Source: Aeropyrum camini SY1 = JCM 12091 (GTDB taxonomy: Archaea > Thermoproteota > Thermoprotei_A > Sulfolobales > Acidilobaceae). From it: a DNA stretch of 64,000 bases. Below are positions 1-64,000 of this stretch, in pieces. A program made the translations under genes and the position numbers. The notes below the pieces were generated by a model. That model did no database searches. It was not told the DNA's origin and saw only the letters and a program-made list of their open reading frames with translations. Positions within the stretch are counted from its first letter, which is position 1. Each line of letters starts with the position of its first letter. The stretch is taken from positions 1,240,001-1,304,000 of the forward strand of contig NC_022521.1 in NCBI RefSeq assembly GCF_000591035.1, written 5' to 3'.

Positions 1-187
1 CCTTCCCCAGAGCCCTCGATACTATAATTACCTCGTAACCGAGATCTTGGAGGAGGCGTGTAAGATCCCTTACATGCGACTGCACCCCTCCCACTGAGCT
101 AGGGTGGAAGTCCATAACCATGGCTATCCTAGAGCCCCTGGGGGGAGGGCTGCTCTCGAGGTCCTCGACCCTTTTTAGACCGCCCAA
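1..187 (-). CDS. Glycosyltransferase family 4-like protein, N-terminal fragment cut by the window edge
   Basis: The minus strand is open from a TTG at 187 to the window edge. The translation contains RIAMVMDFHPSSVGGVQSHV, followed by a helix and a second strand ending in VIIVSR. This is the usual first beta-alpha-beta unit of GT-B glycosyltransferases of family 4, where the glycine-rich GGV turn starts the first helix. An ATG at 121 is also in frame, but starting there would cut into the first beta strand, so the TTG at 187 fits better. Nothing after about 62 residues is visible, so the sugar donor and acceptor cannot be named. Confidence 0.6.
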   Translation of the reverse strand, partial: MGGLKRVEDLESSPPPRGSRIAMVMDFHPSSVGGVQSHVRDLTRLLQDLGYEVIIVSRALGK

Positions 188-260
188 CGCTGTTCACCGT
201 TAACCAGTAGGTTGTTGAGCTTTAGATTGGGCTGCGGAAAGCGTGTTGCCAGGGGTAATC

Positions 261-268
261 TTTATATT
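261..268 (+). promoter_or_regulatory. TATA box of the homoserine kinase gene
   Basis: The octamer tttatatt lies about 26-30 bases upstream of a probable start near 290. That leaves a leader of roughly 30 bases before the TTG start at 322. Position and composition fit an archaeal TATA element; no experiment supports it. Confidence 0.45.
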
Positions 269-321
269 GTCAAGAGGTATTATCAAAACCCCTTAGAAAG
301 CCGTGGGGGTGTCTAGATGCT

Positions 322-1266
322 TTGGCCTGCTCCAGAGCTAGGGCTAGGGCTTACTCCTCCGCAGCCAACCTAGGCCCCGGCTTCGACGCTCTAGCGGTGG
401 CTTTGAATGCTTACTACGACGAGGTTGAGGCTAAAATCTGCACCGGCCGTGGAGGCGGCGTTTATGTGGATAGGGTGGAGGGCAAGTTCTCGGTAGGCGT
501 CTCGCCAGGTTCCAACACAGCCGCAGAAGCAGTTCGGGAGCTACTTAATAGCGAGGGTGTTGAGGCCGAGGTCGAGATTAGGATATACAAGGGCGTGCCG
601 CCTGGCAGAGGGCTAGGCAGCAGCGGGGCTTCTGCTGCTGCAGCGGTTGTTGCAGTGTCTCACGCTCTAGACATGGAACTCGCCAAGGAGAAGCTAGTAT
701 TCTATGCAGGGGCGGGCGAGAGGGCGGCGGCTGGGCAGCCCCATTTCGACAATGCAGCCGCCAGTATACTCGGCGGGCTTGCTATAGTAGCCAGCGACTC
801 TGCGGGCAGGCTCCGCGTCTTCACTGTCCCGTTGGAGGCTTGGTTCTCGGTGGTGACGCCGATGAACCCTGTCCCGGAGGGTAAGACGGGTGTGATGAGG
901 AGTGTGCTACCGGAGAGAGTCGGTTTCGGCGAGGCAGTGAGGAACTTCTCGAGGGCGGCAGGCATTGTAGCGGCCGCGGTTAACGGCGATCTAGAGTCGA
1001 TGGGGGCTCTCATGATGTCTGACGAGATAGTGGAGCCTCGTAGAAGGAGTTACGTGCCGTGCTATAGCCAGGTGAGAAAGGCAGCCCTCCATGCGGGCGC
1101 ACTAGGCTTCACACTAAGCGGAGCTGGCCCCTCCATGGTAGCTCTGGCTGCTAGCAGGGAGGCGGCGGTTGAGATAGCGTCTGCCATGGAGGAGGCCTGC
1201 GCATGCTGCGAGAACCCTCTGGCTACCGTTGCTGAGCCCGGCCCAGGAGCCTATCTAGTAGGGTGA
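322..1266 (+). CDS. thrB: Homoserine kinase (GHMP kinase family)
   Basis: It phosphorylates L-homoserine to O-phospho-L-homoserine with ATP in threonine synthesis. The 314 residues match the family length. The GHMP ATP-binding motif PPGRGLGSSGASAAA lies at about 93-107, the N-terminal SSAANLGPGFD substrate motif at 12-22, and the C-terminal LSGAGPSMVAL motif near 263-273. The start is TTG with a G-rich Shine-Dalgarno sequence (ggggg) about 12 bases upstream. An ATG at 317 is out of frame. The next gene begins 6 bases after the stop, so the two are almost certainly co-transcribed. Confidence 0.93.
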   Translation: MACSRARARAYSSAANLGPGFDALAVALNAYYDEVEAKICTGRGGGVYVDRVEGKFSVGVSPGSNTAAEAVRELLNSEGVEAEVEIRIYKGVPPGRGLGSSGASAAAAVVAVSHALDMELAKEKLVFYAGAGERAAAGQPHFDNAAASILGGLAIVASDSAGRLRVFTVPLEAWFSVVTPMNPVPEGKTGVMRSVLPERVGFGEAVRNFSRAAGIVAAAVNGDLESMGALMMSDEIVEPRRRSYVPCYSQVRKAALHAGALGFTLSGAGPSMVALAASREAAVEIASAMEEACACCENPLATVAEPGPGAYLVG

Positions 1267-1272
1267 TGTGCT

Positions 1273-2442
1273 GTGGGTTGGGTTACAAGGTGGGTTAGAG
1301 GCGGCTGGAGGCCTTCGAAAGACCCGGCTAGAGAGCCTGTGGTGCCTCCCGTGAGCGTATCAGCTATCTACGTCCACCCTCCCGGCAGCTTTGAGCGCGA
1401 GTATCCTAGAGTAGGCGATCTTAAGTATGGGCGGGAGAACAACCCTACAGTGCTAGGCTTCGAGGAGGCCCTGGCTAGCCTGGAGGAAGGCCGCTGGGCA
1501 CTTGCCTTCAACAGTGGGATGGCTGCACTCTCTACACTAGTATTCTACGAGATAGCCAGAGGGGCTCGGAGGATTCTTCTTGAACGGCTAACTTACGGCT
1601 CCACGAGAAGCCTTCTAGAAATGGTTTCCTCGATAACCGGGGTCGAGGTTAGGCTGGCTGGCCCCCCATGGGAGAGCCTCCTAGACCTCGTCTGCTGGTC
1701 TGACCTGGTTATAGTGGAGTCGATGGCCAACCCAACACTCAGAGTACCGCCTCTGAGCGAGGTCTATGGGGAGGCGAGAAGCTGTGGTGCTAGGGTTGTA
1801 GTAGACAATACATTCGCGACGCCAGTAGCATATAGGCCGCTGGAGGGGGGGGCTCGCTATTCCCTTGAGAGCCTTACCAAATACATCTCAGGGCATAACG
1901 ACGTTGTCGGCGGCTCCATATCGGGCGGTTTTGATGACGATCTTGAACCGCTTTGGAACATGAGAAAGATCATGGGAACTATTATGCAGCCTATAGACGC
2001 CTACCTGGCGTGGCGCGGAATGAAGACGCTCAAACCCAGGTTTGAAGCCCAGTCCAAGGCTGCTCTGGAGGTTGCTGAGTGGCTTGAGAGCCGTGAGAAG
2101 GTGAAGAGGGTTTACTACCCAGGGCTTCCCAGCCATCCGGACCACGAGCTGGCTAGGAAGGAGCTGAACGGGCTCTACGGTGCAGTGGTGAGCTTCGAGA
2201 TAGGGGGGGGAAGGGGGGAGGTGTTCAGGCTACTCTCGAGGCTGAAGCTTGTGACGCCCAGCCCGAGTTTCGGAGGGGTCGAGACGATTATATCTTATCC
2301 AGCCATATCCAGCCACAGCAACCTAGACCCCGTGGAGAGGGCTGAGCTTGGTATAACCGAGGGGCTGCTGAGGCTGAGCGTTGGTCTTGAAGATGTGGCT
2401 GACGTCATCAGCGATTTATCACAAGCTCTCTCGGCAATATAG
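1273..2442 (+). CDS. Cystathionine gamma-synthase/lyase-type PLP enzyme
   Basis: This is a fold-type I PLP enzyme of the Cys/Met metabolism family, 389 residues. The phosphate-site motif KYGRENNPT is near 51-59, the aspartate that contacts the pyridine nitrogen is in VDNTFATP at 177-184, and the Schiff-base lysine is K203 in SLTKYISGHND. The start is GTG. The family covers cystathionine gamma-synthase, gamma-lyase and O-acylhomoserine sulfhydrylase, and sequence reading alone does not separate these. The 6-base spacing from homoserine kinase suggests use of O-phosphohomoserine, as in plant cystathionine gamma-synthase; that is inference. Confidence 0.85.
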   Translation: MGWVTRWVRGGWRPSKDPAREPVVPPVSVSAIYVHPPGSFEREYPRVGDLKYGRENNPTVLGFEEALASLEEGRWALAFNSGMAALSTLVFYEIARGARRILLERLTYGSTRSLLEMVSSITGVEVRLAGPPWESLLDLVCWSDLVIVESMANPTLRVPPLSEVYGEARSCGARVVVDNTFATPVAYRPLEGGARYSLESLTKYISGHNDVVGGSISGGFDDDLEPLWNMRKIMGTIMQPIDAYLAWRGMKTLKPRFEAQSKAALEVAEWLESREKVKRVYYPGLPSHPDHELARKELNGLYGAVVSFEIGGGRGEVFRLLSRLKLVTPSPSFGGVETIISYPAISSHSNLDPVERAELGITEGLLRLSVGLEDVADVISDLSQALSAI

Positions 2443-2557
2443 AACAAGCACCCGCTCTAAGCAACACAGTATCACCGTGTGAATACACCAGTATCATTTA
2501 CGCTGAACCCCCTACCCTATACAGCGTTCATAACTTTTTCCCGGGTGCCAGAGGAGA

Positions 2558-2890
2558 ATGGCTGTACCCTTCCTCTGGAGGCAGGCTATCAGCCTTTCCG
2601 AGTTTTACAGGGAGATAGCCAAGGGCCAGAAAGACCCGTTTAAGAAGAGCATTCTAAACCTAGCGTCAATAGCGCTCGAGGAGCTTTCGGACGAGCTAGC
2701 CGCAGGGGCGGTGAGAGAGGCTACCAGGAAGAAGCTCATGTATATCAGGGATATGATGAGGCACAACAATATGCCGCACTACAGCCTAGACAAGATAATA
2801 GAGAGAGTGTCGAGGACAGCGTGGAACGGTGTTCCAGTGGGGAGCCCTGGCGGTATAGGGGGTTACGAGTACCTGCTAGGCCTCACGTAG
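2558..2890 (+). CDS. Conserved-looking small protein, function unknown
   Basis: I do not recognise this 110-residue protein. It starts with ATG after a G-rich stretch (ccagaggag) that can serve as ribosome binding site. Residues 8-95 look wholly alpha-helical and are rich in charged residues, with no signal peptide, membrane segment or cysteine pair. The C-terminal 20 residues are glycine-rich (VPVGSPGGIGGYEYLLGL). A run of T and A just upstream (ataacttttt, about 2529-2538) could be its promoter. Codon use is like that of its neighbours, which supports a real gene. Confidence 0.6.
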   Translation: MAVPFLWRQAISLSEFYREIAKGQKDPFKKSILNLASIALEELSDELAAGAVREATRKKLMYIRDMMRHNNMPHYSLDKIIERVSRTAWNGVPVGSPGGIGGYEYLLGLT

Positions 2891-2950
2891 CGATGGAGAT
2901 TCATATTCTACGGTATTAGCGAGCGATGGCCATGGTGTTGAGAGTGTTGC

Positions 2951-3382
2951 TCACAGCTTAAGCCTCATAGCCCTCGACGCGGTAACCTCCTCTAGCTCCC
3001 GCTGGCTGCATACTTTCCTGCCGCCCTCAGAAGCTTCGAGTCTTAGAAGATTGAGTAGCCTCAATAGACTATCCTTAGACAGACCTACAATATATATTAC
3101 ATCAAACTTCTCGGCTGGCTTCAGCTCAGAGAGCTGTTTAAGTCCTAGCGAGATTATCTTCACGTGCAGTGCTGGATTGCGGATTCTAGCAGATCCCGCT
3201 GTACGGTCCTCAAGCATGTAGAGGTATGCTATAGCTACCTTACACGGCCCGGGATCCTCATCCCCCGTGTAGTACACGGTAACCGGATCCTCGCCCGCTT
3301 GCAACTCCTCGTCAGGCTGTTTGGGAGGAGGTTCTACTCTGGCTAGGTAGATGGGGATGAGGGGAGTGTGGATCTCAAACAT
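2951..3382 (-). CDS. Hypothetical protein coupled to the ubiquitin-like/PRTase fusion gene
   Basis: The ATG at 3382 gives 143 residues beginning MFEIHTPLIPIYLA. It overlaps the 3' end of the upstream gene (stop at 3375) by 8 bases, a typical coupled arrangement. An in-frame start at 3412 would intrude further into the upstream gene. The protein alternates predicted strands and helices (VTVYYTGDEDPG; KFDVIYIVGLSKDSLLRLLNLL), giving a Rossmann-like impression, but I see no catalytic motif. It probably works with the fusion protein in the same operon; its function is unknown. Confidence 0.6.
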   Translation of the reverse strand: MFEIHTPLIPIYLARVEPPPKQPDEELQAGEDPVTVYYTGDEDPGPCKVAIAYLYMLEDRTAGSARIRNPALHVKIISLGLKQLSELKPAEKFDVIYIVGLSKDSLLRLLNLLRLEASEGGRKVCSQRELEEVTASRAMRLKL

Positions 3383-4196
3383 TATAGCCCGATGCCCTGA
3401 GCTCCTCCTCAACCTCCCTCCTCTCCCATGGGAACACGATCCACTTATCCAGGCTCTTAGAGTAGTAGTCTGGCACCAGGTTTGTCCAGGGCTTTATATA
3501 TAGTGTGGCTGTCTTTACCTGGGCTGGAAGGTAGAGGTCAACAGCCTCTATAGCGTGTTGCAGGGTTAAACCAGAGTCGCTAACGTCATCCACTATAAGA
3601 ACATTCTTGTCTTTAACCTCTATCACGAGCGGCTGTCTTAGGAAGGGTCTCGGCTTCCTAACCCCCACGGATGTGTAGAGCTTAATCTCGACCACACCTA
3701 TATTCTTGACGCCTAGAGCGTCGGCGAGGAGGAGGGCGGGGACAATGCCGCCCCTCAGTATACCAACTATGACTTCCGGCTCGAAACCGCTCCTAACTAT
3801 CTTATCGGCGACATCACTAACAGCATGCTCTATATCCCTCCACGTGAGGTGTATAAGCTCAACCCTCCTACCACTAACCTCCTTTGAACCCCCGTGGGTT
3901 ACTGGCAGCACAATAACCTCCTCCTCCACCTCCTGGTCCTCTGGCAGTAGGCGGTAGTCGACTCCATCGACGAAAACCAGGTAGCCTGGCTTAGGCCTCC
4001 CCTCCTCGTCTATAGCCTCCTTAAGCCCCTCAACCTGCTCAACAGCCTTCCTCAAAACAGCACTCCAGCCAAGCTCTCCGCCCTCAACCTCTATGATCTC
4101 CCTTCCAACCCTCTCCCTAAGGCCTCCCATTAGCCTGACTCTAACCTTCCTACTAGTGGAGCTAGAACCTCCCTCCGTCGAATAGACGCTATTCAT
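3375..4196 (-). CDS. Ubiquitin-like (MoaD/ThiS) domain fused to a phosphoribosyltransferase
   Basis: The 273 residues hold two modules. Residues 17-103 have a beta-grasp pattern of the MoaD/ThiS/SAMP type (VRVRLMGGLRERVG; YLVFVDGVDYRLL; EEEVIVLPVTHGG), ending in the di-glycine at 102-103 that these carriers normally have as their free C-terminus. After a six-residue linker, residues 110-273 form a type I phosphoribosyltransferase: hood strand VELIHLTWRDIEHAV, PPi loop VGILRGGIVPA at 144-154, and PRPP motif VLIVDDVSDSGLTL at 199-212. The transferase resembles crenarchaeal xanthine/guanine-type enzymes, but the base is not certain. No frame break separates the modules. The head-to-tail order with an internal GG recalls ubiquitin precursor fusions. 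Confidence 0.85.
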   Translation of the reverse strand: MNSVYSTEGGSSSTSRKVRVRLMGGLRERVGREIIEVEGGELGWSAVLRKAVEQVEGLKEAIDEEGRPKPGYLVFVDGVDYRLLPEDQEVEEEVIVLPVTHGGSKEVSGRRVELIHLTWRDIEHAVSDVADKIVRSGFEPEVIVGILRGGIVPALLLADALGVKNIGVVEIKLYTSVGVRKPRPFLRQPLVIEVKDKNVLIVDDVSDSGLTLQHAIEAVDLYLPAQVKTATLYIKPWTNLVPDYYSKSLDKWIVFPWERREVEEELRASGYNV

Positions 4197-4361
4197 AATC
4201 TTATCCCCGCTAGGCCCGACGATCTAGTCTTATAATATCCTATGAGAGAGCCAGGCTTAATCAAGGTTGAAACCTGAGAGCCTTGTGTAGACTAGGATTT
4301 AGGATATAGGAGCAGAGGGCTCCCGGGTAGCTAGCCAGGCTGGAGGAGGTTGGTCTCCTGT

Positions 4362-4586
4362 TTATATCCTAGCAGACGCCTCCTCAGCCTTCTTCCTCTT
4401 GGCCGCCATATTGACGAGGTGTGTTATATAGCCTGCTATCTGGTTTCTAAGCTTCTTACTCCTATACTCTATGAGCTGTGATACTACTTTTTTATTGTGC
4501 TCGAAGTCGCCTGTGAAGAGATCAGGATACTTTTCGAGAAGCCTTCTAGCAGTCCTCTTAACAAGCCTTATTCTAACCTTACCCAT
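4362..4586 (-). CDS. rps17e: 30S ribosomal protein S17e
   Basis: This 74-residue basic protein belongs to the small subunit family shared by archaea and eukaryotes and absent from bacteria. It begins MGKVRIRLVKRTARRLLEKY, followed by the family signature FEHNKKVV and the helix around SKKLRNQIAGYITHLV. Length and sequence match archaeal S17e. It starts with ATG and appears to be transcribed alone. Confidence 0.95.
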   Translation of the reverse strand: MGKVRIRLVKRTARRLLEKYPDLFTGDFEHNKKVVSQLIEYRSKKLRNQIAGYITHLVNMAAKRKKAEEASARI

Positions 4587-4682
4587 GTTGCGATCCCCGG
4601 ATCGTTAAGGGAGGGTTTCCGCGAGGCTTTATAATGTTCGCCTCTGCTAGTGTTTTTAAGCTTTTCCATCCATTGCTTCCTT

Positions 4683-4698
4683 GAAAAAGCTTATATAG
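4683..4698 (+). promoter_or_regulatory. BRE/TATA promoter of the thermosome gene
   Basis: A purine-rich BRE-like stretch (gaaaaagc, 4683-4690) is followed directly by ttatatag (4691-4698). A start about 26 bases downstream would fall near 4720, leaving about 10 bases before the ATG at 4730. A strong promoter of this form is expected for an abundant heat-shock chaperonin. Confidence 0.6.
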
Positions 4699-4729
4699 AA
4701 GCGTAGTAACTTAGAGTTTACCGGAACTT

Positions 4730-6394
4730 ATGGTTGACCGGGTGATAGAGATGGCGGTTCAGCAGCCTATGACAGAGCCTGTAGGTATCCCAGTTATAAT
4801 ACTCAAGGAGGGCACCCAGAGGTCCTACGGCCGTGAGGCCCTCAGAGCCAACATAATGGCTGTAAGAGCTATAGCCCAGATTCTGAAAACGACCTACGGC
4901 CCGAAAGGCATGGATAAAATGCTGGTCGATAGCCTGGGCGACATCACTATAACGAACAACGGAGCCACCATACTGGACAAGATGGATGTGGCCCACCCTG
5001 CTGCCAAGATGCTTGTGCAGATAAGTAAGGGCCAGGAGGATGAGGCGGGCGACGGGACTAAGACCACCGTCATATTCGCGGGCGAGCTTCTGAAGGAGGC
5101 TGAGAAGCTTCTAGACATTAATATCCACCCGACGATAATTGTGGAGGGCTATAAAGAGGCCCTCAGGAAGGCCAGCGAGGTTATAGAGTCTATAGCCGAG
5201 CCCGTCTCCTATGACGATGTTGAGAAGCTGAAGCTAATAGCCAAGACCAGCCTCAACAGCAAGGCTGTAGCCGAGGCTAGAGACTACTTCGCGGACCTCG
5301 CAGTAGAGGCCGTCAGGACCATAGCCGAGAAGAGGGGCGACAAGTGGTATGTCGACCTGAACAACATACAGATCGTCAAGAAGCATGGCGGCAGCCTAAG
5401 GGACACCAGGCTGGTCAGGGGTATAGTGCTCGACAAAGAGGTTGTCCACCCCGACATGCCCAGGAGGGTTGAGAACGCCAAGATAGCGCTACTCGACACG
5501 CCTCTAGAGATAGAGAAGCCCGAGATAGACCTGGAGATTAGCATAACCAGCCCCGAGCAGATAAAGGCCCTCTATGAGAAGCAGGAGAGGATACTCCAGG
5601 AGAAGATCGAGAAGATCGCCGCTACCGGTGCTAACGTCGTGATCACCCAGAAGGGCATCGACGACGTGGCCCAGCACTTCCTGGCGAAGAAGGGTATACT
5701 GGCTGTGAGGAGGGTGAAGAGGAGCGACATAGAGAAGATAGCCAGGGCTACGGGCGCTAGGATTGTGACCGACATAGACGATCTCAGGCCCGAGGACCTC
5801 GGCTACGCCGAGCTGGTTGAGGAGAGGAAGGTCGGAGAGGATAAGATGGTGTTCATAGAGGGCGCCAAGAACCCGAAGAGCGTCACCATACTACTCAGAG
5901 GCGGCTTCGAGAGGCTAGTCGACGAGGCTGAGAGGGCCCTCCACGACGCCCTCAGCGTAGTGGCCGACGCCATAATGGATGGTAAGATTGTGGCTGGCGG
6001 CGGCGCCGTCGAGGCGGAGATCGCTAAGGTGCTGTACGAGTACTCCTCTAAGCTGCCTGGCAAGACACAGCTGGCGGTCGAGGCCTTCGCTAGGGCTGTT
6101 GAGGCTCTACCCCAGGCCCTAGCCCACAACGCTGGCCACGACCCGATAGAGGTTCTCGTCAAGCTGAGGAGTGCCCACGAGAGGCCTGAGAACAAGTGGT
6201 ACGGCGTAGACCTGGACACTGGCGATATAGTGGACATGTGGAGCAGGGGAGTGCTAGAGCCTATGAGGGTTAAGCTCAACGCGCTGAAGGCTGCTACAGA
6301 GGTGGCCTCCCTAATACTGAGGATCGACGACGTCATAGCCGCTAGGAAGGAAGAGGAGGAGAAGGAGGAGAAGAAGGGCGGGGAGGAGGAGTAA
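4730..6394 (+). CDS. thsB: Thermosome (group II chaperonin) subunit
   Basis: This is an ATP-driven folding chamber subunit of 554 residues. The family signatures are intact: KTTYGPKGMDKMLV at 53-66, ITNNGATIL at 74-82, GDGTKTTV at 107-114 and the hydrolytic region MDGKIVAGGGAVEAEIA in the second half. The C-terminus ends in a Glu/Lys/Gly-rich tail (EEEEKEEKKGGEEE), as in other archaeal thermosomes. An in-frame ATG at 4751 gives the more usual N-terminus, so either start is possible. By neighbourhood I take it for the beta subunit of A. pernix; the alpha/beta choice is less certain than the family. Confidence 0.95.
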   Translation: MVDRVIEMAVQQPMTEPVGIPVIILKEGTQRSYGREALRANIMAVRAIAQILKTTYGPKGMDKMLVDSLGDITITNNGATILDKMDVAHPAAKMLVQISKGQEDEAGDGTKTTVIFAGELLKEAEKLLDINIHPTIIVEGYKEALRKASEVIESIAEPVSYDDVEKLKLIAKTSLNSKAVAEARDYFADLAVEAVRTIAEKRGDKWYVDLNNIQIVKKHGGSLRDTRLVRGIVLDKEVVHPDMPRRVENAKIALLDTPLEIEKPEIDLEISITSPEQIKALYEKQERILQEKIEKIAATGANVVITQKGIDDVAQHFLAKKGILAVRRVKRSDIEKIARATGARIVTDIDDLRPEDLGYAELVEERKVGEDKMVFIEGAKNPKSVTILLRGGFERLVDEAERALHDALSVVADAIMDGKIVAGGGAVEAEIAKVLYEYSSKLPGKTQLAVEAFARAVEALPQALAHNAGHDPIEVLVKLRSAHERPENKWYGVDLDTGDIVDMWSRGVLEPMRVKLNALKAATEVASLILRIDDVIAARKEEEEKEEKKGGEEE

Positions 6395-6594
6395 ACCCCC
6401 AGCCCCCCAGTAAAGAGAGATACATCCCTTTTTAACACGTTTAATCCCCACCTAATTCCCGTCTAGTCGCACCTAACACCTCCTACGGCTCGGCCCTTTC
6501 AAACCCCCTCCTCCCAGCTATATCTTATAACTCTGTTTGTAGGCAGATTCGAGTTTGGAGTATTAGCGGTTGGCGAGAGCCGGGGTGGCTGCCT

Positions 6595-7680
6595 GTGGAT
6601 GTTGAAGAGAGGTTCAACAGGATTGCTCGGAATACCGTCGAAATTGTTACCGTCGACGAGTTGAGGAGGCTACTGGAGTCAGGCGGGGGTATTAAGGGTT
6701 ACATAGGCTATGAGCCCAGCGGCGTCGCCCATATAGGCTGGCTTGTGTGGATGTATAAGGTTAAGGATCTGGTGGAGGCCGGTGTAGATTTCTCCGTATT
6801 AGAGGCTACCTGGCACGCCTATATAAACGATAAGCTCGGGGGGGACATGGAACTCATTAGGACTGCCGCGAGGATTGTGAGGCGTGTTATGGAGGCTGCC
6901 GGAGTTCCCGCTGAGAGGGTTAGGTTTGTGGACGCTGAGGAGCTTGCCAGCGATAAAGACTACTGGGGGCTTGTCATAAGGGTTGCCAAGAGGGCCAGCC
7001 TGGCGAGGGTTAGGAGGGCGCTAACTATAATGGGTAGGAGGGCTGAGGAGGCCGAGGTCGACGCTTCAAAACTCATATACCCCCTAATGCAGGTGTCTGA
7101 CATCTTCTACATGGACCTCGACATAGCCCTTGGAGGTATGGATCAGAGGAAAGCGCATATGCTGGCTAGGGATGTGGCCGAGAAGCTAGGCAGGAAGAAG
7201 CCTGTTGCAATCCACACCCCCATAATCTCTAGCCTCCAGGGCCCGGGGAGGATGGAGGCTTCCCCGGGTGAGATAGATGATGTACTGGCCGAGGTAAAGA
7301 TGAGCAAGTCCAAGCCTGAGACTGCTGTGTTCGTGGTTGACAGCGACGAGGATATAAGGAGGAAGATAAGGAAGGCTTACTGCCCAGCCAGGCAGGTTCA
7401 GGGTAACCCTGTGCTCGAGATAGCTAGGTACGTTCTATTCGCTAGAGACGGGTTTATACTCAGGGTGGAGAGGCCCTCCAGGTATGGGGGCCCTGTAGAG
7501 TATGTGAGCTACGAGGAGCTGGAGAGAGACTATGCCGAGGGGAGGCTGCACCCCCTGGACCTCAAGAACGCTGTAGCAGAGAGTCTGGTCGAGATAGTGA
7601 GGCCCATAAGGGAGGCGGTCCTCAGCGACTCTACAATGAGGAGGGCCCTGGAAGTTATAGAGGGTAGGGTAACGAGGTAG
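6595..7680 (+). CDS. tyrS: Tyrosyl-tRNA synthetase
   Basis: A class I aminoacyl-tRNA synthetase that charges tRNA-Tyr. Its 361 residues match the short archaeal form that lacks the bacterial S4-like C-terminal domain. The HIGH motif appears as AHIGW at 45-49 following GYEPSG, the tyrosine-binding MQVSDIFYMDLDIALGGMDQ is in the middle, and the KMSKS loop is VKMSKSKPE near 235. The start is GTG. A TATA-like element (ctatatcttataa, about 6521-6533) lies about 60-75 bases upstream. The gene is monocistronic. Confidence 0.95.
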   Translation: MDVEERFNRIARNTVEIVTVDELRRLLESGGGIKGYIGYEPSGVAHIGWLVWMYKVKDLVEAGVDFSVLEATWHAYINDKLGGDMELIRTAARIVRRVMEAAGVPAERVRFVDAEELASDKDYWGLVIRVAKRASLARVRRALTIMGRRAEEAEVDASKLIYPLMQVSDIFYMDLDIALGGMDQRKAHMLARDVAEKLGRKKPVAIHTPIISSLQGPGRMEASPGEIDDVLAEVKMSKSKPETAVFVVDSDEDIRRKIRKAYCPARQVQGNPVLEIARYVLFARDGFILRVERPSRYGGPVEYVSYEELERDYAEGRLHPLDLKNAVAESLVEIVRPIREAVLSDSTMRRALEVIEGRVTR

Positions 7681-7695
7681 TATATTGCCCGACCT

Positions 7696-9090
7696 TTAGA
7701 CCCCGCATATGCAGGCTCCAAGGTCGCCTCCAAACCCCTTCTTCTTCAACTCGAGGAACTTCTCCACAAGCTCCTTATGCCCAGGCCTCTCCCTGAGTAT
7801 TCTATCCATTATACCGTTCCTCTTCATAACCTCTATCTCCCAGCTCCTGAGGGCGAAGCATAGGTAGCAGCCTATCCTGTAGAACCCGGCCTCGTAGAGC
7901 GGGTTGAGCGGTATGCCCTTCGAGAGTATGTAGAGCTGGACGTGGCCTCCACTCCATAGTTTCAGGGGCGAAGCTACAGGGTACCCCAGCTTCTCGTCGT
8001 GCCTGAGGGGCGGTCTTCGGCCCCTCTTCTCCGACTCTCCGTCCCTATCCCCTGTTACTATGATTGTTTTGCCGCTGGAGAGCGTTTGGAACGCTCTCCT
8101 GAGGGCGTCGAGCTTCCTTCCGGTGCACCACCGGTATTCTGGGTCCGGCATCGGCATCCCCTCTATTAGGAGGCCATCGTCTACGTCCGCCTTCGCATAG
8201 ACCAGGTCCACTCCAAGGGAGGAGGCCACTTTCTCAACGTACTCCGCATTCTCTATGAAGTCTATTCCCGTGTCGACGTAGACAGCTCTAACAGCCTCCC
8301 TGCCGAACGCTTCGACAGCAACGAGGAGGGCTGCGGTCGAGTCTTTACCGCCGCTCCACGGCACTATAACCGTGTCAACGTCTTCACCCGCCCTCTTCAG
8401 GACCCCCACAGAGTGGTGCTCTAGCATAGCCAGGATACTCCTGTTAGCCTCTACTAGTGTTTCAAGCCCCACGCGAACAGGCTTAACACCCCTATACAGC
8501 TTCCCCTGGGGTAGAGGCTTAGAGTTGTCTATCACCAGCTCCCCAAGGGGCCGGGGACCGGCGTATACCAGATGCTTCCCCCCATACATTTTGAATAGTA
8601 GGGCAGCCCCTCCCACGCTCCTCTGCATAAACATGCCCAGGACCTTAGAGCCCCTCCCGTAGACAAAGAAGCTGTCACCCTGAGGACTGTAGGGGAGGTG
8701 CTCGACCTCTACAGCGCCGGGCTGCCGGGAGAGAATGAATGTGGAGCCGCTCCAGTGGGTCCTAAGCCTAAGCCTAGCCCTGGCGCTGTTGAGGGAGGCG
8801 TATATTGTTTCTATCCTCACGTTCCTAACCCTCGACCCCTTAACCACCGCCACCTCTGAGAATGGGGGGAGCTGGCTCTCCAGGCTCTCTATACTATCGG
8901 GGCCGAGGTCCTCCCTCCCCATGAGGAATACGGTGAATGGCCTCGCCTCCTCCAGTATAGCCTCTTCCAGCGCGCCGCCCCTGGGGCCGCCGAGGCTCTC
9001 CACCTCTATGCCCCATCCTCCCATGAACTTGTCTAACGCAGCCCTAGCTGCCTTGGCGTCCTTCCTACTCCTCGCCACTACTCTTAGCAT
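7696..9090 (-). CDS. PAPS-reductase-like PP-loop protein with N-terminal extension
   Basis: The C-terminal half (from about 240) is an adenine-nucleotide alpha-hydrolase/PAPS reductase domain. It has a P-loop (SGGKDS at 246-251), VYVDTGIDF, YRWCTGRKLD near 320 and two further cysteine groups (GCYLC near 412; ACICG at the C-terminus). These could hold a metal or an Fe-S cluster. Residues 1-230 form an extension with a predicted strand-rich part around 80-190, reminiscent of a PUA-type module, but I cannot assign it. Length 464 is far above classical PAPS reductases, so sulfate assimilation should not be assumed; RNA or cofactor thiolation is equally possible. It is the last gene of a three-gene operon with overlapping ends. 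Confidence 0.75.
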   Translation of the reverse strand: MLRVVARSRKDAKAARAALDKFMGGWGIEVESLGGPRGGALEEAILEEARPFTVFLMGREDLGPDSIESLESQLPPFSEVAVVKGSRVRNVRIETIYASLNSARARLRLRTHWSGSTFILSRQPGAVEVEHLPYSPQGDSFFVYGRGSKVLGMFMQRSVGGAALLFKMYGGKHLVYAGPRPLGELVIDNSKPLPQGKLYRGVKPVRVGLETLVEANRSILAMLEHHSVGVLKRAGEDVDTVIVPWSGGKDSTAALLVAVEAFGREAVRAVYVDTGIDFIENAEYVEKVASSLGVDLVYAKADVDDGLLIEGMPMPDPEYRWCTGRKLDALRRAFQTLSSGKTIIVTGDRDGESEKRGRRPPLRHDEKLGYPVASPLKLWSGGHVQLYILSKGIPLNPLYEAGFYRIGCYLCFALRSWEIEVMKRNGIMDRILRERPGHKELVEKFLELKKKGFGGDLGACICGV

Positions 9091-9307
9091 GGAATTTCAG
9101 CCACCCGTAGATTAGTATTGATCCTGTGCTGATAAAAAGAGCCCCGACAACTATGGATACTGCTATGAGAGTGTACCTGACTATGGCCAGGAACTTCTCT
9201 ATGTTAGAGTCTAGGAGGAGGTATGGGTATGCTATGCCTAGGACTATGCCTACTGCTATGAATATAACCCCCGTGACGAGGGGCCTCGTACTAGCACTCC
9301 CCCTCAA
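9065..9307 (-). CDS. Small two-helix membrane protein
   Basis: 80 residues with two hydrophobic segments (about 10-32 and 42-69) separated by a short charged loop (LLDSNIEKFLAIVRY), and a charged cytoplasmic-looking tail (KFHAKSSGEE). The start is TTG, overlapping the stop of the upstream 61-residue gene (TTGA), and its own 3' end overlaps the PAPS-reductase-like gene by 26 bases. The tight packing argues for a real, co-translated gene. Function is unknown. Confidence 0.6.
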   Translation of the reverse strand: MRGSASTRPLVTGVIFIAVGIVLGIAYPYLLLDSNIEKFLAIVRYTLIAVSIVVGALFISTGSILIYGWLKFHAKSSGEE

Positions 9308-9489
9308 GGCTTCAGCACCCTATCAGCCTTTATCCTCTTGAACATCTCCCTAGCCTTGTTAAGGGCCTCCTCATCGTTGGAGGCTGCAACGTTGAACACT
9401 ATACCGCTACCCCTCTCCCTAACCCTGAACCTCCTCTCCCCGAAGAGAACATAGGACTCTAGAATCTCGAACTCCGGCAACTCCAGCAC
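9304..9489 (-). CDS. Small hypothetical protein, first gene of the 7.7-9.5 kb operon
   Basis: 61 residues starting with GTG. The pattern is strand-strand-strand followed by a helix with a basic end (EALNKAREMFKRIKADRV). A TATA-like sequence on the minus strand (tatatagg, about 9520-9528) lies about 30-40 bases upstream, so this is probably the promoter-proximal gene. No motif is recognised. The stop codon is shared with the start of the following membrane protein. Confidence 0.55.
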   Translation of the reverse strand: MLELPEFEILESYVLFGERRFRVRERGSGIVFNVAASNDEEALNKAREMFKRIKADRVLKP

Positions 9490-9628
9490 CTCGCACTCGG
9501 CCCCAACGAGCTCCCGAGGCCTATATAATCTTTGGGGTAATGGTTAATAATTTACCAATGGATACAGCAGGCCCTGTTGACAGGCCTTCAAAACCTCTCG
9601 GCGGGGGTGCTGCGTACTGGGCAGGACT

Positions 9629-10273
9629 GTGAAACGTATACTCTGGCTAGACGGCAGGCCCTCCGCGCTTAGGGTTGTGAAGCAGCATATGGAGCTGCTC
9701 GCCCGCCAGGGGATAGAGTTGGAGGTGCCCGGCAGCCACCCCCACCCCCCGCGTGGGGGCTGCGAGATAGCCGTACTACCGCCCCTAGGTAGCCCGGAGA
9801 GGACCTGGGCCGAGGGTTTTATAGCCCAGCTGGGCTGCAGGCGCCTGGTCTCCGGAGAGGACCCCCTGGAGGCCCTCTACACAGCCCTAGCCCATCCGGG
9901 ATCGGGATTCATGCATGTCGCCGTCGGTATAGACCCCGGCAGGATGTGCACCGCGGTCGCCCTGGCAGACGGCCTGGTTCTGTGGGAGTGGAAGGGAGGT
10001 TGCGGGGATCTGGGCCTTGCTGTAGAGGGTGTTCTAGCCAGAATACCCCACGAGGGGAGCGCCGTATATTTAGGCTCGGGCCCCAGCTTCGAGGAGGCTG
10101 AGAAGAGCCTGGCGGCAGCTGGCCTCGGCTACATCATCGTCGAGGAGTGGGGCTCCACTAGATCGCCGTACGAGCCGCCTGGAGGGCTTTCGGGCCTCTT
10201 CTCTGATAAGGATATACTTGCTTCGATTACAATAGCTTACAGAGGTCTATCGAGATGGAGGATGCGAGTCTGA
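9629..10273 (+). CDS. RuvC/RNase H-fold-like protein
   Basis: The 214 residues begin with about 95 unassigned residues. A segment VAVGIDPGRMCTAVALADG then follows, typical of the first strands of the RuvC/YqgF RNase H-like fold, with the catalytic-type aspartate in IDPG. A C-terminal FSDKDILASITIAYRG offers a second acidic pair followed by a helix, as in RuvC-like nucleases, and EEWGSTRSP lies between. This supports a metal-dependent nuclease fold, but activity is inference. The start is GTG and the 3' end overlaps the UbiD-family gene by 19 bases, so the two are co-expressed. Confidence 0.6.
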   Translation: MKRILWLDGRPSALRVVKQHMELLARQGIELEVPGSHPHPPRGGCEIAVLPPLGSPERTWAEGFIAQLGCRRLVSGEDPLEALYTALAHPGSGFMHVAVGIDPGRMCTAVALADGLVLWEWKGGCGDLGLAVEGVLARIPHEGSAVYLGSGPSFEEAEKSLAAAGLGYIIVEEWGSTRSPYEPPGGLSGLFSDKDILASITIAYRGLSRWRMRV

Positions 10274-11556
10274 AGAGCTTTCTGGAGAATGTAGGGTATA
10301 AGTATGTTGACAAGACTCTTTCCAGGGACTACCAGGTAGCCAGGCTAATAGCCGAGACTCAGGGATGCGGCCCCGCCCTTCTGGCGAGGATTGAGGGTGT
10401 CAGGCAGCCCGTAGCCATTAACATAGTAGATACCCGTGAGAAGCTTTACAAAGCACTGGGGGTCTCGGCCGACCAGGATGCGTACGCCAGGATAATAGCG
10501 TCCTCCACCAGCCCCGGGAGGCTGGAGCATGTGGATAGCCCGCCGCTGGAGGAGCTGCCGGAAGGCTTCGAGGGGCTCCCCGCGGCTAAGTTCTACGAGG
10601 GCGAGGCGGGGCAGTATCTCTCGTCGGGCATCGTCATAGCCTGCTACGAGGGCGTTTGCAACGCCAGCATACATAGACTCCTAATACTAGGCAGGGATAA
10701 GGCTGCCATACGCATAGTTCCACGCCACCTCTGGCACCTCTACAGGAGGGCTAGGGATGCGGGGGAGGACCTCCCAGCCACCATAATTGTGGGCGTGCAC
10801 CCCGCCGTCTTGCTAGCCGCCGCCACAAGCCCGCCTCTGGGCGTGTTCGAGCTTGGAGTGGCAGCTGGCATGCTCGGGGGGTCTATGAAGGTCTACAAGA
10901 GCCCCGTTCACGGCAACCCCGTCCCCCTGGGAGCGGCTATGGTGGCCGATGTTTGGATAACTGGAGAGCTTGTTGAGGAGGGCCCTTATGTCGACGCCCT
11001 GCTCACCTACGATAGAGTGAGGAGGCAGCCCGTTGTAAGGCTCGAGAGAGCCTACTATAGGGAGGGGGAGTATACACACACTATAATGGGGGGGAGCCTA
11101 GAGCATGTTAACCTGATGGGCTTCCCCAGGGAGGCGAGTATATGGGAGGCGGTGAGGAGGGCCATACCCAGGGTTAGGGCCGTGAGGCTCACCCCCGCCA
11201 GTGGGGGGTGGCTCCATGCGGTGATTGCTATTGAGAAGCAGCACGATGGCGACGGGAAGACAGCGATAATGGCGGCGTTCGCGGCACACCCAAGCCTCAA
11301 GCACGTGGTAGTTGTTGATGGAGACGTGGACGTCGACGACCCCATGCAGGTGGAGTGGGCGATAGCAACCCGCTTCCAGGCCGATAAGGACCTGGTCGTA
11401 ATACCCCGGGCCAGGGGCTCGACCCTCGACCCGAGCGCAGCCGACGGCCTCACAGCGAAGATGGGGTTAGACGCCACCAAGCCTCTAAACGCTAACACGG
11501 GGTATAAGAGGGGGAGGATACCCGGGTTTAAATGGGGCTCCACAAGATGCCCCTAG
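10255..11556 (+). CDS. UbiD-family decarboxylase, probable anhydromevalonate phosphate decarboxylase
   Basis: A prenylated-FMN-dependent (de)carboxylase of the UbiD family, 433 residues, with family blocks VNIVDTREKLYKALG-like near 58, IGVHPAVLLAAATSPP, SPVHGNPVPLGAAMV, GPYVDALLTYDR, and the DVDVDDPMQVEWAIATRFQ and GLDATKP motifs near the C-terminus. In A. pernix a UbiD homologue has been shown to decarboxylate trans-anhydromevalonate 5-phosphate to isopentenyl phosphate in the archaeal mevalonate pathway. The aconitase-X dehydratase that makes its substrate lies about 5 kb downstream here, so I infer the same role. The family is certain; the substrate is inferred. Confidence 0.85.
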   Translation: MEDASLKSFLENVGYKYVDKTLSRDYQVARLIAETQGCGPALLARIEGVRQPVAINIVDTREKLYKALGVSADQDAYARIIASSTSPGRLEHVDSPPLEELPEGFEGLPAAKFYEGEAGQYLSSGIVIACYEGVCNASIHRLLILGRDKAAIRIVPRHLWHLYRRARDAGEDLPATIIVGVHPAVLLAAATSPPLGVFELGVAAGMLGGSMKVYKSPVHGNPVPLGAAMVADVWITGELVEEGPYVDALLTYDRVRRQPVVRLERAYYREGEYTHTIMGGSLEHVNLMGFPREASIWEAVRRAIPRVRAVRLTPASGGWLHAVIAIEKQHDGDGKTAIMAAFAAHPSLKHVVVVDGDVDVDDPMQVEWAIATRFQADKDLVVIPRARGSTLDPSAADGLTAKMGLDATKPLNANTGYKRGRIPGFKWGSTRCP

Positions 11557-11575
11557 CCTGCATGCTGGACGCCTT

Positions 11576-12073
11576 ATGTATTTGACCCAGGGTGCCTTGC
11601 GGGTGGCGAGGCTCTATCCCAGCCAGCCTGTCGTTGGGGTAGGGTGTCTAGTGTTAAGGGGTGGGAGGATCCTGCTGGTGAAGCGGAGGTACTCGCCGGG
11701 TAGGGGCAAGTGGAGCATACCCGGGGGGCATGTGAGGCTGGGGGAGACTCTCGAGGAGGCTGCTGTGAGGGAGCTGGAGGAGGAGACCGGTGTTAAGGGC
11801 CGCCCCCTGGGTGTGGTTAACGTTGACGATGCTATAACTTTGGACGAGAAGGGGGTTAGGTACCACTATGTTCTTGTGACTGTGCTCCTCGAGGACCTGG
11901 GGGGCGAGCCAAGAGCTGGGGATGACGCTGAGGAGGCGGGGTTCTACACGTTTGACGAGGCCCTCAGGCTCGACCTAACCCCGTCCACCAGGGGGTTGAT
12001 AGAGAAGATAACGGGGGGCATGATCTGCCTGGAAAAACCCATTAAGCCTAGGAGGTACAGCCCAGCCGACTAG
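11576..12073 (+). CDS. Nudix hydrolase
   Basis: 165 residues containing a complete Nudix box: G-x5-E-x7-REUxEExGU appears as GHVRLGETLEEAAVRELEEE followed by TGV. It is preceded by the strand RILLVKRRYSPGRGKWSIPG that precedes the box in ADP-ribose and nucleotide pyrophosphohydrolases. Such enzymes split nucleoside diphosphates linked to another moiety. The substrate cannot be read from the sequence. ATG start 19 bases after the stop of the UbiD-family gene, so it is likely the third gene of that operon. Confidence 0.88.
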   Translation: MYLTQGALRVARLYPSQPVVGVGCLVLRGGRILLVKRRYSPGRGKWSIPGGHVRLGETLEEAAVRELEEETGVKGRPLGVVNVDDAITLDEKGVRYHYVLVTVLLEDLGGEPRAGDDAEEAGFYTFDEALRLDLTPSTRGLIEKITGGMICLEKPIKPRRYSPAD

Positions 12074-12130
12074 GCCGTGGGCGACAGTTTAACACCACCA
12101 AGCTGCAAAACACTAGGTGTGGCTGCATAG

Positions 12131-13264
12131 TTGGGGTGTGCCGCCGTGTACAGGTTTTATAGCAGGATGGGTGAGGCGGCTCGTCTCCTCGTAGACTATT
12201 GTGTATCGGCTTCCAAAGGGGACGATGTTGCAGTGTCCTTCGGCCAGCCTGCGGTTGATTTTGCCAGGGCGGTTGCACTCGAGGTCCTCGCGCGGGGGGC
12301 ATACCCCCTGCTCAACCTGAGGGACGACTATGTTGCGGAGGCTATGTACAGGCTCGCCCCTGAAGAGCTCCTGGACTACATATCACCGATAGATGTATAT
12401 ATCTTGGAGAAGGTGGACGCAACAATAAGCATCATAAGCCCCTTACACACCAAGCCCCTGGCAACGGTGGACCCCGGGAGGGTTGCGAGGCGTAGCAGGG
12501 CGTCTAGACCCCTAACAGAGCTTTTCATGAAAAGGGATGGGGAGGGCAGCCTAAGATGGACTGTGACGGCCTACCCCGCGCCAAGCCTGGCCCAGGAGGC
12601 TGGTATGGGTCTTCTGGAGTTCGAGGACTTCGTAGTTAGGGCTCTGAAGCTGCACGAGGACGATCCAGTTGCGGCTTGGAGAAGGCAGGCGGCGTGGCAG
12701 GAGAAGGTGGCTGCCCTCCTCAGCAAGGCGTCCGAGCTGAGGGTGGTGTCCAGGGGCACAGACATAGTGTTCAGGGTTGAAGGGAGAACGTGGATAAACG
12801 ATGACGGCAAGAAGAACATGCCCGGGGGCGAGGTCTTCACAGCACCGCATGAAGACGGTGTCGATGGCGTGATAACGTTCGACTTCCCGGCGGTATGGAG
12901 GGGTGTGGAGGTGGAGGGTGTAAGGCTCGAGTTCCTAAAGGGCCAGGTGGTGAAAGCGTCTGCCCTAAAGGGAGAGGAGCATCTCAAAAGGATTCTGGAG
13001 ACCGACGAGGGGGCAAAGAGGCTGGGCGAGCTCGCCTTCGGGCTAAACTACGACATACAGAGGCACATAAAGAACATACTCTTCGACGAGAAGATAGGCG
13101 GTACAATGCACATGGCCCTCGGAGCGGCCTACCCCAGCACTGGCGGGCGAAACCAGTCGGCGATACACTGGGACATGGTCAAGGATCTGAGGAGGGAGTC
13201 AAAGGTCTATGCAGATGGCGACGTCATATTCGAGAATGGAAAGTTCGTGGAGGACTACCTGTAA
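12131..13264 (+). CDS. M29-family aminopeptidase
   Basis: 377 residues matching the AmpS/AmpT/PepS family of dimetallic aminopeptidases. The metal and catalytic positions are seen in order: GGEVFTAP (Glu), LGELAFG (Glu), GTMHMALG (His) and SAIHWDMV (His and Asp). The family acts on the N-terminus of short peptides in the cytosol. The TTG start at 12131 is one possibility; an in-frame ATG at 12167 (MGEAARLLVDYC) matches family N-termini better. Confidence 0.9.
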   Translation: MGCAAVYRFYSRMGEAARLLVDYCVSASKGDDVAVSFGQPAVDFARAVALEVLARGAYPLLNLRDDYVAEAMYRLAPEELLDYISPIDVYILEKVDATISIISPLHTKPLATVDPGRVARRSRASRPLTELFMKRDGEGSLRWTVTAYPAPSLAQEAGMGLLEFEDFVVRALKLHEDDPVAAWRRQAAWQEKVAALLSKASELRVVSRGTDIVFRVEGRTWINDDGKKNMPGGEVFTAPHEDGVDGVITFDFPAVWRGVEVEGVRLEFLKGQVVKASALKGEEHLKRILETDEGAKRLGELAFGLNYDIQRHIKNILFDEKIGGTMHMALGAAYPSTGGRNQSAIHWDMVKDLRRESKVYADGDVIFENGKFVEDYL

Positions 13265-13351
13265 AACCGCAAAAACGCTCGACGGCGGGCTCGGCCTAGG
13301 GCTCGCATCATCCCCCGGGGTTTTGGCTAGGGTCCGTCGAAAACTCCCTCT

Positions 13352-14407
13352 TCACGGCCCCTCACTTTTAGCTTTCTCCCTTACCGCTGAAATGTCTAGC
13401 GCCGCCTCCGCTATGTCCAGAGAGTAGCCTGTTATCCTTCTCATACTGTCTATGACGAGGTAGCGTAGGAGGCTTCCGCCACCTCTTAGGAACTCCTGGG
13501 CCGTCATGCTCTCTAGCCTACTCCTATACTCTCCCAGCGCGGGGGCTATGCTCGCGGCTAGGGCCGCGTCGGCCTTTATGAGGGCTTCTACACTCCTGGA
13601 GAAGCCCTCGGCAGCCTCCATAACCAGGCTTGATAGGCCGTTCTCGACTTTCATGCCTGCGCCTAGGCTGGCTGAGACTCTGAGGGATAGTATTGTGGCG
13701 TGGTCGGCCACCCTCTCTATGCTCTTGACTGCGAGGAAGAGGTGTACTATCTCGGCGGGCGAGTAGACGCCGAGGTCCTTGAGCGGCAGCCTGCCGCTGG
13801 ACGCCATAGTCATCTGCCTGGCCATGTAGAGGTAGAGCTTGTCGACGAGCTGGTCCCTCTCGGCTACAAGGTCCAGCAGCCCCCTATCCCCGCTCTCCAG
13901 CCCCCTGGCTACGTCGCTAATCATGTCAGACGCTATCCTGGCCATCCTTGATAGGGCCCGTGAGAACTCCATGCTCCTGTGGTCGACCACGGAGACGAAC
14001 ACTATGTATCCCGGGCCTTCCTCTAGAACGTTGAAGCCGAGTATGTTGGACTCTACTATACTCCTAATCCTCGACACGGCGTCAACACTACTATCCCCGA
14101 AGAGTAGGAGGACCTCGTCGTAGCCTGCCAGGTAGGAGGCTATTACACTCTTGATGACGAAAGAAAGGTCAAGCTTCTTACCACGAAGGTCTATGACGCG
14201 CCTGTCTCTCCTTGCAGGCCTCTCCAGTGCAGCGGGTGCTATCTTGAGGCTGCCGTCGGGCATAACCTCAAGGGTTACCTCGCTCCCCCTACCCAGCCTC
14301 CAGGTTTCCACCCATTCCTTGGGGAGACTCACGATATAGGTGGAGCGCCCCGTGAGCTGTAGCCTCCTCTTGTAGGCAACCCTGCTATCCAACGCTTCAG
14401 CCACCAC
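13352..14407 (-). CDS. AbrB-type DNA-binding domain fused to PhoU domains
   Basis: Residues about 12-55 (KRRLQLTGRSTYIVSLPKEW, then a VTLEVMPDGSLKI strand) form a swapped-hairpin AbrB/SpoVT DNA-binding domain. From about 120 to the end two helical PhoU-like repeats follow, with acidic metal-binding positions (ERDQLVDKLYLYMARQM; IERVADHATILSL). This is the usual archaeal phosphate-responsive regulator form. No phosphate transporter genes are visible near it in this window. It begins with GTG at 14407 on the minus strand, divergent from aIF5A. Confidence 0.85.
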   Translation of the reverse strand: MVAEALDSRVAYKRRLQLTGRSTYIVSLPKEWVETWRLGRGSEVTLEVMPDGSLKIAPAALERPARRDRRVIDLRGKKLDLSFVIKSVIASYLAGYDEVLLLFGDSSVDAVSRIRSIVESNILGFNVLEEGPGYIVFVSVVDHRSMEFSRALSRMARIASDMISDVARGLESGDRGLLDLVAERDQLVDKLYLYMARQMTMASSGRLPLKDLGVYSPAEIVHLFLAVKSIERVADHATILSLRVSASLGAGMKVENGLSSLVMEAAEGFSRSVEALIKADAALAASIAPALGEYRSRLESMTAQEFLRGGGSLLRYLVIDSMRRITGYSLDIAEAALDISAVREKAKSEGP

Positions 14408-14476
14408 TCAATACTCTATATACTGCCTGCGGCGGACTATATAGTGGACAGTCGCGGGCCCCATCCCGGCTTCCAA

Positions 14477-14484
14477 TATTTAAA
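14477..14484 (+). promoter_or_regulatory. TATA box of the aIF5A gene
   Basis: The sequence tatttaaa sits 39-46 bases before the ATG of aIF5A. A start near 14508 is expected, giving a leader of about 15 bases that includes a G-rich Shine-Dalgarno stretch (aggggtg). Confidence 0.5.
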
Positions 14485-14522
14485 CCTTCCGCTGGCGCCT
14501 AGTAGCTTAGGGGTGCTGCAGG

Positions 14523-14942
14523 ATGAGCGTAAACTATGCAACGCTGGGCGACCTGAAGAAGGGGAGCTATATAGTTATTGACGGCGAGCCCTGCAGGATC
14601 GTGGAGATGAGCAGGGCTAAGACTGGGAAGCACGGGAGCGCGAAGGCCCATGTTGTTGCTATATGCATCTTCTCCGGGCAGAAGAAGAGCCTGGTGGCCC
14701 CTGTTGACACCAGGGTCCAGATTCCCGTGATAGAGAAGAGGCTGGGCCAGGTGCTGGCTGACATGGGTGACATGCTCCAGATAATGGATCTGGAGACCTA
14801 CGACACGTTCGAGGTTGAGAAGCCCGGGGGTAGCGAGGAGGAGGAGCAGCTGGCCGCTAAGCTGCAGCCGGGAGTCACAGTGGAGTACTGGCTTATAATG
14901 GGCAAGCCGAAGATAATCAGGATAAGGAGCTCCTCCGGCTAG
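14523..14942 (+). CDS. eif5A: Translation initiation/elongation factor aIF5A
   Basis: 139 residues of the eIF5A family, which promotes peptide bond formation on difficult sequences. The hypusination (or deoxyhypusination) site is the lysine in KTGKHGSAK at about 37, which is strictly conserved. The C-terminal OB domain follows ([20 protein letters not shown]). The start is ATG. Its 3' end overlaps the convergent TtuA-like gene by 26 bases. Confidence 0.95.
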
Positions 14943-15912
14943 CCCCTAGCCCCAGCTCCTCCGCCCTCCTCCTAAACCACTCTCTGACGACAGGCCCCAT
15001 AGGCCTCCCAAGAGCCCTCCTAGTCACCCTGCAGAAGCTGCACTCCCCACCTGAGGATAGGAGGCCGCAGGAGGGGCATCTGCCTATGGAGCCCCCGGGC
15101 TTAGGATAGTCCTCAACCCTCTTGGCGAGCTTGGACACCATCTGAAGCTTCAGCCCCGGCCTCTTATCCTCGAGCTGGTTCACAGTCTCCTTCAGCTCCA
15201 CCTCCATCTGCCGTCTGTCTACGAAGGGGCACTCCTCGTGGAGGAAGGGGAGTCCCGCTAGGAGGGAGTAGAGGAAGCTCTCCTTCTCGTACACGTAGTA
15301 TAGCGGCCTGATCCTACCCACTGCCACGCCGGGTATGCTCTCCGTTCTGACGCCGAGCTTGGATATCGCCTCGAGGTCCTGGTTGAGGAAGGACTTCAGG
15401 TTGTACACCGCTATATCGTCTGCGTTGTGGCCTAGGGCCACAGCATCAGCCGCCAGCTCCACTGCGGCGGCGTTTATGACGTAGCGTTTAACCATGCCGC
15501 ATACACTGCAGGGCGGCCGTTTAGAGGCCCGTGCGAGCTCAGGTATGCCAGCGCCGAGGACCTCCTTAAGGTCGAAAACTATGAGGGGCACGTTAAGCTG
15601 GCGGGCGAGCCTGAGAGAGGCCTCCCTACTCTTCTCCGAGTAGTCGTAGATGCCCAGATGTATATAGAGAGCCACCAGCTCGAAGCCTAGCTTGCCCGAG
15701 AGCCTCGAGAGGACGGCGAGAAGTGTAGAGCTGTCCTTACCGCCGGATACGGCGGCCAGAACCCTCTGCCCCCTTCTAACAAGCCTGTGCCTCAGTATAG
15801 CCCTCTCGACTTTCGACTCGACGAACTCGAGATAGTGGTCCCTGCACATGTACCTTTTCTGGTACCTGATATATGCTACCGCGGGTGCGCCGCAGACGCT
15901 GCACCTAGCCAC
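14917..15912 (-). CDS. ttuA: TtuA/NcsA-type tRNA thiolation enzyme
   Basis: A PP-loop ATPase that adenylates tRNA uridine (or cytidine) and inserts sulfur. The 331 residues show the complete family layout: N-terminal zinc site C4, C7, C23 and H26; PP-loop SGGKDS at 56-61; Fe-S cluster ligands C135, C138 and C228 ([14 protein letters not shown]); and a C-terminal zinc ribbon (RCPSCG, CSFC). In Thermus and Pyrococcus the enzyme thiolates U54 of tRNA for heat stability. The ubiquitin-like sulfur carrier gene overlaps its start by 8 bases, which strongly supports this role. Confidence 0.92.
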
Positions 15913-16144
15913 CGGAGAGCACCCTCACAACTTCCACAGACTCCCCTGGGGATACGAGGTCCTCGGGGAGCAGAGGCTTCCCGTCCCTGAGCACGACGGC
16001 CACCTCCTCGTTCATACCCAAAATCCTCAGCAGCTCGCCCGCCTTAAGCGGCCTGCCAGCCTCTACAACCTTCTCCACGCCCTCGGGCACAAGCCTGACC
16101 TTGATCTCCCCCCCTCCCAAGCCATCTACACCCAGTATAAACAT
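15905..16144 (-). CDS. TtuB/ThiS-like ubiquitin-fold sulfur carrier
   Basis: 79 residues with a beta-grasp pattern ([45 protein letters not shown]) and a free C-terminal di-glycine, as required for adenylation and thiocarboxylation. The ATG at 16144 is upstream of the TtuA-like gene, with an 8-base overlap. By analogy with TtuB of Thermus it would hand sulfur to the neighbouring TtuA and might also be conjugated to proteins as a SAMP. The E1-like activating enzyme is not in this window. Confidence 0.85.
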   Translation of the reverse strand: MFILGVDGLGGGEIKVRLVPEGVEKVVEAGRPLKAGELLRILGMNEEVAVVLRDGKPLLPEDLVSPGESVEVVRVLSGG

Positions 16145-16209
16145 TGTTTAGCTCTAAACCAAAGTATTAACCCCGCATATATGAGATTGTGGTATTGGGC
16201 TGGTGGGTA

Positions 16210-17418
16210 TTGTACCTGACGAGGGAGGAGGAGAGGATACTGGCCGGTGAAGAGGGGGAGGCCAAGGCGAAGGCGCTGGAGGTTATAGTAAAGGTAGGGG
16301 AGGCTGTCGGCGCTGAGAGGCTTATACCTATAAAGCATGCACACGTCTCGGGGGCAAGCTACATGACGATAGGCGACGCTGGGCTCCGCTTCCTATCCAG
16401 GCTAGCCGAGATCGGGGCTAGATTCAGCGTTCCCACCACAGTCAACCCTGTAAGCTATGATGTTGAAGACCCTAGCGCGCTACCCATGGTGCGTCTAAGC
16501 CCCAGGGTTGTGAAGGCCCAGAGCGAGATACTTAGAGCTCTGGAGGCTATGGGTGCGGAGTTGATACTCACGTGCACACCCTACTACACGGAGGTGCCTA
16601 GGAGGGTTGGGCTCAGGGAGGGAGATAGTGTAGCCTGGGGCGAGTCCAGCGCTGTGGCCTACGCCAACAGCGTCCTGGGGATACACACAAACCGTGAAGG
16701 CGGGCCTCTGGCCCTGATGGCTGGCATAGCGGGCAGGACGTACTTCTATGGTGCTCACGACCCCGAGTGGAGGAAGCCTAGGGTGGCATATAGGCTTGAG
16801 ACCCCGAAGGTGCTGGACGAGACTGAAGCGGGGGTGCTTGGGGAGGTTATAGCTGCACAGCATAGGGACGAGCATCCCCCCCTCCTAGACGCCCCCCTGG
16901 GCGGGGAGGCGGCGCTGAAGGAGTTCTCAGCAGCAGTAGGCTCGGCAGGAAGCCTGGCGATGGTTCACATAACCGGCGTGACACCCGGGGACCCGGGGGG
17001 CGCGGTAGAGGAGGTAGTTACCATGGATTACGGCGATCTAGCCAGGAGGATGGAGGAGCTGGCCCCCGGCTTCGAGCCCGACATACTCTACGTCGGCTGT
17101 CCCCACGCCAGCATCGAGGAGCTTAGGAGGCTCTACAGGGCGTTGTCGAACGCTGGGGAGAGGGCCGGTAGGAGGACGGTCGTCTCGGTCTCCAGGAGCC
17201 TATACCTGCAGGCCCTTAGGGAGGGGCTGGTAGAGAGGCTCAGGGGGTTGGGTGTGAGGTTTGTGAGGGACTCCTGCCTTATAGTGAGCCCCTTCAGCAG
17301 CAGCGCTCGGGGAGTTGGGGTGGCTACTAACAGCTACAAGGCGTACTTCTACCTTTCGAGGAAGGGCGTGAAGGTGGGTCTGGCGCCTATAGAGGCCCTC
17401 CCAAAGCTAGTGTCGTAG
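16210..17418 (+). CDS. Aconitase X large subunit, probable phosphomevalonate dehydratase
   Basis: A DUF521/aconitase-X catalytic subunit of 402 residues from the TTG at 16210 (MYLTREEERILAGEEG). A GTG at 16189 is in frame, but the shorter N-terminus matches the family and has ggtggg just upstream. Three cysteines in LTCTPYY, VGCPHAS and DSCLIV are the usual Fe-S cluster ligands, and IKHAHVSG holds substrate-site residues. In A. pernix this complex dehydrates (R)-5-phosphomevalonate to trans-anhydromevalonate 5-phosphate. The small-subunit gene follows 29 bases downstream. The family is clear; the substrate follows from the published A. pernix enzyme and the gene pairing. Confidence 0.9.
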   Translation: MYLTREEERILAGEEGEAKAKALEVIVKVGEAVGAERLIPIKHAHVSGASYMTIGDAGLRFLSRLAEIGARFSVPTTVNPVSYDVEDPSALPMVRLSPRVVKAQSEILRALEAMGAELILTCTPYYTEVPRRVGLREGDSVAWGESSAVAYANSVLGIHTNREGGPLALMAGIAGRTYFYGAHDPEWRKPRVAYRLETPKVLDETEAGVLGEVIAAQHRDEHPPLLDAPLGGEAALKEFSAAVGSAGSLAMVHITGVTPGDPGGAVEEVVTMDYGDLARRMEELAPGFEPDILYVGCPHASIEELRRLYRALSNAGERAGRRTVVSVSRSLYLQALREGLVERLRGLGVRFVRDSCLIVSPFSSSARGVGVATNSYKAYFYLSRKGVKVGLAPIEALPKLVS

Positions 17419-17447
17419 GGTACTCTTACACCTAGGGGTGGCTGTAG

Positions 17448-17846
17448 GTGGAGGTCCTCAGGTTCAGGTCGAGGCCCATAGTCGGGGGGGAGGCTGAGGG
17501 CCCGGCTGTTGTTATAGGTAGCCTAAGCTTCTACGGCGAGGTGGATCCCGAGACCGGGGCTACCAGCTCCGGCAAGAGCCTCGCCGGGAAGGTTGCCGTT
17601 ATCAGGAGGAGCCGGGGGAGCACAGTGGGTAGCTACGTGATCTACGCCCTAAAGGAGAACGGGGTAGCCCCGCTGGCCATACTCATGGAGAAGGCGGAGC
17701 CCATAGTTATAGCGGGCTGCGTGCTAGCAGGCATACCCCTCTACGATGGACTCCCCCCGGAGTTCTTCGAGAGGGTTAGGGACGGGGACAGGTTGAGGGT
17801 TTATAGCGATGGTCTCGTCGAGATCCTAGGGCCCCGGAAGCCCTAG
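17448..17846 (+). CDS. Aconitase X small subunit (DUF126), probable phosphomevalonate dehydratase
   Basis: 132 residues of the swivelling-domain subunit that closes over the aconitase-X active site. The motif RRSRGSTVGSYVIY at 53-66 carries the serine that acts in catalysis in this family, and the N-terminus GEAEGPAVV is typical. GTG start. Together with the preceding gene it forms the heteromeric dehydratase. The 3' end overlaps the convergent thymidylate kinase gene by 21 bases. Confidence 0.9.
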   Translation: MEVLRFRSRPIVGGEAEGPAVVIGSLSFYGEVDPETGATSSGKSLAGKVAVIRRSRGSTVGSYVIYALKENGVAPLAILMEKAEPIVIAGCVLAGIPLYDGLPPEFFERVRDGDRLRVYSDGLVEILGPRKP

Positions 17847-18455
17847 GGCCTCGAAAACCCTGGCAGCTATCTCGCTCTGCACATCCTCAATACTTCTCTC
17901 CACCCCTCCCCTGACCCCTTCAACCCTCACCACCCTAACGCCTCGGCCGCTGGCGAGCCTCAGGACCTCCTCGTACATGGTCTTGACTCGGGATAGGAAG
18001 TCGGGGGTCTCGAAAACCTCCCTCCTCCCGCGGGCTGTTATCCTCCTCATGGCAACCTCGGGCGGAACGTCTATGTACACCAATACCTCAGCCTCAGGCG
18101 CCTTGGAGTTGATCGCGTCAACCCACTCTAGCCCGGAGCTTATGCCCTGGTAGGCTAGGCTGCTGTACTTGTAACGATCCACCACTAGGACCTCAGGCCG
18201 CCCCCCGCATCTTTCGGCCACGCCTAGACGCAGCCCCCAGAGCCTGTCGGCGGCGAACAGCAGGGCCATAACATCGCTGTCAACAGCCCCGCCTGCACCC
18301 CTCAGAAACCCCCTTATCAGCCCGCCGACTGGCCCCTCAGTGGGCTCCTTCCAGAGGCATGACGGGACGCCAGCCTCCACAAGCTTCCCGTGGAGAAGCT
18401 TGGAGTGTGTGGAGACTCCGGAGCCGTCTATTCCTTCAAGGGCTACTATCCTCAT
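17826..18455 (-). CDS. tmk: Thymidylate kinase homologue with altered P-loop
   Basis: 209 residues resembling dTMP kinase: N-terminal ALEGIDGSG loop, substrate motif KEPTEGPVG at 36-44, DRYKYSSLAYQG near 93-104, and the VYIDVPPEVAMRRITARGRR lid region. The Walker A lysine is replaced: the usual GSGKST reads GSGVST, with valine encoded by GTC at residue 14. Other conserved arginines of the lid may compensate, or activity may be reduced. ATG start. It is encoded convergently to the dehydratase small subunit. Confidence 0.82.
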   Translation of the reverse strand: MRIVALEGIDGSGVSTHSKLLHGKLVEAGVPSCLWKEPTEGPVGGLIRGFLRGAGGAVDSDVMALLFAADRLWGLRLGVAERCGGRPEVLVVDRYKYSSLAYQGISSGLEWVDAINSKAPEAEVLVYIDVPPEVAMRRITARGRREVFETPDFLSRVKTMYEEVLRLASGRGVRVVRVEGVRGGVERSIEDVQSEIAARVFEALGLPGP

Positions 18456-18487
18456 GCCCTGCAGCCCCCCGGGTCCATGGCTGGCCG

Positions 18488-19447
18488 CTAAAAGAGGGGG
18501 AGGTCCTCCGGCTTTCTATAGGCTATGGCGTAGGCGCCCATTATACCCTCGTTCTCCCCGAAGCTCGCGTCCACGACGTCTATCTTTGACGAGAATGGTG
18601 AGTAGGCCTCCAGATGCTTCTCTATAAGCGGTTTGAGTAGGCGCCTGTTGTTCAGGTAGACGGAGCCGCCGATAATAACCACGTCCACGTCGTACGCCGC
18701 CTTCGCAGACGCTATACCAGCGGCCGAAGCCCTGGCTACATAGTCTACCACGTGTAGCGCGAAATCGTCGCCCCCAGCGGCCGCGTCAAACACCTCCTTA
18801 GCACTCCCCACTCTACCCTCCAGAGCCGCCCTATAGAGCCTAGTCTCCGCCCCCCTCCAGCCCCTGGCTAGGACCTGGGAGGTCCTGGGTATCCACCTCC
18901 CCCCGGCAATAGCCTCCCAATGCCCTACACCGCCGCAGCCACACCTACCCCCCTCCCACCACATGTCGACAACCATATGACCCACCTCATGCGCGTTGCC
19001 CCGAGACCCGAGCAGGAGTCTCCCGCCTACCACGAAGCCTCCCCCCACGCCCGTGCTCATGGTTATGTAGCCAAGGTCAGGAGTCCCCGCCCTAACGCCC
19101 AGGAGGTATTCGCCCCAGGCGGCTGCAACAGCATCGTTGGCAATAGCCACCCTAGACCTTGGGAAGAGCCGTTTGAGCAGGGTGCTAAGACGTATTATAT
19201 GCGACTTAATGTTAGGGCTGCCAACAATGTAGCCCTTCTGGAGGTCCAGCGGTCCTATGGAGGCGACACCCACACTCCCAACTTCACCCCTCCCGACGGC
19301 TAGCTCCCTGGCCAGGCTGCTGAGAACGCGGGCTAAACCCTCCTCCGTACCGGGGTTGCGCTCCCGCTTAAGACCCTCTATAACACCATCCCTGACAAGA
19401 GCCATCCTAACCCATGTAGCGCCAATATCAACAGCCACGATATCCAA
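18488..19447 (-). CDS. glk: ROK-family ATP-dependent glucokinase/hexokinase
   Basis: The TTG at 19447 gives 319 residues beginning LDIVAVDIGATWVRMALV, the phosphate-1 motif of ROK kinases. An open frame extends to 19663, but that extension overlaps the divergent gene and has no family match. The ROK zinc motif appears as RCGCGGVGHWEA, with His in place of the third Cys of CxCGxxGCxE. The catalytic region VAIANDAVAAAWGEY and SGVGGGFVVGG-type loops are present. A. pernix has a characterised broad-specificity ROK glucokinase that feeds its modified Embden-Meyerhof pathway, and this gene fits it. Confidence 0.88.
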   Translation of the reverse strand: MDIVAVDIGATWVRMALVRDGVIEGLKRERNPGTEEGLARVLSSLARELAVGRGEVGSVGVASIGPLDLQKGYIVGSPNIKSHIIRLSTLLKRLFPRSRVAIANDAVAAAWGEYLLGVRAGTPDLGYITMSTGVGGGFVVGGRLLLGSRGNAHEVGHMVVDMWWEGGRCGCGGVGHWEAIAGGRWIPRTSQVLARGWRGAETRLYRAALEGRVGSAKEVFDAAAGGDDFALHVVDYVARASAAGIASAKAAYDVDVVIIGGSVYLNNRRLLKPLIEKHLEAYSPFSSKIDVVDASFGENEGIMGAYAIAYRKPEDLPLF

Positions 19448-19556
19448 CTCGCAACACCACCCAGGCTTACAGGAGGGGAGATCTTTCGGGAGTAAAACCG
19501 GTTCACCGCCCCCCTGACCGCCACCCCCATCCAGAGTGTATAGTAGGGGGTTTGGG

Positions 19557-21164
19557 ATGTATAGGGACATCCTGTCTAGGGCTGTCGATCGGGTTAGGGA
19601 TGCGCCTATGCACGTGAGGCTGCTCGCCGTAGCTTTCAGCGCGGGTGCACTCGAGGTCCTCACTCTAGGAACCTACAGGCTAGTGCTCGCTTCCTCAGCA
19701 CTGGCTGTTGCAATGGCAGCGGCAAGGCACCGCAGGGGCTTTACTATTGCTGGGGTTCTCGGGGGCTTGTTTCGTGGGGAGGGCGGGGCTGGGGAGGGGC
19801 GTGGGGTTGGGGGGGTTAGGCTTATGGAGGTTAGGATAAGCCGTGGGGGGTTAGAGGCCGCGTCACAGGTCTCCAGGCTGATACTCTCTAGGTCGAGGCA
19901 GTCTGGGTCGGAGTATATTGTGATCTCCTCAGTATACAGGGGCTACTCCCGGGTGGTCGTAGCGGTGGCTAACGACAGCCCTGACGAGCTGAGGGTTGAC
20001 TTCGAGGTTCTCTCCTCCATAATAGCCTCTAGCGTTCCCGGAGTCCAGGTTGCACCCCTGGAAGCTGGAGAGGCAGGGGGCCTGGCCAGGGAGTTCTCGA
20101 GACTCCTGGGTGTTAGAGGCTCTACACCACCGCTAGTGGCCCCGGCCAGCAAGCCGGCAGCCCCACCCTCCCCCGGTGGAGGTTCTCTCCTCAAGATAGG
20201 TGTGAGGCTCGACACCCCAACACCCGAGCCACTATACCTTGACAGGGGCGATATCGAGGGGCATATAGGGGTCTTCGGAAGCACGGGAAGCGGGAAGACT
20301 ACCACGCTCTCCACGATAGCCTGCGGCGCCGCCGATACTGGGCTTCCTGTTGTTGTGGCCGACTGGCACGGGGAGTACCGGAGCATCCTCAAGGGGGCTG
20401 GCTGTAGGCCTAGAGTGATAGACCCGGGGCGAGAAGGCGGTATAAACCCCCTGAGCCTCGACTGGGACTATAGCGTTAAGGCGGCTCTACTGTCGAGCGC
20501 CCTCGGCCTTACGGAGCCACAGCACTACATGCTGCTCAAGATTCTTGAGGAGCGCGAGCCGCGGGGGCTGGCCGAGCTTTACAGCATAATTGAAGCGCTG
20601 GAGGAGAACTCTAGGTGGGATAGAGAGGTTAAGAGGGGGTTGATGCGGAGGCTCGGCCCTCTAGCAAGCCGTGCAGGCCGGAGCCTGGCTGAGGGGGAGG
20701 GGCCCTCCCTGGGGGGCGAGGGGATTTACATAGTGGACACGGGCTCTATAAGGAACGTGCAGCTGAGGAAAACCTATTCCATACTCCTCGCCGCATACCT
20801 CCAGCACAAGGTCCTCAACCGCGATATAGGGCCGCTCATGCTGGTCATAGATGAGGCCCACAACATTTTCGATGGGGAGGAGTCGTTCCCCTCCGTAATG
20901 ATGGCCGAGTCTCGTAAGTTCGGCCTCTACATAGCCCTCGCCACCCAAAACCCCTACCTGCTCCCACTCAGGGCGGTGTCGAACACTAACACAAAGATAA
21001 TCCACTCCCTCAGGTGGTGGAGAGACCTGGAGTCTGTGGCCTCGGCCTTAAGCCTCCCCAGGGAGACAGCAGCCAGGCTACCCCACCTAGGCAGGGGCGA
21101 GGCTGTCGTCTACGCCCCCAGCCTAGGATACCCGGTACTCGCTAAGATAACCCCTCCCAAGTAG
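19557..21164 (+). CDS. Membrane-anchored HerA/VirB4-like ATPase
   Basis: About 535 residues from the ATG at 19557 (gtaggggg upstream as ribosome binding site); a GTG at 19536 is also in frame. Two hydrophobic segments near the N-terminus (LLAVAFSAGALEVL; LVLASSALAVAMAAA) anchor it. A variable domain follows, and then a RecA-like motor: Walker A GSTGSGKTTTL near 245, ADWHGEY, Walker B LMLVIDEAHNIF near 430, and the sensor segment ALATQNPYLLP. The family contains DNA pumps and conjugation-type motors. The usual HerA partners NurA, Mre11 and Rad50 are not adjacent, so a role in transport or DNA import is possible. Confidence 0.8.
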   Translation: MYRDILSRAVDRVRDAPMHVRLLAVAFSAGALEVLTLGTYRLVLASSALAVAMAAARHRRGFTIAGVLGGLFRGEGGAGEGRGVGGVRLMEVRISRGGLEAASQVSRLILSRSRQSGSEYIVISSVYRGYSRVVVAVANDSPDELRVDFEVLSSIIASSVPGVQVAPLEAGEAGGLAREFSRLLGVRGSTPPLVAPASKPAAPPSPGGGSLLKIGVRLDTPTPEPLYLDRGDIEGHIGVFGSTGSGKTTTLSTIACGAADTGLPVVVADWHGEYRSILKGAGCRPRVIDPGREGGINPLSLDWDYSVKAALLSSALGLTEPQHYMLLKILEEREPRGLAELYSIIEALEENSRWDREVKRGLMRRLGPLASRAGRSLAEGEGPSLGGEGIYIVDTGSIRNVQLRKTYSILLAAYLQHKVLNRDIGPLMLVIDEAHNIFDGEESFPSVMMAESRKFGLYIALATQNPYLLPLRAVSNTNTKIIHSLRWWRDLESVASALSLPRETAARLPHLGRGEAVVYAPSLGYPVLAKITPPK

Positions 21165-21716
21165 CTCTGCAACCCTGCTGGCCACCTCCACGCTCTCAAA
21201 CCAGTCGATACTGATACCAGTATCCCACCTCTCGGCCCGGTCGAAAACCTCTCTGGCAACATCCCTCGGGCTCCTGAGACTTGTATCCACCTCGATGGTC
21301 GCACTCTCAAACCCATACTCCACCAGCTCCCATGCTATTTCCCCGAAAGCTTCTGCAACAACATTCTCCACAACCTTACCCCTAGGCCACCCCCTCGCCT
21401 CTAGCCTCTCTTCAAGCAGTAGAGGGTTTGTCCTGAGAAGCACCACTAGCGCCACCTCAAGGCCAAGAGACTCCAGCCAGAGTGAGGGGGTTACCGTTGA
21501 GACGACCCAACACCCGATATCCAGGCTCCTAAGACGGTCGACCGCAGCACTCCACTCAACCATCAAGGTAGCCCTGCCAGTAGGGTCTCTAGAAGTAGCG
21601 CCGAGGGCCTCTAGGAGGGGGGAGGACTCTACAAACCTGCACCCCGTCTCCCTAGCTATGAGACGGCCGACACTAGTCTTACCGGTGCCGGGGGTGCCAG
21701 TAACAAGGATCAGCAA
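21123..21716 (-). CDS. AK6/Fap7-type adenylate kinase-like NTPase
   Basis: 197 residues with P-loop GTPGTGKTS at 7-15 and the lid-like segment RTNPLLLEERLEARGWPRGK, followed by KVVENVVAEAFGE, which is the AK6/Fap7 pattern. These ATPases help assemble the small ribosomal subunit through uS11 in archaea and eukaryotes. The C-terminal 50 residues (FDRAERWDTG onward) are longer than usual. The 3' end overlaps the convergent HerA-like gene by 42 bases. Confidence 0.8.
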   Translation of the reverse strand: MLILVTGTPGTGKTSVGRLIARETGCRFVESSPLLEALGATSRDPTGRATLMVEWSAAVDRLRSLDIGCWVVSTVTPSLWLESLGLEVALVVLLRTNPLLLEERLEARGWPRGKVVENVVAEAFGEIAWELVEYGFESATIEVDTSLRSPRDVAREVFDRAERWDTGISIDWFESVEVASRVAELLGRGYLSEYRVS

Positions 21717-21794
21717 GGAGGCGACGCACCCTACCCCACAACCTAAACATAGATTATAAAGGGGTTGTTTGGCGGGGCGGGAGTGGTTGCGGGG

Positions 21795-23069
21795 TTAGAA
21801 GAGGTCGCTGAAAGTCAGGAACTTCACGTTGGTGGGCTTGTGGGTTATCTTGTTTCCTATCCGGTTGCCTATAATTATGCCGACGCCCTTCTCGGAGGCT
21901 ATGTCGAGGAGCCTCTGGGTTATAATGCCGTCGAACACCACAGCATATATCCTCCCGGGCTCGCTCTTGCTTATATAGTCGTAAAGCTCCCTAACCTTCA
22001 GCCTCTCTATCTCCCTCCACTCCTTATCGTAGACTATAGCCTCCAGCGTGCCTCTGAGCTCCTTAGCCGCCTCTAACACGGCTTTAGGTATGGTAAACTT
22101 GACGGTGGGCGGCCTCTCCTCGGGGGGTTTCTCAGCCTTCTCTTCCCTAGGCTCTGCAACGGGTTTAGCCTCCTTAGCCTCGGCTGCCGCCTCCTCCCCA
22201 GGCTTCATAGCCTCCCCGGCGGGCTTCTCCGGGGCTGCCGCCTCTATTCCCAGCTCCCTGGCAACTATCTCAGCAGGCTTCATCTGGCTGAGAGCCTGGG
22301 CGATCTCCCTCCCCGTGAGGCTCTCTACCTCTCTCCCCTCAGGCGCCCTAGCAACATAGTCCACCTTCATCTGGGGCAGGACGTTCTTCAGTATAAGCTC
22401 CCCTCCCCTATCCCCGTCGACGAAGAGGATAACCTTCTTCTGCTCGGCCAGCCGCCTTATGGTCTCGGGCACCTTCTCCCTGGCGCCGCCGAGGGCTATA
22501 ACGTTGGTGTAACCGTAGCGGAGAAGAGTGTTAACGTCCGACCTCCCCTCGACCACTATTATCGTGTCAGCCTTCTCGACGCCGGGGCCGGCCGGCAGCC
22601 TCTCGGGGCCGTACTCGATGAGCTTCGCCACCTGAGCCTTGGCGTGCTCCTCCTGCAGAACCTCCCTTATCACCTCCCTTATGTCAGGCTCTTTCTCCTT
22701 CATAAGTTTAAGGAGTTCGCGGGCCCTCTGCTTTATCTTCTCCAGCCTCTCCAGCCTGAGGTCCCGTATCTCCTCGATTGTTATCTTAGCCGGGTAGGGG
22801 CCTATCTTGTCTATGGTCTCCAGCATCGCGGCTATTATCGCTGTCTCCACCCTGCTTAGGTTGCTAGGAACCGATATAGTGCCGACCGTCTTAGTCCCCT
22901 GGTACTTAAGCTCTACGTGGATCCTGCCCAGCTTATCCTTATTCTGGAGCTCCTCCAGGCTGAAGTCCGACCCCAGGAGGCTCTCTGTCTGGCCGAATAT
23001 GGCGCCTATTACATCATGCTTCTCAACCCTACCGTCAACTTCCAGCCTAGCCCTGATAAGATACTTCAT
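21795..23069 (-). CDS. dnaG: Archaeal DnaG (Toprim primase-like, exosome-associated)
   Basis: 424 residues from the ATG at 23069 (MKYLIRARLEVDGRVEKHD). An earlier start at 23090 is in frame but adds only 7 residues. The Toprim motifs are clear: IIVVEGRSDVNTLL (catalytic Glu) and ILFVDGDRGGELI (DxD-like). A low-complexity Ala/Glu/Pro/Lys linker then precedes a C-terminal domain ending NVKFLTFSDLF. In Sulfolobus this protein can prime DNA and is also a subunit of the RNA-degrading exosome. It is located directly after a DNA polymerase gene. Confidence 0.93.
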   Translation of the reverse strand: MKYLIRARLEVDGRVEKHDVIGAIFGQTESLLGSDFSLEELQNKDKLGRIHVELKYQGTKTVGTISVPSNLSRVETAIIAAMLETIDKIGPYPAKITIEEIRDLRLERLEKIKQRARELLKLMKEKEPDIREVIREVLQEEHAKAQVAKLIEYGPERLPAGPGVEKADTIIVVEGRSDVNTLLRYGYTNVIALGGAREKVPETIRRLAEQKKVILFVDGDRGGELILKNVLPQMKVDYVARAPEGREVESLTGREIAQALSQMKPAEIVARELGIEAAAPEKPAGEAMKPGEEAAAEAKEAKPVAEPREEKAEKPPEERPPTVKFTIPKAVLEAAKELRGTLEAIVYDKEWREIERLKVRELYDYISKSEPGRIYAVVFDGIITQRLLDIASEKGVGIIIGNRIGNKITHKPTNVKFLTFSDLF

Positions 23070-23188
23070 ATCCACATACACCCCGTTCACGCCACATTAT
23101 CACTTGACTAACTGCAGCACGGCTGCAAGCCGAGGGGTTTAAGCCTCTCTCGGCCTTGCCCGTACTAGATTTCTTTCGCCGAGGGGAA

Positions 23189-25600
23189 TTATTTCCCCCG
23201 TTTCATAAAGTCGAGGAGGGTGCTCTGCCTCCCTCCCCCCTTGAGCCTCTTCTCAGTCACCCCGAAGTACTGCAGTATTCTCAGCGCAGCCGGCACCACC
23301 TGCTTGTCCACGTAGTACTCGACGTCAACTTCATCCTTGCTAGCCATGAAGTAGGGCTTCGCTCTGGTGTAGAGCGGGCCCGAGCCCTTAGTCACCACGT
23401 ACCCTATCTTAGCTCCAGGTTCCACCTTTATGCCGGCCCTCTCCATCAACAGGGCCGCAGTTACGTGGGGCTGCCTGGCCTCGTACATGGATGGAGGCCG
23501 GGTTAGGGTCTTCCAGATGACGAGCTTCCTCAAGTCCACCTGGCCCCTCCTGAGCTTCTCTATAATCCCCCTAACATACTCCACAGCCTCGTCTACGCTA
23601 CCCGTCTTGAGGACTATCTCGGCGACCTTGAACTGTGTCTCCTTCGCTAGCTCGCTCCAGTCGCCTCTAACGGCTTCGAAGCCCACAACGTCTATCTTTC
23701 CGTCTACAGTAAGCCCTACGTACCTCTTCTTAGCCTCGGTGAAGAACACCCGCTTGTAAACCTTATCGACCTTAATATCGAAACCCAGCTCCTCCTCGAC
23801 AAACCTTACCAGCCTGTCCACCTTCTCGGGATCGTTCTTAACGAAGAGGCTGTCAGTATCGCCATATATAACCTCAAGCCCCAGCTCACCAGCCTTCCTA
23901 ATAGCCGTCCTAATGATACTACGGCCCCACGCAGTAACGGCCTCGGCACACTCTCTACAATACCATCTAGCGTGGGGCCATCCCATGTAGCCGTAGCTCG
24001 CGTTGGCGAGGAGCTTTATAGCCTTCTGCCTCTCGTCCAGGAGCTTATACTCGGGACTGTCAGGCGTGTACTTTTTCATCTCACCCCTGATCTGCCTCCT
24101 CCAGCTTAGAAACCTCTCCAGTATCTTCTTGAAGAAGCCTGGCGGTGTCTTCCTGAACTTGTGCCCTACCTCAGGCGCTATGTACACCTCATCCTCGCTG
24201 TACTCCTCCCCAGGCCTGACCAGTGTATCGGGGCCCACGTTGTACTTTACCATTATGTTCGGGTACATGCTCGCGAAGTCTAGCACGGCTATGTTCTCGT
24301 GAACCCCGGGCTTGGGCCTGAGTACTATGGCGCCCGCATATCTGCCCTCGCCCCTCTCAACCCTGTTTGGCACTAGCTCGCCGAGCTTCGCGGCCTCGCG
24401 TATAAGCCTCCACTCCAGCCTAAAGCCAACGCTGGCAGCCATAACCTGGTCAAGGGGGAGTCCAGAGACTTGTGAGAGCTGTGCCCCGAAGGGTAGAAAC
24501 TTCTCCGCTAGACCCATGGTGCTCCTGACATCGTCCCTCAAATACCTCCTGAGTATCTCCCTCTTGGACGGGTCGTCCCAATACTCGCCAATCTGCCACC
24601 ACTCCAGCGTCACCCTCTCTTCCGTCTTCACGACGCCCAGGTAGTCGGCAACCTCCTCGAGAGTCTTAACCTTGACCTCGTGCAGCTCCTCCGCGAAGTC
24701 TAGGAGGTCGACGTTCAGCCTGCCCGAGACGGAGTAGTGTCCGTAGAGGCCAGGCTGAGGCTCCACATTCCTCCTCCCCACAGTTAGCTTCACGCCGAGG
24801 ACCCTAGCCCTCTCAACCAGGTAGGGCCAGTCGAACCTGTTCTGGTTGTAGCCGACTATAATGTCTGGATCGGCCTCTCTAACCCTCTCGACAAACCCTG
24901 TTATAACTCTCCTATCGCTCCTGTCCTCAGCCTCTAGGATCTCAACCTCCCCTCCAGCCTGTTGCAACCCTATCATTATCACAGGATCCTTCTTGGGATC
25001 CGGCGTCCTCATCTTGCTATAGACCTCTATGTCGAACGCTAGAACCCTCAAGCCCTTCAGCGGGTCCTCCTGAACCCTTGACTCGTCCTCACGTATACTC
25101 CCTGAGAGGACGTAGGCCTTGTCTACACTGTACCCGTGTGGGACGGCAGTCTCTCTAGCCTCAGCCACATACCACCTCATAGGGTATAGGTTGAAGTCTA
25201 TGATGAACCTGAGGGCGAATGGTATATCGGCCTCGAGGACATCCCCAACGCCCCCCAGCCTGCGAACAGCCTCTCTATACTCCCTGACACTAGCGGGAAC
25301 CATGGTTGTAACCTTGAGAGCCTCCACCTCCCTACCTATAAACCTCCGCCTAACCCTCTCAACCGAGATTATAGGGCTAGAGGGTTTTGAGAGCCTCCTT
25401 ATCATAGCGGTAAGCTGGTCCAGCCCTACACTGCCGTCCGGCAGAACGTAGAAATAGGGTCTGAACTCGCTGTAGAAAATCACAATCCTAGACCCGTCGG
25501 CCCCCCGCCCCCAGAGAATGATGACGGATGTGGATCCTCTCATCTCGTAGGAAACGTCTAGGAGCTGGAATGAAACAAGCGTCGCTCCAGAACCCGGCAA
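23189..25600 (-). CDS. polB: Family B DNA polymerase with 3'-5' exonuclease
   Basis: 803 residues from a TTG at 25600. The segment FQLLDVSYEM that begins archaeal PolB proteins is at 11-20, so the start must lie upstream of it. Exonuclease motifs are intact: LAFDIEVYS, GYNQNRFDWPYL and YLRDDVRSTM. Polymerase motif A is LDFASMYPNIMVKYNV, motif B is KLLANASYGYMGW and motif C is YGDTDSLFV. A CxxC-like pair (WYCRECAEA) follows motif B. The C-terminus RQSTLLDFMKRGK resembles a PCNA-binding box (QSTLLDFM). A. pernix has two described family B polymerases; this is the shorter type. Confidence 0.95.
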   Translation of the reverse strand: MPGSGATLVSFQLLDVSYEMRGSTSVIILWGRGADGSRIVIFYSEFRPYFYVLPDGSVGLDQLTAMIRRLSKPSSPIISVERVRRRFIGREVEALKVTTMVPASVREYREAVRRLGGVGDVLEADIPFALRFIIDFNLYPMRWYVAEARETAVPHGYSVDKAYVLSGSIREDESRVQEDPLKGLRVLAFDIEVYSKMRTPDPKKDPVIMIGLQQAGGEVEILEAEDRSDRRVITGFVERVREADPDIIVGYNQNRFDWPYLVERARVLGVKLTVGRRNVEPQPGLYGHYSVSGRLNVDLLDFAEELHEVKVKTLEEVADYLGVVKTEERVTLEWWQIGEYWDDPSKREILRRYLRDDVRSTMGLAEKFLPFGAQLSQVSGLPLDQVMAASVGFRLEWRLIREAAKLGELVPNRVERGEGRYAGAIVLRPKPGVHENIAVLDFASMYPNIMVKYNVGPDTLVRPGEEYSEDEVYIAPEVGHKFRKTPPGFFKKILERFLSWRRQIRGEMKKYTPDSPEYKLLDERQKAIKLLANASYGYMGWPHARWYCRECAEAVTAWGRSIIRTAIRKAGELGLEVIYGDTDSLFVKNDPEKVDRLVRFVEEELGFDIKVDKVYKRVFFTEAKKRYVGLTVDGKIDVVGFEAVRGDWSELAKETQFKVAEIVLKTGSVDEAVEYVRGIIEKLRRGQVDLRKLVIWKTLTRPPSMYEARQPHVTAALLMERAGIKVEPGAKIGYVVTKGSGPLYTRAKPYFMASKDEVDVEYYVDKQVVPAALRILQYFGVTEKRLKGGGRQSTLLDFMKRGK

Positions 25601-25677
25601 ACCCGCCCCCCAGATCTATTGGGGGCGGGCGGCATGGAAATAATACCAATGACGCCCGCCAGGGGCCCGGTCGCGGT

Positions 25678-26004
25678 TTAGGGGTCCCTAGCTATAGCCT
25701 CCACCTTGGACTTGGCCTCCTCGTAGGCCTTGTCAGGGTCGCTCTTGCCTGTTGCCGGGTCGAAGGGGAACTGGCTCATGACAAGCTTGACACTCCCATC
25801 CTCCAGCTGCACGAAGAGCTGGGGGAGCCATGTCATGCCGAGATCGTCGGTGTCGCCGTGCTCCATGGCGAACACGTAGTCCTCCTTTTTGACCTCCAGC
25901 TCGACGCCAAGCTCCTTCGCTATCTTCTCAGCCAGCTCGAGCCACATCTTATGTAGGGGATGGTGCGGCAGGTCGTCTAGAATCACCTTAACAATCTTGC
26001 CCAT
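25678..26004 (-). CDS. Hypothetical protein, possible thioredoxin-like fold
   Basis: 108 residues starting MGKIVKVILDDLPHHP. The order strand (KIVKVILDD), helix (KMWLELAEKIAKELG), strand (VELEVKKEDYV), loop with TWLPQLFV, strand (KLVMSQFPF) and a last helix could be a thioredoxin-like fold with a cis-proline before QLFV. There is no CxxC, so redox activity is not expected. I do not recognise the family. It lies between the polymerase and endonuclease IV genes on the same strand. Confidence 0.6.
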   Translation of the reverse strand: MGKIVKVILDDLPHHPLHKMWLELAEKIAKELGVELEVKKEDYVFAMEHGDTDDLGMTWLPQLFVQLEDGSVKLVMSQFPFDPATGKSDPDKAYEEAKSKVEAIARDP

Positions 26005-26048
26005 ACTTTTTCCACCAACCTCTCAGCTTGGGAGCGGGGCTCTTATCC

Positions 26049-26906
26049 TCAACCGGGTTCTCCGCCCTGGCATATAGCCTTCATGAGGAGGGCGTCCTTC
26101 TCGAGTATCGGGCTTTCGCTGATGACTACAGCGTCTATACCCGTCTCCTTGTACGCCTTACACACCACCCTCCAGTCGGGGCCGTAGCCCTCCTCCCGCA
26201 GTGTATGGTGCATCCTCTCCCCACCCCTACCGTACTCTATTTTGGAGAAGTGCGTGTGGAGGGGGTCGACGGCGGTTTTGCCCAGGTTAGACTCTATGTA
26301 CTCTATAGCCTTGACAACCTGGTCCACGCTTGTGACAAACATCCCCTCGGCCCTGGCATAGAGGTGGGCCCAGTCAACGCAGGGCCTGCACCGGGGGGTG
26401 TTGAGGCATATCTCCACAGTCTCCTCCAAACTCCCCACCTGGCTCTGCTTCCCCATTGTCTCGGGCGCTATCCAGGGGGTCTTCACCCAGCTGGGTAGAG
26501 ACTCCACGAGCCTGTTCAGCGCGTCTATAACCCTCTTGACAGCCTCCTCCCTGCTCTTTAGCCCCTTGTAGTAGCCCGGGTGCACCACAACCGCGTAGCT
26601 TCCCATCCACTCCGACGCCACCATAGAGTCGTAGAGCCTCTTTATACTCCTCTCAACCACGCTGCTGTCGGGGCTGGAGAGGTTTACATAGTAGGGGGCG
26701 TGCATGCTCAGCGTGACACCGTTTTCTCTGGCCGCCTCGCCCAGTCGCCTCGCCTTAGCCTCGCTTATCTTGACGCCTCTGACGGCCTCATACTCAAGGG
26801 CGTCTAGACCTATGCTCCTGAGGAACTCTGGAACCTTGACTATGTCCCCTTTAAAATCCACAGGCTTGCCCGCAGGGCCGAATCGTATAATGCCCAAGCC
26901 GCACAC
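26049..26906 (-). CDS. nfo: Endonuclease IV (AP endonuclease 2 family)
   Basis: 285 residues of the TIM-barrel AP endonuclease family that cuts 5' of abasic sites. Metal-ligand positions are visible in order: SMHAPYYVNL, VVVHPGYYKG, WIAPETMGK (Glu), PCVDWAHLYA (Asp and His), DPLHTHFSKI (His pair) and VVISESPIL (Glu). Length fits the family. It starts with ATG on the minus strand and is in line with the replication genes downstream. Confidence 0.9.
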   Translation of the reverse strand: MCGLGIIRFGPAGKPVDFKGDIVKVPEFLRSIGLDALEYEAVRGVKISEAKARRLGEAARENGVTLSMHAPYYVNLSSPDSSVVERSIKRLYDSMVASEWMGSYAVVVHPGYYKGLKSREEAVKRVIDALNRLVESLPSWVKTPWIAPETMGKQSQVGSLEETVEICLNTPRCRPCVDWAHLYARAEGMFVTSVDQVVKAIEYIESNLGKTAVDPLHTHFSKIEYGRGGERMHHTLREEGYGPDWRVVCKAYKETGIDAVVISESPILEKDALLMKAICQGGEPG

Positions 26907-26961
26907 CCACCAACACTATCTAAAACCTGGTTTACAGTAATAGAGTGTGGGGGCTTAGGCC

Positions 26962-27810
26962 TTGGGCGACGAGCGTCTAAGAAGCGCCGCCCGGCCCGAG
27001 GGCGAGGAGGGGCTCCAGTATCATTTGAGGGTTAAGAGGGGCGACGTTGCCCGCTACGTTCTCCTCCCGGGAGATCCGGAGAGGACGGACCTGATAGCCC
27101 GCCTCTGGGATGAGGCCAGGCTGGTGGCGCACCATAGGGAGTACAGGACCTGGACCGGCCGGTACAAGGGTGTGCCGATAAGCGTGACGAGCACCGGGAT
27201 AGGCTCCCCTAGCACGGCCATCGCTGTTGAGGAGCTGCTGAGGGTTGGGGCTGAGACCTTTATAAGGGTTGGCACCATGGGGGGTATAAGGGATGATCTT
27301 AGGCCTGGCACTCTCGTTATAGGGTCGGCGGCGGTTAGGATGGAGGGTACCAGCGGCCAGTACGCTCCCCCCGGGTTCCCCGCGGCGGCGAGCTATGATG
27401 TCGTGGCAGCTCTGGTGGAGGCTGCTGAGACGCTGGGGGTTAGGTATAAGGTCGGGATTGTGGCCAGCACGGACAGCTTCTACCTAGGACAGGGGAGGCC
27501 GGGGTTCAGGGGCTATATGACGCCGGCGGCTTCAGATGTGATACCGCAACTCAGGTCAGCGGGGGCTCTAGGCTTCGAGATGGAGGCGTCGGCCCTCTTC
27601 ACCCTATCCCAGCTCTACGGCGCCAGGGCTGGGTGCGTTTGCGCTGTCGTAGCTAATAGGGTCAGCGGGGAGTTCGTCGTTAACGCTGGCGTTGAAGACG
27701 CAGCAAGGGTGGCTTCAGAGGCGGTGGCCATTCTGGCCCGCTGGGACAGGGAGAGGGAGAGGAGGGGTAAGAAATGGTTCTACCCGGGCCTGGCGTGCAG
27801 ACGCACATAG
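26962..27810 (+). CDS. udp: Nucleoside phosphorylase, uridine phosphorylase type
   Basis: 282 residues of the PNP/UDP family. The nucleoside is split by phosphate to the free base and ribose 1-phosphate. Motifs: LLPGDPERTD (phosphate loop) near 32, STGIGSPSTAIAVEEL, RVGTMGGIRDDLRPG (phosphate Arg), and GFEMEASALFTLSQL (ribose-binding Met-Glu). The pyrimidine-type SGQYAPPGFP loop supports uridine preference, but purine activity cannot be excluded. TTG start. It overlaps the following sugar kinase gene by 37 bases. Confidence 0.88.
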   Translation: MGDERLRSAARPEGEEGLQYHLRVKRGDVARYVLLPGDPERTDLIARLWDEARLVAHHREYRTWTGRYKGVPISVTSTGIGSPSTAIAVEELLRVGAETFIRVGTMGGIRDDLRPGTLVIGSAAVRMEGTSGQYAPPGFPAAASYDVVAALVEAAETLGVRYKVGIVASTDSFYLGQGRPGFRGYMTPAASDVIPQLRSAGALGFEMEASALFTLSQLYGARAGCVCAVVANRVSGEFVVNAGVEDAARVASEAVAILARWDRERERRGKKWFYPGLACRRT

Positions 27811-28715
27811 CGGTAGGCAACATCAACCTGGACATTAGCCTCTCCGTCGACAGGCTTCCAGGGCCAGAGGAGGTTGTGTTCGCCCGTGACGCGTGGATAG
27901 GCGTGGGCGGGGCGGCCACTAACTATGCCATAGCGGTCGCCTTTCTAGGCCAAAAGCCCGTTCTGGTTGCTGTTGCTGGCAGGGAGATGGAGAGGCTCGG
28001 CGTGGTGGACATGCTGAAGAGCCGGGGGGTGGATGTATCGAGGGTTAGGACAGTTGACAGGCCCTCCGGCGTTGTCGTTGTTATGGTTGTGGCTAGCGAC
28101 TCTCACAGGAGCATGGTGTCGATGAGGGGTGCCAACGAGGAGCTGCTCAAATATATCGAGGAGGAGCCTCTTGAGGGGGCGGGGGGCGAGTGCCATGTGC
28201 ATATGGCCAGCGTGCCCCCCCAGGCTCTCGACTACGCACCAAGAGGGTGCACCCTAAGCTACGACCCAGGCGGTGAGGCTTTCAAGAGGCCGAAGAGCCT
28301 GTGGAACAGACTCCAGAGGGTGGACTGGATGTTCATAAACACCTCGGAGCTGAGGGGGATGAGCGGTAACGGCGACCTGGAGGCTGCTAGCAGGCTCCTG
28401 GAATCTGGGCTGAGGAGGCTGGTGCTGAAGCACGGTAGAGGCGGTGCCACTGTAATCGAGAGAGGCCTCTGCCTTACGCTAGACAGGACGCCGGTGCTAG
28501 AGCCGATCGATGTGACCGGGGCTGGAGACGCCTTCGACGCAGCCTTCAATATCGCTGTAAAGGCTGGATGGGGTATTGGGGGGGCGCTTAGGCTGGCTGT
28601 GGCTGCAGGATCTGCTAAGGTGCTTAAGAGAGGTAGCAGTAACATGCCTACGGCTGCAGAGGTCCTGGCTATGCTTCCCAGGGTTGCCTCTCCTCGGGAG
28701 TGCAGCCTAGGCTAG
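27774..28715 (+). CDS. PfkB-family sugar or nucleoside kinase
   Basis: 313 residues of the ribokinase fold: N-terminal HIAVGNINLDISLSVDRLPG, substrate signature GVGGAATNYAIAVAFLG near 41-57, and the catalytic DTGAGD variant IDVTGAGDAFDAAF near 242-256. The substrate is not readable. The long overlap with a nucleoside phosphorylase gene suggests a linked step, either phosphorylation of ribose 1-phosphate or of a nucleoside. The last bases (28712-28715) overlap the convergent thiolase gene. Confidence 0.85.
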   Translation: MVLPGPGVQTHIAVGNINLDISLSVDRLPGPEEVVFARDAWIGVGGAATNYAIAVAFLGQKPVLVAVAGREMERLGVVDMLKSRGVDVSRVRTVDRPSGVVVVMVVASDSHRSMVSMRGANEELLKYIEEEPLEGAGGECHVHMASVPPQALDYAPRGCTLSYDPGGEAFKRPKSLWNRLQRVDWMFINTSELRGMSGNGDLEAASRLLESGLRRLVLKHGRGGATVIERGLCLTLDRTPVLEPIDVTGAGDAFDAAFNIAVKAGWGIGGALRLAVAAGSAKVLKRGSSNMPTAAEVLAMLPRVASPRECSLG

Positions 28716-29920
28716 ACCCTCTCTATGGCAACCGCAGCCGCCCCGCCTAGCCCATGGCATATGGAGGCCACGCCCCGCCTAGCCCCGTTCTCCTCGAGAG
28801 TGTAGGCCAGCTGCAGAAGGAGCCTGGCCCCGGTCGAGCCCAGCGGGTGGCCGATTGCTATGGAGCCGCCTACAACGTTCAGCCGCTCATAAGGCACTCC
28901 CAGCTCCCTATTCATTATCAGGCTGTTCACGGCGAACGCCTCATTATTCTCCCAGTAGTCCACATCCTCTACCCTCCAGCCGAGCTTATCCAGCAGCGCT
29001 CTAACGGCGTAGACCGGGGCCACCGGGAACCTGCGGGGGTCAACACCGGCGTATGCCCAGCCCACGATCCTGGCCTTAGGCTTGAGACCCATCTCCCTCA
29101 CGGCATCCTCGCCAGCTACGAGGAGGGAGACAGCCCCGTCGCTCAACTGGCTACTGTTCCCGGCGGTGTGGGGCCCCCTGGGAGTGAAGACCGGGGGTAG
29201 TTTTGAAAGCCTCTCCACGGTCGTATCGGGCCTTATCCCCTCGTCATAGTCTAACACAACGCCTCCTCCAGCCTTGACCGGTATGGTGTACTTCTGCATA
29301 TGACCCCTCTCCCACGCCCTGGCCGCCCTCATGTTACTCTCATAGGCTATCCAGTCTAGCTCCTCCCTATCCGCCTTGTACTCCCAGGCGGTCTCGTCCG
29401 CCTCCTGCCCCATTACCAGCTGGTTTAGGGGGTCGTATAGCCCGTCGCTCACCATAGCGTCCTTCATCTCAAGGGCTCCTTGGTAGATCAGCCTCACGCC
29501 CCATCGTATCGATGGGGGGGCTATGAAGGGGGCGTTGCTCATACTCTCCATACCGCCCGCCAGCGCTATGCTGTACATCCCGGCGTCTATGAGCAGCGAG
29601 GCCTTCACTACGGAGGCCATTCCACTGGCGCACACCATGTCGACGTTGAAGCCCTCCACATCGTTTCTTAGCTCGGCCTTGATGGCTGCCTGCTTAGCCG
29701 TGTTCATGTGGGTGCCAGCCCTTATCACGTGGCCGTACACAGCAAGCTCGACGTGGCTGGGGTCGACGCTGGTGCGCTCTAGAAGCTCCCTTATGGTTAG
29801 GGCGGCTAGGTCAACGGCTTTGAAGTCTCTGAGGCTCCGGCCGAACTTGCCTACCGGAGTCCTCACACCGTCCACAATGTAAACCGGGCTGCGTAGAACC
29901 CCCGCCCTTGCTGTAGCCAT
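28712..29920 (-). CDS. Acetyl-CoA C-acetyltransferase (thiolase)
   Basis: About 402 residues from the ATG at 29920 (an ATG-less GTG start at 29932 is 4 codons earlier). The nucleophilic cysteine is in VDMVCASGMAS near 97. The other motifs are NNEAFAV (His-like NEAFA site), GGSIAIGHPLGSTGAR and ICHGLGGAAA with the second active-site cysteine. It could supply acetoacetyl-CoA for the mevalonate pathway or act in fatty acid breakdown. No HMG-CoA synthase or beta-oxidation genes are adjacent, so the role stays open. Confidence 0.9.
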   Translation of the reverse strand: MATARAGVLRSPVYIVDGVRTPVGKFGRSLRDFKAVDLAALTIRELLERTSVDPSHVELAVYGHVIRAGTHMNTAKQAAIKAELRNDVEGFNVDMVCASGMASVVKASLLIDAGMYSIALAGGMESMSNAPFIAPPSIRWGVRLIYQGALEMKDAMVSDGLYDPLNQLVMGQEADETAWEYKADREELDWIAYESNMRAARAWERGHMQKYTIPVKAGGGVVLDYDEGIRPDTTVERLSKLPPVFTPRGPHTAGNSSQLSDGAVSLLVAGEDAVREMGLKPKARIVGWAYAGVDPRRFPVAPVYAVRALLDKLGWRVEDVDYWENNEAFAVNSLIMNRELGVPYERLNVVGGSIAIGHPLGSTGARLLLQLAYTLEENGARRGVASICHGLGGAAAVAIERV

Positions 29921-29991
29921 AATTTCTACCAATAGTATAGTCGAAGGTCGTAGACATTCTTAAGTGGAGGTAAATAGATAGTCCTAACATA

Positions 29992-31539
29992 CTACGCCCT
30001 ATGCTCCAGCCCCTCCACCACGCCCGAGTAGGGCTCGAGCCTGGCCGGCGCTATAGCCTTCCACACGCTGGAGCATAGCCTCTCAGACCCCCTGAGGGGC
30101 TGTGGCTCCCTGGTGGGGGCCGGGTCTAGCGCCGTCATACAGTAGATCTCGAGCCCCAGCCTCTCCTGCTCTCTCCAGTAGCCCTCGAGGACGCCCCGCC
30201 CGAGGAGCTTCAGCACTGCTCTCCTATAGAGGGGGTGGAGCGGCTTGGGAGGGATCCTCGCGAAGGGCGTGCCGGGTAGGGGTAGGAAGTGGTGTAGCCT
30301 GAGCCTAGCACCCATCTCGGAGAGCCTGTACATGGCTTTGACCGTTTCGACCACATCCTCCTCATCCTCCCCGGGCATCCCGAATATTATGTCGACTACT
30401 GGCGTGAAGCCGTGTTCCAAAGCCAATCCAGCGGCTCTCACAGCCTCGTCAACACCGTGCCCCCTGCCTATCCTCTCGAGAAGCATGTCGCTGCCCGACT
30501 GTAGCCCTATAGAGATCCTCCTGTTGTAGGCCAGCCTCCTGACAACCCGTAGGATCTCGGGGGTGACGAATTCGGGCCTCGTCTCGCTGGGGAAGCTGCC
30601 TAGATAGGGTTTGCCCCCCACCGCCCTCACGCTTGACAGGAGTTCCTCCACGGCCGCGGGGTTCGGCGTCCTTAGGTCCTCGCTCCCGTAGGCGAAGCCT
30701 ATTGGCGCTATAAACCTTATCTCACGCTTGCCAGCGGCCACGTAGTCGGCCGCCGCCTTTGCAACAGAGCCGACACTCCTAAACCTGACCTGCGACTTGA
30801 ACTCCCAGGGTACCTGGCAGAACCTGCAGCGGTAGCTGCAGCCCCTCATAATCTCTATAGGCGGGTAGAGCCCGAGCTGGGGGTAGTGGGGAGTGTAGTC
30901 GTCGAGACTAGCCAGCGCCACCGGCCCCACCTTAAATCTCCCGCCGCTTCTAACCGCAGTGTTGGAGGGGGGCTCCTCAAGCCCCATACCCTCTGCAACC
31001 CTCTCCACTACCTCAACCGCCGCTATCTCCCCGTCGCCGACGACGGCGGCCGCTGCCCCGAGCCTGAGGACCTGCCAGTAAGCCCCCGCGGCGTGCGGGC
31101 CCCCTACGATTGTGGGTGCAATCCTCGAAACCCTATGGATCTCCCCTGCCAGCTCTAGGAAGGCAGGGCTGGTGACCCCGTACATAACCACAACACGCCT
31201 CCCCCTGGCCAGAAGCTCTCTAGCAATGGGCTCGGGGCTAGACTCCACAATCCTAATCCTGACGTCCAAGCCAGAGGCGGCTAGTGCTGAGGCTACCGGG
31301 GCGAACGCGTTCCTACCGCCATAGACGCTGCGCATTAGAACGTAAACCCTAGATCCGGAGCTCAACACTGCTACCCCTACGGCCCCCCGGCCAGGGAACA
31401 CGCTATAGCCTATAGGGCTACTGTAGAATCCTCTATTCTCCCCGGGTATCATAGGAGTGTCAGGGGTATTTGAGGCTAAACCGGTGAGGCGTCTGCTTAA
31501 CAGTTTAAGCATGCGGGCCAGCCTTATTAGGCTCTGCAA
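29992..31539 (-). CDS. Radical SAM protein with B12-binding-type N-terminal domain
   Basis: 515 residues. Residues about 60-200 form a Rossmann B12-binding-type domain (VYVLMRSVYGG; VVVMYGVTSP; TIVGGPHAAG; VVGDGE). The radical SAM core starts with the cluster motif RGCSYRCRFCQVPWEF near 230-245 and continues with ISIGLQSGSD and DIIFGMPGEDEED. This architecture is shared by methylthiotransferase-like and many uncharacterised archaeal proteins. The first about 45 residues are poorly conserved-looking and the true start may be further inside. Target unknown. Confidence 0.85.
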   Translation of the reverse strand: MQSLIRLARMLKLLSRRLTGLASNTPDTPMIPGENRGFYSSPIGYSVFPGRGAVGVAVLSSGSRVYVLMRSVYGGRNAFAPVASALAASGLDVRIRIVESSPEPIARELLARGRRVVVMYGVTSPAFLELAGEIHRVSRIAPTIVGGPHAAGAYWQVLRLGAAAAVVGDGEIAAVEVVERVAEGMGLEEPPSNTAVRSGGRFKVGPVALASLDDYTPHYPQLGLYPPIEIMRGCSYRCRFCQVPWEFKSQVRFRSVGSVAKAAADYVAAGKREIRFIAPIGFAYGSEDLRTPNPAAVEELLSSVRAVGGKPYLGSFPSETRPEFVTPEILRVVRRLAYNRRISIGLQSGSDMLLERIGRGHGVDEAVRAAGLALEHGFTPVVDIIFGMPGEDEEDVVETVKAMYRLSEMGARLRLHHFLPLPGTPFARIPPKPLHPLYRRAVLKLLGRGVLEGYWREQERLGLEIYCMTALDPAPTREPQPLRGSERLCSSVWKAIAPARLEPYSGVVEGLEHRA

Positions 31540-31569
31540 ATGCGTAGACCTTTCAGGGTGTAGACTTTC

Positions 31570-32316
31570 ATGGAAGAGGAAGGGGAGAGGCTAGACAAGA
31601 GTGTGTGGCCCCTCATACTGTCTGCAGCTGTGTTCTCTGTAGCGCTAGTCAGCGCTAACTATCTCTCGGCCAAGCTCTTCATGATAGAGATACCTGGGCT
31701 CATAACCCTCGTCGGTCCCGCCGGGGTGGTGGCGTACTCCGTGACATTTATAGTTACGGATATTGTGAGCGAGGTTTACGGTAGGAGGGCTGCTGGGGCT
31801 GTGGTGGCCGCAGGGTTCGCCTCACAGATAGTCGCCCTCTTCCTCACATACGCGGCCATATCCTCCCCCCCAGCGCCCTTCAGCCCAGTACAGCAGGATG
31901 AGTATGCTAAGGTCGTTATGGCCGGGTTCAACATAATAATAGCTAGTCTCACAGCCTACCTGATCAGCCAGTACCACGACGTATGGTCCTTCCACTTCTG
32001 GAAGAGGCTAACACGCGGCAGGTGGCTGTGGCTCAGAAACAACATGAGTACATGGGCCAGCCAGCTAATCGACACCGTAGTGTTCCTATCCCTAGCCTTC
32101 TACATAATCCCCCTCCTCTCGCCCGCAGCCTCAGGCATAGAGCCGGTCAGCCTGTCGACCCTATGGGCCATGATATACAGCCAGTATATAATAAAGCTCG
32201 TGATAGCCGTGCTCGACACGCCTGTAGTCTACCTGGGCGTTTACCTGGTGAAGAGCTACATAGAGGACGGGCTCCAGGCCCAGCCCAGGATACTGGGCTT
32301 AATCACCGGCAAGTAA
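31570..32316 (+). CDS. YhhQ-family 7-deazaguanine precursor transporter
   Basis: 248 residues with about six membrane segments. The family signature VTFIVTDIVSEVYGRR near 58-73 and SQYHDVWSFHFWKR followed by WLWLRNNMSTWASQ are clear. In bacteria YhhQ takes up preQ0/preQ1 for queuosine. In an archaeon the imported 7-deazaguanine would serve archaeosine in tRNA. ATG start with gtagac upstream. Divergent from the radical SAM gene. Confidence 0.88.
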   Translation: MEEEGERLDKSVWPLILSAAVFSVALVSANYLSAKLFMIEIPGLITLVGPAGVVAYSVTFIVTDIVSEVYGRRAAGAVVAAGFASQIVALFLTYAAISSPPAPFSPVQQDEYAKVVMAGFNIIIASLTAYLISQYHDVWSFHFWKRLTRGRWLWLRNNMSTWASQLIDTVVFLSLAFYIIPLLSPAASGIEPVSLSTLWAMIYSQYIIKLVIAVLDTPVVYLGVYLVKSYIEDGLQAQPRILGLITGK

Positions 32317-32350
32317 AGCCCCCTCTACACCGCAGAGGTGCTAGCGGGCT

Positions 32351-32749
32351 TTGGACTGTGGGGTCTTCGAGGGCACAGTCTTCAGCGGCCTCGGCCACGG
32401 CTCCTTCTATGTGAGCATATACGCCAGAAACTTCAGACGAGCCCTGGGCTATACACCCTACCCTGGAACGCTTAACCTTAAGATGGGGGAGGGTGCGGAG
32501 AGGCTTAGCGAGTGTATAGAGGGCGCGCGGGGCGTTAGGATAGAACCCCCCCGTATACCGGGTGAGAGGCTAGCGGCGGTCATAGCGTTCCCCGTGGAGA
32601 TCGAGGGAGGGGTAAGGGGCCACATAGTCAGGCCGGAGATAACAGTCTACAAGGGAGACGTGGTTGAGATAGTTGCGGACGTCTATCTAAGGGACGTGTT
32701 GAAGATCTCCGACGGGGATAAAGTAAGGTTCAGGCTGCTAGACCCCTAG
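32351..32749 (+). CDS. ribK: CTP-dependent riboflavin kinase
   Basis: 132 residues of the archaeal RibK (DUF120) family that phosphorylates riboflavin with CTP. Motifs: GTVFSGLGHGSFYVSI near 8-23, LGYTPYPGTLNLKM (PxPGTLNL signature), and the C-terminal PEITVYKGDVVEIVADVYLRD. Length fits the stand-alone form. TTG start. The 3' end overlaps the convergent membrane protein gene by 12 bases. Confidence 0.92.
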   Translation: MDCGVFEGTVFSGLGHGSFYVSIYARNFRRALGYTPYPGTLNLKMGEGAERLSECIEGARGVRIEPPRIPGERLAAVIAFPVEIEGGVRGHIVRPEITVYKGDVVEIVADVYLRDVLKISDGDKVRFRLLDP

Positions 32750-33169
32750 GGTGAGCATGGAGCCCAGCAGAGCGGCGCCTAGGCTGGCCAGCAGCGCTAG
32801 AAAGGCGGAAGCCCGGTAGCCCCCGAGGCCTGATTCACCCTCCGCTAGCCTCTTCCCCGCCACGTGAACCATGTAGAAGCCTGTGGCTGCAGCTACAATC
32901 CAGGAGACTATCTTCTCCCCAATTCTCCCGATGTGGGTGCCGAACTGGAACCAGTCTCCAGGGCCGGCGTCGTACTTTGCCAGGGCTATGCCTATGCCAA
33001 CAATAGCTAGGAGCAGCAGGCTACCCATAGCCGCTGGGCCCAGGGTCTTCTGAACCGCCAGGACCTGGTCTCTACCCCTGAATGAGGCTACCAGGGCGGC
33101 CACCAGGAAGCCTATCCATATGGAGGCTAGGAGCAGGTGGAGGTAGTGGAGGATAAGCAAGACAGTCAT
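32738..33169 (-). CDS. Four-helix membrane protein, CopD/DUF2269-like
   Basis: 143 residues with four hydrophobic segments (about 3-26, 45-64, 85-103, 120-142). The first segment carries two histidines (LHYLHLLLASIWIG) spaced as in CopD-like and heme-binding membrane proteins, and a further His lies in GTHIGRIGEK. The resemblance is general; substrate or cofactor is not known. ATG start on the minus strand. Confidence 0.65.
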   Translation of the reverse strand: MTVLLILHYLHLLLASIWIGFLVAALVASFRGRDQVLAVQKTLGPAAMGSLLLLAIVGIGIALAKYDAGPGDWFQFGTHIGRIGEKIVSWIVAAATGFYMVHVAGKRLAEGESGLGGYRASAFLALLASLGAALLGSMLTLGV

Positions 33170-33330
33170 GGCTACACGCCTCCAGAGATCTTAATGCTGT
33201 GGAGAATCAAGGTCTTTAAGCTGGATATAAACAACATTATTCCCTAGAGTTCCCCCATTGAGCTGGAGGCCTCAAGGCTTATAAACACCGGAATGCCAGA
33301 TATTTTAGATAAAAGCAGCGCCTCCCACAC

Positions 33331-33392
33331 GGCAGAGGCCTGCCACACCTCGTGAAGCAAGCCCCCCAGCCTGCGCCGCCAGGCTCGGGGGC
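33331..33392 (+). other. Two consecutive hairpins in the leader of the amidohydrolase gene
   Basis: A small hairpin (GGCAG 33331-33335 / CTGCC 33340-33344) precedes a strong one. In the strong one, 13 bases at 33361-33373 pair with 33380-33392 at 12 of 13 positions around a CGCCGC loop. A TATA-like element at about 33276-33284 (cttataaac) would start a transcript near 33305, so both would lie in a leader of about 115 bases ahead of the ATG at 33420. This is longer than other leaders in the window. The function, regulatory or otherwise, is unknown. Confidence 0.4.
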
Positions 33393-33419
33393 GCGCGGCC
33401 CTCCAGACGGGTTGGGACC

Positions 33420-34598
33420 ATGGGGTTTATTGAGTCTGATGTTGCTGTGGTGTATGGTAGGATAGTGGAGGGGTTTAGGGCTCCCTACAAGGAGGACCTC
33501 TACTTCAAGACAGTGGTTGTTCCGGGGTTCAGCGACGGCCACATGCACACGCAGGTGGTCGATGCTGGGCTTGCGCCCTCGAGGGTTTGGAGCAACAGTT
33601 ATGAGTGGCTCGAGACAAGGCTCCTCAGGGTTGACGAGGCTGCTGTTAGAAGCGATCTAGACCTCTCCTCCAGGCTGGCGGCAGCCGCCTTCTCCAGATC
33701 CCTGCTCGAGGGGGCGACGCTCGTGGCCGCAACTGGCAGGCTCTCCGCCAACGTCAGGGGGTGGCTAAGCCTGCCCGCCAGGCCGCGGGCTATCTTCCTA
33801 CCCACTGTTATGGACAGGGCTGGCTGGCCGAGCGTTGGTGAGGTGGAGGTTGAGATAGAGAGGCTGGAGGGACTGCTTAGAGATGGTTTGGCTAAGATAG
33901 GCGTTTTCGTCCATAGCCTGGGAACCGCCAGGCCGGAGAGCATTAGAAGGGCGCTTCAGGCCGCGGCCAGGAGGAGGAGGAGTATAGTGGGTATGCATCT
34001 AAGCGAGGGGGTCCCCGAGTCTGGGAGGCTCGTGGAAGTACTGGGCAGAGGGCCCTACCCGGCTAGGATAGTTGCGGTGCACTGCATGGAGGTCGAGGAC
34101 CTCCCCACAGGTGTCAGGTGTATCTCCTGCCCGGCGTCGAACCAGATACTCTACCGCAGGACGAGGCCAACGCTAGAGGGGGTCGACGGCTTCGGCAGCG
34201 ACTGGCCGCTTCTCATAGGAACGGTGGCCAGGCATCTGCCACTCATCAACAGGCTGTACCCTGGCAGGCTGCAGGAGATACTCTACAAGGCTACTATAGG
34301 CGGCTACAGGGCGTATCTCGCCCTGCACGACGGCGACTTCGCTGCTTACGACGCCGGCCTAGAGGACATCTTAGCGGGGAGGGCCCTCCCCGTTTGGGTG
34401 TCGGTGGCGGGGAGGCCAGCTGTGGTTGAAGGCCGCCTAGCCGGCTCCGGCTACAGCTACCCTGAGGTCCTCACCAGGATCAGGGAGCTGATCAGGGAGG
34501 CGCTAGAGAAGTACGGCGACGGCTCCAAGCCCTACGTGCCGGATATAGAGGGTGTGTACGAGGCTAGTCTAGCTCCAGAGGGAGGCCCTCGCTCCTGA
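33420..34598 (+). CDS. Amidohydrolase-superfamily metal-dependent hydrolase
   Basis: 392 residues. The metal site is seen as VPGFSDGHMHTQ (HxH), VGMHLSEG (His), IVAVHCME (His) and FGSDWPLL (Asp), in the order of the ATZ/TRZ deaminase group. The barrel segment is flanked by short strand-rich ends (VAVVYGRIVEGF; VWVSVAGRPAVVEGRL). Deamination of a purine or another ring compound is the likely reaction; the substrate is unknown. ATG start. The 3' end overlaps the convergent small gene by 35 bases. Confidence 0.82.
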   Translation: MGFIESDVAVVYGRIVEGFRAPYKEDLYFKTVVVPGFSDGHMHTQVVDAGLAPSRVWSNSYEWLETRLLRVDEAAVRSDLDLSSRLAAAAFSRSLLEGATLVAATGRLSANVRGWLSLPARPRAIFLPTVMDRAGWPSVGEVEVEIERLEGLLRDGLAKIGVFVHSLGTARPESIRRALQAAARRRRSIVGMHLSEGVPESGRLVEVLGRGPYPARIVAVHCMEVEDLPTGVRCISCPASNQILYRRTRPTLEGVDGFGSDWPLLIGTVARHLPLINRLYPGRLQEILYKATIGGYRAYLALHDGDFAAYDAGLEDILAGRALPVWVSVAGRPAVVEGRLAGSGYSYPEVLTRIRELIREALEKYGDGSKPYVPDIEGVYEASLAPEGGPRS

Positions 34599-34866
34599 GG
34601 GCCAGGAACACCGCCTCGGCGAGCTCCACTATCCTGCTGCTATCCCTCGAAGACACCTCCACAACAATCTCCCCCGGCTCCAGAGACCCCCCGCCCAGGG
34701 GCATCTTGAGCCTAACGCTAGCCTTGACCAGGCTATCACTCCTGCAGGATGCAAGCAGCCAAGTGGGGGCTCTGAAGCCCGGGCTACAGCCATAGTCACC
34801 CAGCACCCCGTATATTATGTCGAGCGTCTTCTCCACAACATCAAGACTCTTGAGGACAGCCCTCAT
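34564..34866 (-). CDS. Small hypothetical protein next to the CARF-PIN gene
   Basis: From the ATG at 34866 the product has about 100 residues (MRAVLKSLDVVEKTLDIIYG). A longer open frame reaches 35007, but its first residues would run into the upstream gene and look non-coding. The pattern is helix, strand (VKASVRLKMPLG), strand (GEIVVEVSSRDS), helix (RIVELAEAVFLALRSE), as in small ferredoxin-like or Pcc1-like folds. I cannot assign it. It follows the CARF-PIN gene by about 100 bases on the same strand. Confidence 0.5.
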   Translation of the reverse strand: MRAVLKSLDVVEKTLDIIYGVLGDYGCSPGFRAPTWLLASCRSDSLVKASVRLKMPLGGGSLEPGEIVVEVSSRDSSRIVELAEAVFLALRSEGLPLELD

Positions 34867-34966
34867 CCTAACCCTCAGCCACTCGCCCAACAGACACACC
34901 CAACCATAGTGCTGGAAGGTGTTCCACGGGTTAGAATGTTTACCAGCCCTCCACAGAAGGCTGGGG

Positions 34967-36436
34967 CTATCCGGCCTCGAGGCCCAGGAACCTCCTAACG
35001 GCCCCAAGGGGCGGCTTAACCCTCTTCAAACCGCCACTCCCATCCTCGGCCTCGATCTTGACAGGCCCCGACACGCCGGCCTCAGCCAGCAGCGCGAGCG
35101 CTATCATACCCTGGTAGAGGGAGTAGTAGGGCCTAGCCAGGGTAGCGGGCTCCGAGGGGTCCACCCTGAGGTCGAGCTCCACGCTGTGGGGTTCGAAGCT
35201 AGCCTGGACTATGTCGTGGGATATCCTGCTTATCGGGTGCCCCCTCCAGAACTTGTACGCCCCGCTGTCGCCAGTGGCCAGAGTTTTCCCCTCGAGCAGC
35301 GTCAGGTCTATCCTGGTTATCCCCACGTCGCAGGGGGGAGGGCCGCTTGGTATTATGCTGGCGCCCGAGGCAAGCAGGTCCTGGAGGGCGAGGTAGGCTA
35401 AGACGTCTGCAACCGCGCTTGAGCTGCTCGGCCCGCCTCTCTTCACGGCGTTAGCCACCCTCTTCTGCACCTCGAGGACTGCGCACTCGGGTATGTAGAC
35501 CTTGAGGCCTTCTAGGGCGTTGTTGTGTATGCCGAAGTAGATTAGGTTGGTATCTATAATAACCCCTGCACCTAACGCGCCGTCTACACCCCGAAGCCTC
35601 GCTGCCCCCATCCACGCTGGCAGTTGAACAAGGGCTTCGCCCCTCCTGTCAGCCAGGCCTGCGGCGAGTCTAGCGACTCTTGCAGCAGAGTTAGCGACGT
35701 CCTGGGGGTGGCAAAGCCTAAGCCTGATGGACTCCAGGCCGTCGACCTCAATCCTGGCCACACCGCACTCCGCCCTGAGAGGAGGCCCCGCCACGCTGAA
35801 CGCCTGCACACTGTTGAGGCGGCGCGCGAGCTCTGCAACGCTGCAGCGTAGAGGCGGTAGATCGCCTCCCCACGGCGTCTCGCACTCCCTATCCCTCGAG
35901 GTTAGGTCGGGGAACCTGCTGGCCACACTCCCACGCCCGCCCACAGTCCCCACAACGCTGTGCATAAGGATAATCGGCTCCAGCCTACGAGGCACATACG
36001 GGTATATGAGCCCCGTCCAGGGGCCCCAGTAGAAGTGTACATGGGCGACGTCGAGCCTGCACCCCGCAGAGACGCTGGCCAGCGCCGTGCTAGCCGCAAG
36101 CCTCCTCCCCGCGCTGGATATAACCACGACACCCTCCTCCCCGCAGAACTTCTCCCTGAAAATCCTCCTGAGGACCTCGGGGAGCGTCCTCTCCCCCTGG
36201 ACTTCGGGGATGGCGTGGCTGCTGAGGTCCTCGATGCTCACGTCAACCCTCAGATGCTGCTCGACAAGGCTTCTAACCCTCCGGGCGGCATCCCGGGCGC
36301 CGACATGTATCAGAGTCGCGGAGTCGAACCCCCGCTCCTCCCATATCCTAGAGGCGGCCGTCAACGCAGCCTCAACATTACCAGCCCCCCTGCTCACCGG
36401 GAGTATAAGCCTCACTCTACACCACCACCGGGCCAT
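34967..36436 (-). CDS. CARF-like sensor domain fused to a PIN nuclease domain
   Basis: 489 residues in three parts. Residues about 7-165 have a Rossmann-like pattern with features of CARF domains: VRLILPVSRGAGNVEAAL at 8-25, SATLIHVGARDAARRV at 39-53, and VVVISSAGRRLAASTALA at 103-120, which resembles the ligand-binding S-G-G-x-R/K loop. Residues about 290-410 form a PIN domain with acidic residues D295 (IIDTNLIYF), E317 or E322 (IPECAVLEVQ), D370 (CDVGITRID) and D390 (LATGDSGAYKFW). A C-terminal part of about 80 residues is unassigned. No cas gene or CRISPR array lies in the window. The PIN call is firm; the CARF call is by pattern only. Confidence 0.7.
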   Translation of the reverse strand: MARWWCRVRLILPVSRGAGNVEAALTAASRIWEERGFDSATLIHVGARDAARRVRSLVEQHLRVDVSIEDLSSHAIPEVQGERTLPEVLRRIFREKFCGEEGVVVISSAGRRLAASTALASVSAGCRLDVAHVHFYWGPWTGLIYPYVPRRLEPIILMHSVVGTVGGRGSVASRFPDLTSRDRECETPWGGDLPPLRCSVAELARRLNSVQAFSVAGPPLRAECGVARIEVDGLESIRLRLCHPQDVANSAARVARLAAGLADRRGEALVQLPAWMGAARLRGVDGALGAGVIIDTNLIYFGIHNNALEGLKVYIPECAVLEVQKRVANAVKRGGPSSSSAVADVLAYLALQDLLASGASIIPSGPPPCDVGITRIDLTLLEGKTLATGDSGAYKFWRGHPISRISHDIVQASFEPHSVELDLRVDPSEPATLARPYYSLYQGMIALALLAEAGVSGPVKIEAEDGSGGLKRVKPPLGAVRRFLGLEAG

Positions 36437-36541
36437 GGGAAGCGGTCAGATAGGGGTGGATCTCCCCACGGCCCGAACGGCTCAGAATTGGAGTCACACC
36501 TCATCCCGCCCCGCTAGAGTATACGGTCTAGAGGGCTGATA

Positions 36542-36553
36542 TCCTGCGCAGGA
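36542..36553. repeat. Perfect 12-bp palindrome upstream of the CARF-PIN gene
   Basis: TCCTGCGCAGGA reads the same on both strands and lies about 105 bases before the CARF-PIN start. It could be an operator for a dimeric regulator. A single copy was seen. Confidence 0.4.
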
Positions 36554-36784
36554 GAGAGGGGCATTAACAGCTGCACATAGTAAGAGACTTGCTGAGGGGA
36601 TAGTGCACCCGTGGATCAACCGTCTAATACACCCGACCCTACCGTGCCAGGCAGAGGCCCAGGCCATGGTGATACTCGGATGACGGCCGACACCGTAGAT
36701 AATGCTCCATGGGCTATATGCCGGCTTTAAAACTGAATGTCATCCGCGGAGACGGTACTATCTTCGGGGTCGGGTTGAACGCTG

Positions 36785-36937
36785 CAACTCCCGAATAAGG
36801 TAATACCCTGGGGAAAGAAAACATTGGGATATGCGCCCGTGATCTAGCCCAACGGGGGAGGACCTAGACGTGCAGCCGTGTAGGAGGAGTACCTGGGGGG
36901 TGTGGGTGTGTTTCAACTCTCCCCAGAGGTAATACCC
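36785..36937 (+). repeat. Direct repeat pair CAACTC-N8-GGTAATACCC
   Basis: The pattern occurs at 36785-36808 and 36914-36937, 129 bases apart. The outer six and ten bases are identical and the eight bases between them differ. Conserved ends around a variable middle suggest a protein-binding site or paired RNA elements rather than a simple duplication. Confidence 0.5.
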
Positions 36938-37094
36938 CGCCGCGCCCTGCCTATCTGGAAAGGGGGCTATGGGCTATCCCAGGTAACCTCTATTCCACCC
37001 TTACCTGATGGACGCGTGTCTACATAGGGTTAGCCGCCTTCAGGGACCTAGGGGTGGTTAGGGGGGTGGTTAACCTGTTTTCAACCGTTGGGTG

Positions 37095-37161
37095 CTTAAC
37101 TCTACCGTTAACTCAACCTCTATCTCGGGGGTGGTTGAGTTAAGGCGCAGTTAACTCTACC
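37095..37161. repeat. Cluster of 12-bp repeats STTAACTCWACC at the 3' end of gcvPB
   Basis: Three direct copies (37095-37106, 37107-37118 in tandem, 37150-37161) and one inverted copy (37133-37144) are present. The last copy overlaps the gcvPB stop codon. The second copy and the inverted copy can form a hairpin with an 11-bp arm. The related sequence GGTTAACC lies just before them (about 37069-37075). A terminator, protein-binding cluster or recombination trace are all possible. Confidence 0.6.
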
Positions 37162-38722
37162 TCAGCGGCCCCAGCCTGCCCTGCCTCCTGAGGACCTCAA
37201 CCCTCCAGGTGGGCGTGACGGTTCTAGGGTGGTTGGCCCTCACGTTGTCCACCCTGGCTGAGCTGGTGTTCCTAGGCCACTTCTTGGGGGTGGATGGGTC
37301 TCTCCTGGCCTCCTCCGCTATCTCCTTTAGCCTGGCTGCGTAGGCCTCTATGTTCTCTTTCGTCTCGCTCTCGGTGAACTCTATCATGAGAGCCTCCTCC
37401 ACGATCAGGGGGAAGTAGATTGTGGGGGCGTAGAGGCCGGCGTCTAACAGGCCCTTCGCAACGTCCTCCGCAGTGGCGCCCGTCTCCCTCTTCAGAGGCT
37501 TAGCACTGAGGACAGCCTCATGCTTCCTAGGCCTCCCTGGGGCGTAGGGTAGGCTGTAGCCCCAGTGGCCCTCCATTAGCTTGATGAAGTAGTTGGTGTT
37601 TACAACCGCAACCTCACCCGCAAGCCTGAGGCCCTGGGGTCCCATAGCCAGTATGTAGACGTAGGCCCAGAGGACTGCGAGGGTGTTCGCTATCCACGCT
37701 CTAAGCCTGCCCACGCTCCACCTGCCAGGCGGCCTCACCCTGTACAACCCCTCATCCTCGCTGTACACCACTCTAGGGCCAGGTAGGAGGTCCTCCAGTG
37801 TGACGCCGGGAGCAGCCTCAACCCTCCTCACGCACACGGGCCCGGAGCCGGGGCCGCCGCCGCCGTGGGGTACGCTGAAGGTTTTGTGCAGGTTAACGTG
37901 GGCTATGTCGAACTCCATATCCCCCGGCCTCGCCCTGCCTATGATGCCGTTGAGGTTGGCCCCGTCGTAGTAGAGGAGGCCTCCCGCCTCGTGCACTAGG
38001 CGGGCTATATCGAGGATGTTCTCCTCGAACAGGCCGAGGGTGCTGGGGTTGGTTATCATGAGGCCTGCTGTGTCCCCGCCGAGAGCGGCCTTCAAGGCCT
38101 CCATATCGACGTTACCGTCATCCCCGGTTGGCACCTCGACAACCTGGAACCCCCCCATGGCGGCGCTGGCGGGGTTAGTGCCGTGGGCGGAGTCGGGCAC
38201 TATTATAACCCTCCTCTTATCTAGCTCCCCCCGTATCTCGTGGAACCTCTTAATCATCAAAACCCCAGCAAGCTCCCCCTGGCTGCCCGCGGCTGGGTGG
38301 ACGGTGCAGGCGTCCATACCGGTTATGTGCTTCAGCCACTCCTGAACCATGTAAATAGCCTCCAGCACGCCCTGCACGGTCTCGTCGTCCTGGAGGGGGT
38401 GTAGAGTCTCGAGCCGGGGGTCGAAGGCGAGCCGGGCAGCCACCCGGGGGTTGTACTTCATCGTGCAGCTCCCTAGGGGGATCGGGCCGTTGTCTACCCC
38501 GTATGCCATCTGGCTGAGCCTAGTGTAGTGCCTCACAACCTCAACCTCGCTCACCTCGGGGAGGCTCGGGGGAGAGTCTCTGGCTAGAGTCCGCGGCAGC
38601 TGAATGGGGCCCACAGCCTTTACCACATCCTCCCCGGGCCGCGGAGGGAGAGCCCCCCGCCTCCCCGGTCTAGACATCTCTGTTATAAGCGGCTCATCCC
38701 ACCTAGACTGCCTCCACACCAA
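37157..38722 (-). CDS. gcvPB: Glycine dehydrogenase (decarboxylating) subunit 2
   Basis: 521 residues, the PLP-binding half of P-protein of the glycine cleavage system. The Schiff-base lysine is in HVNLHKTFSVPHGGGGPGSG. Other blocks are CTMKYNPRVAA near 77, HPAAGSQGELAGV, PDSAHGTNPASAAMGGF, and MITNPSTLGLFEENI. The subunit pairs with GcvPA, whose gene lies upstream with only 2 bases between. The gene starts with GTG. The other glycine cleavage proteins (T, H, L) are not in this window. Confidence 0.95.
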   Translation of the reverse strand: MVWRQSRWDEPLITEMSRPGRRGALPPRPGEDVVKAVGPIQLPRTLARDSPPSLPEVSEVEVVRHYTRLSQMAYGVDNGPIPLGSCTMKYNPRVAARLAFDPRLETLHPLQDDETVQGVLEAIYMVQEWLKHITGMDACTVHPAAGSQGELAGVLMIKRFHEIRGELDKRRVIIVPDSAHGTNPASAAMGGFQVVEVPTGDDGNVDMEALKAALGGDTAGLMITNPSTLGLFEENILDIARLVHEAGGLLYYDGANLNGIIGRARPGDMEFDIAHVNLHKTFSVPHGGGGPGSGPVCVRRVEAAPGVTLEDLLPGPRVVYSEDEGLYRVRPPGRWSVGRLRAWIANTLAVLWAYVYILAMGPQGLRLAGEVAVVNTNYFIKLMEGHWGYSLPYAPGRPRKHEAVLSAKPLKRETGATAEDVAKGLLDAGLYAPTIYFPLIVEEALMIEFTESETKENIEAYAARLKEIAEEARRDPSTPKKWPRNTSSARVDNVRANHPRTVTPTWRVEVLRRQGRLGPLR

Positions 38723-38724
38723 CC

Positions 38725-40122
38725 CTAACCACCCAGTACACTGTCGAGTAGATCAACCAGTAGATCCACATGGCGTTTACTATGTGCCTCGGTGACTGTG
38801 AGGAGCATGTCGTTTCTAGTGAAGAAGGAGAAGCCCCCCAGGGGTATCCCGGCCAGCACCCCCTTCTCGAGGAGCCTTCTCCTAGCCTCTGCAGCGTCTA
38901 TGGGTAGCCTGACCGTGAAGTCCATTATAAACTCGCCTCTCAGGAGGGGCGCACTAACGCCTTCCAACTCGGAGAGCTTTCTGGCGGCATAGTGGCTCAT
39001 GTACCAGGAGGCCTCTGCAACCTCCCTGAGGCCCTGGGGGCCTAGTAGGCTGAGGTAGACGGCGGCGGCTATGGCCATGAGGGCCTCGTTGGTTGTTATG
39101 TTGCTCGTCGCCTTCGCCCTCCTTATATGCTGCTCCCTGGTCTGGAGTATCATGGCGAAGGCCCTCCTGCCCTCGGCGTCCACAGTCATTCCTATAAGCC
39201 TCCCGGGCATCTGCCTGACGAGCCTGCCCTCCCACCTCACGGCAAAAACGCCGAGATAAGGGCCCCCATAGTTGAGGCCGAGGCCTAGGGGCTGGCCGTC
39301 GCCAACCGCCACATCAGCTCCAAGCCTCCCGGGCGGCTTGAGGAGAGCCATGCTCACAGGTTCAACGCCCAGGATGAAGAGACCTCCCGCCCTGTGCACG
39401 GCCTCCCCAGCAGCCTCAATGTTCTCGTCTATAACCCCGGTGTAGCTACTCGGATACTCCATGTAGAGGGCTGCGGTGTCGCCGTGCGAGAGCTTACGCT
39501 CCAGGTCCTCCAAGTCTATAAACCCCGTCTCCCTATCAACCCTAACCTCCTCTATCTTAACCCCGCCGCCGTAGGCGTAGCTAGCCGCCGTCTCCAGGTG
39601 GAGGGGGTTCATAGTCTCCGGGACTAGAACCCTCTCCCTCCTCGTCACCCTCCTAGCCATGAGAATCGCCTCGCCCACGGCGCTGCTCCAGTCGTAGAGG
39701 CTAGCGTTAACAACCTCCATCTCAAGCAACTCCGCCACAAGGCTTTGATACTCGAAGAGGGCCTGCATCAGCCCCTGGCTTATCTCGGCCTGGTAGGGTG
39801 TGTATGCTGTGAGGAACTCACCCCGGCTTATAAGGGCCTTGACTGCGGAGGGGATGTAGCGGGGCCAGACCCCCCCGCCCATGAACGGCGGAGGGTCTGT
39901 GAAGTACCTGTTCCTAGAGAGAAGCCTCTCTATCCTGGCAAGAACCTCGGCTTCTCTGAGGGGCCTCCCCTCTCCTATCGGGAGCGAGTCCCATTCCTCC
40001 GGCGACAGCTTTATAGAGGGGGGTATATCCCTGTAGAGATCGTCGACAGAAGAGACCCCCATAGCCTCCAACATCTCATCCAGCACCGCCCTGTGCGAAT
40101 TCGGTATCCAAGGATGTTCCAA
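38725..40122 (-). CDS. gcvPA: Glycine dehydrogenase (decarboxylating) subunit 1
   Basis: 465 residues, the non-PLP half of the split P-protein. Typical blocks: HPWIPNSHRAVLDEMLEAMG at the N-terminus, FMGGGVWPRYIPSAVKAL, TAYTPYQAEISQGLMQALFEYQS, and YDWSSAVGEAILMA. The TTG start at 40122 gives LEHPWIPN, which fits the family. Transcribed with gcvPB on the minus strand. Confidence 0.95.
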   Translation of the reverse strand: MEHPWIPNSHRAVLDEMLEAMGVSSVDDLYRDIPPSIKLSPEEWDSLPIGEGRPLREAEVLARIERLLSRNRYFTDPPPFMGGGVWPRYIPSAVKALISRGEFLTAYTPYQAEISQGLMQALFEYQSLVAELLEMEVVNASLYDWSSAVGEAILMARRVTRRERVLVPETMNPLHLETAASYAYGGGVKIEEVRVDRETGFIDLEDLERKLSHGDTAALYMEYPSSYTGVIDENIEAAGEAVHRAGGLFILGVEPVSMALLKPPGRLGADVAVGDGQPLGLGLNYGGPYLGVFAVRWEGRLVRQMPGRLIGMTVDAEGRRAFAMILQTREQHIRRAKATSNITTNEALMAIAAAVYLSLLGPQGLREVAEASWYMSHYAARKLSELEGVSAPLLRGEFIMDFTVRLPIDAAEARRRLLEKGVLAGIPLGGFSFFTRNDMLLTVTEAHSKRHVDLLVDLLDSVLGG

Positions 40123-40261
40123 CTGTAGTTACACCAACCTGTAGGAGGGTGGGCGGGCCTGGTTATCAGTGTTAAGGGCTTATCAGGCTATTACGAGTCC
40201 GGTTTCTCCGTAATTAATGTATAGCCGTGCTGCTGTTGTTTAAAGGCTCTGGAGGTAGACT

Positions 40262-40768
40262 TTGTTTAACGGTGTGAAAGGCTTGGTTGAGCTTGGAGAC
40301 AAGGCGCCAGACTTCACCCTTCCCAACCAGGATTTCGAGCCAGTCAGCCTCTACGAGGTCCTCAAAAAGGGGAGGCCCGCGGTCCTCATATTCTTCCCCG
40401 CGGCCTTCAGCCCCGTCTGCACAAAGGAGCTGTGCACATTCAGGGACAAGATGGCCCAGCTGGAGAAGGCTAACGCGGAGGTCCTCGCCATAAGCGTGGA
40501 CAGCCCATGGTGCCTCAAGAAGTTTAAGGATGAGAACAGGCTCGCCTTCAACCTGCTCTCAGACTATAACAGGGAGGTTATAAAGCTCTACAACGTCTAC
40601 CACGAGGACCTGAAGGGGCTAAAGATGGTGGCTAAGAGGGCTGTGTTCATAGTCAAGCCCGACGGTACTGTAGCTTACAAGTGGGTAACCGACAACCCGT
40701 TAAACGAGCCAGACTACGACGAGGTAGTGAGAGAGGCTAACAAAATAGCTGGAGAGCTAGTCGCCTGA
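40262..40768 (+). CDS. Peroxiredoxin (AhpC/TSA family)
   Basis: 168 residues with a thioredoxin-like fold. The peroxidatic cysteine is in FFPAAFSPVCTKELCTFRD near 45-63, with a second cysteine five residues later, as in Bcp/PrxQ-like enzymes with the resolving residue in the same helix. It reduces peroxides, in keeping with an aerobe. The TTG start at 40262 and a GTG at 40274 are both possible. A TATA element (tttaaagg, about 40238-40245) would place the transcript start near 40266, which favours 40274. Confidence 0.9.
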   Translation: MFNGVKGLVELGDKAPDFTLPNQDFEPVSLYEVLKKGRPAVLIFFPAAFSPVCTKELCTFRDKMAQLEKANAEVLAISVDSPWCLKKFKDENRLAFNLLSDYNREVIKLYNVYHEDLKGLKMVAKRAVFIVKPDGTVAYKWVTDNPLNEPDYDEVVREANKIAGELVA

Positions 40769-40790
40769 CCCCCCCAGGCGCCCAGGGTTT

Positions 40791-40982
40791 TCAGACCTGC
40801 CTGGCCTCCTCCTTTTTACCCTCGAGCTCGTCTATCATCCTCTGTACTATATATACTATCTCCGGGTTCGCATCTATCTCGAGCAGCCTGTTGTAGATCT
40901 CCTTCAGCCTCTGCAGGTTCTTCTCCTTGAACGCTTTCCTAGCCTCATCGTAAAGCTGTATGTCCTCGCTACTCGGGGTCAT
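40791..40982 (-). CDS. Small helical hypothetical protein
   Basis: From the ATG at 40982 the product has 63 residues, entirely helical and charged (DEARKAFKEKNLQRLKEIYN; IVYIVQRMIDELEGKKEE), with a TPR-like look but too short for a full repeat array. No family is recognised. It is convergent with the peroxiredoxin gene, whose stop is 23 bases away. Codon use is normal. Confidence 0.5.
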   Translation of the reverse strand: MTPSSEDIQLYDEARKAFKEKNLQRLKEIYNRLLEIDANPEIVYIVQRMIDELEGKKEEARQV

Positions 40983-41172
40983 GCACATTCTCAATTCACC
41001 CCGTTAAGGCTAGAGGAGTCTGGGGTATATGTATTTTTAGCTTGCTCCCGGATCGAGCCGCCTTGGCCAGCATAACATATTTATAGGTTCAATCTCGGCA
41101 TGATATAATTTTAAACTTTAAAGGTCTACGTAGGATTTCTACAATATTGAATACGTGTAGAACCCATGGAGG

Positions 41173-44053
<2,881 letters not shown>

Positions 44054-44081
44054 CCCGGGGAAAGCCTAGGGGCGACCGTTT

Positions 44082-44549
44082 TTGAGCCTTCCAAGGCTCC
44101 TACTCGCGCTCTCAATAATATCGCTCTCCCTCTTCTGGCTGGCCAGCCTTGACGACAGCCAGGCTGGCTACGATATAGTTATACGCTGCAGCTCCACCTT
44201 TTACTCGAAAGCCTGGTCCGAAACCGTGGATGAGGTTGAAATATCCTTCCTCCACAGTGTACACAAGGAGGTTGAGACCAACATAATGACGGTGGGCAGA
44301 AGAGGGTTCTGGCTCAGGGAGGTGCGCATCCCCGAGACCGGGGCCGGCACACCCTATAATCTCGAGGACCTAGGCGGCTCCGGCTCCGTCTATCTCAAGG
44401 ATGGAGTACTAGTGTTCTCCAGCCTCAACGTCTACAGGGGGAAGAGTGTAGTCTATAACCTTGGGGTTTGGGGAAACGTTGATATAAAGCTCGACGGCAG
44501 ACCGGTTGACACGAGAGGCTGCCGCCTTCTAGCCCTAAAAACCCCTTAA
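44082..44549 (+). CDS. DUF1850 exported protein, TRAP-TAXI associated
   Basis: 155 residues. A signal or anchor segment occupies about 4-23 (LLLALSIISLSLFWLASL). The body carries the DUF1850 pattern: ISFLHSVHKEVETNIM, a glycine pair with GAGTPYNLEDLG, and a terminal strand segment. In many genomes DUF1850 genes sit next to TAXI-type TRAP transporters, and such a transporter follows here about 1.6 kb downstream, separated by an aminotransferase gene. Its exact job is not known. TTG start. Confidence 0.75.
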   Translation: MSLPRLLLALSIISLSLFWLASLDDSQAGYDIVIRCSSTFYSKAWSETVDEVEISFLHSVHKEVETNIMTVGRRGFWLREVRIPETGAGTPYNLEDLGGSGSVYLKDGVLVFSSLNVYRGKSVVYNLGVWGNVDIKLDGRPVDTRGCRLLALKTP

Positions 44550-44579
44550 CGGCGACTATTAAGCCGCGGGCTCTTCTCC

Positions 44580-45890
44580 TCACAAATACTCCCTGGCAGT
44601 CCTCAACGCCTTCTCCGCCGCTCTGTGGAAGGCTTCAAACTCGTCCCCACCATGGGAGTACGCTAGGTGCATCCTCTTCAGCGGGTTTGGCGTAACCAGT
44701 ATACCAAGTCGCCTTAGCTCGCTTGCGAAGGCCCTATAGGCTTTGCCATTAGCTCTAAGTGCTTCCTCCAGGTTTTTGGGCCTACTGTCCAAGCCGAAGT
44801 ATATGCTTACCGAGCCTCCGAATTGAGATACAACAGCCTCAACCCCGAGGTCCTCCGCCAGATCCCGTAGAATCCCGGCGAGGTCCTTGGCCTTCCGGTT
44901 CAGCACGCGGGTTAGCCCAACCCTCTCCGCCTTCTCCAGGGTAGCCACCCCCGCCGCCATAGAGAGGGGGTGGCCGGAGTACGTCCCGCTGCTTACAACC
45001 CCCCTGCCCAGCAGCTCCATGACCTCGCCGCCGCCTAATAGTGCGGCGACGGGCATGCCGTTGGCTATAGCCTTGCCAACAGTGGTTAAGTCTGCCTTGA
45101 CGCCGAAGTAGTCCTGCATGCCCCTGTCGCTCACCCTTATGAAGGTTATGATCTCGTCGAAGATCAACAGCGAACCGTGGCTGTCGCACAACCTTCTAAG
45201 TTTTGCTACGAAATCCCTTTCCGCCGGTATAACGCCCATGCTGTGGGCCACAGGCTCTAGTATGAAAGCGGCGACCCTGTCGCCAAACTTCTCCATGAAC
45301 CTCTCTACAGCTTCTAAGTCGTTATAGGGGAGGACCTCGACTGTCGATGCTACTGCATCCGGAATCCCCTTCGATTCAGCGGTCTTACCCTTGTAGGCGG
45401 GGGTTTTGACGTTGTACATGGAGTAGTCGTGCCAGCCGTGGTAGTTGCCGTCGAACTTGACGATGAGGTCCCTACCCGTGTATGCCCTCGCAAGCCTGAT
45501 AGCAATCATTACTGCCTCGCTGCCACTGTTGGTGAACAACACCTTATCATACATGGGAAACCTTCCGATTAGCTTCTTCGCAAAGGCTATCTCAACATCG
45601 CTGACACCAGCCCCGTGGAGGATGAGCCTGTCAAGCTGCTCTCTAACCCGCGTTACAACGTAGTCGTCATTATGGCCTAGGGCTATGGCGCCGAACGCCA
45701 TGTGGAAGTCTATATACTCCCTCCCCATATAATCCCTTATCCTAGAGCCCTTGGCCTGAGAGACTATCAGGGGATCTATACTATGGAACTCTCTCCTAAG
45801 CCCGCCTTGAGCGCCGCCTACGAACAGGGAGAGAGCGTCGCCCCAAAGTCCATCCTCACCCTTACTACCCAACACTCTCCACCGAAACAC
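44580..45890 (-). CDS. Class III aminotransferase, glutamate-1-semialdehyde aminomutase-like
   Basis: 436 residues of fold-type I PLP enzymes, class III. The blocks resemble HemL: IDFHMAFGAIALGHND, LFTNSGSEAVMIAIRLARAYTGRD, KFDGNYHGWHDY, LIFDEIITFIRV and the Schiff-base lysine in TTVGKAIANGMPVAAL. HemL makes 5-aminolevulinate for heme, but no heme genes are adjacent. The location between the DUF1850 protein and a TRAP transporter, on the opposite strand, also allows a role in using an imported amino compound. ATG start. Confidence 0.85.
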   Translation of the reverse strand: MFRWRVLGSKGEDGLWGDALSLFVGGAQGGLRREFHSIDPLIVSQAKGSRIRDYMGREYIDFHMAFGAIALGHNDDYVVTRVREQLDRLILHGAGVSDVEIAFAKKLIGRFPMYDKVLFTNSGSEAVMIAIRLARAYTGRDLIVKFDGNYHGWHDYSMYNVKTPAYKGKTAESKGIPDAVASTVEVLPYNDLEAVERFMEKFGDRVAAFILEPVAHSMGVIPAERDFVAKLRRLCDSHGSLLIFDEIITFIRVSDRGMQDYFGVKADLTTVGKAIANGMPVAALLGGGEVMELLGRGVVSSGTYSGHPLSMAAGVATLEKAERVGLTRVLNRKAKDLAGILRDLAEDLGVEAVVSQFGGSVSIYFGLDSRPKNLEEALRANGKAYRAFASELRRLGILVTPNPLKRMHLAYSHGGDEFEAFHRAAEKALRTAREYL

Positions 45891-46129
45891 TAGGGCCGAG
45901 CCCAGGCTTCCAACGCCTACCTTACCCCGCCCAGCTATTTAGTCTTTCACAACACACAGTCTAGCCTCCTAACAATTTATTACCCGGGGGCCTAGAAGAT
46001 ACTCCGATTAGACTATGTTAGTAGGATAGCTAGCCTCAGCCTACCCGCGTGTTTGCAAATGATATATCTAGGGTCTGGGGGCGGGGAGTGCTGCTATGTT
46101 GCCTGGATTGGGTGCAGTGGTGTTGAGGC

Positions 46130-48325
46130 GTGGGTTCTGATAGGGCTTCCGAGGTTATTCGTAGGGTTATCGGCGAGAGGGAGCTTTGGGGTCTTTCGGC
46201 TAGGATTATCCTTGCGGTTGCGGCGTTCATGGCGTTTCTAGAGGTATTCTATGTTATGCAGTTCGGTCTAGTGCTCTACAGGTTTCTGGAGAGCATGGGT
46301 TTAGAGCTGCCTAACTTCTACAAGTACCCTGATATATTCTTCCAGCTATATCCTGCGAAGGCTATAGTACTCGGCCTCGTAATAGCTGGAGCCTTCATAA
46401 TTTACCCCATAAGCAGGGCTAGGGGCCCCTACGACACGGTGCCACTCTATGATTATGTTCTAGCTATCATAGCCGGCCTCTCCCCATTCTATGTCGTCTA
46501 CCTTTACGCCAGGTACAAGACGGTGGAGTTCACCATAGAGGAGCTCTCATGGCTGGATCTCGCTCTCGTCCTCGCTATACTGATAGCCCTGGCGGAGGCG
46601 ACTAGACGGAGCCTGGGTATACTTCTTCCCGCGATAATGGCTGTCTTCACAGCCTACGGATTTATCTATGCATACACCCATCCCCCCTTCGGTGTAGAGG
46701 GGCTACAAGTCTTTAGGAGGCTGGTAACGGCGTTCATAAGCCAGAACCAGGGTTTCCTGGGTGTACCTCTCACTGTCATGGTCTACTACGTTTTCATATT
46801 TCTCTTCTTCAGCTCGTTCCTGGACAAGCTTGGAGTTGGAAAGTATATTACGGACTTGATGACAGCACTCTTCGGTAGAAAGCCTGGGGGCCCTGCGAAA
46901 GTTGCCGTTGTCTCAAGCGCCCTGATGGGCACGATATCCGGAAGTAGCGTAGCCAACACGCTTACCACCGGAACTTTCACAATACCAGCCATGAAGAGGG
47001 CTGGCTTCCCTCCAGAGGTTGCAGGGGCTATAGAGCCTGTTGCTTCCACAGGAGGCCAGCTGATGCCCCCGATTATGGGGGCTGCGGCTTTCATAATGGC
47101 GGAGTTCGTGGGCATACCCTATGGCATGGTTGTGGTGGCAGCGCTACTACCCGCTATACTCTACTTCTACAGCATCTACGTTTTCGTAGATAAGGAGTCT
47201 AAGAAGAGGCGCCTCAGGGGGATTCCAGAGGGCGAGCTACCGCCCCTTAGACCGCTACTCTACAGGCTCTACTACCTCCTACCCATACCGCTTATCCTAG
47301 TGGGACTCCTGAAGCTCGCCCCCCATCACGCTGTGATGGCGGGTATACTGGCCACGGTGGCTGTGTATGTGATCGACACGATCATCTACGGCGAGAGGGC
47401 TGTGCGGCTACCCAACACTTTAATACTCTTGCTGCTGGCCCTCACCGTCGTCATCCCGCTGGTCTCGACCCCAATGGGGCTTGCGCAGTCACTATTCTTC
47501 GCAGGCGGGACTTCAATAATTATTGCACTAGTGGGCGGCCTGTTTAGCGGAAGCCTTAGGGAGCTAGCAGCCGCTACTGTCAGGGCTGTAGAGTCTAGCT
47601 TTAAAAATAGCATACCCGTCTTCCTTGCGGCAGCTACAGCCAGCGTTATACAGTCTATGATAACATTTACAAACCTACATAAAACTCTGGGAGACATGCT
47701 CCTCACCCTCAGCATGGGGATACTAATGCTGCTTCTGATAGCTACAGCCGTGTTCAGCATAATACTGGGTATGGGGGTGCCGACGACAGCTAACTACATT
47801 ATAACGGCCACTATACTTGCAGGTACACTAGCGGGATACTTGAAGGAGAGCCTAGGCTATGCCGAGCTGGAGGCGACGCTGGCGTCACACATGTTCGTCC
47901 TATACTATGGGATACTGGCGGACATAACTCCTCCTGTAGCTCTAGCGGCGTTTGTAGGGGCTGTGCTAGCTGGCGCAGACTTTTGGAGGACAGCGATAAA
48001 CGCTACCATCTATGGTTTTGCAAAGTACATACTACCCTTCGTGTTTGTCTATTCGCCAGTTATATTGATAGTAACGGTTGACAGTTGGGGGGTGGATGAG
48101 GCTATAAGGCTAGCATACACTATAGCAGTAGTGCTTATAATCATACATGTCGCGTCAAGCGGATTTATAGGGTGGGTTTTCGACAGGCCCCTCAGCAACA
48201 AGCCGCTTAGAGCGGCTATGGTGCTCTTTTCCGCATTGTCGGTAACGCTGAACCCGGTGATAGTGGCTTTAGCTTTGGCAAGCTACGTGGCCGGACTCAT
48301 CTACACTAGAAGATCCGTTGGTTAA
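46130..48325 (+). CDS. TRAP transporter fused 4TM/12TM permease (TAXI type)
   Basis: 731 residues with about 17-18 hydrophobic segments. The N-terminal part corresponds to the small DctQ-like subunit, the rest to the DctM-like subunit with the signature ALMGTISGSSVANTLTTGTF and PVASTGGQLMPPIMGAAAF, repeated weakly as ILGMGVPTTANYIITATILA. These transporters use an ion gradient with a periplasmic-type binding protein, here encoded 160 bases downstream. GTG start. A TATA-like element (gatatatc, 46061-46068) fits a start near 46092. Confidence 0.92.
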   Translation: MGSDRASEVIRRVIGERELWGLSARIILAVAAFMAFLEVFYVMQFGLVLYRFLESMGLELPNFYKYPDIFFQLYPAKAIVLGLVIAGAFIIYPISRARGPYDTVPLYDYVLAIIAGLSPFYVVYLYARYKTVEFTIEELSWLDLALVLAILIALAEATRRSLGILLPAIMAVFTAYGFIYAYTHPPFGVEGLQVFRRLVTAFISQNQGFLGVPLTVMVYYVFIFLFFSSFLDKLGVGKYITDLMTALFGRKPGGPAKVAVVSSALMGTISGSSVANTLTTGTFTIPAMKRAGFPPEVAGAIEPVASTGGQLMPPIMGAAAFIMAEFVGIPYGMVVVAALLPAILYFYSIYVFVDKESKKRRLRGIPEGELPPLRPLLYRLYYLLPIPLILVGLLKLAPHHAVMAGILATVAVYVIDTIIYGERAVRLPNTLILLLLALTVVIPLVSTPMGLAQSLFFAGGTSIIIALVGGLFSGSLRELAAATVRAVESSFKNSIPVFLAAATASVIQSMITFTNLHKTLGDMLLTLSMGILMLLLIATAVFSIILGMGVPTTANYIITATILAGTLAGYLKESLGYAELEATLASHMFVLYYGILADITPPVALAAFVGAVLAGADFWRTAINATIYGFAKYILPFVFVYSPVILIVTVDSWGVDEAIRLAYTIAVVLIIIHVASSGFIGWVFDRPLSNKPLRAAMVLFSALSVTLNPVIVALALASYVAGLIYTRRSVG

Positions 48326-48485
48326 AGCTGAGACTATCTACGCCGGTGAACTTTATTGTATTTTCACTGCTTAACTATCGGAAGCTTACATATATACTAC
48401 ATCATTATCCTCTATTAAGTATGCCACTCGGATCTAAGGTATAGTGATCTATAGCACAATATGAACAGGGTGATCATGCTTGGCT

Positions 48486-49460
48486 ATGAATCAGAGGCTA
48501 ATGATTGCAGGGGCAGCCGTAGTCATAGTTATCGTCTTAATAGCAGGATACCTCCTGCTACAAGGCGGACAGGAAGTTAGGCTGGTAATGGGCACCGGAT
48601 CACCCGGTGGCATATATAATCCCCTGGGCTTCAAGATAGCAGAGGTCGTCTCGAAATACAGTGATAAAGTCGAGATAGAAGCTCAGGAGAGCGGAGCCAG
48701 CGTGGCAAACGCTAAGGGCATAAAAGCAGGCGATTACCAGCTAGCCATGATGCAGAGCGACGTAGCCTACTTCGCCTACAACGGCAAGCTTCTTAAGGAC
48801 TTCGAGGGCAACCCTGTAGAGGACCTCAGGGCGCTAGCGGCACTCTATCCAGAGCCTATACAGATAGTAGCTAGGGCTGGAGCAGGAATAGAAACAATTT
48901 GGGATCTAGAGGGCAAGAGGGTTGCCGTAGGAAACCCAGGCAGCGGCCTATACGCGACGGCATACACCATACTCAGCGCTCTGGGACTTTGGGATAAGAT
49001 AGACAAAGTAGAGTTCGGCTTCGCCGAGGCTAGCAGCGCAATGAAGCAAGGCACCGTCGACGTACTCTTCATAGTAGCGGGAGTCCCCACGCCTAAGATA
49101 GAGGAGATAGCAACACAGGTTGACGTTGTGCTTGTTGAGGTCCCAGACGACGCTATTCAGAAGTTGAAGGACGCTGGTCTAGGTAATCTTTACCTGAAAT
49201 ACACGATACCAGCCGGCAGCTACGACTTCCAAAAGGAGGATGTAACTACACTTACAGTCACAGCGCTTCTGGTTATAGACAAGGATGTACCCGAGGATAT
49301 AGCCTATGAGATACTTAAAACCATGTTCGAGCATCTAGACGAGATAAAGACTGTCCACGCAAGGGCCAAGGACATAAGCCTCGACAAGGCACCAATAGTG
49401 CCTATACCACTGCACCCAGGCGCCGAGAAGTATTATAAGGAGCAGGGAGTACTATCGTAG
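48486..49460 (+). CDS. TAXI-family solute-binding protein of the TRAP transporter
   Basis: 324 residues from the ATG at 48486; a TTG at 48480 is in frame. An N-terminal membrane anchor (LMIAGAAVVIVIVLIAGYLLL) holds it outside the cell. The TAXI signature follows: VMGTGSPGGIYNPLGFKIAE, a V-A-x-A-S-G-A-S-type segment (QESGASVANAKGIKAG), and NPGSGLYATAYTILSALG. Ligands of this family include glutamate-like and other organic acids; none can be named here. The codon use is somewhat more AT-rich than in the first half of the window. Confidence 0.92.
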   Translation: MNQRLMIAGAAVVIVIVLIAGYLLLQGGQEVRLVMGTGSPGGIYNPLGFKIAEVVSKYSDKVEIEAQESGASVANAKGIKAGDYQLAMMQSDVAYFAYNGKLLKDFEGNPVEDLRALAALYPEPIQIVARAGAGIETIWDLEGKRVAVGNPGSGLYATAYTILSALGLWDKIDKVEFGFAEASSAMKQGTVDVLFIVAGVPTPKIEEIATQVDVVLVEVPDDAIQKLKDAGLGNLYLKYTIPAGSYDFQKEDVTTLTVTALLVIDKDVPEDIAYEILKTMFEHLDEIKTVHARAKDISLDKAPIVPIPLHPGAEKYYKEQGVLS

Positions 49461-49511
49461 GCGTTAACACTCTAACGTATGAAAATAGGGCGCCAACCCG
49501 GTAGGACGCCC

Positions 49512-49895
49512 TCAACCTTCAGCTGTGTTGGGGGCATTTTCAACAATAACATCTTTTACTTTGGACTTGTCTATTAGCCTTAGCACCGGGCAGTTCTCAA
49601 CACCCTTCATAACCACCTCCCTGGGAGCGGGAGCCCTGATCCTTATGACTATATATTCTATCTCTTCGGAGCCGTCGAGAAGCTTATCTATGTCGACATA
49701 AGCTTCTATAGAAACGCTAACTCTATCGACGCTGGCATTCTCGGCAACCTTCTTCCCTATACACGCCGAAAGCAGTGACAGCATGAAAGAGGGGTTAAGG
49801 GTAGCAAGCTCAAACTCCCTGTCCCCCTCGACGACTGCTTTACCAGCCTTACTGTCGACAAGAGACTTTGCTTCGAAAAACTTTATAGTAGGCAT
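49512..49895 (-). CDS. OsmC-like protein
   Basis: 127 residues. The OsmC/Ohr pattern is seen in the helix with a cysteine (FMLSLLSACIGKKVAENA), the strand pair VSVSIEAYVDIDK / EYIVIRIRAPAP, and the second cysteine in ENCPVLRLIDKSK. The two cysteines would form the peroxide-reducing pair. Members reduce organic hydroperoxides or act as hydrolase-like proteins. ATG start on the minus strand. Confidence 0.75.
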   Translation of the reverse strand: MPTIKFFEAKSLVDSKAGKAVVEGDREFELATLNPSFMLSLLSACIGKKVAENASVDRVSVSIEAYVDIDKLLDGSEEIEYIVIRIRAPAPREVVMKGVENCPVLRLIDKSKVKDVIVENAPNTAEG

Positions 49896-49965
49896 CCTAC
49901 GCCGCCCCCTATGTGTACTGGATGCTGGGGAGGCTTCAAAAGGCGGGATCTAAAGTTGTATCGCC

Positions 49966-50637
49966 TTATTTCTTGCTTGGTATGAATTTGCCTAGGATAC
50001 CGGCGAACGCAGGGAGATTTCTAGTCTGGACCCAAAGGTCTGCTGGCCCTTCCACGTCCACTACCACGCCTTCTCCTCCCAGGAAGAAGGTTTTCCAGCC
50101 TCCGAACTTCCTAATATTCCATCTTCCCCCCTTTATTGCCACGAAATGACCATTATCTATGGTAATTTTCTCGCCTAGACCGACTTTTATATGTTCTAGG
50201 GCTCCGAAGCTGTTTATAAAGACGGTGCCATGACCCTTAGCCTTTACCCAGACAAGCTCACCCTCGGCTATAAGCCCCTTGAAGCCTCTCCATCCAACAC
50301 TTACCTCCACATCACCGATGTGGGCTAGATAGCTTGAATCCTGTATGTACACCTCTTCCCCGCTGAGCTCTACAGCGGCTATATCCCCGGTGACTGGGGG
50401 GGCTATCCAGACCTCGCTCTTTGATCTAGCTGTTATGATGTTGAAGAAAAGGCTCTCACCGCCAGCCACAGCCCTTAGAAGGCCGCGGACTATGCCTCCC
50501 CCCATGGTGGTTTTAACCTCTATATCTCCCCTGTTCAGCATGTACGAGCCAGATTCTACCCAGACGCTCTCACCCTCGTTAAGCTCGACTTTAAGGACTG
50601 TAAATGCAGGGCCCTTCTCAAGAACATACTTAACCAT
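49966..50637 (-). CDS. AIM24/TIGR00266-family protein
   Basis: 223 residues from the ATG at 50637; an ATG at 50649 is in frame. The repeated beta-strand pattern with GESVWVESGSYMLNRGDIEV, MGGGIVRGLLRAVAGGESLF and GGEGVVVDVEGPADLWVQTR is that of the AIM24 beta-helical fold, which occurs from bacteria to yeast mitochondria. The function of the prokaryotic proteins is unknown, although a link to membranes is suspected. It lies next to OsmC-like and TatA genes on the same strand. Confidence 0.85.
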   Translation of the reverse strand: MVKYVLEKGPAFTVLKVELNEGESVWVESGSYMLNRGDIEVKTTMGGGIVRGLLRAVAGGESLFFNIITARSKSEVWIAPPVTGDIAAVELSGEEVYIQDSSYLAHIGDVEVSVGWRGFKGLIAEGELVWVKAKGHGTVFINSFGALEHIKVGLGEKITIDNGHFVAIKGGRWNIRKFGGWKTFFLGGEGVVVDVEGPADLWVQTRNLPAFAGILGKFIPSKK

Positions 50638-50755
50638 TAATCTATACACCGATAGTAAAGTATGTATTTAGTGCTTATATAAAACCGTAAAAAAAGGCAA
50701 ATATATTTTGCTCCTAAGTTTCCGGGTTTCCCGTTATTATAGGCTTTGGGAGAGG

Positions 50756-50971
50756 CTAACCCTTTTCCTCCTTCTCGCCGCCAGCATTCTTCTTAGCCTG
50801 TTGGGTGGAGGACGCTTCGCTCTCGCCCGAGATACTGTTCCTCAGCTCCTTCACTGCTAGACCCAGGTTTCTGGCTATCTCGGGTATTTTTGAAGGACCG
50901 AATATTATTAGCAGTATTAGAAGGATTAAGACCAGCTCGGGTACGCCGAGGCTTGGTATGCCTATGGGCAT
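50756..50971 (-). CDS. tatA: Sec-independent translocase protein TatA
   Basis: 71 residues: short N-terminus, one hydrophobic helix (LVLILLILLIIFG), the FGPSKIPEIARNLG hinge, an amphipathic helix (LAVKELRNSIS) and a charged tail. This is the classical TatA layout, with FGP as the membrane-hinge motif. It would form the pore for folded proteins together with TatC, encoded at the right end of the window. Confidence 0.92.
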   Translation of the reverse strand: MPIGIPSLGVPELVLILLILLIIFGPSKIPEIARNLGLAVKELRNSISGESEASSTQQAKKNAGGEKEEKG

Positions 50972-51060
50972 CCTCTGGTCCCCAAGTATTTGACTTGTTC
51001 TTTACAGTTTATTATGTATTAGCGCTTTCGAGAGTGTGGAAGAAATTGGTTTGTATAGTG

Positions 51061-52437
51061 TTATAGATTGAAATACTTATATACCTCTATTGGGTGTGGA
51101 TATAGCCTAGTATCCTCCGCCTCCCTCCTCTTAACCTCTAAGTAAGATTCCAGCAGCTCCCTTGTGAAGGCAGGCCTCAGATACTCATTGTCGGACTCCA
51201 GCTCGTCAAGAGCCTCATCCAGGTTTCGCGGTAGCGTCTTTATACCCCTCTCCCTCAGCTCCTCGGGGCTGATCTTGTAGAGGTTGCCCTCATAGGGCTC
51301 TGGGGGCTGGAGCTTCTTCTTTATGCCGTCAAGCCCGGCCATAAACAGGGCGGCCAAGGCTAGGTAGGGGTTCGCCGTGGGATCGGGGCTCCTAACCTCT
51401 ATCCTGACCGCCCTTCTGTTGCCAGCGGTTGCGGGGATCCTGATCATGGCGCTCCTGTTTCTCCAGCCCCACGCAACATATACTGGGGCCTCATAGCCAG
51501 CAACTAGTCTGCGGTACGAGTTTGTAGTGGGGGATAGTATTGCGCTTAGGCTGCGGGCGTGCTCGAGGATGCCTGCAATGAAATGCAGGGCTGTCTCCGA
51601 GAGATGCTCCTCCCCATCGCCAGCGAAGAGGTTCTCCCCGCTGGGGCTCCATAGGCTGAGGTGGAGGTGCATGCCCGACCCGTTGTCGCCGTATATAGGC
51701 TTTGGCATGAACGTGGCCACCCTCCCGTCCATCCGGGCTAGAACCCTGGAAACCCACTTAACCGTTATTATGTCGTCGGCTAGCCTTGCTAAGCTCCCTC
51801 TAGAACCTACTGAAACCTCTACCTGGCTCACAGCGACCTCGTGGTGCGACACAGCAACGTCAACCTGGAATTTCTTCAAGGCTTCTACGAGCCTAAGCCT
51901 ATACTCTAGGAGGCTGTCCGAAGGCTCTGGCATATGATACGACTTCTTGATCTGGCTGAAGATCCCATCCTCTCTACCAGGCTGCTCCCTGCTCTCCACA
52001 GCATAGCCTAGACCTCTAGTGGGGTTTAGAACTTCTGCCCCAACCTTATCGAAAATGAAGAACTCTATCTCCGCCCCCGCCTTAACCCGGTAGCCCATGG
52101 ATGAGAGCGCATTTTCAGCCCTCTCAGCGGCGAATCTAGGATCCAGCGGGCTCCTCTCCCCTCTGGGGCTGTAGACAGCGGCTATCGTCCTCCAAAGACC
52201 GCTTCTCCAGGGAACGCTGACTAGAGTCTCTGGCACGTGTTTTAAGAGTAGATCACTGTTCTCAATTGGAGTAAAGCCATAGACGCTACTGCCGTCGAAG
52301 GATGCCACGTAGTCTCTATCAAGGTTACTCAGCGGAACCTCGACCTGTCTCATGTATCCTGCCACGTCTGTATAGTGGACGAGGAGCCGTTCATCTTCAC
52401 GCCCGCTTATATCTCTCAGGGGATCAGGCTCAGGCAT
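51061..52437 (-). CDS. glnA: Glutamine synthetase
   Basis: 458 residues of the type I family. Family motifs are present: FDGSSVYGF near 48-56, AGAEIEFFIF (metal Glu), HHEVAVSQVEVSV, PKPIYGDNGSGMHLHLSLW (ATP and metal site), NSYRRLVAGYEAPVYVAWGWRNRSAMIRIP and the final VRSPDPTANPYLALAAL. It makes glutamine from glutamate, ammonia and ATP. There is no clear adenylylation-site tyrosine motif. Its own promoter lies just upstream of the ATG. Confidence 0.93.
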   Translation of the reverse strand: MPEPDPLRDISGREDERLLVHYTDVAGYMRQVEVPLSNLDRDYVASFDGSSVYGFTPIENSDLLLKHVPETLVSVPWRSGLWRTIAAVYSPRGERSPLDPRFAAERAENALSSMGYRVKAGAEIEFFIFDKVGAEVLNPTRGLGYAVESREQPGREDGIFSQIKKSYHMPEPSDSLLEYRLRLVEALKKFQVDVAVSHHEVAVSQVEVSVGSRGSLARLADDIITVKWVSRVLARMDGRVATFMPKPIYGDNGSGMHLHLSLWSPSGENLFAGDGEEHLSETALHFIAGILEHARSLSAILSPTTNSYRRLVAGYEAPVYVAWGWRNRSAMIRIPATAGNRRAVRIEVRSPDPTANPYLALAALFMAGLDGIKKKLQPPEPYEGNLYKISPEELRERGIKTLPRNLDEALDELESDNEYLRPAFTRELLESYLEVKRREAEDTRLYPHPIEVYKYFNL

Positions 52438-52773
52438 GTGTGCCTTCGTAAAAGTTATGTCAAATAGAATATTTAAGTTTTTCTCCTAGAAATTGACACG
52501 CAATGTTCGCATGTCAAAGAGAAAAACCTCTAAGTTTACCTGGCTCCATGGCACCTAACCACACATGATTTCCCAGTGTAGAGCGGACATGCTAATAAAC
52601 ATTTTGCAGGTTGTAGAGGGTTTAACATACTTTATACAGGCAATATTGAGTGTGGCAAGCGGGAGCAGTAGATTAGATATTAAGAGAAATTAGAGGCTAG
52701 CGATTTTCTCACATAACCATTGGAACCCCCCATTAACTACGGGTGAAGGGGCGGCCGAGAAGGTGTAGAAGGG
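52438..52773. other. Intergenic region between glnA and the Lhr-type helicase gene
   Basis: An AT-rich spacer of 336 bases between divergent genes. It holds the glnA promoter near its left end and presumably the helicase promoter near its right end. No small gene, tRNA or convincing repeat was seen in the middle. Confidence 0.6.
52468..52477 (-). promoter_or_regulatory. TATA box of glnA
   Basis: On the minus strand cttaaatatt, preceded by an A-rich BRE-like stretch (gagaaaaa), lies 30-40 bases upstream of the ATG. The transcript would start about 5-10 bases before the ATG, so the leader is very short. Confidence 0.5.
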
Positions 52774-55443
52774 TTGGCGCTAGAAAGGCTAGTGTTGAAT
52801 AAGAAGGGCTATAGCGACGAGGAGATACTGTCGATGCTCAGACCCTATGTAGCCGAGTGGTTTAAATCAACCTATGGCTCGTTCACAGAGCCCCAGAGAC
52901 ATGCTATTCCCCTTGTTAAGCAGGGGAAAAGCGTGTTGATATCCAGCCCCACAGGAACCGGTAAAACACTTGCGGCCTTCCTGGGAGTCATAGATGAAAT
53001 TCTGTATCTTCTGGAGAACGGTTGGGAAGAAGCAGGCATACTAGCTGTTTACGTGAGCCCCCTAAGGGCTCTGAACAACGACATAAGGAGGAACCTCGAG
53101 GAGCCGCTTAGGGGAATAGGGGAGAAGGCTCGGGAGATGGGTTTAGAGCCTCCTAAAGTGAAGGTGGCTGTTAGAACGAGCGACACTACACCTTATGAGA
53201 AGCAGAAGATGGTTAGAGACCCGCCCCATGTACTTATAACAACTCCCGAAAGCCTGGCAGCCGCCTTAGCGGCCCCGAAGTTCAGGGAAAGATTATCCAC
53301 GGTAAGGTGGATCGTGCTGGACGAGATACATGAGCTAGCATCTAACAAGAGGGGCGCCCACCTAATGGTTAGCGTGGAAAGGCTTGAGGAGCTTGTTAGA
53401 GAGGCTGGCGGGGGGCCGTTGAGGCGGATAGGCCTCTCCGCAACTATAGCCCCCCTAGACGTTGTGGCCAATTTCCTGGGAGGGTTTAATAATGACGGGA
53501 GGCCTAGAGATGTATATGTGGTAGACGCCAGGTTCGCAAAACCCCTAGACATAAGGGTTATAACGCCTGATGTAGACCTTCTAAGAGACCCTCCGGACAA
53601 GATTAACGAGGCGATATACAGGAAGATAGCTGAGCTTGTAAAGCAGCATAGGACCACCTTGATATTCACGAACACGCGCAGCGCTACCGAGAGGGTTGTC
53701 CACAAGCTTAAACAAATACTGGTAAAGGAGGGGATAGCTGGGGAGGACCAGATAGAGGCCCACCACTCAAGCCTGTCTAGAAACCTCAGGTTGGACGTGG
53801 AAGAGAGGCTTAAGAGAGGAGAGCTGAAGGTTGTTGTATCTAGCACGAGCCTCGAACTCGGGATAGATATAGGATATATAGACCTGGTTATTCTACTAAG
53901 CAGCCCGAAGAGCGTTAGCCGTCTCCTACAGAGGGTGGGTAGGGCCGGCCATAGGATTAGGGATGTGAGCAAGGGTAGGTTGATAGTTGTTGACAGGGAC
54001 GATCTGATAGAGTGCTCTGTGCTTGCGGACTGCGCTATGAAGAAGTTTATAGACCGTGCTAGGATCCCCATGAAGCCCCTAGACGTCCTAGCCCAGCACA
54101 TTGTTGGCATGAGCATCGAGAAGAAGTGGCGCCTCGAGGACGCCTACAGGGTTGTGAAGCGGGCTTACAACTTCAAGGACCTGAGCTTCGAAGAGTTCAT
54201 GTCGGTAGTAAGGTTCTTGGCGGGCAAGCACGGTCTCGAGGGTGAGGGAGTCTACTCCAAGATATGGCTAGACGAGGAGGAGGGCCTGTTCGGAAGGAAG
54301 AAGAGTGCAAGGATGATATACCTGCTTAACGTCGGCGTGATACCAGATGAGACTAAGATCAGGGTCTACACTAGGGATGGAAAATATGTTGGAGACCTTG
54401 AGGAGGAGTTCGTGGAAATACTGGTACCGGGAGACGTATTTGTCCTGGGGGGCAGGACGTATCGGTTCTTAAAGAGCGAGGGATTGAAGGTAATAGTTGA
54501 GAGGGCTGACGATGCTAGGCCCACAGTCCCCAGCTGGTTCAGCGAGATGCTGCCGCTGAGCTTCGACAGCGCCCTGAAGGTAGGCGAGTTTAGGAGGCTC
54601 CTCAGCGGCCTGGCCAGGAGCGATCCAGAGGCCGCCGTGGAGAAGCTTGTTAGGGAGTACATGCTGGAGGAGAGGGCTGCCAGAACTATTGTGGAGTACA
54701 TACTTGAGCAGTTAGACTATGTAGGTGTTGTACCCTCCGATAAGCTGGTGCTAATAGAGTACTTCCCATATGAGGATGGATGGGGGATAGTATTCCACAC
54801 TCTATTTGGCAGGCGGGTTAACGATGCTCTATCGAGAGCCTATGCCGTAGCGCTCTCACGCAGACTGAGCCTTCCTGTCAGGGTTGCTGTCACTGACAAC
54901 GGGTTCATGCTAACAGTATCCAGAGCCAGTAAGCCGAATAAAAGCCTCTTGGAGAAGCTTGTACACGATGTGACACCCGAGAACATAAGGTATATGCTGG
55001 AAGAGTCTATCGCGAGGACGGAGCTTATGAAAAGGAGGTTCAAGCATGTAGCGGCGAGAATGTTTATAGTGCTCAGGAGGTACAAGGGAAGGGAGGTTAG
55101 CCCTGAGAGGCTTCAGCTGAACAGCCAGAAGTTGCTTGAGATCTTTCTAGAGGAGATGAGAGATAGCCCGCCTATAAAAGAGACTTTCAGAGAGATTCTC
55201 GAAGACTATATGGATATAGATGCAGCCAGTAAGGTGCTCGAGTGGGTGAGGAAAGGCGAGATAGAAATAGTGATTAGAGGCCCCCTCCCCTATCCCTCGC
55301 CGATGGCTCATAGCATAGTGGTGAGGGGTTACAGCGATGTTGTGCTAATGGAGGACAAGAGGAGGATGCTCATGATACTTAGGGAAAAGGTCCTCGAGTA
55401 TATTAACAAGAAGGCTAAAACCGTGTCTACAGGGGTAGGATGA
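52774..55443 (+). CDS. lhr: Lhr-type superfamily 2 helicase
   Basis: 889 residues. The two RecA domains carry Walker A SSPTGTGKTLAAFLG near 54-68, motif II LDEIHELA, motif III LSATIAP, motif IV LIFTNTRSATERV, motif V SSTSLELGIDIG and motif VI LLQRVGRAGHR. After these come the winged-helix and Lhr-specific domains (GYIDLVI; GRTYRFLKSEGLKV; SWFSEMLPLS). The length matches the Lhr-core group found throughout archaea, which unwinds branched DNA or RNA-DNA hybrids. TTG start. An A/T-rich stretch upstream could hold the promoter. Confidence 0.92.
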   Translation: MALERLVLNKKGYSDEEILSMLRPYVAEWFKSTYGSFTEPQRHAIPLVKQGKSVLISSPTGTGKTLAAFLGVIDEILYLLENGWEEAGILAVYVSPLRALNNDIRRNLEEPLRGIGEKAREMGLEPPKVKVAVRTSDTTPYEKQKMVRDPPHVLITTPESLAAALAAPKFRERLSTVRWIVLDEIHELASNKRGAHLMVSVERLEELVREAGGGPLRRIGLSATIAPLDVVANFLGGFNNDGRPRDVYVVDARFAKPLDIRVITPDVDLLRDPPDKINEAIYRKIAELVKQHRTTLIFTNTRSATERVVHKLKQILVKEGIAGEDQIEAHHSSLSRNLRLDVEERLKRGELKVVVSSTSLELGIDIGYIDLVILLSSPKSVSRLLQRVGRAGHRIRDVSKGRLIVVDRDDLIECSVLADCAMKKFIDRARIPMKPLDVLAQHIVGMSIEKKWRLEDAYRVVKRAYNFKDLSFEEFMSVVRFLAGKHGLEGEGVYSKIWLDEEEGLFGRKKSARMIYLLNVGVIPDETKIRVYTRDGKYVGDLEEEFVEILVPGDVFVLGGRTYRFLKSEGLKVIVERADDARPTVPSWFSEMLPLSFDSALKVGEFRRLLSGLARSDPEAAVEKLVREYMLEERAARTIVEYILEQLDYVGVVPSDKLVLIEYFPYEDGWGIVFHTLFGRRVNDALSRAYAVALSRRLSLPVRVAVTDNGFMLTVSRASKPNKSLLEKLVHDVTPENIRYMLEESIARTELMKRRFKHVAARMFIVLRRYKGREVSPERLQLNSQKLLEIFLEEMRDSPPIKETFREILEDYMDIDAASKVLEWVRKGEIEIVIRGPLPYPSPMAHSIVVRGYSDVVLMEDKRRMLMILREKVLEYINKKAKTVSTGVG

Positions 55444-55444
55444 G

Positions 55445-55609
55445 ATGGCGAAGGAGAGCCTGGAGAGGTCTTCACTAAAACACAACCGAGAAGATACCAG
55501 AAAAACAAGGCCTCAAAATCGAGTTCACGGAGAGAAGGCTTGCGTCCACACGAGAAGAGAATTAGACGAGATGGGGGAGGAAATAGAAGTATATGACATA
55601 AGCTGTTAA
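55445..55609 (+). CDS. Possible 54-residue basic/acidic small protein
   Basis: An ATG one base after the helicase stop opens 54 codons (MAKESLERSSLKHNREDTRK at the N-terminus). The product is highly charged with two cysteines near the end (EKACVHT; YDISC) and no known motif. The position directly behind the helicase gene suggests coupling, but the composition is unlike other genes here and it may be chance. Confidence 0.3.
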   Translation: MAKESLERSSLKHNREDTRKTRPQNRVHGEKACVHTRRELDEMGEEIEVYDISC

Positions 55610-55960
55610 ACCGGATAGTGGTAAGCCCCAAGCTACACGGCAACCCTACTCTAGAAGACGGTCCGGCGAAGTCAATACTCCGGTGCCATAAGCTCCTGTG
55701 TACAGGGTGTGGTACGTGGCTATCGCTATCTCCATACCCTATTCAACTCTGCTACAATGAACGCTGTATTGGATATTGGATGTATAATGACTATTCATTA
55801 TTGGGCGGTCGGGATTTTAAGCATTTCAGGCCTAATGCTGATAAATCCTAAAGCAGGACTCTAGGACGGGATGAAGACTACTCCCCAGACTGAGGGATAT
55901 GGAGATGACGATAATTCCTTTATCAGACCGCTACCACCGGATCAGAGTTCGTATAATATG
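55610..55960. other. AT-richer stretch without a convincing gene
   Basis: Short open frames here have no gene-like features. Seen instead are an inverted repeat ATAATGA-CTAT-TCATTAT at 55784-55801, a tandem TATTGGA pair just before it, and an inverted TCCTA/TAGGA pair at about 55846-55866. A possible C/D-type element lies at 55871-55927 (see findings). Confidence 0.5.
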
Positions 55961-56078
55961 GTGACGGTGATTTGCTTAGGTCCTCAGCGTCTAGCAGACT
56001 CGTCACAACCCTCCCGCAGGCTATGGGAGGGTTCGACTCCCGGCTACTCAGCATCGGCTCCGCTCCTTCGGAGGTTTT
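55961..56078 (+). ncRNA. Candidate structured RNA of unknown family
   Basis: Several strong pairings follow one another. GTGACG (55961-55966) pairs with CGTCAC (56001-56006) and encloses a small GTCT-AGC-AGAC hairpin. Directly next to it AACCCTCCC (56007-56015) pairs perfectly with GGGAGGGTT (56025-56033) around a 9-base loop. A last hairpin CTCCG/CGGAG (56058-56062 / 56069-56073) is followed by GTTTT, like a terminator. A TATA-like tataatat sits at about 55952-55959. The dense pairing in a gene-free region suggests an RNA gene, but no known family was recognised and the strand is a guess. Confidence 0.4.
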
Positions 56079-56148
56079 ACAATCTATTTCGGATTTTCCG
56101 ATAGTAATAGTTAAAGGCTGAACGTTTAACGATTCAAGTAGGTGCTGT

Positions 56149-57363
56149 ATGAAAATGGTTTGGAGTAGGCGGGCTTTTAAGCTGGCGTTGCTGGCGTGGG
56201 CTATCTCCGCCCTCCTCACTAGCACTTACCCTGCGATGGCGTACGCCCTTTCCGACGAGGTCGCTGTAGAGTATTCTGTGGAGGAAAACATACTATCGGT
56301 CAACAGCTACTTCTACACTGTAAGGATAGACCTTGAGACAGGGCGGTTCGTGTATGTTGATGTAAGAACAGTCGATGGCGGGACGAGGACTCTGCTGGAC
56401 GCTGGCGCAGGTATGGAGGCTTACCTAATCTCTGTGGGTAGTCAGGGGTTAGGGTCACCGGTTGGAGGATGGCAGGTGGTTTCGGCGGTAGATTCCGATA
56501 CTTTCTCTACAGTAGCTCTGAGATCTACGGTTGGAGCCGCAGTAGTCGAGGCCCGTCTAACTTTCTACTCCTACAAGCCGCAGATAGATGTCGAGGTGGA
56601 GATAACTAATGATAGTGGGGAGAGAGTACAGCTGCAAAGCCCCTTCGGAGGCCCCGCCCTTGTTTTCGCCTCTAGCGTTGAGGAGGGGTCTCTCTATAAG
56701 ACAGCGTACACCGTAGTTAGTGGGGGAGAAGCTAAGATAGAGGCAGTCGATCTAGAGAGTAGGGCTACCTTTTCTGGCATTGAGAGTATTGTGGTAGTCA
56801 CGGAATATCAGGGAGAGCCCAGGGTGTTGCTTGGCCTTAAGGATGTGCATGGCGACACAGTGGCCGTGGTAGACCCCAATTACCAAGTATCGGCTGGAGA
56901 AGGCGAAACGGCAACACAGCTAACACTAGTCCTCGGCTTCGTAAACCAAATCTTCGAACCAGGCTCTAAAGACTCTTTCAAAGCATCCCTCGTACTTTCC
57001 GTCTACGATGCCTACGCTATAATCTCGACAGACGTGTTCGACGAGGTGGCTAGCATCTATCCAGGTATCAAGGCCAGCGTCCCCACGGGATTCGGCTTCG
57101 AAAGAACGATAGCTGATTTGAACAGCAGAATCGAGACGCTTAGGAGCAGTCTGGATAATCTAAGGAGTGAGAACGAGGAGCTGAAGAGGAAGCTGGATGA
57201 GCTCCAGGGCAGAGACGACTATTGGAACGCTAAAATCGCTGAGCTCGAGGAGGAGCTGCAATTCTACAAGATTAGGTCTGAAAGGAATGGTATACTGGCG
57301 CTCCTGGCATTCATAGCTGGTGCCGTGATAAGCGCGGCTGCAGTCTACACAGTGAGGAGATAA
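56149..57363 (+). CDS. Exported, membrane-tethered coiled-coil protein
   Basis: 404 residues. A signal segment lies at about 9-32 (FKLALLAWAISALLTSTYPAMA). Residues about 35-300 are rich in beta strands and hydroxyl residues (VRIDLETGRFVYVDVRTVDG; EVEITNDSGERVQL). A coiled coil follows from about 325 to 378 (LNSRIETLRSSLDNLRSENE; LKRKLDELQG), then one C-terminal membrane helix (ILALLAFIAGAVISAAAVYTV) and a short basic tail. The layout of an extracellular beta domain on a coiled-coil stalk resembles the S-layer anchor SlaB of Sulfolobus, but it is shorter and similarity is only architectural. Confidence 0.7.
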   Translation: MKMVWSRRAFKLALLAWAISALLTSTYPAMAYALSDEVAVEYSVEENILSVNSYFYTVRIDLETGRFVYVDVRTVDGGTRTLLDAGAGMEAYLISVGSQGLGSPVGGWQVVSAVDSDTFSTVALRSTVGAAVVEARLTFYSYKPQIDVEVEITNDSGERVQLQSPFGGPALVFASSVEEGSLYKTAYTVVSGGEAKIEAVDLESRATFSGIESIVVVTEYQGEPRVLLGLKDVHGDTVAVVDPNYQVSAGEGETATQLTLVLGFVNQIFEPGSKDSFKASLVLSVYDAYAIISTDVFDEVASIYPGIKASVPTGFGFERTIADLNSRIETLRSSLDNLRSENEELKRKLDELQGRDDYWNAKIAELEEELQFYKIRSERNGILALLAFIAGAVISAAAVYTVRR

Positions 57364-57414
57364 GAAAGTGGAGTATAGATATAAATAGGGGAGGGAGAGT
57401 TCTACGCCACTATT

Positions 57415-58791
57415 TTATTCCATCACCGAGAGTGACCTAAATATTTCGAAGGGGCGTCTGAGGTTCTCTATGTTCCACGCGTCCCCCAGGAACTCCCTCC
57501 TCCTCTCCTCGGGCACTAGGCCTTCTAGCAGTTTGTTAAACTTTGCCTCAACTCCACCTCTGTCGAGCGGGTTCCTGAAGTGGCCCGGCGGATATATTGA
57601 CTCTTCCTCTAGTGTGCGGCCGTCCTTTAGGCGAACTCTAATCTTGTTACCTATGCCTTCGGGGTATATCTCGTCATACTTGGGGTTAACCCTTATACTA
57701 GTCTTCTTCATCACCTTCCTCACATCCTCGGCCAGAAATCTCTCCGGCTTGAACGTTTCCAGCCATACACGACCGTCTAAGAGGGATGCAGCAACAATAT
57801 ATGGTAGACTATGGTCTGCCGTCTCCCTCGTCTTTGGATCCCACTTCTCCGGGTCCTCAACTATTATCTTGTAGCTTACGGTAAACGTCTCAACCTCGAC
57901 GCTCTCAATGTCGTCTGGCTTTATTTCTCCAGCTTTCTCCCTCAGCCTGAGGGCAGCTTCTACCGCGCTCATGGAGTGGTACTCTACTGGCCAGTATTTT
58001 ATGCTGGTTTGCATGACCTTAAACCCGCCTTCACCGAGCGGCGCCAGCTCGAACTTGTCCCCGCATAGAGCTACTTTAAAGAACCCGAACTTGCCTTCGA
58101 ACACCGGGCTAGGACCTGTCATACCCTTCCATGCTAGGAGCGCTGAGAAGAGACCGTTTCTGGCTGCATGGGCGGCGGCGCAGCCTTTCCACATGCTAAG
58201 CTCCCCCGCCCTAGTCTGCCTAAGGGCCAAGCCTGTGGTCGTTGCTATGTTTATTGCATGCTCTATACCATTCTCGTCTAAACCAAGTATCTTGGCTGCA
58301 CCGGCAGCGCTGGCTATCCCGATATACACTGTGTGATCCCAACCCCTGGATCTAACGCTGTAGCTGTCAGCAAGGCGGGCGGCTATCTCGTAGGCGGCTA
58401 CTATACCCTCAACGAGGCTTTTACCGTCTGCATCTACTATCTCGGCCGCAGCCACGAGGGCTGGTATAGTGTCGCTCGGGTGGAGAGCCTCCTTCGACAG
58501 ATAGGTGTCGTTGAAGTCGAAATACCTGGCTGCACAGCCGTTGGTGAATGCGGCCTGGTCTGCTGATGCATAGCTTAGGGTGCCCCAGACTAGGGAGGAT
58601 ATTCTCGAGCCGGTAGTGCCCAATGCTATTGACCTGGAGATTTTCACTGGTTCCTCGTTAAAGGCTCCCACGGCTACACCAGCTGTATCCACTATTCTCT
58701 TCTTAACCTCTTCCACTACCTCGCCTGGTATATCGCTAAACTTCAGAGAGTAAACCCATTTTGCCATGGTTCTAGCTATAGTCTCGCCCAA
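57415..58791 (-). CDS. MmgE/PrpD-family protein
   Basis: 458 residues of the MmgE/PrpD family, which includes 2-methylcitrate dehydratase and cis-aconitate decarboxylase. Typical segments: ARTMAKWVYSLKFSDIPGEV, RIVDTAGVAVGAF, AAFTNGCAARYFDFNDTYL (active-site region), HPSDTIPALVAAAEI and MWKGCAAAHAARNGLFSALLA. No methylcitrate synthase or lyase gene is adjacent, so the substrate is not known. ATG start on the minus strand. Confidence 0.88.
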   Translation of the reverse strand: MGETIARTMAKWVYSLKFSDIPGEVVEEVKKRIVDTAGVAVGAFNEEPVKISRSIALGTTGSRISSLVWGTLSYASADQAAFTNGCAARYFDFNDTYLSKEALHPSDTIPALVAAAEIVDADGKSLVEGIVAAYEIAARLADSYSVRSRGWDHTVYIGIASAAGAAKILGLDENGIEHAINIATTTGLALRQTRAGELSMWKGCAAAHAARNGLFSALLAWKGMTGPSPVFEGKFGFFKVALCGDKFELAPLGEGGFKVMQTSIKYWPVEYHSMSAVEAALRLREKAGEIKPDDIESVEVETFTVSYKIIVEDPEKWDPKTRETADHSLPYIVAASLLDGRVWLETFKPERFLAEDVRKVMKKTSIRVNPKYDEIYPEGIGNKIRVRLKDGRTLEEESIYPPGHFRNPLDRGGVEAKFNKLLEGLVPEERRREFLGDAWNIENLRRPFEIFRSLSVME

Positions 58792-58918
58792 AACGCCGCA
58801 CCGCGATAAGAATTGTCGGTGAGCCGGCCTAATTTAGCGAAAGCAGGGTCATATATGCTCGGCGGTCTTCCGCATGCCTATAGAGGCTGCCTTGTACATA
58901 CTAAACGATAAGCCTTGG

Positions 58919-58926
58919 TTATAGTG
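58919..58926 (+). promoter_or_regulatory. TATA box of the thi4 gene
   Basis: ttatagtg lies 26-33 bases before the ATG at 58952, so the transcript would begin at or next to the ATG (leaderless). This supports the ATG over the upstream TTG at 58937. Confidence 0.5.
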
Positions 58927-58930
58927 ATAA

Positions 58931-58950
58931 TTACTATTGGTGAATAGTAA
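58931..58950. promoter_or_regulatory. Inverted repeat operator at thi4, TTACTAT-N6-ATAGTAA
   Basis: Seven-base arms (58931-58937 and 58944-58950) are perfectly complementary around TGGTGA. The site lies between the TATA box and the ATG, where a bound protein would block the polymerase. The same architecture recurs at 63974-63993 in front of the thiamine-type ECF gene. Confidence 0.65.
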
Positions 58951-58951
58951 C

Positions 58952-59758
58952 ATGATGTTCGCGAAGGTTAATGAGGCCGATGTTACGGAGGCCATACTAG
59001 AAGGCTTCTACAACACTCTAAAGAGGCATCTCAGGAGCGATGTTATAGTGGTCGGCGCTGGACCGGCCGGGCTCACAGCCGCGTGGAGGCTGGCAGAAGC
59101 GGGAGCTAGAGTTCTCCTAGTAGAGCAGAACAACTACCTCGGTGGCGGGCTCTGGCTGGGAGGCTACTTCATGAACCCTGTAACAATAAGGGCTCCAGCC
59201 GAGAGAATACTGGACGAGCTTGGCGTCCCCTATGAGACCGTGAAGCAGGGCCTCTTCAGTACTAAGGGGCCTCTCCTAGCCGCAAAACTGGTAGCAAGAG
59301 CCCTGGAAGCCGGAGCGGAGGTCCTCAACCTAACGATGCTCGACGACGTTATAGTAGAGGACGGAAAGGTCTCAGGAGTCGTCGTTAATTGGAGCCCTGT
59401 CCAGGCCCTGCCACGTCAAATAACATGTGTAGATCCGGTGGGCCTGAGGGCGGAGTATGTCGTCGACGCTACTGGACACGACGCCGTGGTAGCTAGGAAG
59501 CTGGCTGAGAGGGGGCTAGTAAATGCTTCTAGGCTAGGCCCAATGTGGGTTGAAAGGAGTGAGGATCTTGTTGTAGAGAAGACTGGTGAGGTGTATCCCG
59601 GCCTTGTTATCGCGGGTATAGCTGTAGCTGAGGTGTACGGACTGCCGAGGATGGGGCCGACCTTCGGTGCCATGCTACTTTCCGGGGAGAAGGCTGCATT
59701 AATCATCGGTGAGAAGCTCGGCCTAAAAGTTAAGGTGGCCGCGGCTCCAGCCCTCTAG
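58952..59758 (+). CDS. thi4: Thiazole synthase Thi4 (cysteine type)
   Basis: 268 residues from the ATG at 58952; in-frame TTG (58937) and GTG (58940) starts are less likely because they lie within the operator. An FAD/NAD-type Rossmann motif (VIVVGAGPAGLTAAWRLAEAG) is near the N-terminus and GGGLWLGGYFMNP follows. The region QITCVDPVGL, before VVDATGHDA, has cysteine at the position where yeast Thi4 has its sulfur-donor cysteine in CMDP; sulfide-using archaeal enzymes carry histidine there. The C-terminal GMGPTFGAMLLSG-like loop (RMGPTFGAM) is intact. It makes the thiazole part of thiamine from NAD and glycine. Confidence 0.9.
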   Translation: MMFAKVNEADVTEAILEGFYNTLKRHLRSDVIVVGAGPAGLTAAWRLAEAGARVLLVEQNNYLGGGLWLGGYFMNPVTIRAPAERILDELGVPYETVKQGLFSTKGPLLAAKLVARALEAGAEVLNLTMLDDVIVEDGKVSGVVVNWSPVQALPRQITCVDPVGLRAEYVVDATGHDAVVARKLAERGLVNASRLGPMWVERSEDLVVEKTGEVYPGLVIAGIAVAEVYGLPRMGPTFGAMLLSGEKAALIIGEKLGLKVKVAAAPAL

Positions 59759-59761
59759 AGC

Positions 59762-61282
59762 TTAGCGCTTGAGTGTCCCCTTTTTCTCAGCATCTTCCTC
59801 TGCCTTTTTCACCACCAGGTACGGACCCTCCTTATCGACAACAACTATCTTATCTCCCCTAGCCACCGGTGTAACAGCTTTCGCCTTCCAATACTCACCC
59901 TCCACTAATACAAAGCCTGTCCCGCCTTCTGGGATATCGTCCACCGCTTCTCCCACAGCCCCTTTAAGCTTCCATAAAGCCTGGGGAGCCCTCCTAGCCT
60001 TGACAACCTTGTACACGACAAACGCTGTGAGGCCGCCCATTGTGATGCCCAGGGCGTAGGTAGTGTAGAGGAGGGTTTCCGTGTAGCTCTCGCTGACGGC
60101 GAATCCCTCGCCTCTTATTGGGAGTAGTATGACACCGAAGACTAGCATGGCTATGCCAGTACCCCCTATTATTCCAAATCCTGGTGTGTACAGCTCTATG
60201 AAGACGAGTATCGACCCTCCCACTATGAGTATTAGGGCGGCTGTGTTAGGGCTGAAGCCCGAGCCCACGAGGCCGAGAACAAGCAGGAAGCCCCCAAGCG
60301 CAATGCCTGGGAGGTTTCCGCTTGCGATGCTGAATAGCAGGGCCAAAGCGCCTATGCTCAAGAGTATGCCTGAGAGCATTGGGTCGGAGAGGGAGTGTAG
60401 AACTCTTATCCTCAGGTCGGGCTCGAGGACTTCGTAGCTGCCGTTGGTGTCTATGAGCACAGTTTCGCCTATAGGCAGCCTTACCACCTTCCCGTCGAGG
60501 AGGCGGAGTAGCTCGCCCCTATCCTGGGCTATAAGGTCTATAACACCCTTCTCCAGAGCCTCCTCAGCGCCATAGTTGTCGTTGTACAGGACGAACCTGA
60601 CAAGGGCCTCGGGGTTCCTGCCTCTGGTCGCCCCGTGCTCGCATAAGGTCTTGACTATAGGGTTAATGATCTTCGAGTCAAGAACGGGCTGGTAGCTGCC
60701 GGTGGTGGGGTCGTATGCTATAGGCTGTACAGAGCCTATTATGGTGCCGGGCTGCATAGCAGCTATATGCGTGGACATTAGTATCATAGTTCCTGCGCTC
60801 TCCGCCCACTTCTCAACGACATACCCCACGACTGGGACCCTGGCTTTGGATATGGTGACAACCATCTCAGTGGCAGCATCCACGAAGCCGCCGGGGGTGT
60901 TAAGCTCGACTATGAGAACCGCGTTCTCGCTCTCCGCCCTCCTGATAGACTGTTCAAGGTAGTCTTTCATAGCATTATCAATAGTACCCTCTATCCTAAT
61001 AACCAGAGCCTTAGGGCCCACCACCCTATCATACGGAGTGCCCTCCGGCATGATACCATACTTCTTCTCGTAAGCCTTACACTCCTCAACTAGACTTTCG
61101 AAATCAGCCTTACCTGGGACTTGCTGCTCACTGGCAGCCACGGTTGTAGTCTCACCTGTCTCCTGCGCCTGCGCATGCGGGGAGGAGTAGACTAGGGCTA
61201 GTGCTAGCAGGAGGACTGCAGCGGCCAGAAGGGGTAAAAACCGCTTCACTCCACCCGCCTTCATGCCTTTCCAAACCCTCAT
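59762..61282 (-). CDS. NfeD-type membrane serine protease
   Basis: 506 residues. A signal segment (RFLPLLAAAVLLLALALVYS) is followed by a ClpP/SPP-like protease domain: VLIVELNTPGGFVDAATEMV and VEKWAESAGTMILMSTH, where the serine of ESAG is the nucleophile, followed by the general-base region. Four to five membrane segments follow (about 300-420), then a C-terminal OB-fold NfeD domain (GAVGEAVDDIPEGGTGFVLV; GDKIVVVDKEG). In Pyrococcus the homologue cleaves the C-terminus of the stomatin encoded next to it. The ATG overlaps the stomatin stop (ATGA), so the two are translationally coupled. Confidence 0.92.
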   Translation of the reverse strand: MRVWKGMKAGGVKRFLPLLAAAVLLLALALVYSSPHAQAQETGETTTVAASEQQVPGKADFESLVEECKAYEKKYGIMPEGTPYDRVVGPKALVIRIEGTIDNAMKDYLEQSIRRAESENAVLIVELNTPGGFVDAATEMVVTISKARVPVVGYVVEKWAESAGTMILMSTHIAAMQPGTIIGSVQPIAYDPTTGSYQPVLDSKIINPIVKTLCEHGATRGRNPEALVRFVLYNDNYGAEEALEKGVIDLIAQDRGELLRLLDGKVVRLPIGETVLIDTNGSYEVLEPDLRIRVLHSLSDPMLSGILLSIGALALLFSIASGNLPGIALGGFLLVLGLVGSGFSPNTAALILIVGGSILVFIELYTPGFGIIGGTGIAMLVFGVILLPIRGEGFAVSESYTETLLYTTYALGITMGGLTAFVVYKVVKARRAPQALWKLKGAVGEAVDDIPEGGTGFVLVEGEYWKAKAVTPVARGDKIVVVDKEGPYLVVKKAEEDAEKKGTLKR

Positions 61283-62106
61283 TCTCTCCTCTCTATTATC
61301 CTACCCTGCATACTCTGGGCCATGAGGCCCATCATGTCATCCGTCCCCATTTTAAGTGGTGTCACCACCACCAGGTTCTTCTCCTTAGCCACCTCTATGA
61401 GTGTCTGCAGCTCCCTCAGCCTCAGCGCTGCCGGGTGCTTCTCGTAAAACTCGGCTGCCTCAGCCATTATCTTGGCAGCCTGCCTCTCTCCCTCGGCCTC
61501 TATGATTCTAGCCCTCCTCCACCTCTCTGCCTCGGCCTGCTTCGCCATCGCTCTTAGCATGGATTCCGGCAGCTTAACCTCCTTTATCGTGACAGCCGTT
61601 ACTTTAATCCCCCACGGATCTGTTAGCTGGTCCAGAATCTCCTGTAGCTTCTTGTTAATCTCCTCACGTTTAGTGAGGAGGTCATCAAGCTCTACCTGTC
61701 CTATAACGTCCCTGAGAGTAGTCTGCGCCAGCATGACTACAGCGTAGTGGTAGTTCTCTATCCTAACAACAGCTTTCTCCGGGTCGAAGACCTTGTAGTA
61801 GACGACGGCATCGACACCAACAGTCACGTTATCCTTGGTTATAGTCCTCTGCTCCGGAATGTCAACAGTCACTATTCTAAGGTCGACTTTTACAAGGGTG
61901 TCTACAAAGGGGATTATGAGGAATAGCCCAGGGCCTTTAACCCCTATAAGCCTTCCAAGCCTGAAGATGACAGCTCTCTCATACTCCCTGACTATCTTTA
62001 TGCTCATCGACAGCAGTATAAGTATGATTAGCAGTGCTACTCCTACTGGTATCAGTGCCTGGCCTAGGAGGACGTTAACTCCTGGTATTATCATTACACC
62101 CACCAT
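61279..62106 (-). CDS. Stomatin/SPFH-domain protein (slipin)
   Basis: 275 residues. A membrane hairpin or helix (ALIPVGVALLIILILLSM) is followed by the SPFH domain (VREYERAVIFRLGRLIGVKGPGLFLIIPF; VDIPEQRTITKDNVTVGVDA), a coiled coil rich in Ala/Glu/Arg and a hydrophobic C-terminus. It forms large rings or scaffolds in the membrane and is the probable substrate of the adjacent NfeD protease. A TATA-like element (atataaatag, about 62113-62122) points to a start near 62092, so the ATG at 62094 may be leaderless. Confidence 0.92.
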   Translation of the reverse strand: MVGVMIIPGVNVLLGQALIPVGVALLIILILLSMSIKIVREYERAVIFRLGRLIGVKGPGLFLIIPFVDTLVKVDLRIVTVDIPEQRTITKDNVTVGVDAVVYYKVFDPEKAVVRIENYHYAVVMLAQTTLRDVIGQVELDDLLTKREEINKKLQEILDQLTDPWGIKVTAVTIKEVKLPESMLRAMAKQAEAERWRRARIIEAEGERQAAKIMAEAAEFYEKHPAALRLRELQTLIEVAKEKNLVVVTPLKMGTDDMMGLMAQSMQGRIIERRE

Positions 62107-62249
62107 CCAAACTATTTATATGGAGGGTCTATGTTAATATGCTATCTTACTAAAGTCTCGGCATACCTAGCCAGGCATCTCCGTTCTGGGAGGTTAAGAT
62201 ATCTAAGCCTAGGATGAGATATACTTGATATACTAGGGAGTAGAAAGGA

Positions 62250-63104
62250 TTGGGTGCGGGCGCTGTCGCTGAAGAGGAGCGGGTTGAGGAGAATAGGGAT
62301 ATCGAGGCTGACGTATGGTTCCACGTTCAAGAGCTTATAATGCGGTTGAGAAAGGTTGCTATAGCTTTTGTTGTGGCATCGATAATCGTCCCATTGGTCC
62401 CGGTGAGTATAACCCCTTATGTTCCGCTGTTGACCGTGTTCACAAAGTACTTTATAAACTCGGTGGTACCCAGCTCTGTAGACGTCTTGGGGTACCATGT
62501 AGAGGTGAGGCTCATACAGACGAGCCCCTTCGCCGGCCTCTCCCTGCTTATAAAAACCGCGCTCCTCATGGGGCTACTAGTGGTTAGCCCCCTCCTGGCG
62601 TACGAGCTTTATGCGTTCATAAAGCCCGCGCTTTACCCTCATGAGGACAGGTTTGTCAGGACACTCGGCCCCATAGCAGTTGGCCTCTTCATTCTCGGGG
62701 CTCTAATAGCGTTTAAGGTTATTCTACCCCTAGGTTATGCTATAAGTTTTATCACAAGCGTTGTGCTTATAGGTGACAAGCTGGTAGCGTTCGCCGATGT
62801 CAATAACATACTGCAGACAAGCATACTCGTTATAGTTGGGGTTGGCCTACTGTACGAGACACCCGTTCTACTATATGGGGCCGTCAGGGCCGGGATAGTG
62901 AGCCCAAACATACTCTCAGGCGATAAGGGTAGGATGGTGCTCCTCGGCCTCTTGGCCTTAGGCGCGGTTATCAGCCCCGACGGCACGGGCCTTGGGATGC
63001 TCGTTCTAACTCTACCCCTGTTCATAGCATTGAAGCTGGCTGTATGGTTTGGGGCGCGGTCTAGGAAAGCGGCGGCCTCGGAGGCTCCCGGACTCCAGCC
63101 TTAA
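62250..63104 (+). CDS. tatC: Sec-independent translocase protein TatC
   Basis: 284 residues with six membrane segments. The charged cytoplasmic N-terminus (DIEADVWFHVQELIMRLRKV) corresponds to the signal-recognition region of TatC, and SPFAGLSLLIKTALLMGLLVVSPLLAYELYAFIKPAL with PHE carries the family core with the conserved Glu. The start is TTG at 62250. A short tatA gene lies tail to tail with it and their stop codons overlap. Confidence 0.93.
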   Translation: MGAGAVAEEERVEENRDIEADVWFHVQELIMRLRKVAIAFVVASIIVPLVPVSITPYVPLLTVFTKYFINSVVPSSVDVLGYHVEVRLIQTSPFAGLSLLIKTALLMGLLVVSPLLAYELYAFIKPALYPHEDRFVRTLGPIAVGLFILGALIAFKVILPLGYAISFITSVVLIGDKLVAFADVNNILQTSILVIVGVGLLYETPVLLYGAVRAGIVSPNILSGDKGRMVLLGLLALGAVISPDGTGLGMLVLTLPLFIALKLAVWFGARSRKAAASEAPGLQP

Positions 63105-63280
63105 TCCAGACCCTTCTTCCTCCTCTCCTCACCCGCCTCTGACATGGCGCGTCTAAACTCTTTTACTGCGGTCCCAAGGTTTCTCGCTATCTCTGTGAGC
63201 CTCTCGGGCCCAAACACTATTAACGCTATAAGGAATATTATGATTAGCTCTGTTACACCCACGGTGTCGACTAGAACCAA
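63101..63280 (-). CDS. tatA2: Second TatA-like protein
   Basis: A TTG at 63280 opens 59 codons: a short N-terminus, the helix VTELIIIFLIALIVFGP, the hinge and start of the amphipathic helix in FGPERLTEIARNLGTAV, the segment VKEFRRAMSEAG and a basic tail ending KKGLD. This is the same layout as the TatA at 50756-50971, with a longer FGPxxxxEIARNLG identity. The gene's TAA and the TAA of tatC share two bases on opposite strands, so the pair is convergent. Earlier or later starts in the same frame (for example GTG at 63259) are possible. Confidence 0.85.
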   Translation of the reverse strand: MVLVDTVGVTELIIIFLIALIVFGPERLTEIARNLGTAVKEFRRAMSEAGEERRKKGLD

Positions 63281-63368
63281 GGCTCCATACCCGTAGATTG
63301 TTTAATTAATTTTAGTAGCTAAAAGTGCTGAGTAATACTGTCAAAAAGATAGTGTCTCGCTGCGTATC

Positions 63369-63953
63369 TTAGGCTCTCCTCGCTACCGTAGTCTCCAGGG
63401 TCTTATGCACTATCGCGGCCCATAAGGCTCCGCTTGCTGCATAGGCTAGAGCTACAGCCGCCACAAGTATAGCCCCCTCTTTCGGCGATACTTCGAAGAT
63501 GAGTTCCCTATAGAGTGCGAAGTTAGCTATTAAAGCTCCCACACCAGAAGCCGCTCCTGCAAGGGCTGAGGTTATCACCGTGAGGTTGCGGTAGCCTAGG
63601 TAGAGGTATACAAGCTCTGCTGCTAGACCCTGGAGGACGCCGTAGACCAGGTTTGTGAAGCCCCCTGGCGTGGGGAGTATTGCTTCGAGGAAAGCTCCGA
63701 GGGTTTCTCCTAGAAAGGCGGAGCCCGGCTTCCTGACGAGGACAGCTCCCATTATAGCGCCTGTATACCATAGGCCGTAGGAGACTATAACGCCGAGTAT
63801 CGGCCCCAGCAGTGTAGTGCCGAAGTCGTAGACGTACCAGGCTAGGTAGAAGATTATAGAAGCTATTACCGCCACTACACCTAGCTTGGCAAAGTCCACT
63901 ATATAGTAGTAATAGGTTCTGGTCGCGTGTGTGCTTCCGGCCCCCACCGACAT
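63369..63953 (-). CDS. ECF transporter S component, YkoE-like (thiamine precursor type)
   Basis: 194 residues from the ATG at 63953; a GTG at 63980 is in frame but sits inside the inverted repeat. About five or six membrane segments are present. The conserved loop region GAIMGAVLVRKPGSAFLGETLGAFLE and PTPGGFTNLVYGVLQGLAAELVYLY matches YkoE-type substrate-binding subunits, which take up hydroxymethylpyrimidine or thiamine. The energising ATPase and T subunit would lie elsewhere; only this gene is visible. The window ends shortly upstream. Confidence 0.75.
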   Translation of the reverse strand: MSVGAGSTHATRTYYYYIVDFAKLGVVAVIASIIFYLAWYVYDFGTTLLGPILGVIVSYGLWYTGAIMGAVLVRKPGSAFLGETLGAFLEAILPTPGGFTNLVYGVLQGLAAELVYLYLGYRNLTVITSALAGAASGVGALIANFALYRELIFEVSPKEGAILVAAVALAYAASGALWAAIVHKTLETTVARRA

Positions 63954-63969
63954 AGCCAACACCGTCAAA

Positions 63970-63997
63970 AATATTACCACTTACTAGTGGTAATATT
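63970..63997. promoter_or_regulatory. Inverted repeat operator at the ECF S-component gene
   Basis: AATATTACCAC and GTGGTAATATT form perfect 11-bp arms around TTACTA. The core TTACCAC-N6-GTGGTAA (63974-63993) has the same spacing and matching outer bases as the inverted repeat at thi4. On the minus strand the repeat covers a TATA-like ggtaatattttt just upstream of the ATG at 63953, so a bound regulator would block the promoter. Confidence 0.65.
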
Positions 63998-64000
63998 GGT

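Follow-up and report, generated by a model that had tools for sequence, protein, structure and literature searches.

Urm1 is a ubiquitin-like tag that is active only with a free Gly-Gly end. In Aeropyrum camini, a ubiquitin-like domain (Ubl) of this kind runs on through its di-glycine into a complete phosphoribosyltransferase (PRT), and the locus raises the question of whether the protein is cut after the GG or whether the Ubl stays in place as a fixed docking domain. We analysed the locus in a window of 64,000 nucleotides (positions 1,240,001-1,304,000 of a genome that consists of one contig, 1,595,994 bases long) and compared it with the genomes of related archaea.

A Urm1-like domain and a phosphoribosyltransferase in one frame

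The fusion gene is read without interruption from an ATG at 4196 to a stop codon that ends at 3375 (Table 1). The original prediction had placed a fusion with an internal GG at these positions, and its coordinates are right.

Table 1. Features of the fusion gene and of its surroundings in the window
Feature	Position	Strand	Evidence or remark
Urm1-PRT fusion gene, 273 aa	3375..4196	-	single open frame, no in-frame stop
N-terminal 16-residue extension, MNSVYSTEGGSSSTSR	4149..4196	-	low model confidence; most relatives unaligned here
Urm1-like beta-grasp domain, residues 17-103	3888..4148	-	NF053661, PDB profile, modelled strands/helices
His-Gly-Gly, residues 101-103; predicted cleavage site after G103	3888..3896	-	conservation; stop directly after HGG in unfused homologues
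Variable linker, residues 104-118 (SKEVSGRRVELIHLT)	3843..3887	-	no in-frame ATG/GTG/TTG
PRT domain, HGXPRT (GpT-2) type, residues 114-273	3375..3857	-	PF00156, GpT-2 4z1o, fold match 4zfn
PRPP-binding loop VDDVSDSG, residues 202-209	3570..3593	-	invariant positions in all fusions
Gene of ribosomal protein S17e, conserved neighbour upstream of urm1	4362..4586	-	NF002242 2.4e-30
Thermosome (HSP60) gene, divergent	4730..6394	+	same neighbourhood as Sulfolobales urm1
TtuA/Ncs6-type tRNA thiolation enzyme, overlaps the SAMP2-like Ubl gene	14917..15912	-	PF22082 TtuA_LIM_N, PF01171
SAMP2/TtuB-like free Ubl, 79 aa, ends LSGG-stop	15905..16144	-	PF21965 SAMP2 7.8e-7

To the NCBIfam model Urm1_like (NF053661) residues 19-103 matched with an E of 6.8e-10 and 39 bits, against a curated cut-off of 70, and the match to the archaeal MoaD family was weaker (E 0.046). 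A profile of the Ubl and its relatives searched against the PDB retrieved yeast Urm1, a SAMP1 homologue and MoaD, the best five hits lying between E 1.8e-9 and 1e-7, with the Sulfolobales Urm1 chain 4wwm as the best. PF09138 matched the Ubl of two of ten relatives and did not match the A. camini member alone. Judged by the Urm1_like match and the Urm1 structures found with the profile, 'Urm1-like' is a more exact label than 'MoaD/ThiS-like', so that the earlier description of a MoaD/ThiS-like beta-grasp domain ending in THGG stands for the fold and the ending and has to be changed for the family. No Urm1-like gene besides the fusion was detected in the A. camini genome or in G027.

The claim of a complete PRT behind the Ubl was borne out. 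Residues 114-265 matched PF00156 (E 6.3e-25), the domain is ~40% identical to the Sulfolobus solfataricus HGXPRT GpT-2 (4z1o, E 2.2e-40), and 4zfn was the top match of a fold search (TM 0.85 on target). The PRPP loop is intact, with V202, D203, D204, S206, D207 and G209 invariant in all fusions, and the C-terminal KPW...FPWE motifs are present. From these similarities we predict that the PRT half is an HGXPRT active on hypoxanthine, guanine and xanthine; GpT-2 itself differs from it in being a stand-alone enzyme without Urm1.

The AlphaFold model of the fusion has two confidently folded parts, the Ubl part with the strands and helices of a beta-grasp. Residues 102-108, comprising the Gly-Gly and linker, form the only interior segment with a pLDDT below 50, and according to the model the HGG junction is disordered or flexible between two folded domains. 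The N-terminal extension is also modelled with low confidence (pLDDT below 50 at residues 1-4, block mean of 49 over residues 1-10), and most relatives can be aligned only from residue 12-20. The Ubl domain ends in PVTHGG, its HGG being encoded by CAC GGG GGT (3896..3888), and the G027 fusion, 88% identical to that of A. camini, has the same junction, PVTHGGSKEVSG. A small ORF without family match lies at 2951-3412 on the minus strand of the window; its likely ATG, at 3382, falls within the end of the fusion gene, and the two are probably co-transcribed.

Distribution and origin of the fusion

Within the host family (f1), 42 of the 48 genomes carry the Urm1-PRT fusion in a single frame; the remainder are G116 and G169, with separate frames, one genome in which the locus is cut by a contig end and three drafts without a match. 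A search of 398 genomes of the phylum gave no fused frame outside f1 among the matches listed, where every match spanning both domains has a stop between them. On these counts the fusion belongs to a single family, and we rejected the idea of a general crenarchaeal trait.

The HGG is invariant in all 42 fusions, and all four Gly codons occur at both Gly positions, so that no relative was found that keeps the fusion and has lost the GG. Besides HGG, 6 of 86 Ubl columns are invariant, and the conservation of the majority residue in the Ubl columns other than HGG averages 57% (42 species genomes). Behind the HGG the sequence varies: 12 different residues occupy the first position across the 42 fusions, and the distance from the GG to a conserved Trp ranges from 6 to 16 residues in relatives.

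The two genes are also found side by side. In families f4, f7, f8 and f10 urm1 and the PRT gene adjoin as separate genes, Urm1 ending in HGG-stop with the PRT immediately after; in f16, a family of another class within the same phylum, the two share a frame with one stop between them; and in two records of Nitrososphaeria/Geothermarchaeota (L047, L063) Urm1 ends in NGG-stop just before the PRT. Since the separate, adjoining pair occurs in other families and in another class, we take the urm1-PRT pair to be old and common to two archaeal classes, and the fusion to have arisen in the f1 ancestor by loss of the stop codon within it. In a tree of both domains all f1 members group together (support 0.98).

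In the same tree G116 and G169 are sisters nested within an otherwise fused genus. In both, a one-base shift right after the HGG splits the frame, the PRT overlaps in another frame, and the re-split Urm1 ends in HGG-VFGG-stop or HGG-MLGG-stop. Separate products are thus tolerated. It is curious that the re-split Urm1 frames (L168, L207) end in GG again four residues on, as HGGVFGG and HGGMLGG, be it by coincidence or as a selected new end.

Gene neighbourhood and the E1 and JAMM genes

The S17e gene adjoins Urm1 in nearly all loci examined in the order, fused or not. Makarova and Koonin described the Sulfolobales urm1 neighbourhood as S17e and a divergent thermosome gene (PMC2948915), and gene order marks the fusion gene as the positional counterpart of Sulfolobales urm1. 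The two have the domain, the HGG end and the S17e/thermosome neighbourhood in common, and differ in that Sulfolobales Urm1 (PMC4569737, PMC12625751) is a free protein ending at GG. In S. islandicus this protein modifies hundreds of sites, the thermosome subunits heavily among them, and could not be deleted, being essential (PMC12625751).

A second Ubl is encoded in the window. The free SAMP2-like protein with an SGG end probably serves tRNA thiolation, to judge from its position beside ttuA, and because it lies there the fused Urm1 need not do so. The view that the fused Urm1 is the sole Ubl, and so needed for tRNA thiolation, was rejected on the same ground. Given this free Ubl, the fused Urm1 is more likely a protein modifier than a tRNA-thiolation Ubl.

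The A. camini genome encodes a ThiF-type E1 (959188-959865 in genome coordinates, E 2.7e-70), and a ThiF match over the cut-off was obtained in 36 of 40 host-family genomes. It also encodes one JAMM protease of 128 aa (genome 467140-467451, E 6.9e-17), whose nearest solved relative in the PDB is PfJAMM1 (7e-25). The catalytic motif E...HxHx7SxxD is intact in the f1 JAMMs read, as E...HTHx7SxxD in A. camini, and the JAMM-type genes that the original prediction had proposed to look for are present with their motifs intact.

In an order sample of 147 genomes, a JAMM over the cut-off was present in 20 of 20 genomes with the Urm1-PRT fusion vs 1 of 14 with an adjacent, unfused pair (Fisher 1.5e-8, a value that overstates the association, as the counts share ancestry). 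It was also present in 28 of the 117 sample genomes without Urm1-PRT or Urm1-Cgi121 fusions. Family f11 has a free Urm1 of the Sulfolobales type, and none of its 21 genomes had a JAMM over the cut-off; in this too Sulfolobales Urm1 is unlike the fusion. Across the 48 f1 genomes a JAMM was found in 36 of the 42 with the fusion; five of the other six are drafts of 55-76% completeness, and the remaining one, G161, reaches 92% and is a real candidate exception, fused without a JAMM match. The re-split G116 has a JAMM, and the re-split G169 (87% complete) has none over the cut-off. As the split G116 keeps its JAMM, the protease has other work besides the fusion. We rejected the JAMM as a strict marker of the fusion, given the JAMM genes found without it and G161 with the fusion and no JAMM match.

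Two operons came to light among the JAMM loci. In family f7, a JAMM, a MoaD(AGG)-MoaE fusion and a ThiF E1 form one overlapping operon (L169, G018:C1:214500-218500, 85-2061, minus strand). In the host family, an operon on the minus strand (L167, G016:C5:187500-192500, 1230-3448) holds an E1-like gene with an N-terminal extension, an E2-like gene (UQ_con 2.6e-4) and a JAMM, and resembles the operons for ubiquitin-like conjugation of the bacterial type.

Proposed cleavage after the di-glycine and its alternatives

We consider it likely that the fusion is a precursor of the Urm1 modifier, derived from the urm1-PRT pair by stop loss and cut by the JAMM after the HGG, which would free both Urm1 and the PRT. 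In this proposal the ancestral pair would have lost the urm1 stop in the f1 ancestor, making Urm1 the N-terminal half of an HGXPRT, and the JAMM/MPN+ metalloprotease would cut after the conserved HGG, at G103, in the flexible junction. The cut would expose the C-terminal glycine of Urm1 for the ThiF-type E1 and release the PRT, which would not require a start codon of its own; the freed Urm1 would then be conjugated to proteins, as Sulfolobales Urm1 is to lysines (PMC4569737, PMC12625751). In 2006 Iyer et al. suggested that fused Ubls might be released by JAB proteins (PMC1779556). HvJAMM1 cleaves an artificial SAMP1-MoaE precisely behind its last Gly, and does so only if the GG is present (PMC4443979), DRJAMM cleaves the Deinococcus radiodurans MoaD-MoaE protein DR2607 (PMC8832034), and Mycobacterium tuberculosis MoaX requires cutting at its GG (Gly82) to work, by a protease that was not identified (PMC4326299).

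The original prediction had left two options, a cut behind the GG and a docking domain that stays in place. The invariant HGG, the HGG-stop of the unfused homologues, the JAMM and the re-splitting favour the cut on comparative grounds and disfavour docking. A fusion that stays whole, with Urm1 permanently attached to the PRT for regulation, dimerisation or docking (e.g. a handle for the E1, the thermosome or the proteasome), could draw on the age of the pair, found in two archaeal classes, whose proteins may work together, and on the conserved S17e-Urm1-thermosome linkage together with the heavy urmylation of the S. islandicus thermosome (PMC12625751). A fixed domain has no need of an HGG, yet all 42 fusions have retained it ahead of a variable linker, and diverged Ubls such as those of the Mut7-C fusions (Ub-Mut7C) are mostly without a conserved C-terminal glycine (Iyer et al., PMC1779556). 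It would moreover leave the cell without free Urm1 although the E1 and the JAMM are kept, and natural re-splitting survives in G116 and G169. We regard a fixed domain as the main rival, but as unlikely.

We hold it quite improbable that the precursor is cut by another protease or the proteasome, with the N-terminal Urm1 acting mainly as a degron that sets the PRT level. Such a role would fit the 20S proteasome of S. acidocaldarius, which in vitro takes up GFP or FBP with an N-terminal Urm1, degrades the Urm1 part and then stalls (PMC4569737), and it would accommodate G161, but proteasomal degradation has no known dependence on an intact HGG, though the HGG is invariant, and every genome of the order sample that has the fusion also has a JAMM. 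Two products could also be made by translation, from an internal start that yields free PRT, the long form being a minor by-product. An ATG, GTG or TTG does lie between the GG and the conserved Trp in 19 of the 42 fusions; the other 23, including the A. camini gene, have none, which led us to reject an internal PRT start as a general rule, and the positions of these codons are not conserved. Nor can an internal start yield a Urm1 ending in GG, and we give this reading very little credence. Single-base shifts do occur at the junction, in G116 and G169, but the probability that the fusion is an annotation or assembly artefact with a missed stop codon is practically nil: 42 genomes agree, several of them complete single contigs, and the linkers vary in length and sequence. 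Chance or artefact was rejected on the agreement of the 42 genomes.

The JAMM-cut precursor that we prefer has its closest likeness in the MoaD-MoaE fusions (MoaX, DR2607, SAMP1-MoaE), which also have an N-terminal Ubl, a GG at an internal junction and a complete enzyme behind it. In these the cut exactly after the GG is needed for a working Ubl, and by analogy we predict it for Urm1-PRT. Their halves belong together as the subunits of MPT synthase, whereas Urm1-PRT joins a modifier to an enzyme of purine salvage that is not known to need Urm1, the two being linked by conserved adjacency only. Eukaryotic ubiquitin-ribosomal protein precursors and CsUb/CsRpn11 (PMC6043591) are alike in that the modifier comes only as an N-terminal fusion, which a protease akin to a deubiquitinase would mature; the Urm1-PRT gene even adjoins that of ribosomal S17e. 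They differ in that the partner here is an enzyme and not a ribosomal protein, that the CsUb precursor has a tail of nine residues only vs a complete enzyme, and that in eukaryotes other, cytosolic DUBs process the precursors, unlike the JAMM processing predicted here.

With less confidence we lean towards a wider reading, in which a whole family makes Urm1, a protein that Sulfolobales cannot do without, solely in the form of a PRT-fused precursor, JAMM cleavage setting the free pool. The system would be an independently evolved archaeal counterpart of the ubiquitin-ribosomal protein precursors, with a sister system that has a Cgi121 tail.

We found no paper on a Ubl-PRT fusion in the open literature searched, although a supplementary table may list one, and the passages found in a 2024 archaeal fusion screen do not mention one. 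Nor did the literature yield usable Aeropyrum proteomics with N-terminal data. Of the novelty claimed earlier, only the partner is new to the literature searched; Ubl-enzyme precursors cut after GG were already known from MoaX and MoaD-MoaE. That literature gave no Urm1 modifier whose tail is an enzyme of purine salvage, fixed in a family and paired with a JAMM. Work on crenarchaeal Urm1 has so far treated it as mature from birth; should Aeropyrum and its family produce it as a fused precursor, this would be modifier maturation by JAMM outside cofactor synthesis, and the JAMM enzymes of f1 would gain a natural substrate. The family offers a natural experiment, with an ancestral separate pair, a fusion and one re-splitting, and the presence of a JAMM tracks these states for the most part. 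The old question of what lies behind the fusion of modifiers to abundant housekeeping proteins becomes testable in an organism with a single detectable Urm1 and one strong E1 of the ThiF type.

A second fusion, Urm1-HGG-Cgi121, occurs in nine genomes of family f2 and one of f5, both families of the same order as f1 (L154-L159, L222-L225). Pfam identified Cgi121, a KEOPS subunit, in the f5 member, and the others were assigned by alignment to it; the protein is reportedly absent from Sulfolobales and Desulfurococcales, as stated in 2010. All ten fusions keep the HGG and all ten genomes have a JAMM, which within f2 was present in 9 of 9 fused vs 4 of 12 unfused genomes (p = 0.005). A Ubl-Cgi121 fusion of Thaumarchaeota (PMC2948915) resembles Urm1-PRT in joining a Ubl to a conserved archaeal protein, beside S17 in some genomes, and is unlike it in its partner. 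G036, of the same genus as G004, which has the Urm1-Cgi121 fusion, keeps the two genes separate. The free Urm1 of G061 (L219) and that of G036 (L220), both in genomes with a JAMM, run two or three residues past the HGG (HGG-LSN, HGG-DI), short tails that would also need trimming.

Follow-up and report, generated by a model that had tools for sequence, protein, structure and literature searches.

A CARF-PIN protein of Aeropyrum camini, a probable ligand-gated ribonuclease in a genome without a detectable Cas10

A 2014 paper described two CARF families associated with PIN (PMC4012209). The fusion of a CARF domain to a PIN nuclease is not new: PADLOC already lists it as CARF_m3/CARF_PIN (PDLC01984, PDLC01983) and as CARF_m12/CARF_PIN (PDLC01979). 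The classification of CARF proteins to which CARF_m3/CARF_PIN is ascribed is reportedly that of Makarova et al. 2020. The CARF-HEPN ribonucleases Csx1 and Csm6 follow the same logic of an RNase gated by a CARF domain, but they carry a HEPN nuclease where the CARF-PIN protein has PIN. The ring nuclease Crn1 (Sso2081), which degrades cA4, and Csa3, which regulates transcription, share the CARF domain fold and possess no PIN domain. Cas10 is, to our knowledge, the only maker of the cyclic oligoadenylate signal for effectors of the CARF-PIN kind. The CARF-PIN architecture has been catalogued yet remains biochemically unstudied as far as the literature we searched shows, where no paper on the biochemistry of the family was found.

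Aeropyrum camini encodes a member of the CARF_m3/CARF_PIN family within the window, the whole stretch of 64,000 bases analysed here, which corresponds to positions 1240001–1304000 of a 1,595,994-base genome (single contig, 99.95% complete). The gene occupies 34967–36436 of the window on the minus strand, with an ATG at 36436, 489 codons and a stop codon at 34967–34969; all features of the protein given below lie on the same strand. An alternative start is a GTG at codon 8 (36413–36415), which is ATG in the sister Aeropyrum genome and coincides with the start position of the CARF-PIN proteins in several relatives. The open reading frame is real and not a product of chance, as a second finished Aeropyrum genome (G004; 1,669,696 bases) holds a syntenic ortholog with 86% identity. 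We propose, with a probability of roughly 0.7, that the protein is a ligand-gated type III ancillary RNase of the CARF_m3/CARF_PIN family that outlived its Cas10 in Aeropyrum. The architecture and the family are known; what is odd is that such an effector is kept in an archaeon without a detectable maker of its signal.

Whole-length similarity to the PADLOC profile PDLC01984 (E = 5.7e-216, 716 bits; residues 9–478 against positions 2–433 of 433) places the protein in CARF_m3/CARF_PIN from end to end and shows that its architecture has already been catalogued; domain order, PIN acids and the FGPW/YPY.PR signature are likewise those of the family. Three further PADLOC models combining CARF and PIN match more weakly, Pfam and NCBIfam contain no matching model, and a phmmer search of PDB sequences returned nothing relevant. 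With a profile of the CARF-PIN family, the CARF part reaches the ring nuclease Sso2081 among PDB sequences at no better than a sub-threshold E of 0.36. A pattern scan found no viral homologs, and the fold search gave no significant viral match. The preliminary description of this DNA had read the protein as a CARF-like sensor fused to a PIN nuclease, and this fusion is borne out by the profile match as well as by structure prediction, fold search and conservation of the catalytic residues.

An AlphaFold2 model computed from the window protein and nine relatives (pLDDT 85.9, pTM 0.88) predicts an N-terminal domain of alternating strands and helices, a middle region and then a PIN-like order of elements. 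The CARF-like sensor domain (residues 8–159; 35960–36415; pLDDT about 85–95 over most of its length) has predicted strands at residues 8–14, 39–44, 65–70, 101–105, 128–133 and 155–159, and Foldseek matches it to SiRe_0806, Cad1, Cam1, Sso2081 (Crn1) and Csa3. The five best PDB fold matches are all chains of SiRe_0806 from Sulfolobus islandicus, either apo or with cA4 (E from 5e-9 to 9e-8), and are followed by Cad1, Crn1, Cam1, Csa3, Can2 and Csm6; some Rossmann-fold epimerases occur among the lower matches, at lower probability. The N-terminal fold, for which another Rossmann family had been the alternative considered at the outset, is thus matched first by CARF proteins and ring nucleases. 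SiRe_0806 (PDB 9JXW, 9JXX with cA4) also ranks first when the match is taken across the entire protein, at E = 5e-9 and with a target-normalised TM score of 0.47–0.54. It shares 12% identity with the CARF-PIN protein and is not found by sequence profiles; neither profiles of its Sulfolobales relatives nor the literature searched identify its second domain. From the similarity to SiRe_0806 bound to cA4, we infer that the CARF-PIN protein binds a cyclic oligoadenylate.

The SSAGRR loop (residues 107–112; 36101–36118) follows the fourth strand and precedes the fourth helix of the predicted sheet, and we regard it as a putative ligand-pocket motif by analogy with other CARF proteins. S107, R111 and A114 are invariant in nine closer homologs, and the loop is more variable in the wider family. 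The preliminary description had pointed out SSAGRRLAAS as a loop resembling those of CARF domains; S107 and R111 are not invariant in the wider family. Another conserved segment, the family signature HVHFYWGPWTGLIYPYVPRRLEP (residues 132–154; 35975–36043), lies between the fifth and sixth strands. Its residues F135, W140, Y145, P146 and P149 are nearly invariant in 26 CARF_m3 proteins, with or without type III, and the conservation of the first four is equal in type-III-free and type III genomes. The middle region (residues 160–289; 35570–35959) is modelled with a helix at 195–210, a hairpin at 226–240 and a second helix at 244–265; N208, located in the first of these helices, is invariant in 36 of 36 homologs.

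The PIN nuclease domain spans residues 290–413 (35198–35569). A separate model of residues 284–489 (pLDDT 78) matches the solved structures 5f4h, 3ix7, 1v8p, 2fe1 and 2mdt, which we take to be PIN-domain proteins, so that structure prediction and fold search assign both ends of the protein as originally suggested, the N-terminal domain to CARF proteins and this part to PIN proteins. The acidic tetrad is intact and is built from D295 (motif 1; 35552–35554; end of strand 291–294), E322 (motif 2; 35471–35473; in helix 317–332), D370 (motif 3; 35327–35329; start of helix 369–375) and D390 (motif 4; 35267–35269; after strand 385–388). Relative to the predicted secondary structure, all four occupy canonical PIN positions, and they are always acidic: the first and the last are D and the second is E in each of 36 homologs, with D or E at the third. 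The preliminary description had offered E317 or E322 as the second acid; E317 is variable among the aligned homologs, which leaves E322 in this role, and the remainder of the proposed active site is upheld.

The surroundings of the gene are those of housekeeping functions, with a riboflavin kinase, a queuosine precursor transporter and a radical SAM protein among its flanks on both sides, and the two genes upstream read as glycine dehydrogenase subunits. A scan of the window detects no array, and the matches to Cas1, Csx1 and type I-A proteins all fall outside it, in agreement with the initial remark that the 64 kb hold neither a CRISPR array nor a cas gene. Two imperfect 24-base direct repeats (36785–36808 and 36914–36937; 75% alike, 129 bases apart) sit upstream of the CARF-PIN gene, in a gap of 720 bases, and do not constitute a CRISPR array. 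Gene order around the CARF-PIN gene is the same in the second finished Aeropyrum genome; in nearly every other relative the neighbours differ, and the gene thus has no conserved partner. Within the genus it has also moved, since in another Aeropyrum genome (G005, L058:9266–10834) it is found between genes that in A. camini flank the second type I-A locus.

A small gene located downstream on the minus strand is real and probably spans 34564–34866, encoding about 100 amino acids rather than the 147 of the longer open reading frame. It has no match in Pfam or among antitoxin families, and it is under strong selection (dN/dS 0.05 against the second finished genome). PIN domains are known as the toxins of VapBC pairs, and the small gene follows the CARF-PIN gene in the same orientation, which together with this selection would suit a toxin-antitoxin-like pair in which the small protein restrains the PIN domain. 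We consider such a pair very improbable: when the neighbourhoods of relatives are compared, the small gene adjoins CARF-PIN in no genome other than the syntenic Aeropyrum pair, and no antitoxin family matches it. The partnership with the small gene that had been suggested earlier was dropped for the same lack of conserved neighbours.

Genomes other than that of A. camini reveal a link between the CARF-PIN family and type III loci. Of 126 high-quality genomes of the class, 70 have type III genes and 56 do not; CARF_m3-PIN is present in 25 of the former and in 9 of the latter (Fisher P = 0.016, or P = 0.09 with four weak matches dropped, related genomes not being independent). Put the other way, type III genes occur in 25 of the 34 genomes that carry CARF_m3-PIN and in 45 of the 92 that do not. 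CARF-PIN and Cas10 share a contig in 19 cases, and in six of these they are within 20 kb of each other, where 0.6 would be expected and none of 200,000 simulations reaches six; the 19 pairs include two CARF_m12 cases and one weak match and, again, come from genomes that are not independent. Two relatives, G051 and G047, have a CRISPR array at a distance of 1–3 kb from CARF-PIN.

These likenesses suggest how the protein could work. The N-terminal CARF-like domain would pair with that of another protein copy. Its ligand would be a cyclic oligoadenylate, and the analogy with SiRe_0806, the best structural match, makes cA4 the most likely one. Binding of the ligand may rearrange the C-terminal PIN domains, whose four acids, holding a divalent metal, would then cut a substrate that is presumably RNA, thereby slowing or arresting the infected cell as a putative defence. 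In relatives with type III CRISPR, CARF-PIN would assist Cas10 as an ancillary effector. In the Aeropyrum lineage, the type III complex may be gone or visit now and then, with CARF-PIN maintained by selection beside two type I-A systems.

Such type I-A systems account for both sites at which Cas1 is found in the A. camini genome. The two loci carry Cas3, Cas5a, Cas7a, Cas8a and Cas11a, with arrays in which a simple scan counts 34 and 19 repeats, and they have three genes of the Csa3/CARF3 type between them. An intact Csx1-like CARF-HEPN gene (L127:16635–18080, genome about 742634–744079, plus strand; 482 amino acids, RNFIAH motif) is located beside the first type I-A array. A Cas10 elsewhere in the genome, which the preliminary description had thought worth seeking, was detected neither by the Pfam palm model PF22335 nor by a profile of 16 crenarchaeal Cas10 sequences, and searches for type III RAMP subunits and Crn1 likewise found none in A. 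camini. The Cas10 and RAMP searches are informative, because all 63 genomes of the class with a Cas10 match also have RAMP matches (63/63). Another conceivable source of the ligand, mCpol, alone or as part of an mCpol/CARF two-gene system, was rejected, as its model PF18182 finds nothing in the A. camini genome. With Cas10, RAMP, Crn1 and mCpol all undetected, this archaeon offers no known origin for the usual ligand, which counts against the reading that we prefer. This is also where the A. camini protein departs from its CARF_m3/CARF_PIN kin: its genome contains no detectable type III system. The sister genome also lacks detectable Cas10 and RAMPs, but encodes a ring nuclease of the Crn1 type (PF09651; L130, G004:C1:1430641–1431054).

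Since neither finished Aeropyrum genome has a detectable Cas10, CARF-PIN is kept there without it, unless each genome lost Cas10 very recently. The extreme form of the latter case, in which a recent loss has left the effector itself to decay, could be argued from other parts of the pathway. A second Csx1-like gene of A. camini (L191:9806–11230, genome about 280805–282229, plus strand) is broken into three pieces by a stop and changes of frame, and the Crn1 of the sister genome has no counterpart in A. camini; together these suggest that pathway components are decaying elsewhere in the A. camini genome. CARF-PIN itself shows no such erosion. It is intact in both Aeropyrum species and is under purifying selection in both halves: compared with its ortholog (pS 0.49, pN 0.08), dN/dS is 0.11 overall, 0.11 for the CARF domain, 0.12 for the middle region, 0.07 for PIN and 0.13 for the C-terminus, like neighbouring housekeeping genes (0.02–0.17). 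This selection disfavours decay of CARF-PIN, and we consider the effector improbable as a relic.

Purifying selection in two finished genomes without Cas10 leads to a further possibility, namely that an unrecognised enzyme makes a nucleotide, cyclic or linear, to which the CARF domain responds, and that PIN acts in a Cas10-independent pathway. The equal conservation of the CARF signature in genomes with and without type III points the same way, as does the retention in A. camini of the intact Csx1-like gene and three Csa3-type CARF genes. Earlier papers already report Csa3 from genomes that lack Cas10, its ligand being left open (PMC8699464, PMC8844856). However, the searches for Cas10 and mCpol gave no candidate synthase, and the retention can also be explained if type III was lost recently or is regained from time to time. 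We therefore hold this reading to be tentative and rather unlikely, with host stress, type I-A signalling or another defence synthase as similarly tentative origins of such a ligand.

Such regain could take the form of type III systems that come and go in Aeropyrum populations through plasmids or recombination, so that the effector pays whenever a Cas10 is present. One of six genus-level genomes indeed combines Cas10, CARF-PIN, the Csx1-like protein and Crn1, and of these four only CARF-PIN is found in all six. Nevertheless, the remaining five genomes, including the two finished ones, have no detectable Cas10, and no plasmid-borne case was seen, which makes this supply of the signal somewhat more doubtful still than a ligand from another enzyme. 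For the ancillary RNase that we prefer, the candidate explanations of its ligand supply in Aeropyrum are an unrecognised synthase, intermittent type III and slow decay after loss.

We speculate, as an unlikely but consequential case, that Aeropyrum possesses an unrecognised enzyme whose product, a cyclic oligonucleotide or some other nucleotide, activates the PIN ribonuclease independently of Cas10. If true, the same signalling would perhaps also activate the Csx1-like protein and Csa3, and would couple type I-A immunity or stress to RNA degradation. A finished genome with CARF-PIN, a Csx1-like RNase, three Csa3 proteins and no detectable Cas10 is a clean test case, provided by nature, for whether CARF proteins can be driven by second messengers from a source other than Cas10, a question that the two papers cited above raise for Csa3.

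Beyond Aeropyrum, homologs of CARF-PIN are found in 20 of 60 relatives and, by profile, in 49 of the 126 high-quality genomes of the class, where they split into two PADLOC families, CARF_m3, to which the window protein belongs, and CARF_m12. The latter has the same layout of a CARF-like domain and PIN with the same tetrad, but is longer and lacks the FGPW signature. It was seen in one order-level family of genomes, an assignment based on a PADLOC scan of one member and on sequence features shared by the others. Ten of the 15 high-quality genomes of this order-level family, several of them single-contig, have neither Cas10 nor RAMPs. In CARF_m12-PIN, the second of the two CARF-PIN families, the tie to type III is largely absent. 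Finally, the CARF-PIN genes of two relatives (G057, L069:8573–10240; G017, L055:4235–5751) are seemingly split or frame-disrupted, and both of these genomes have type III.
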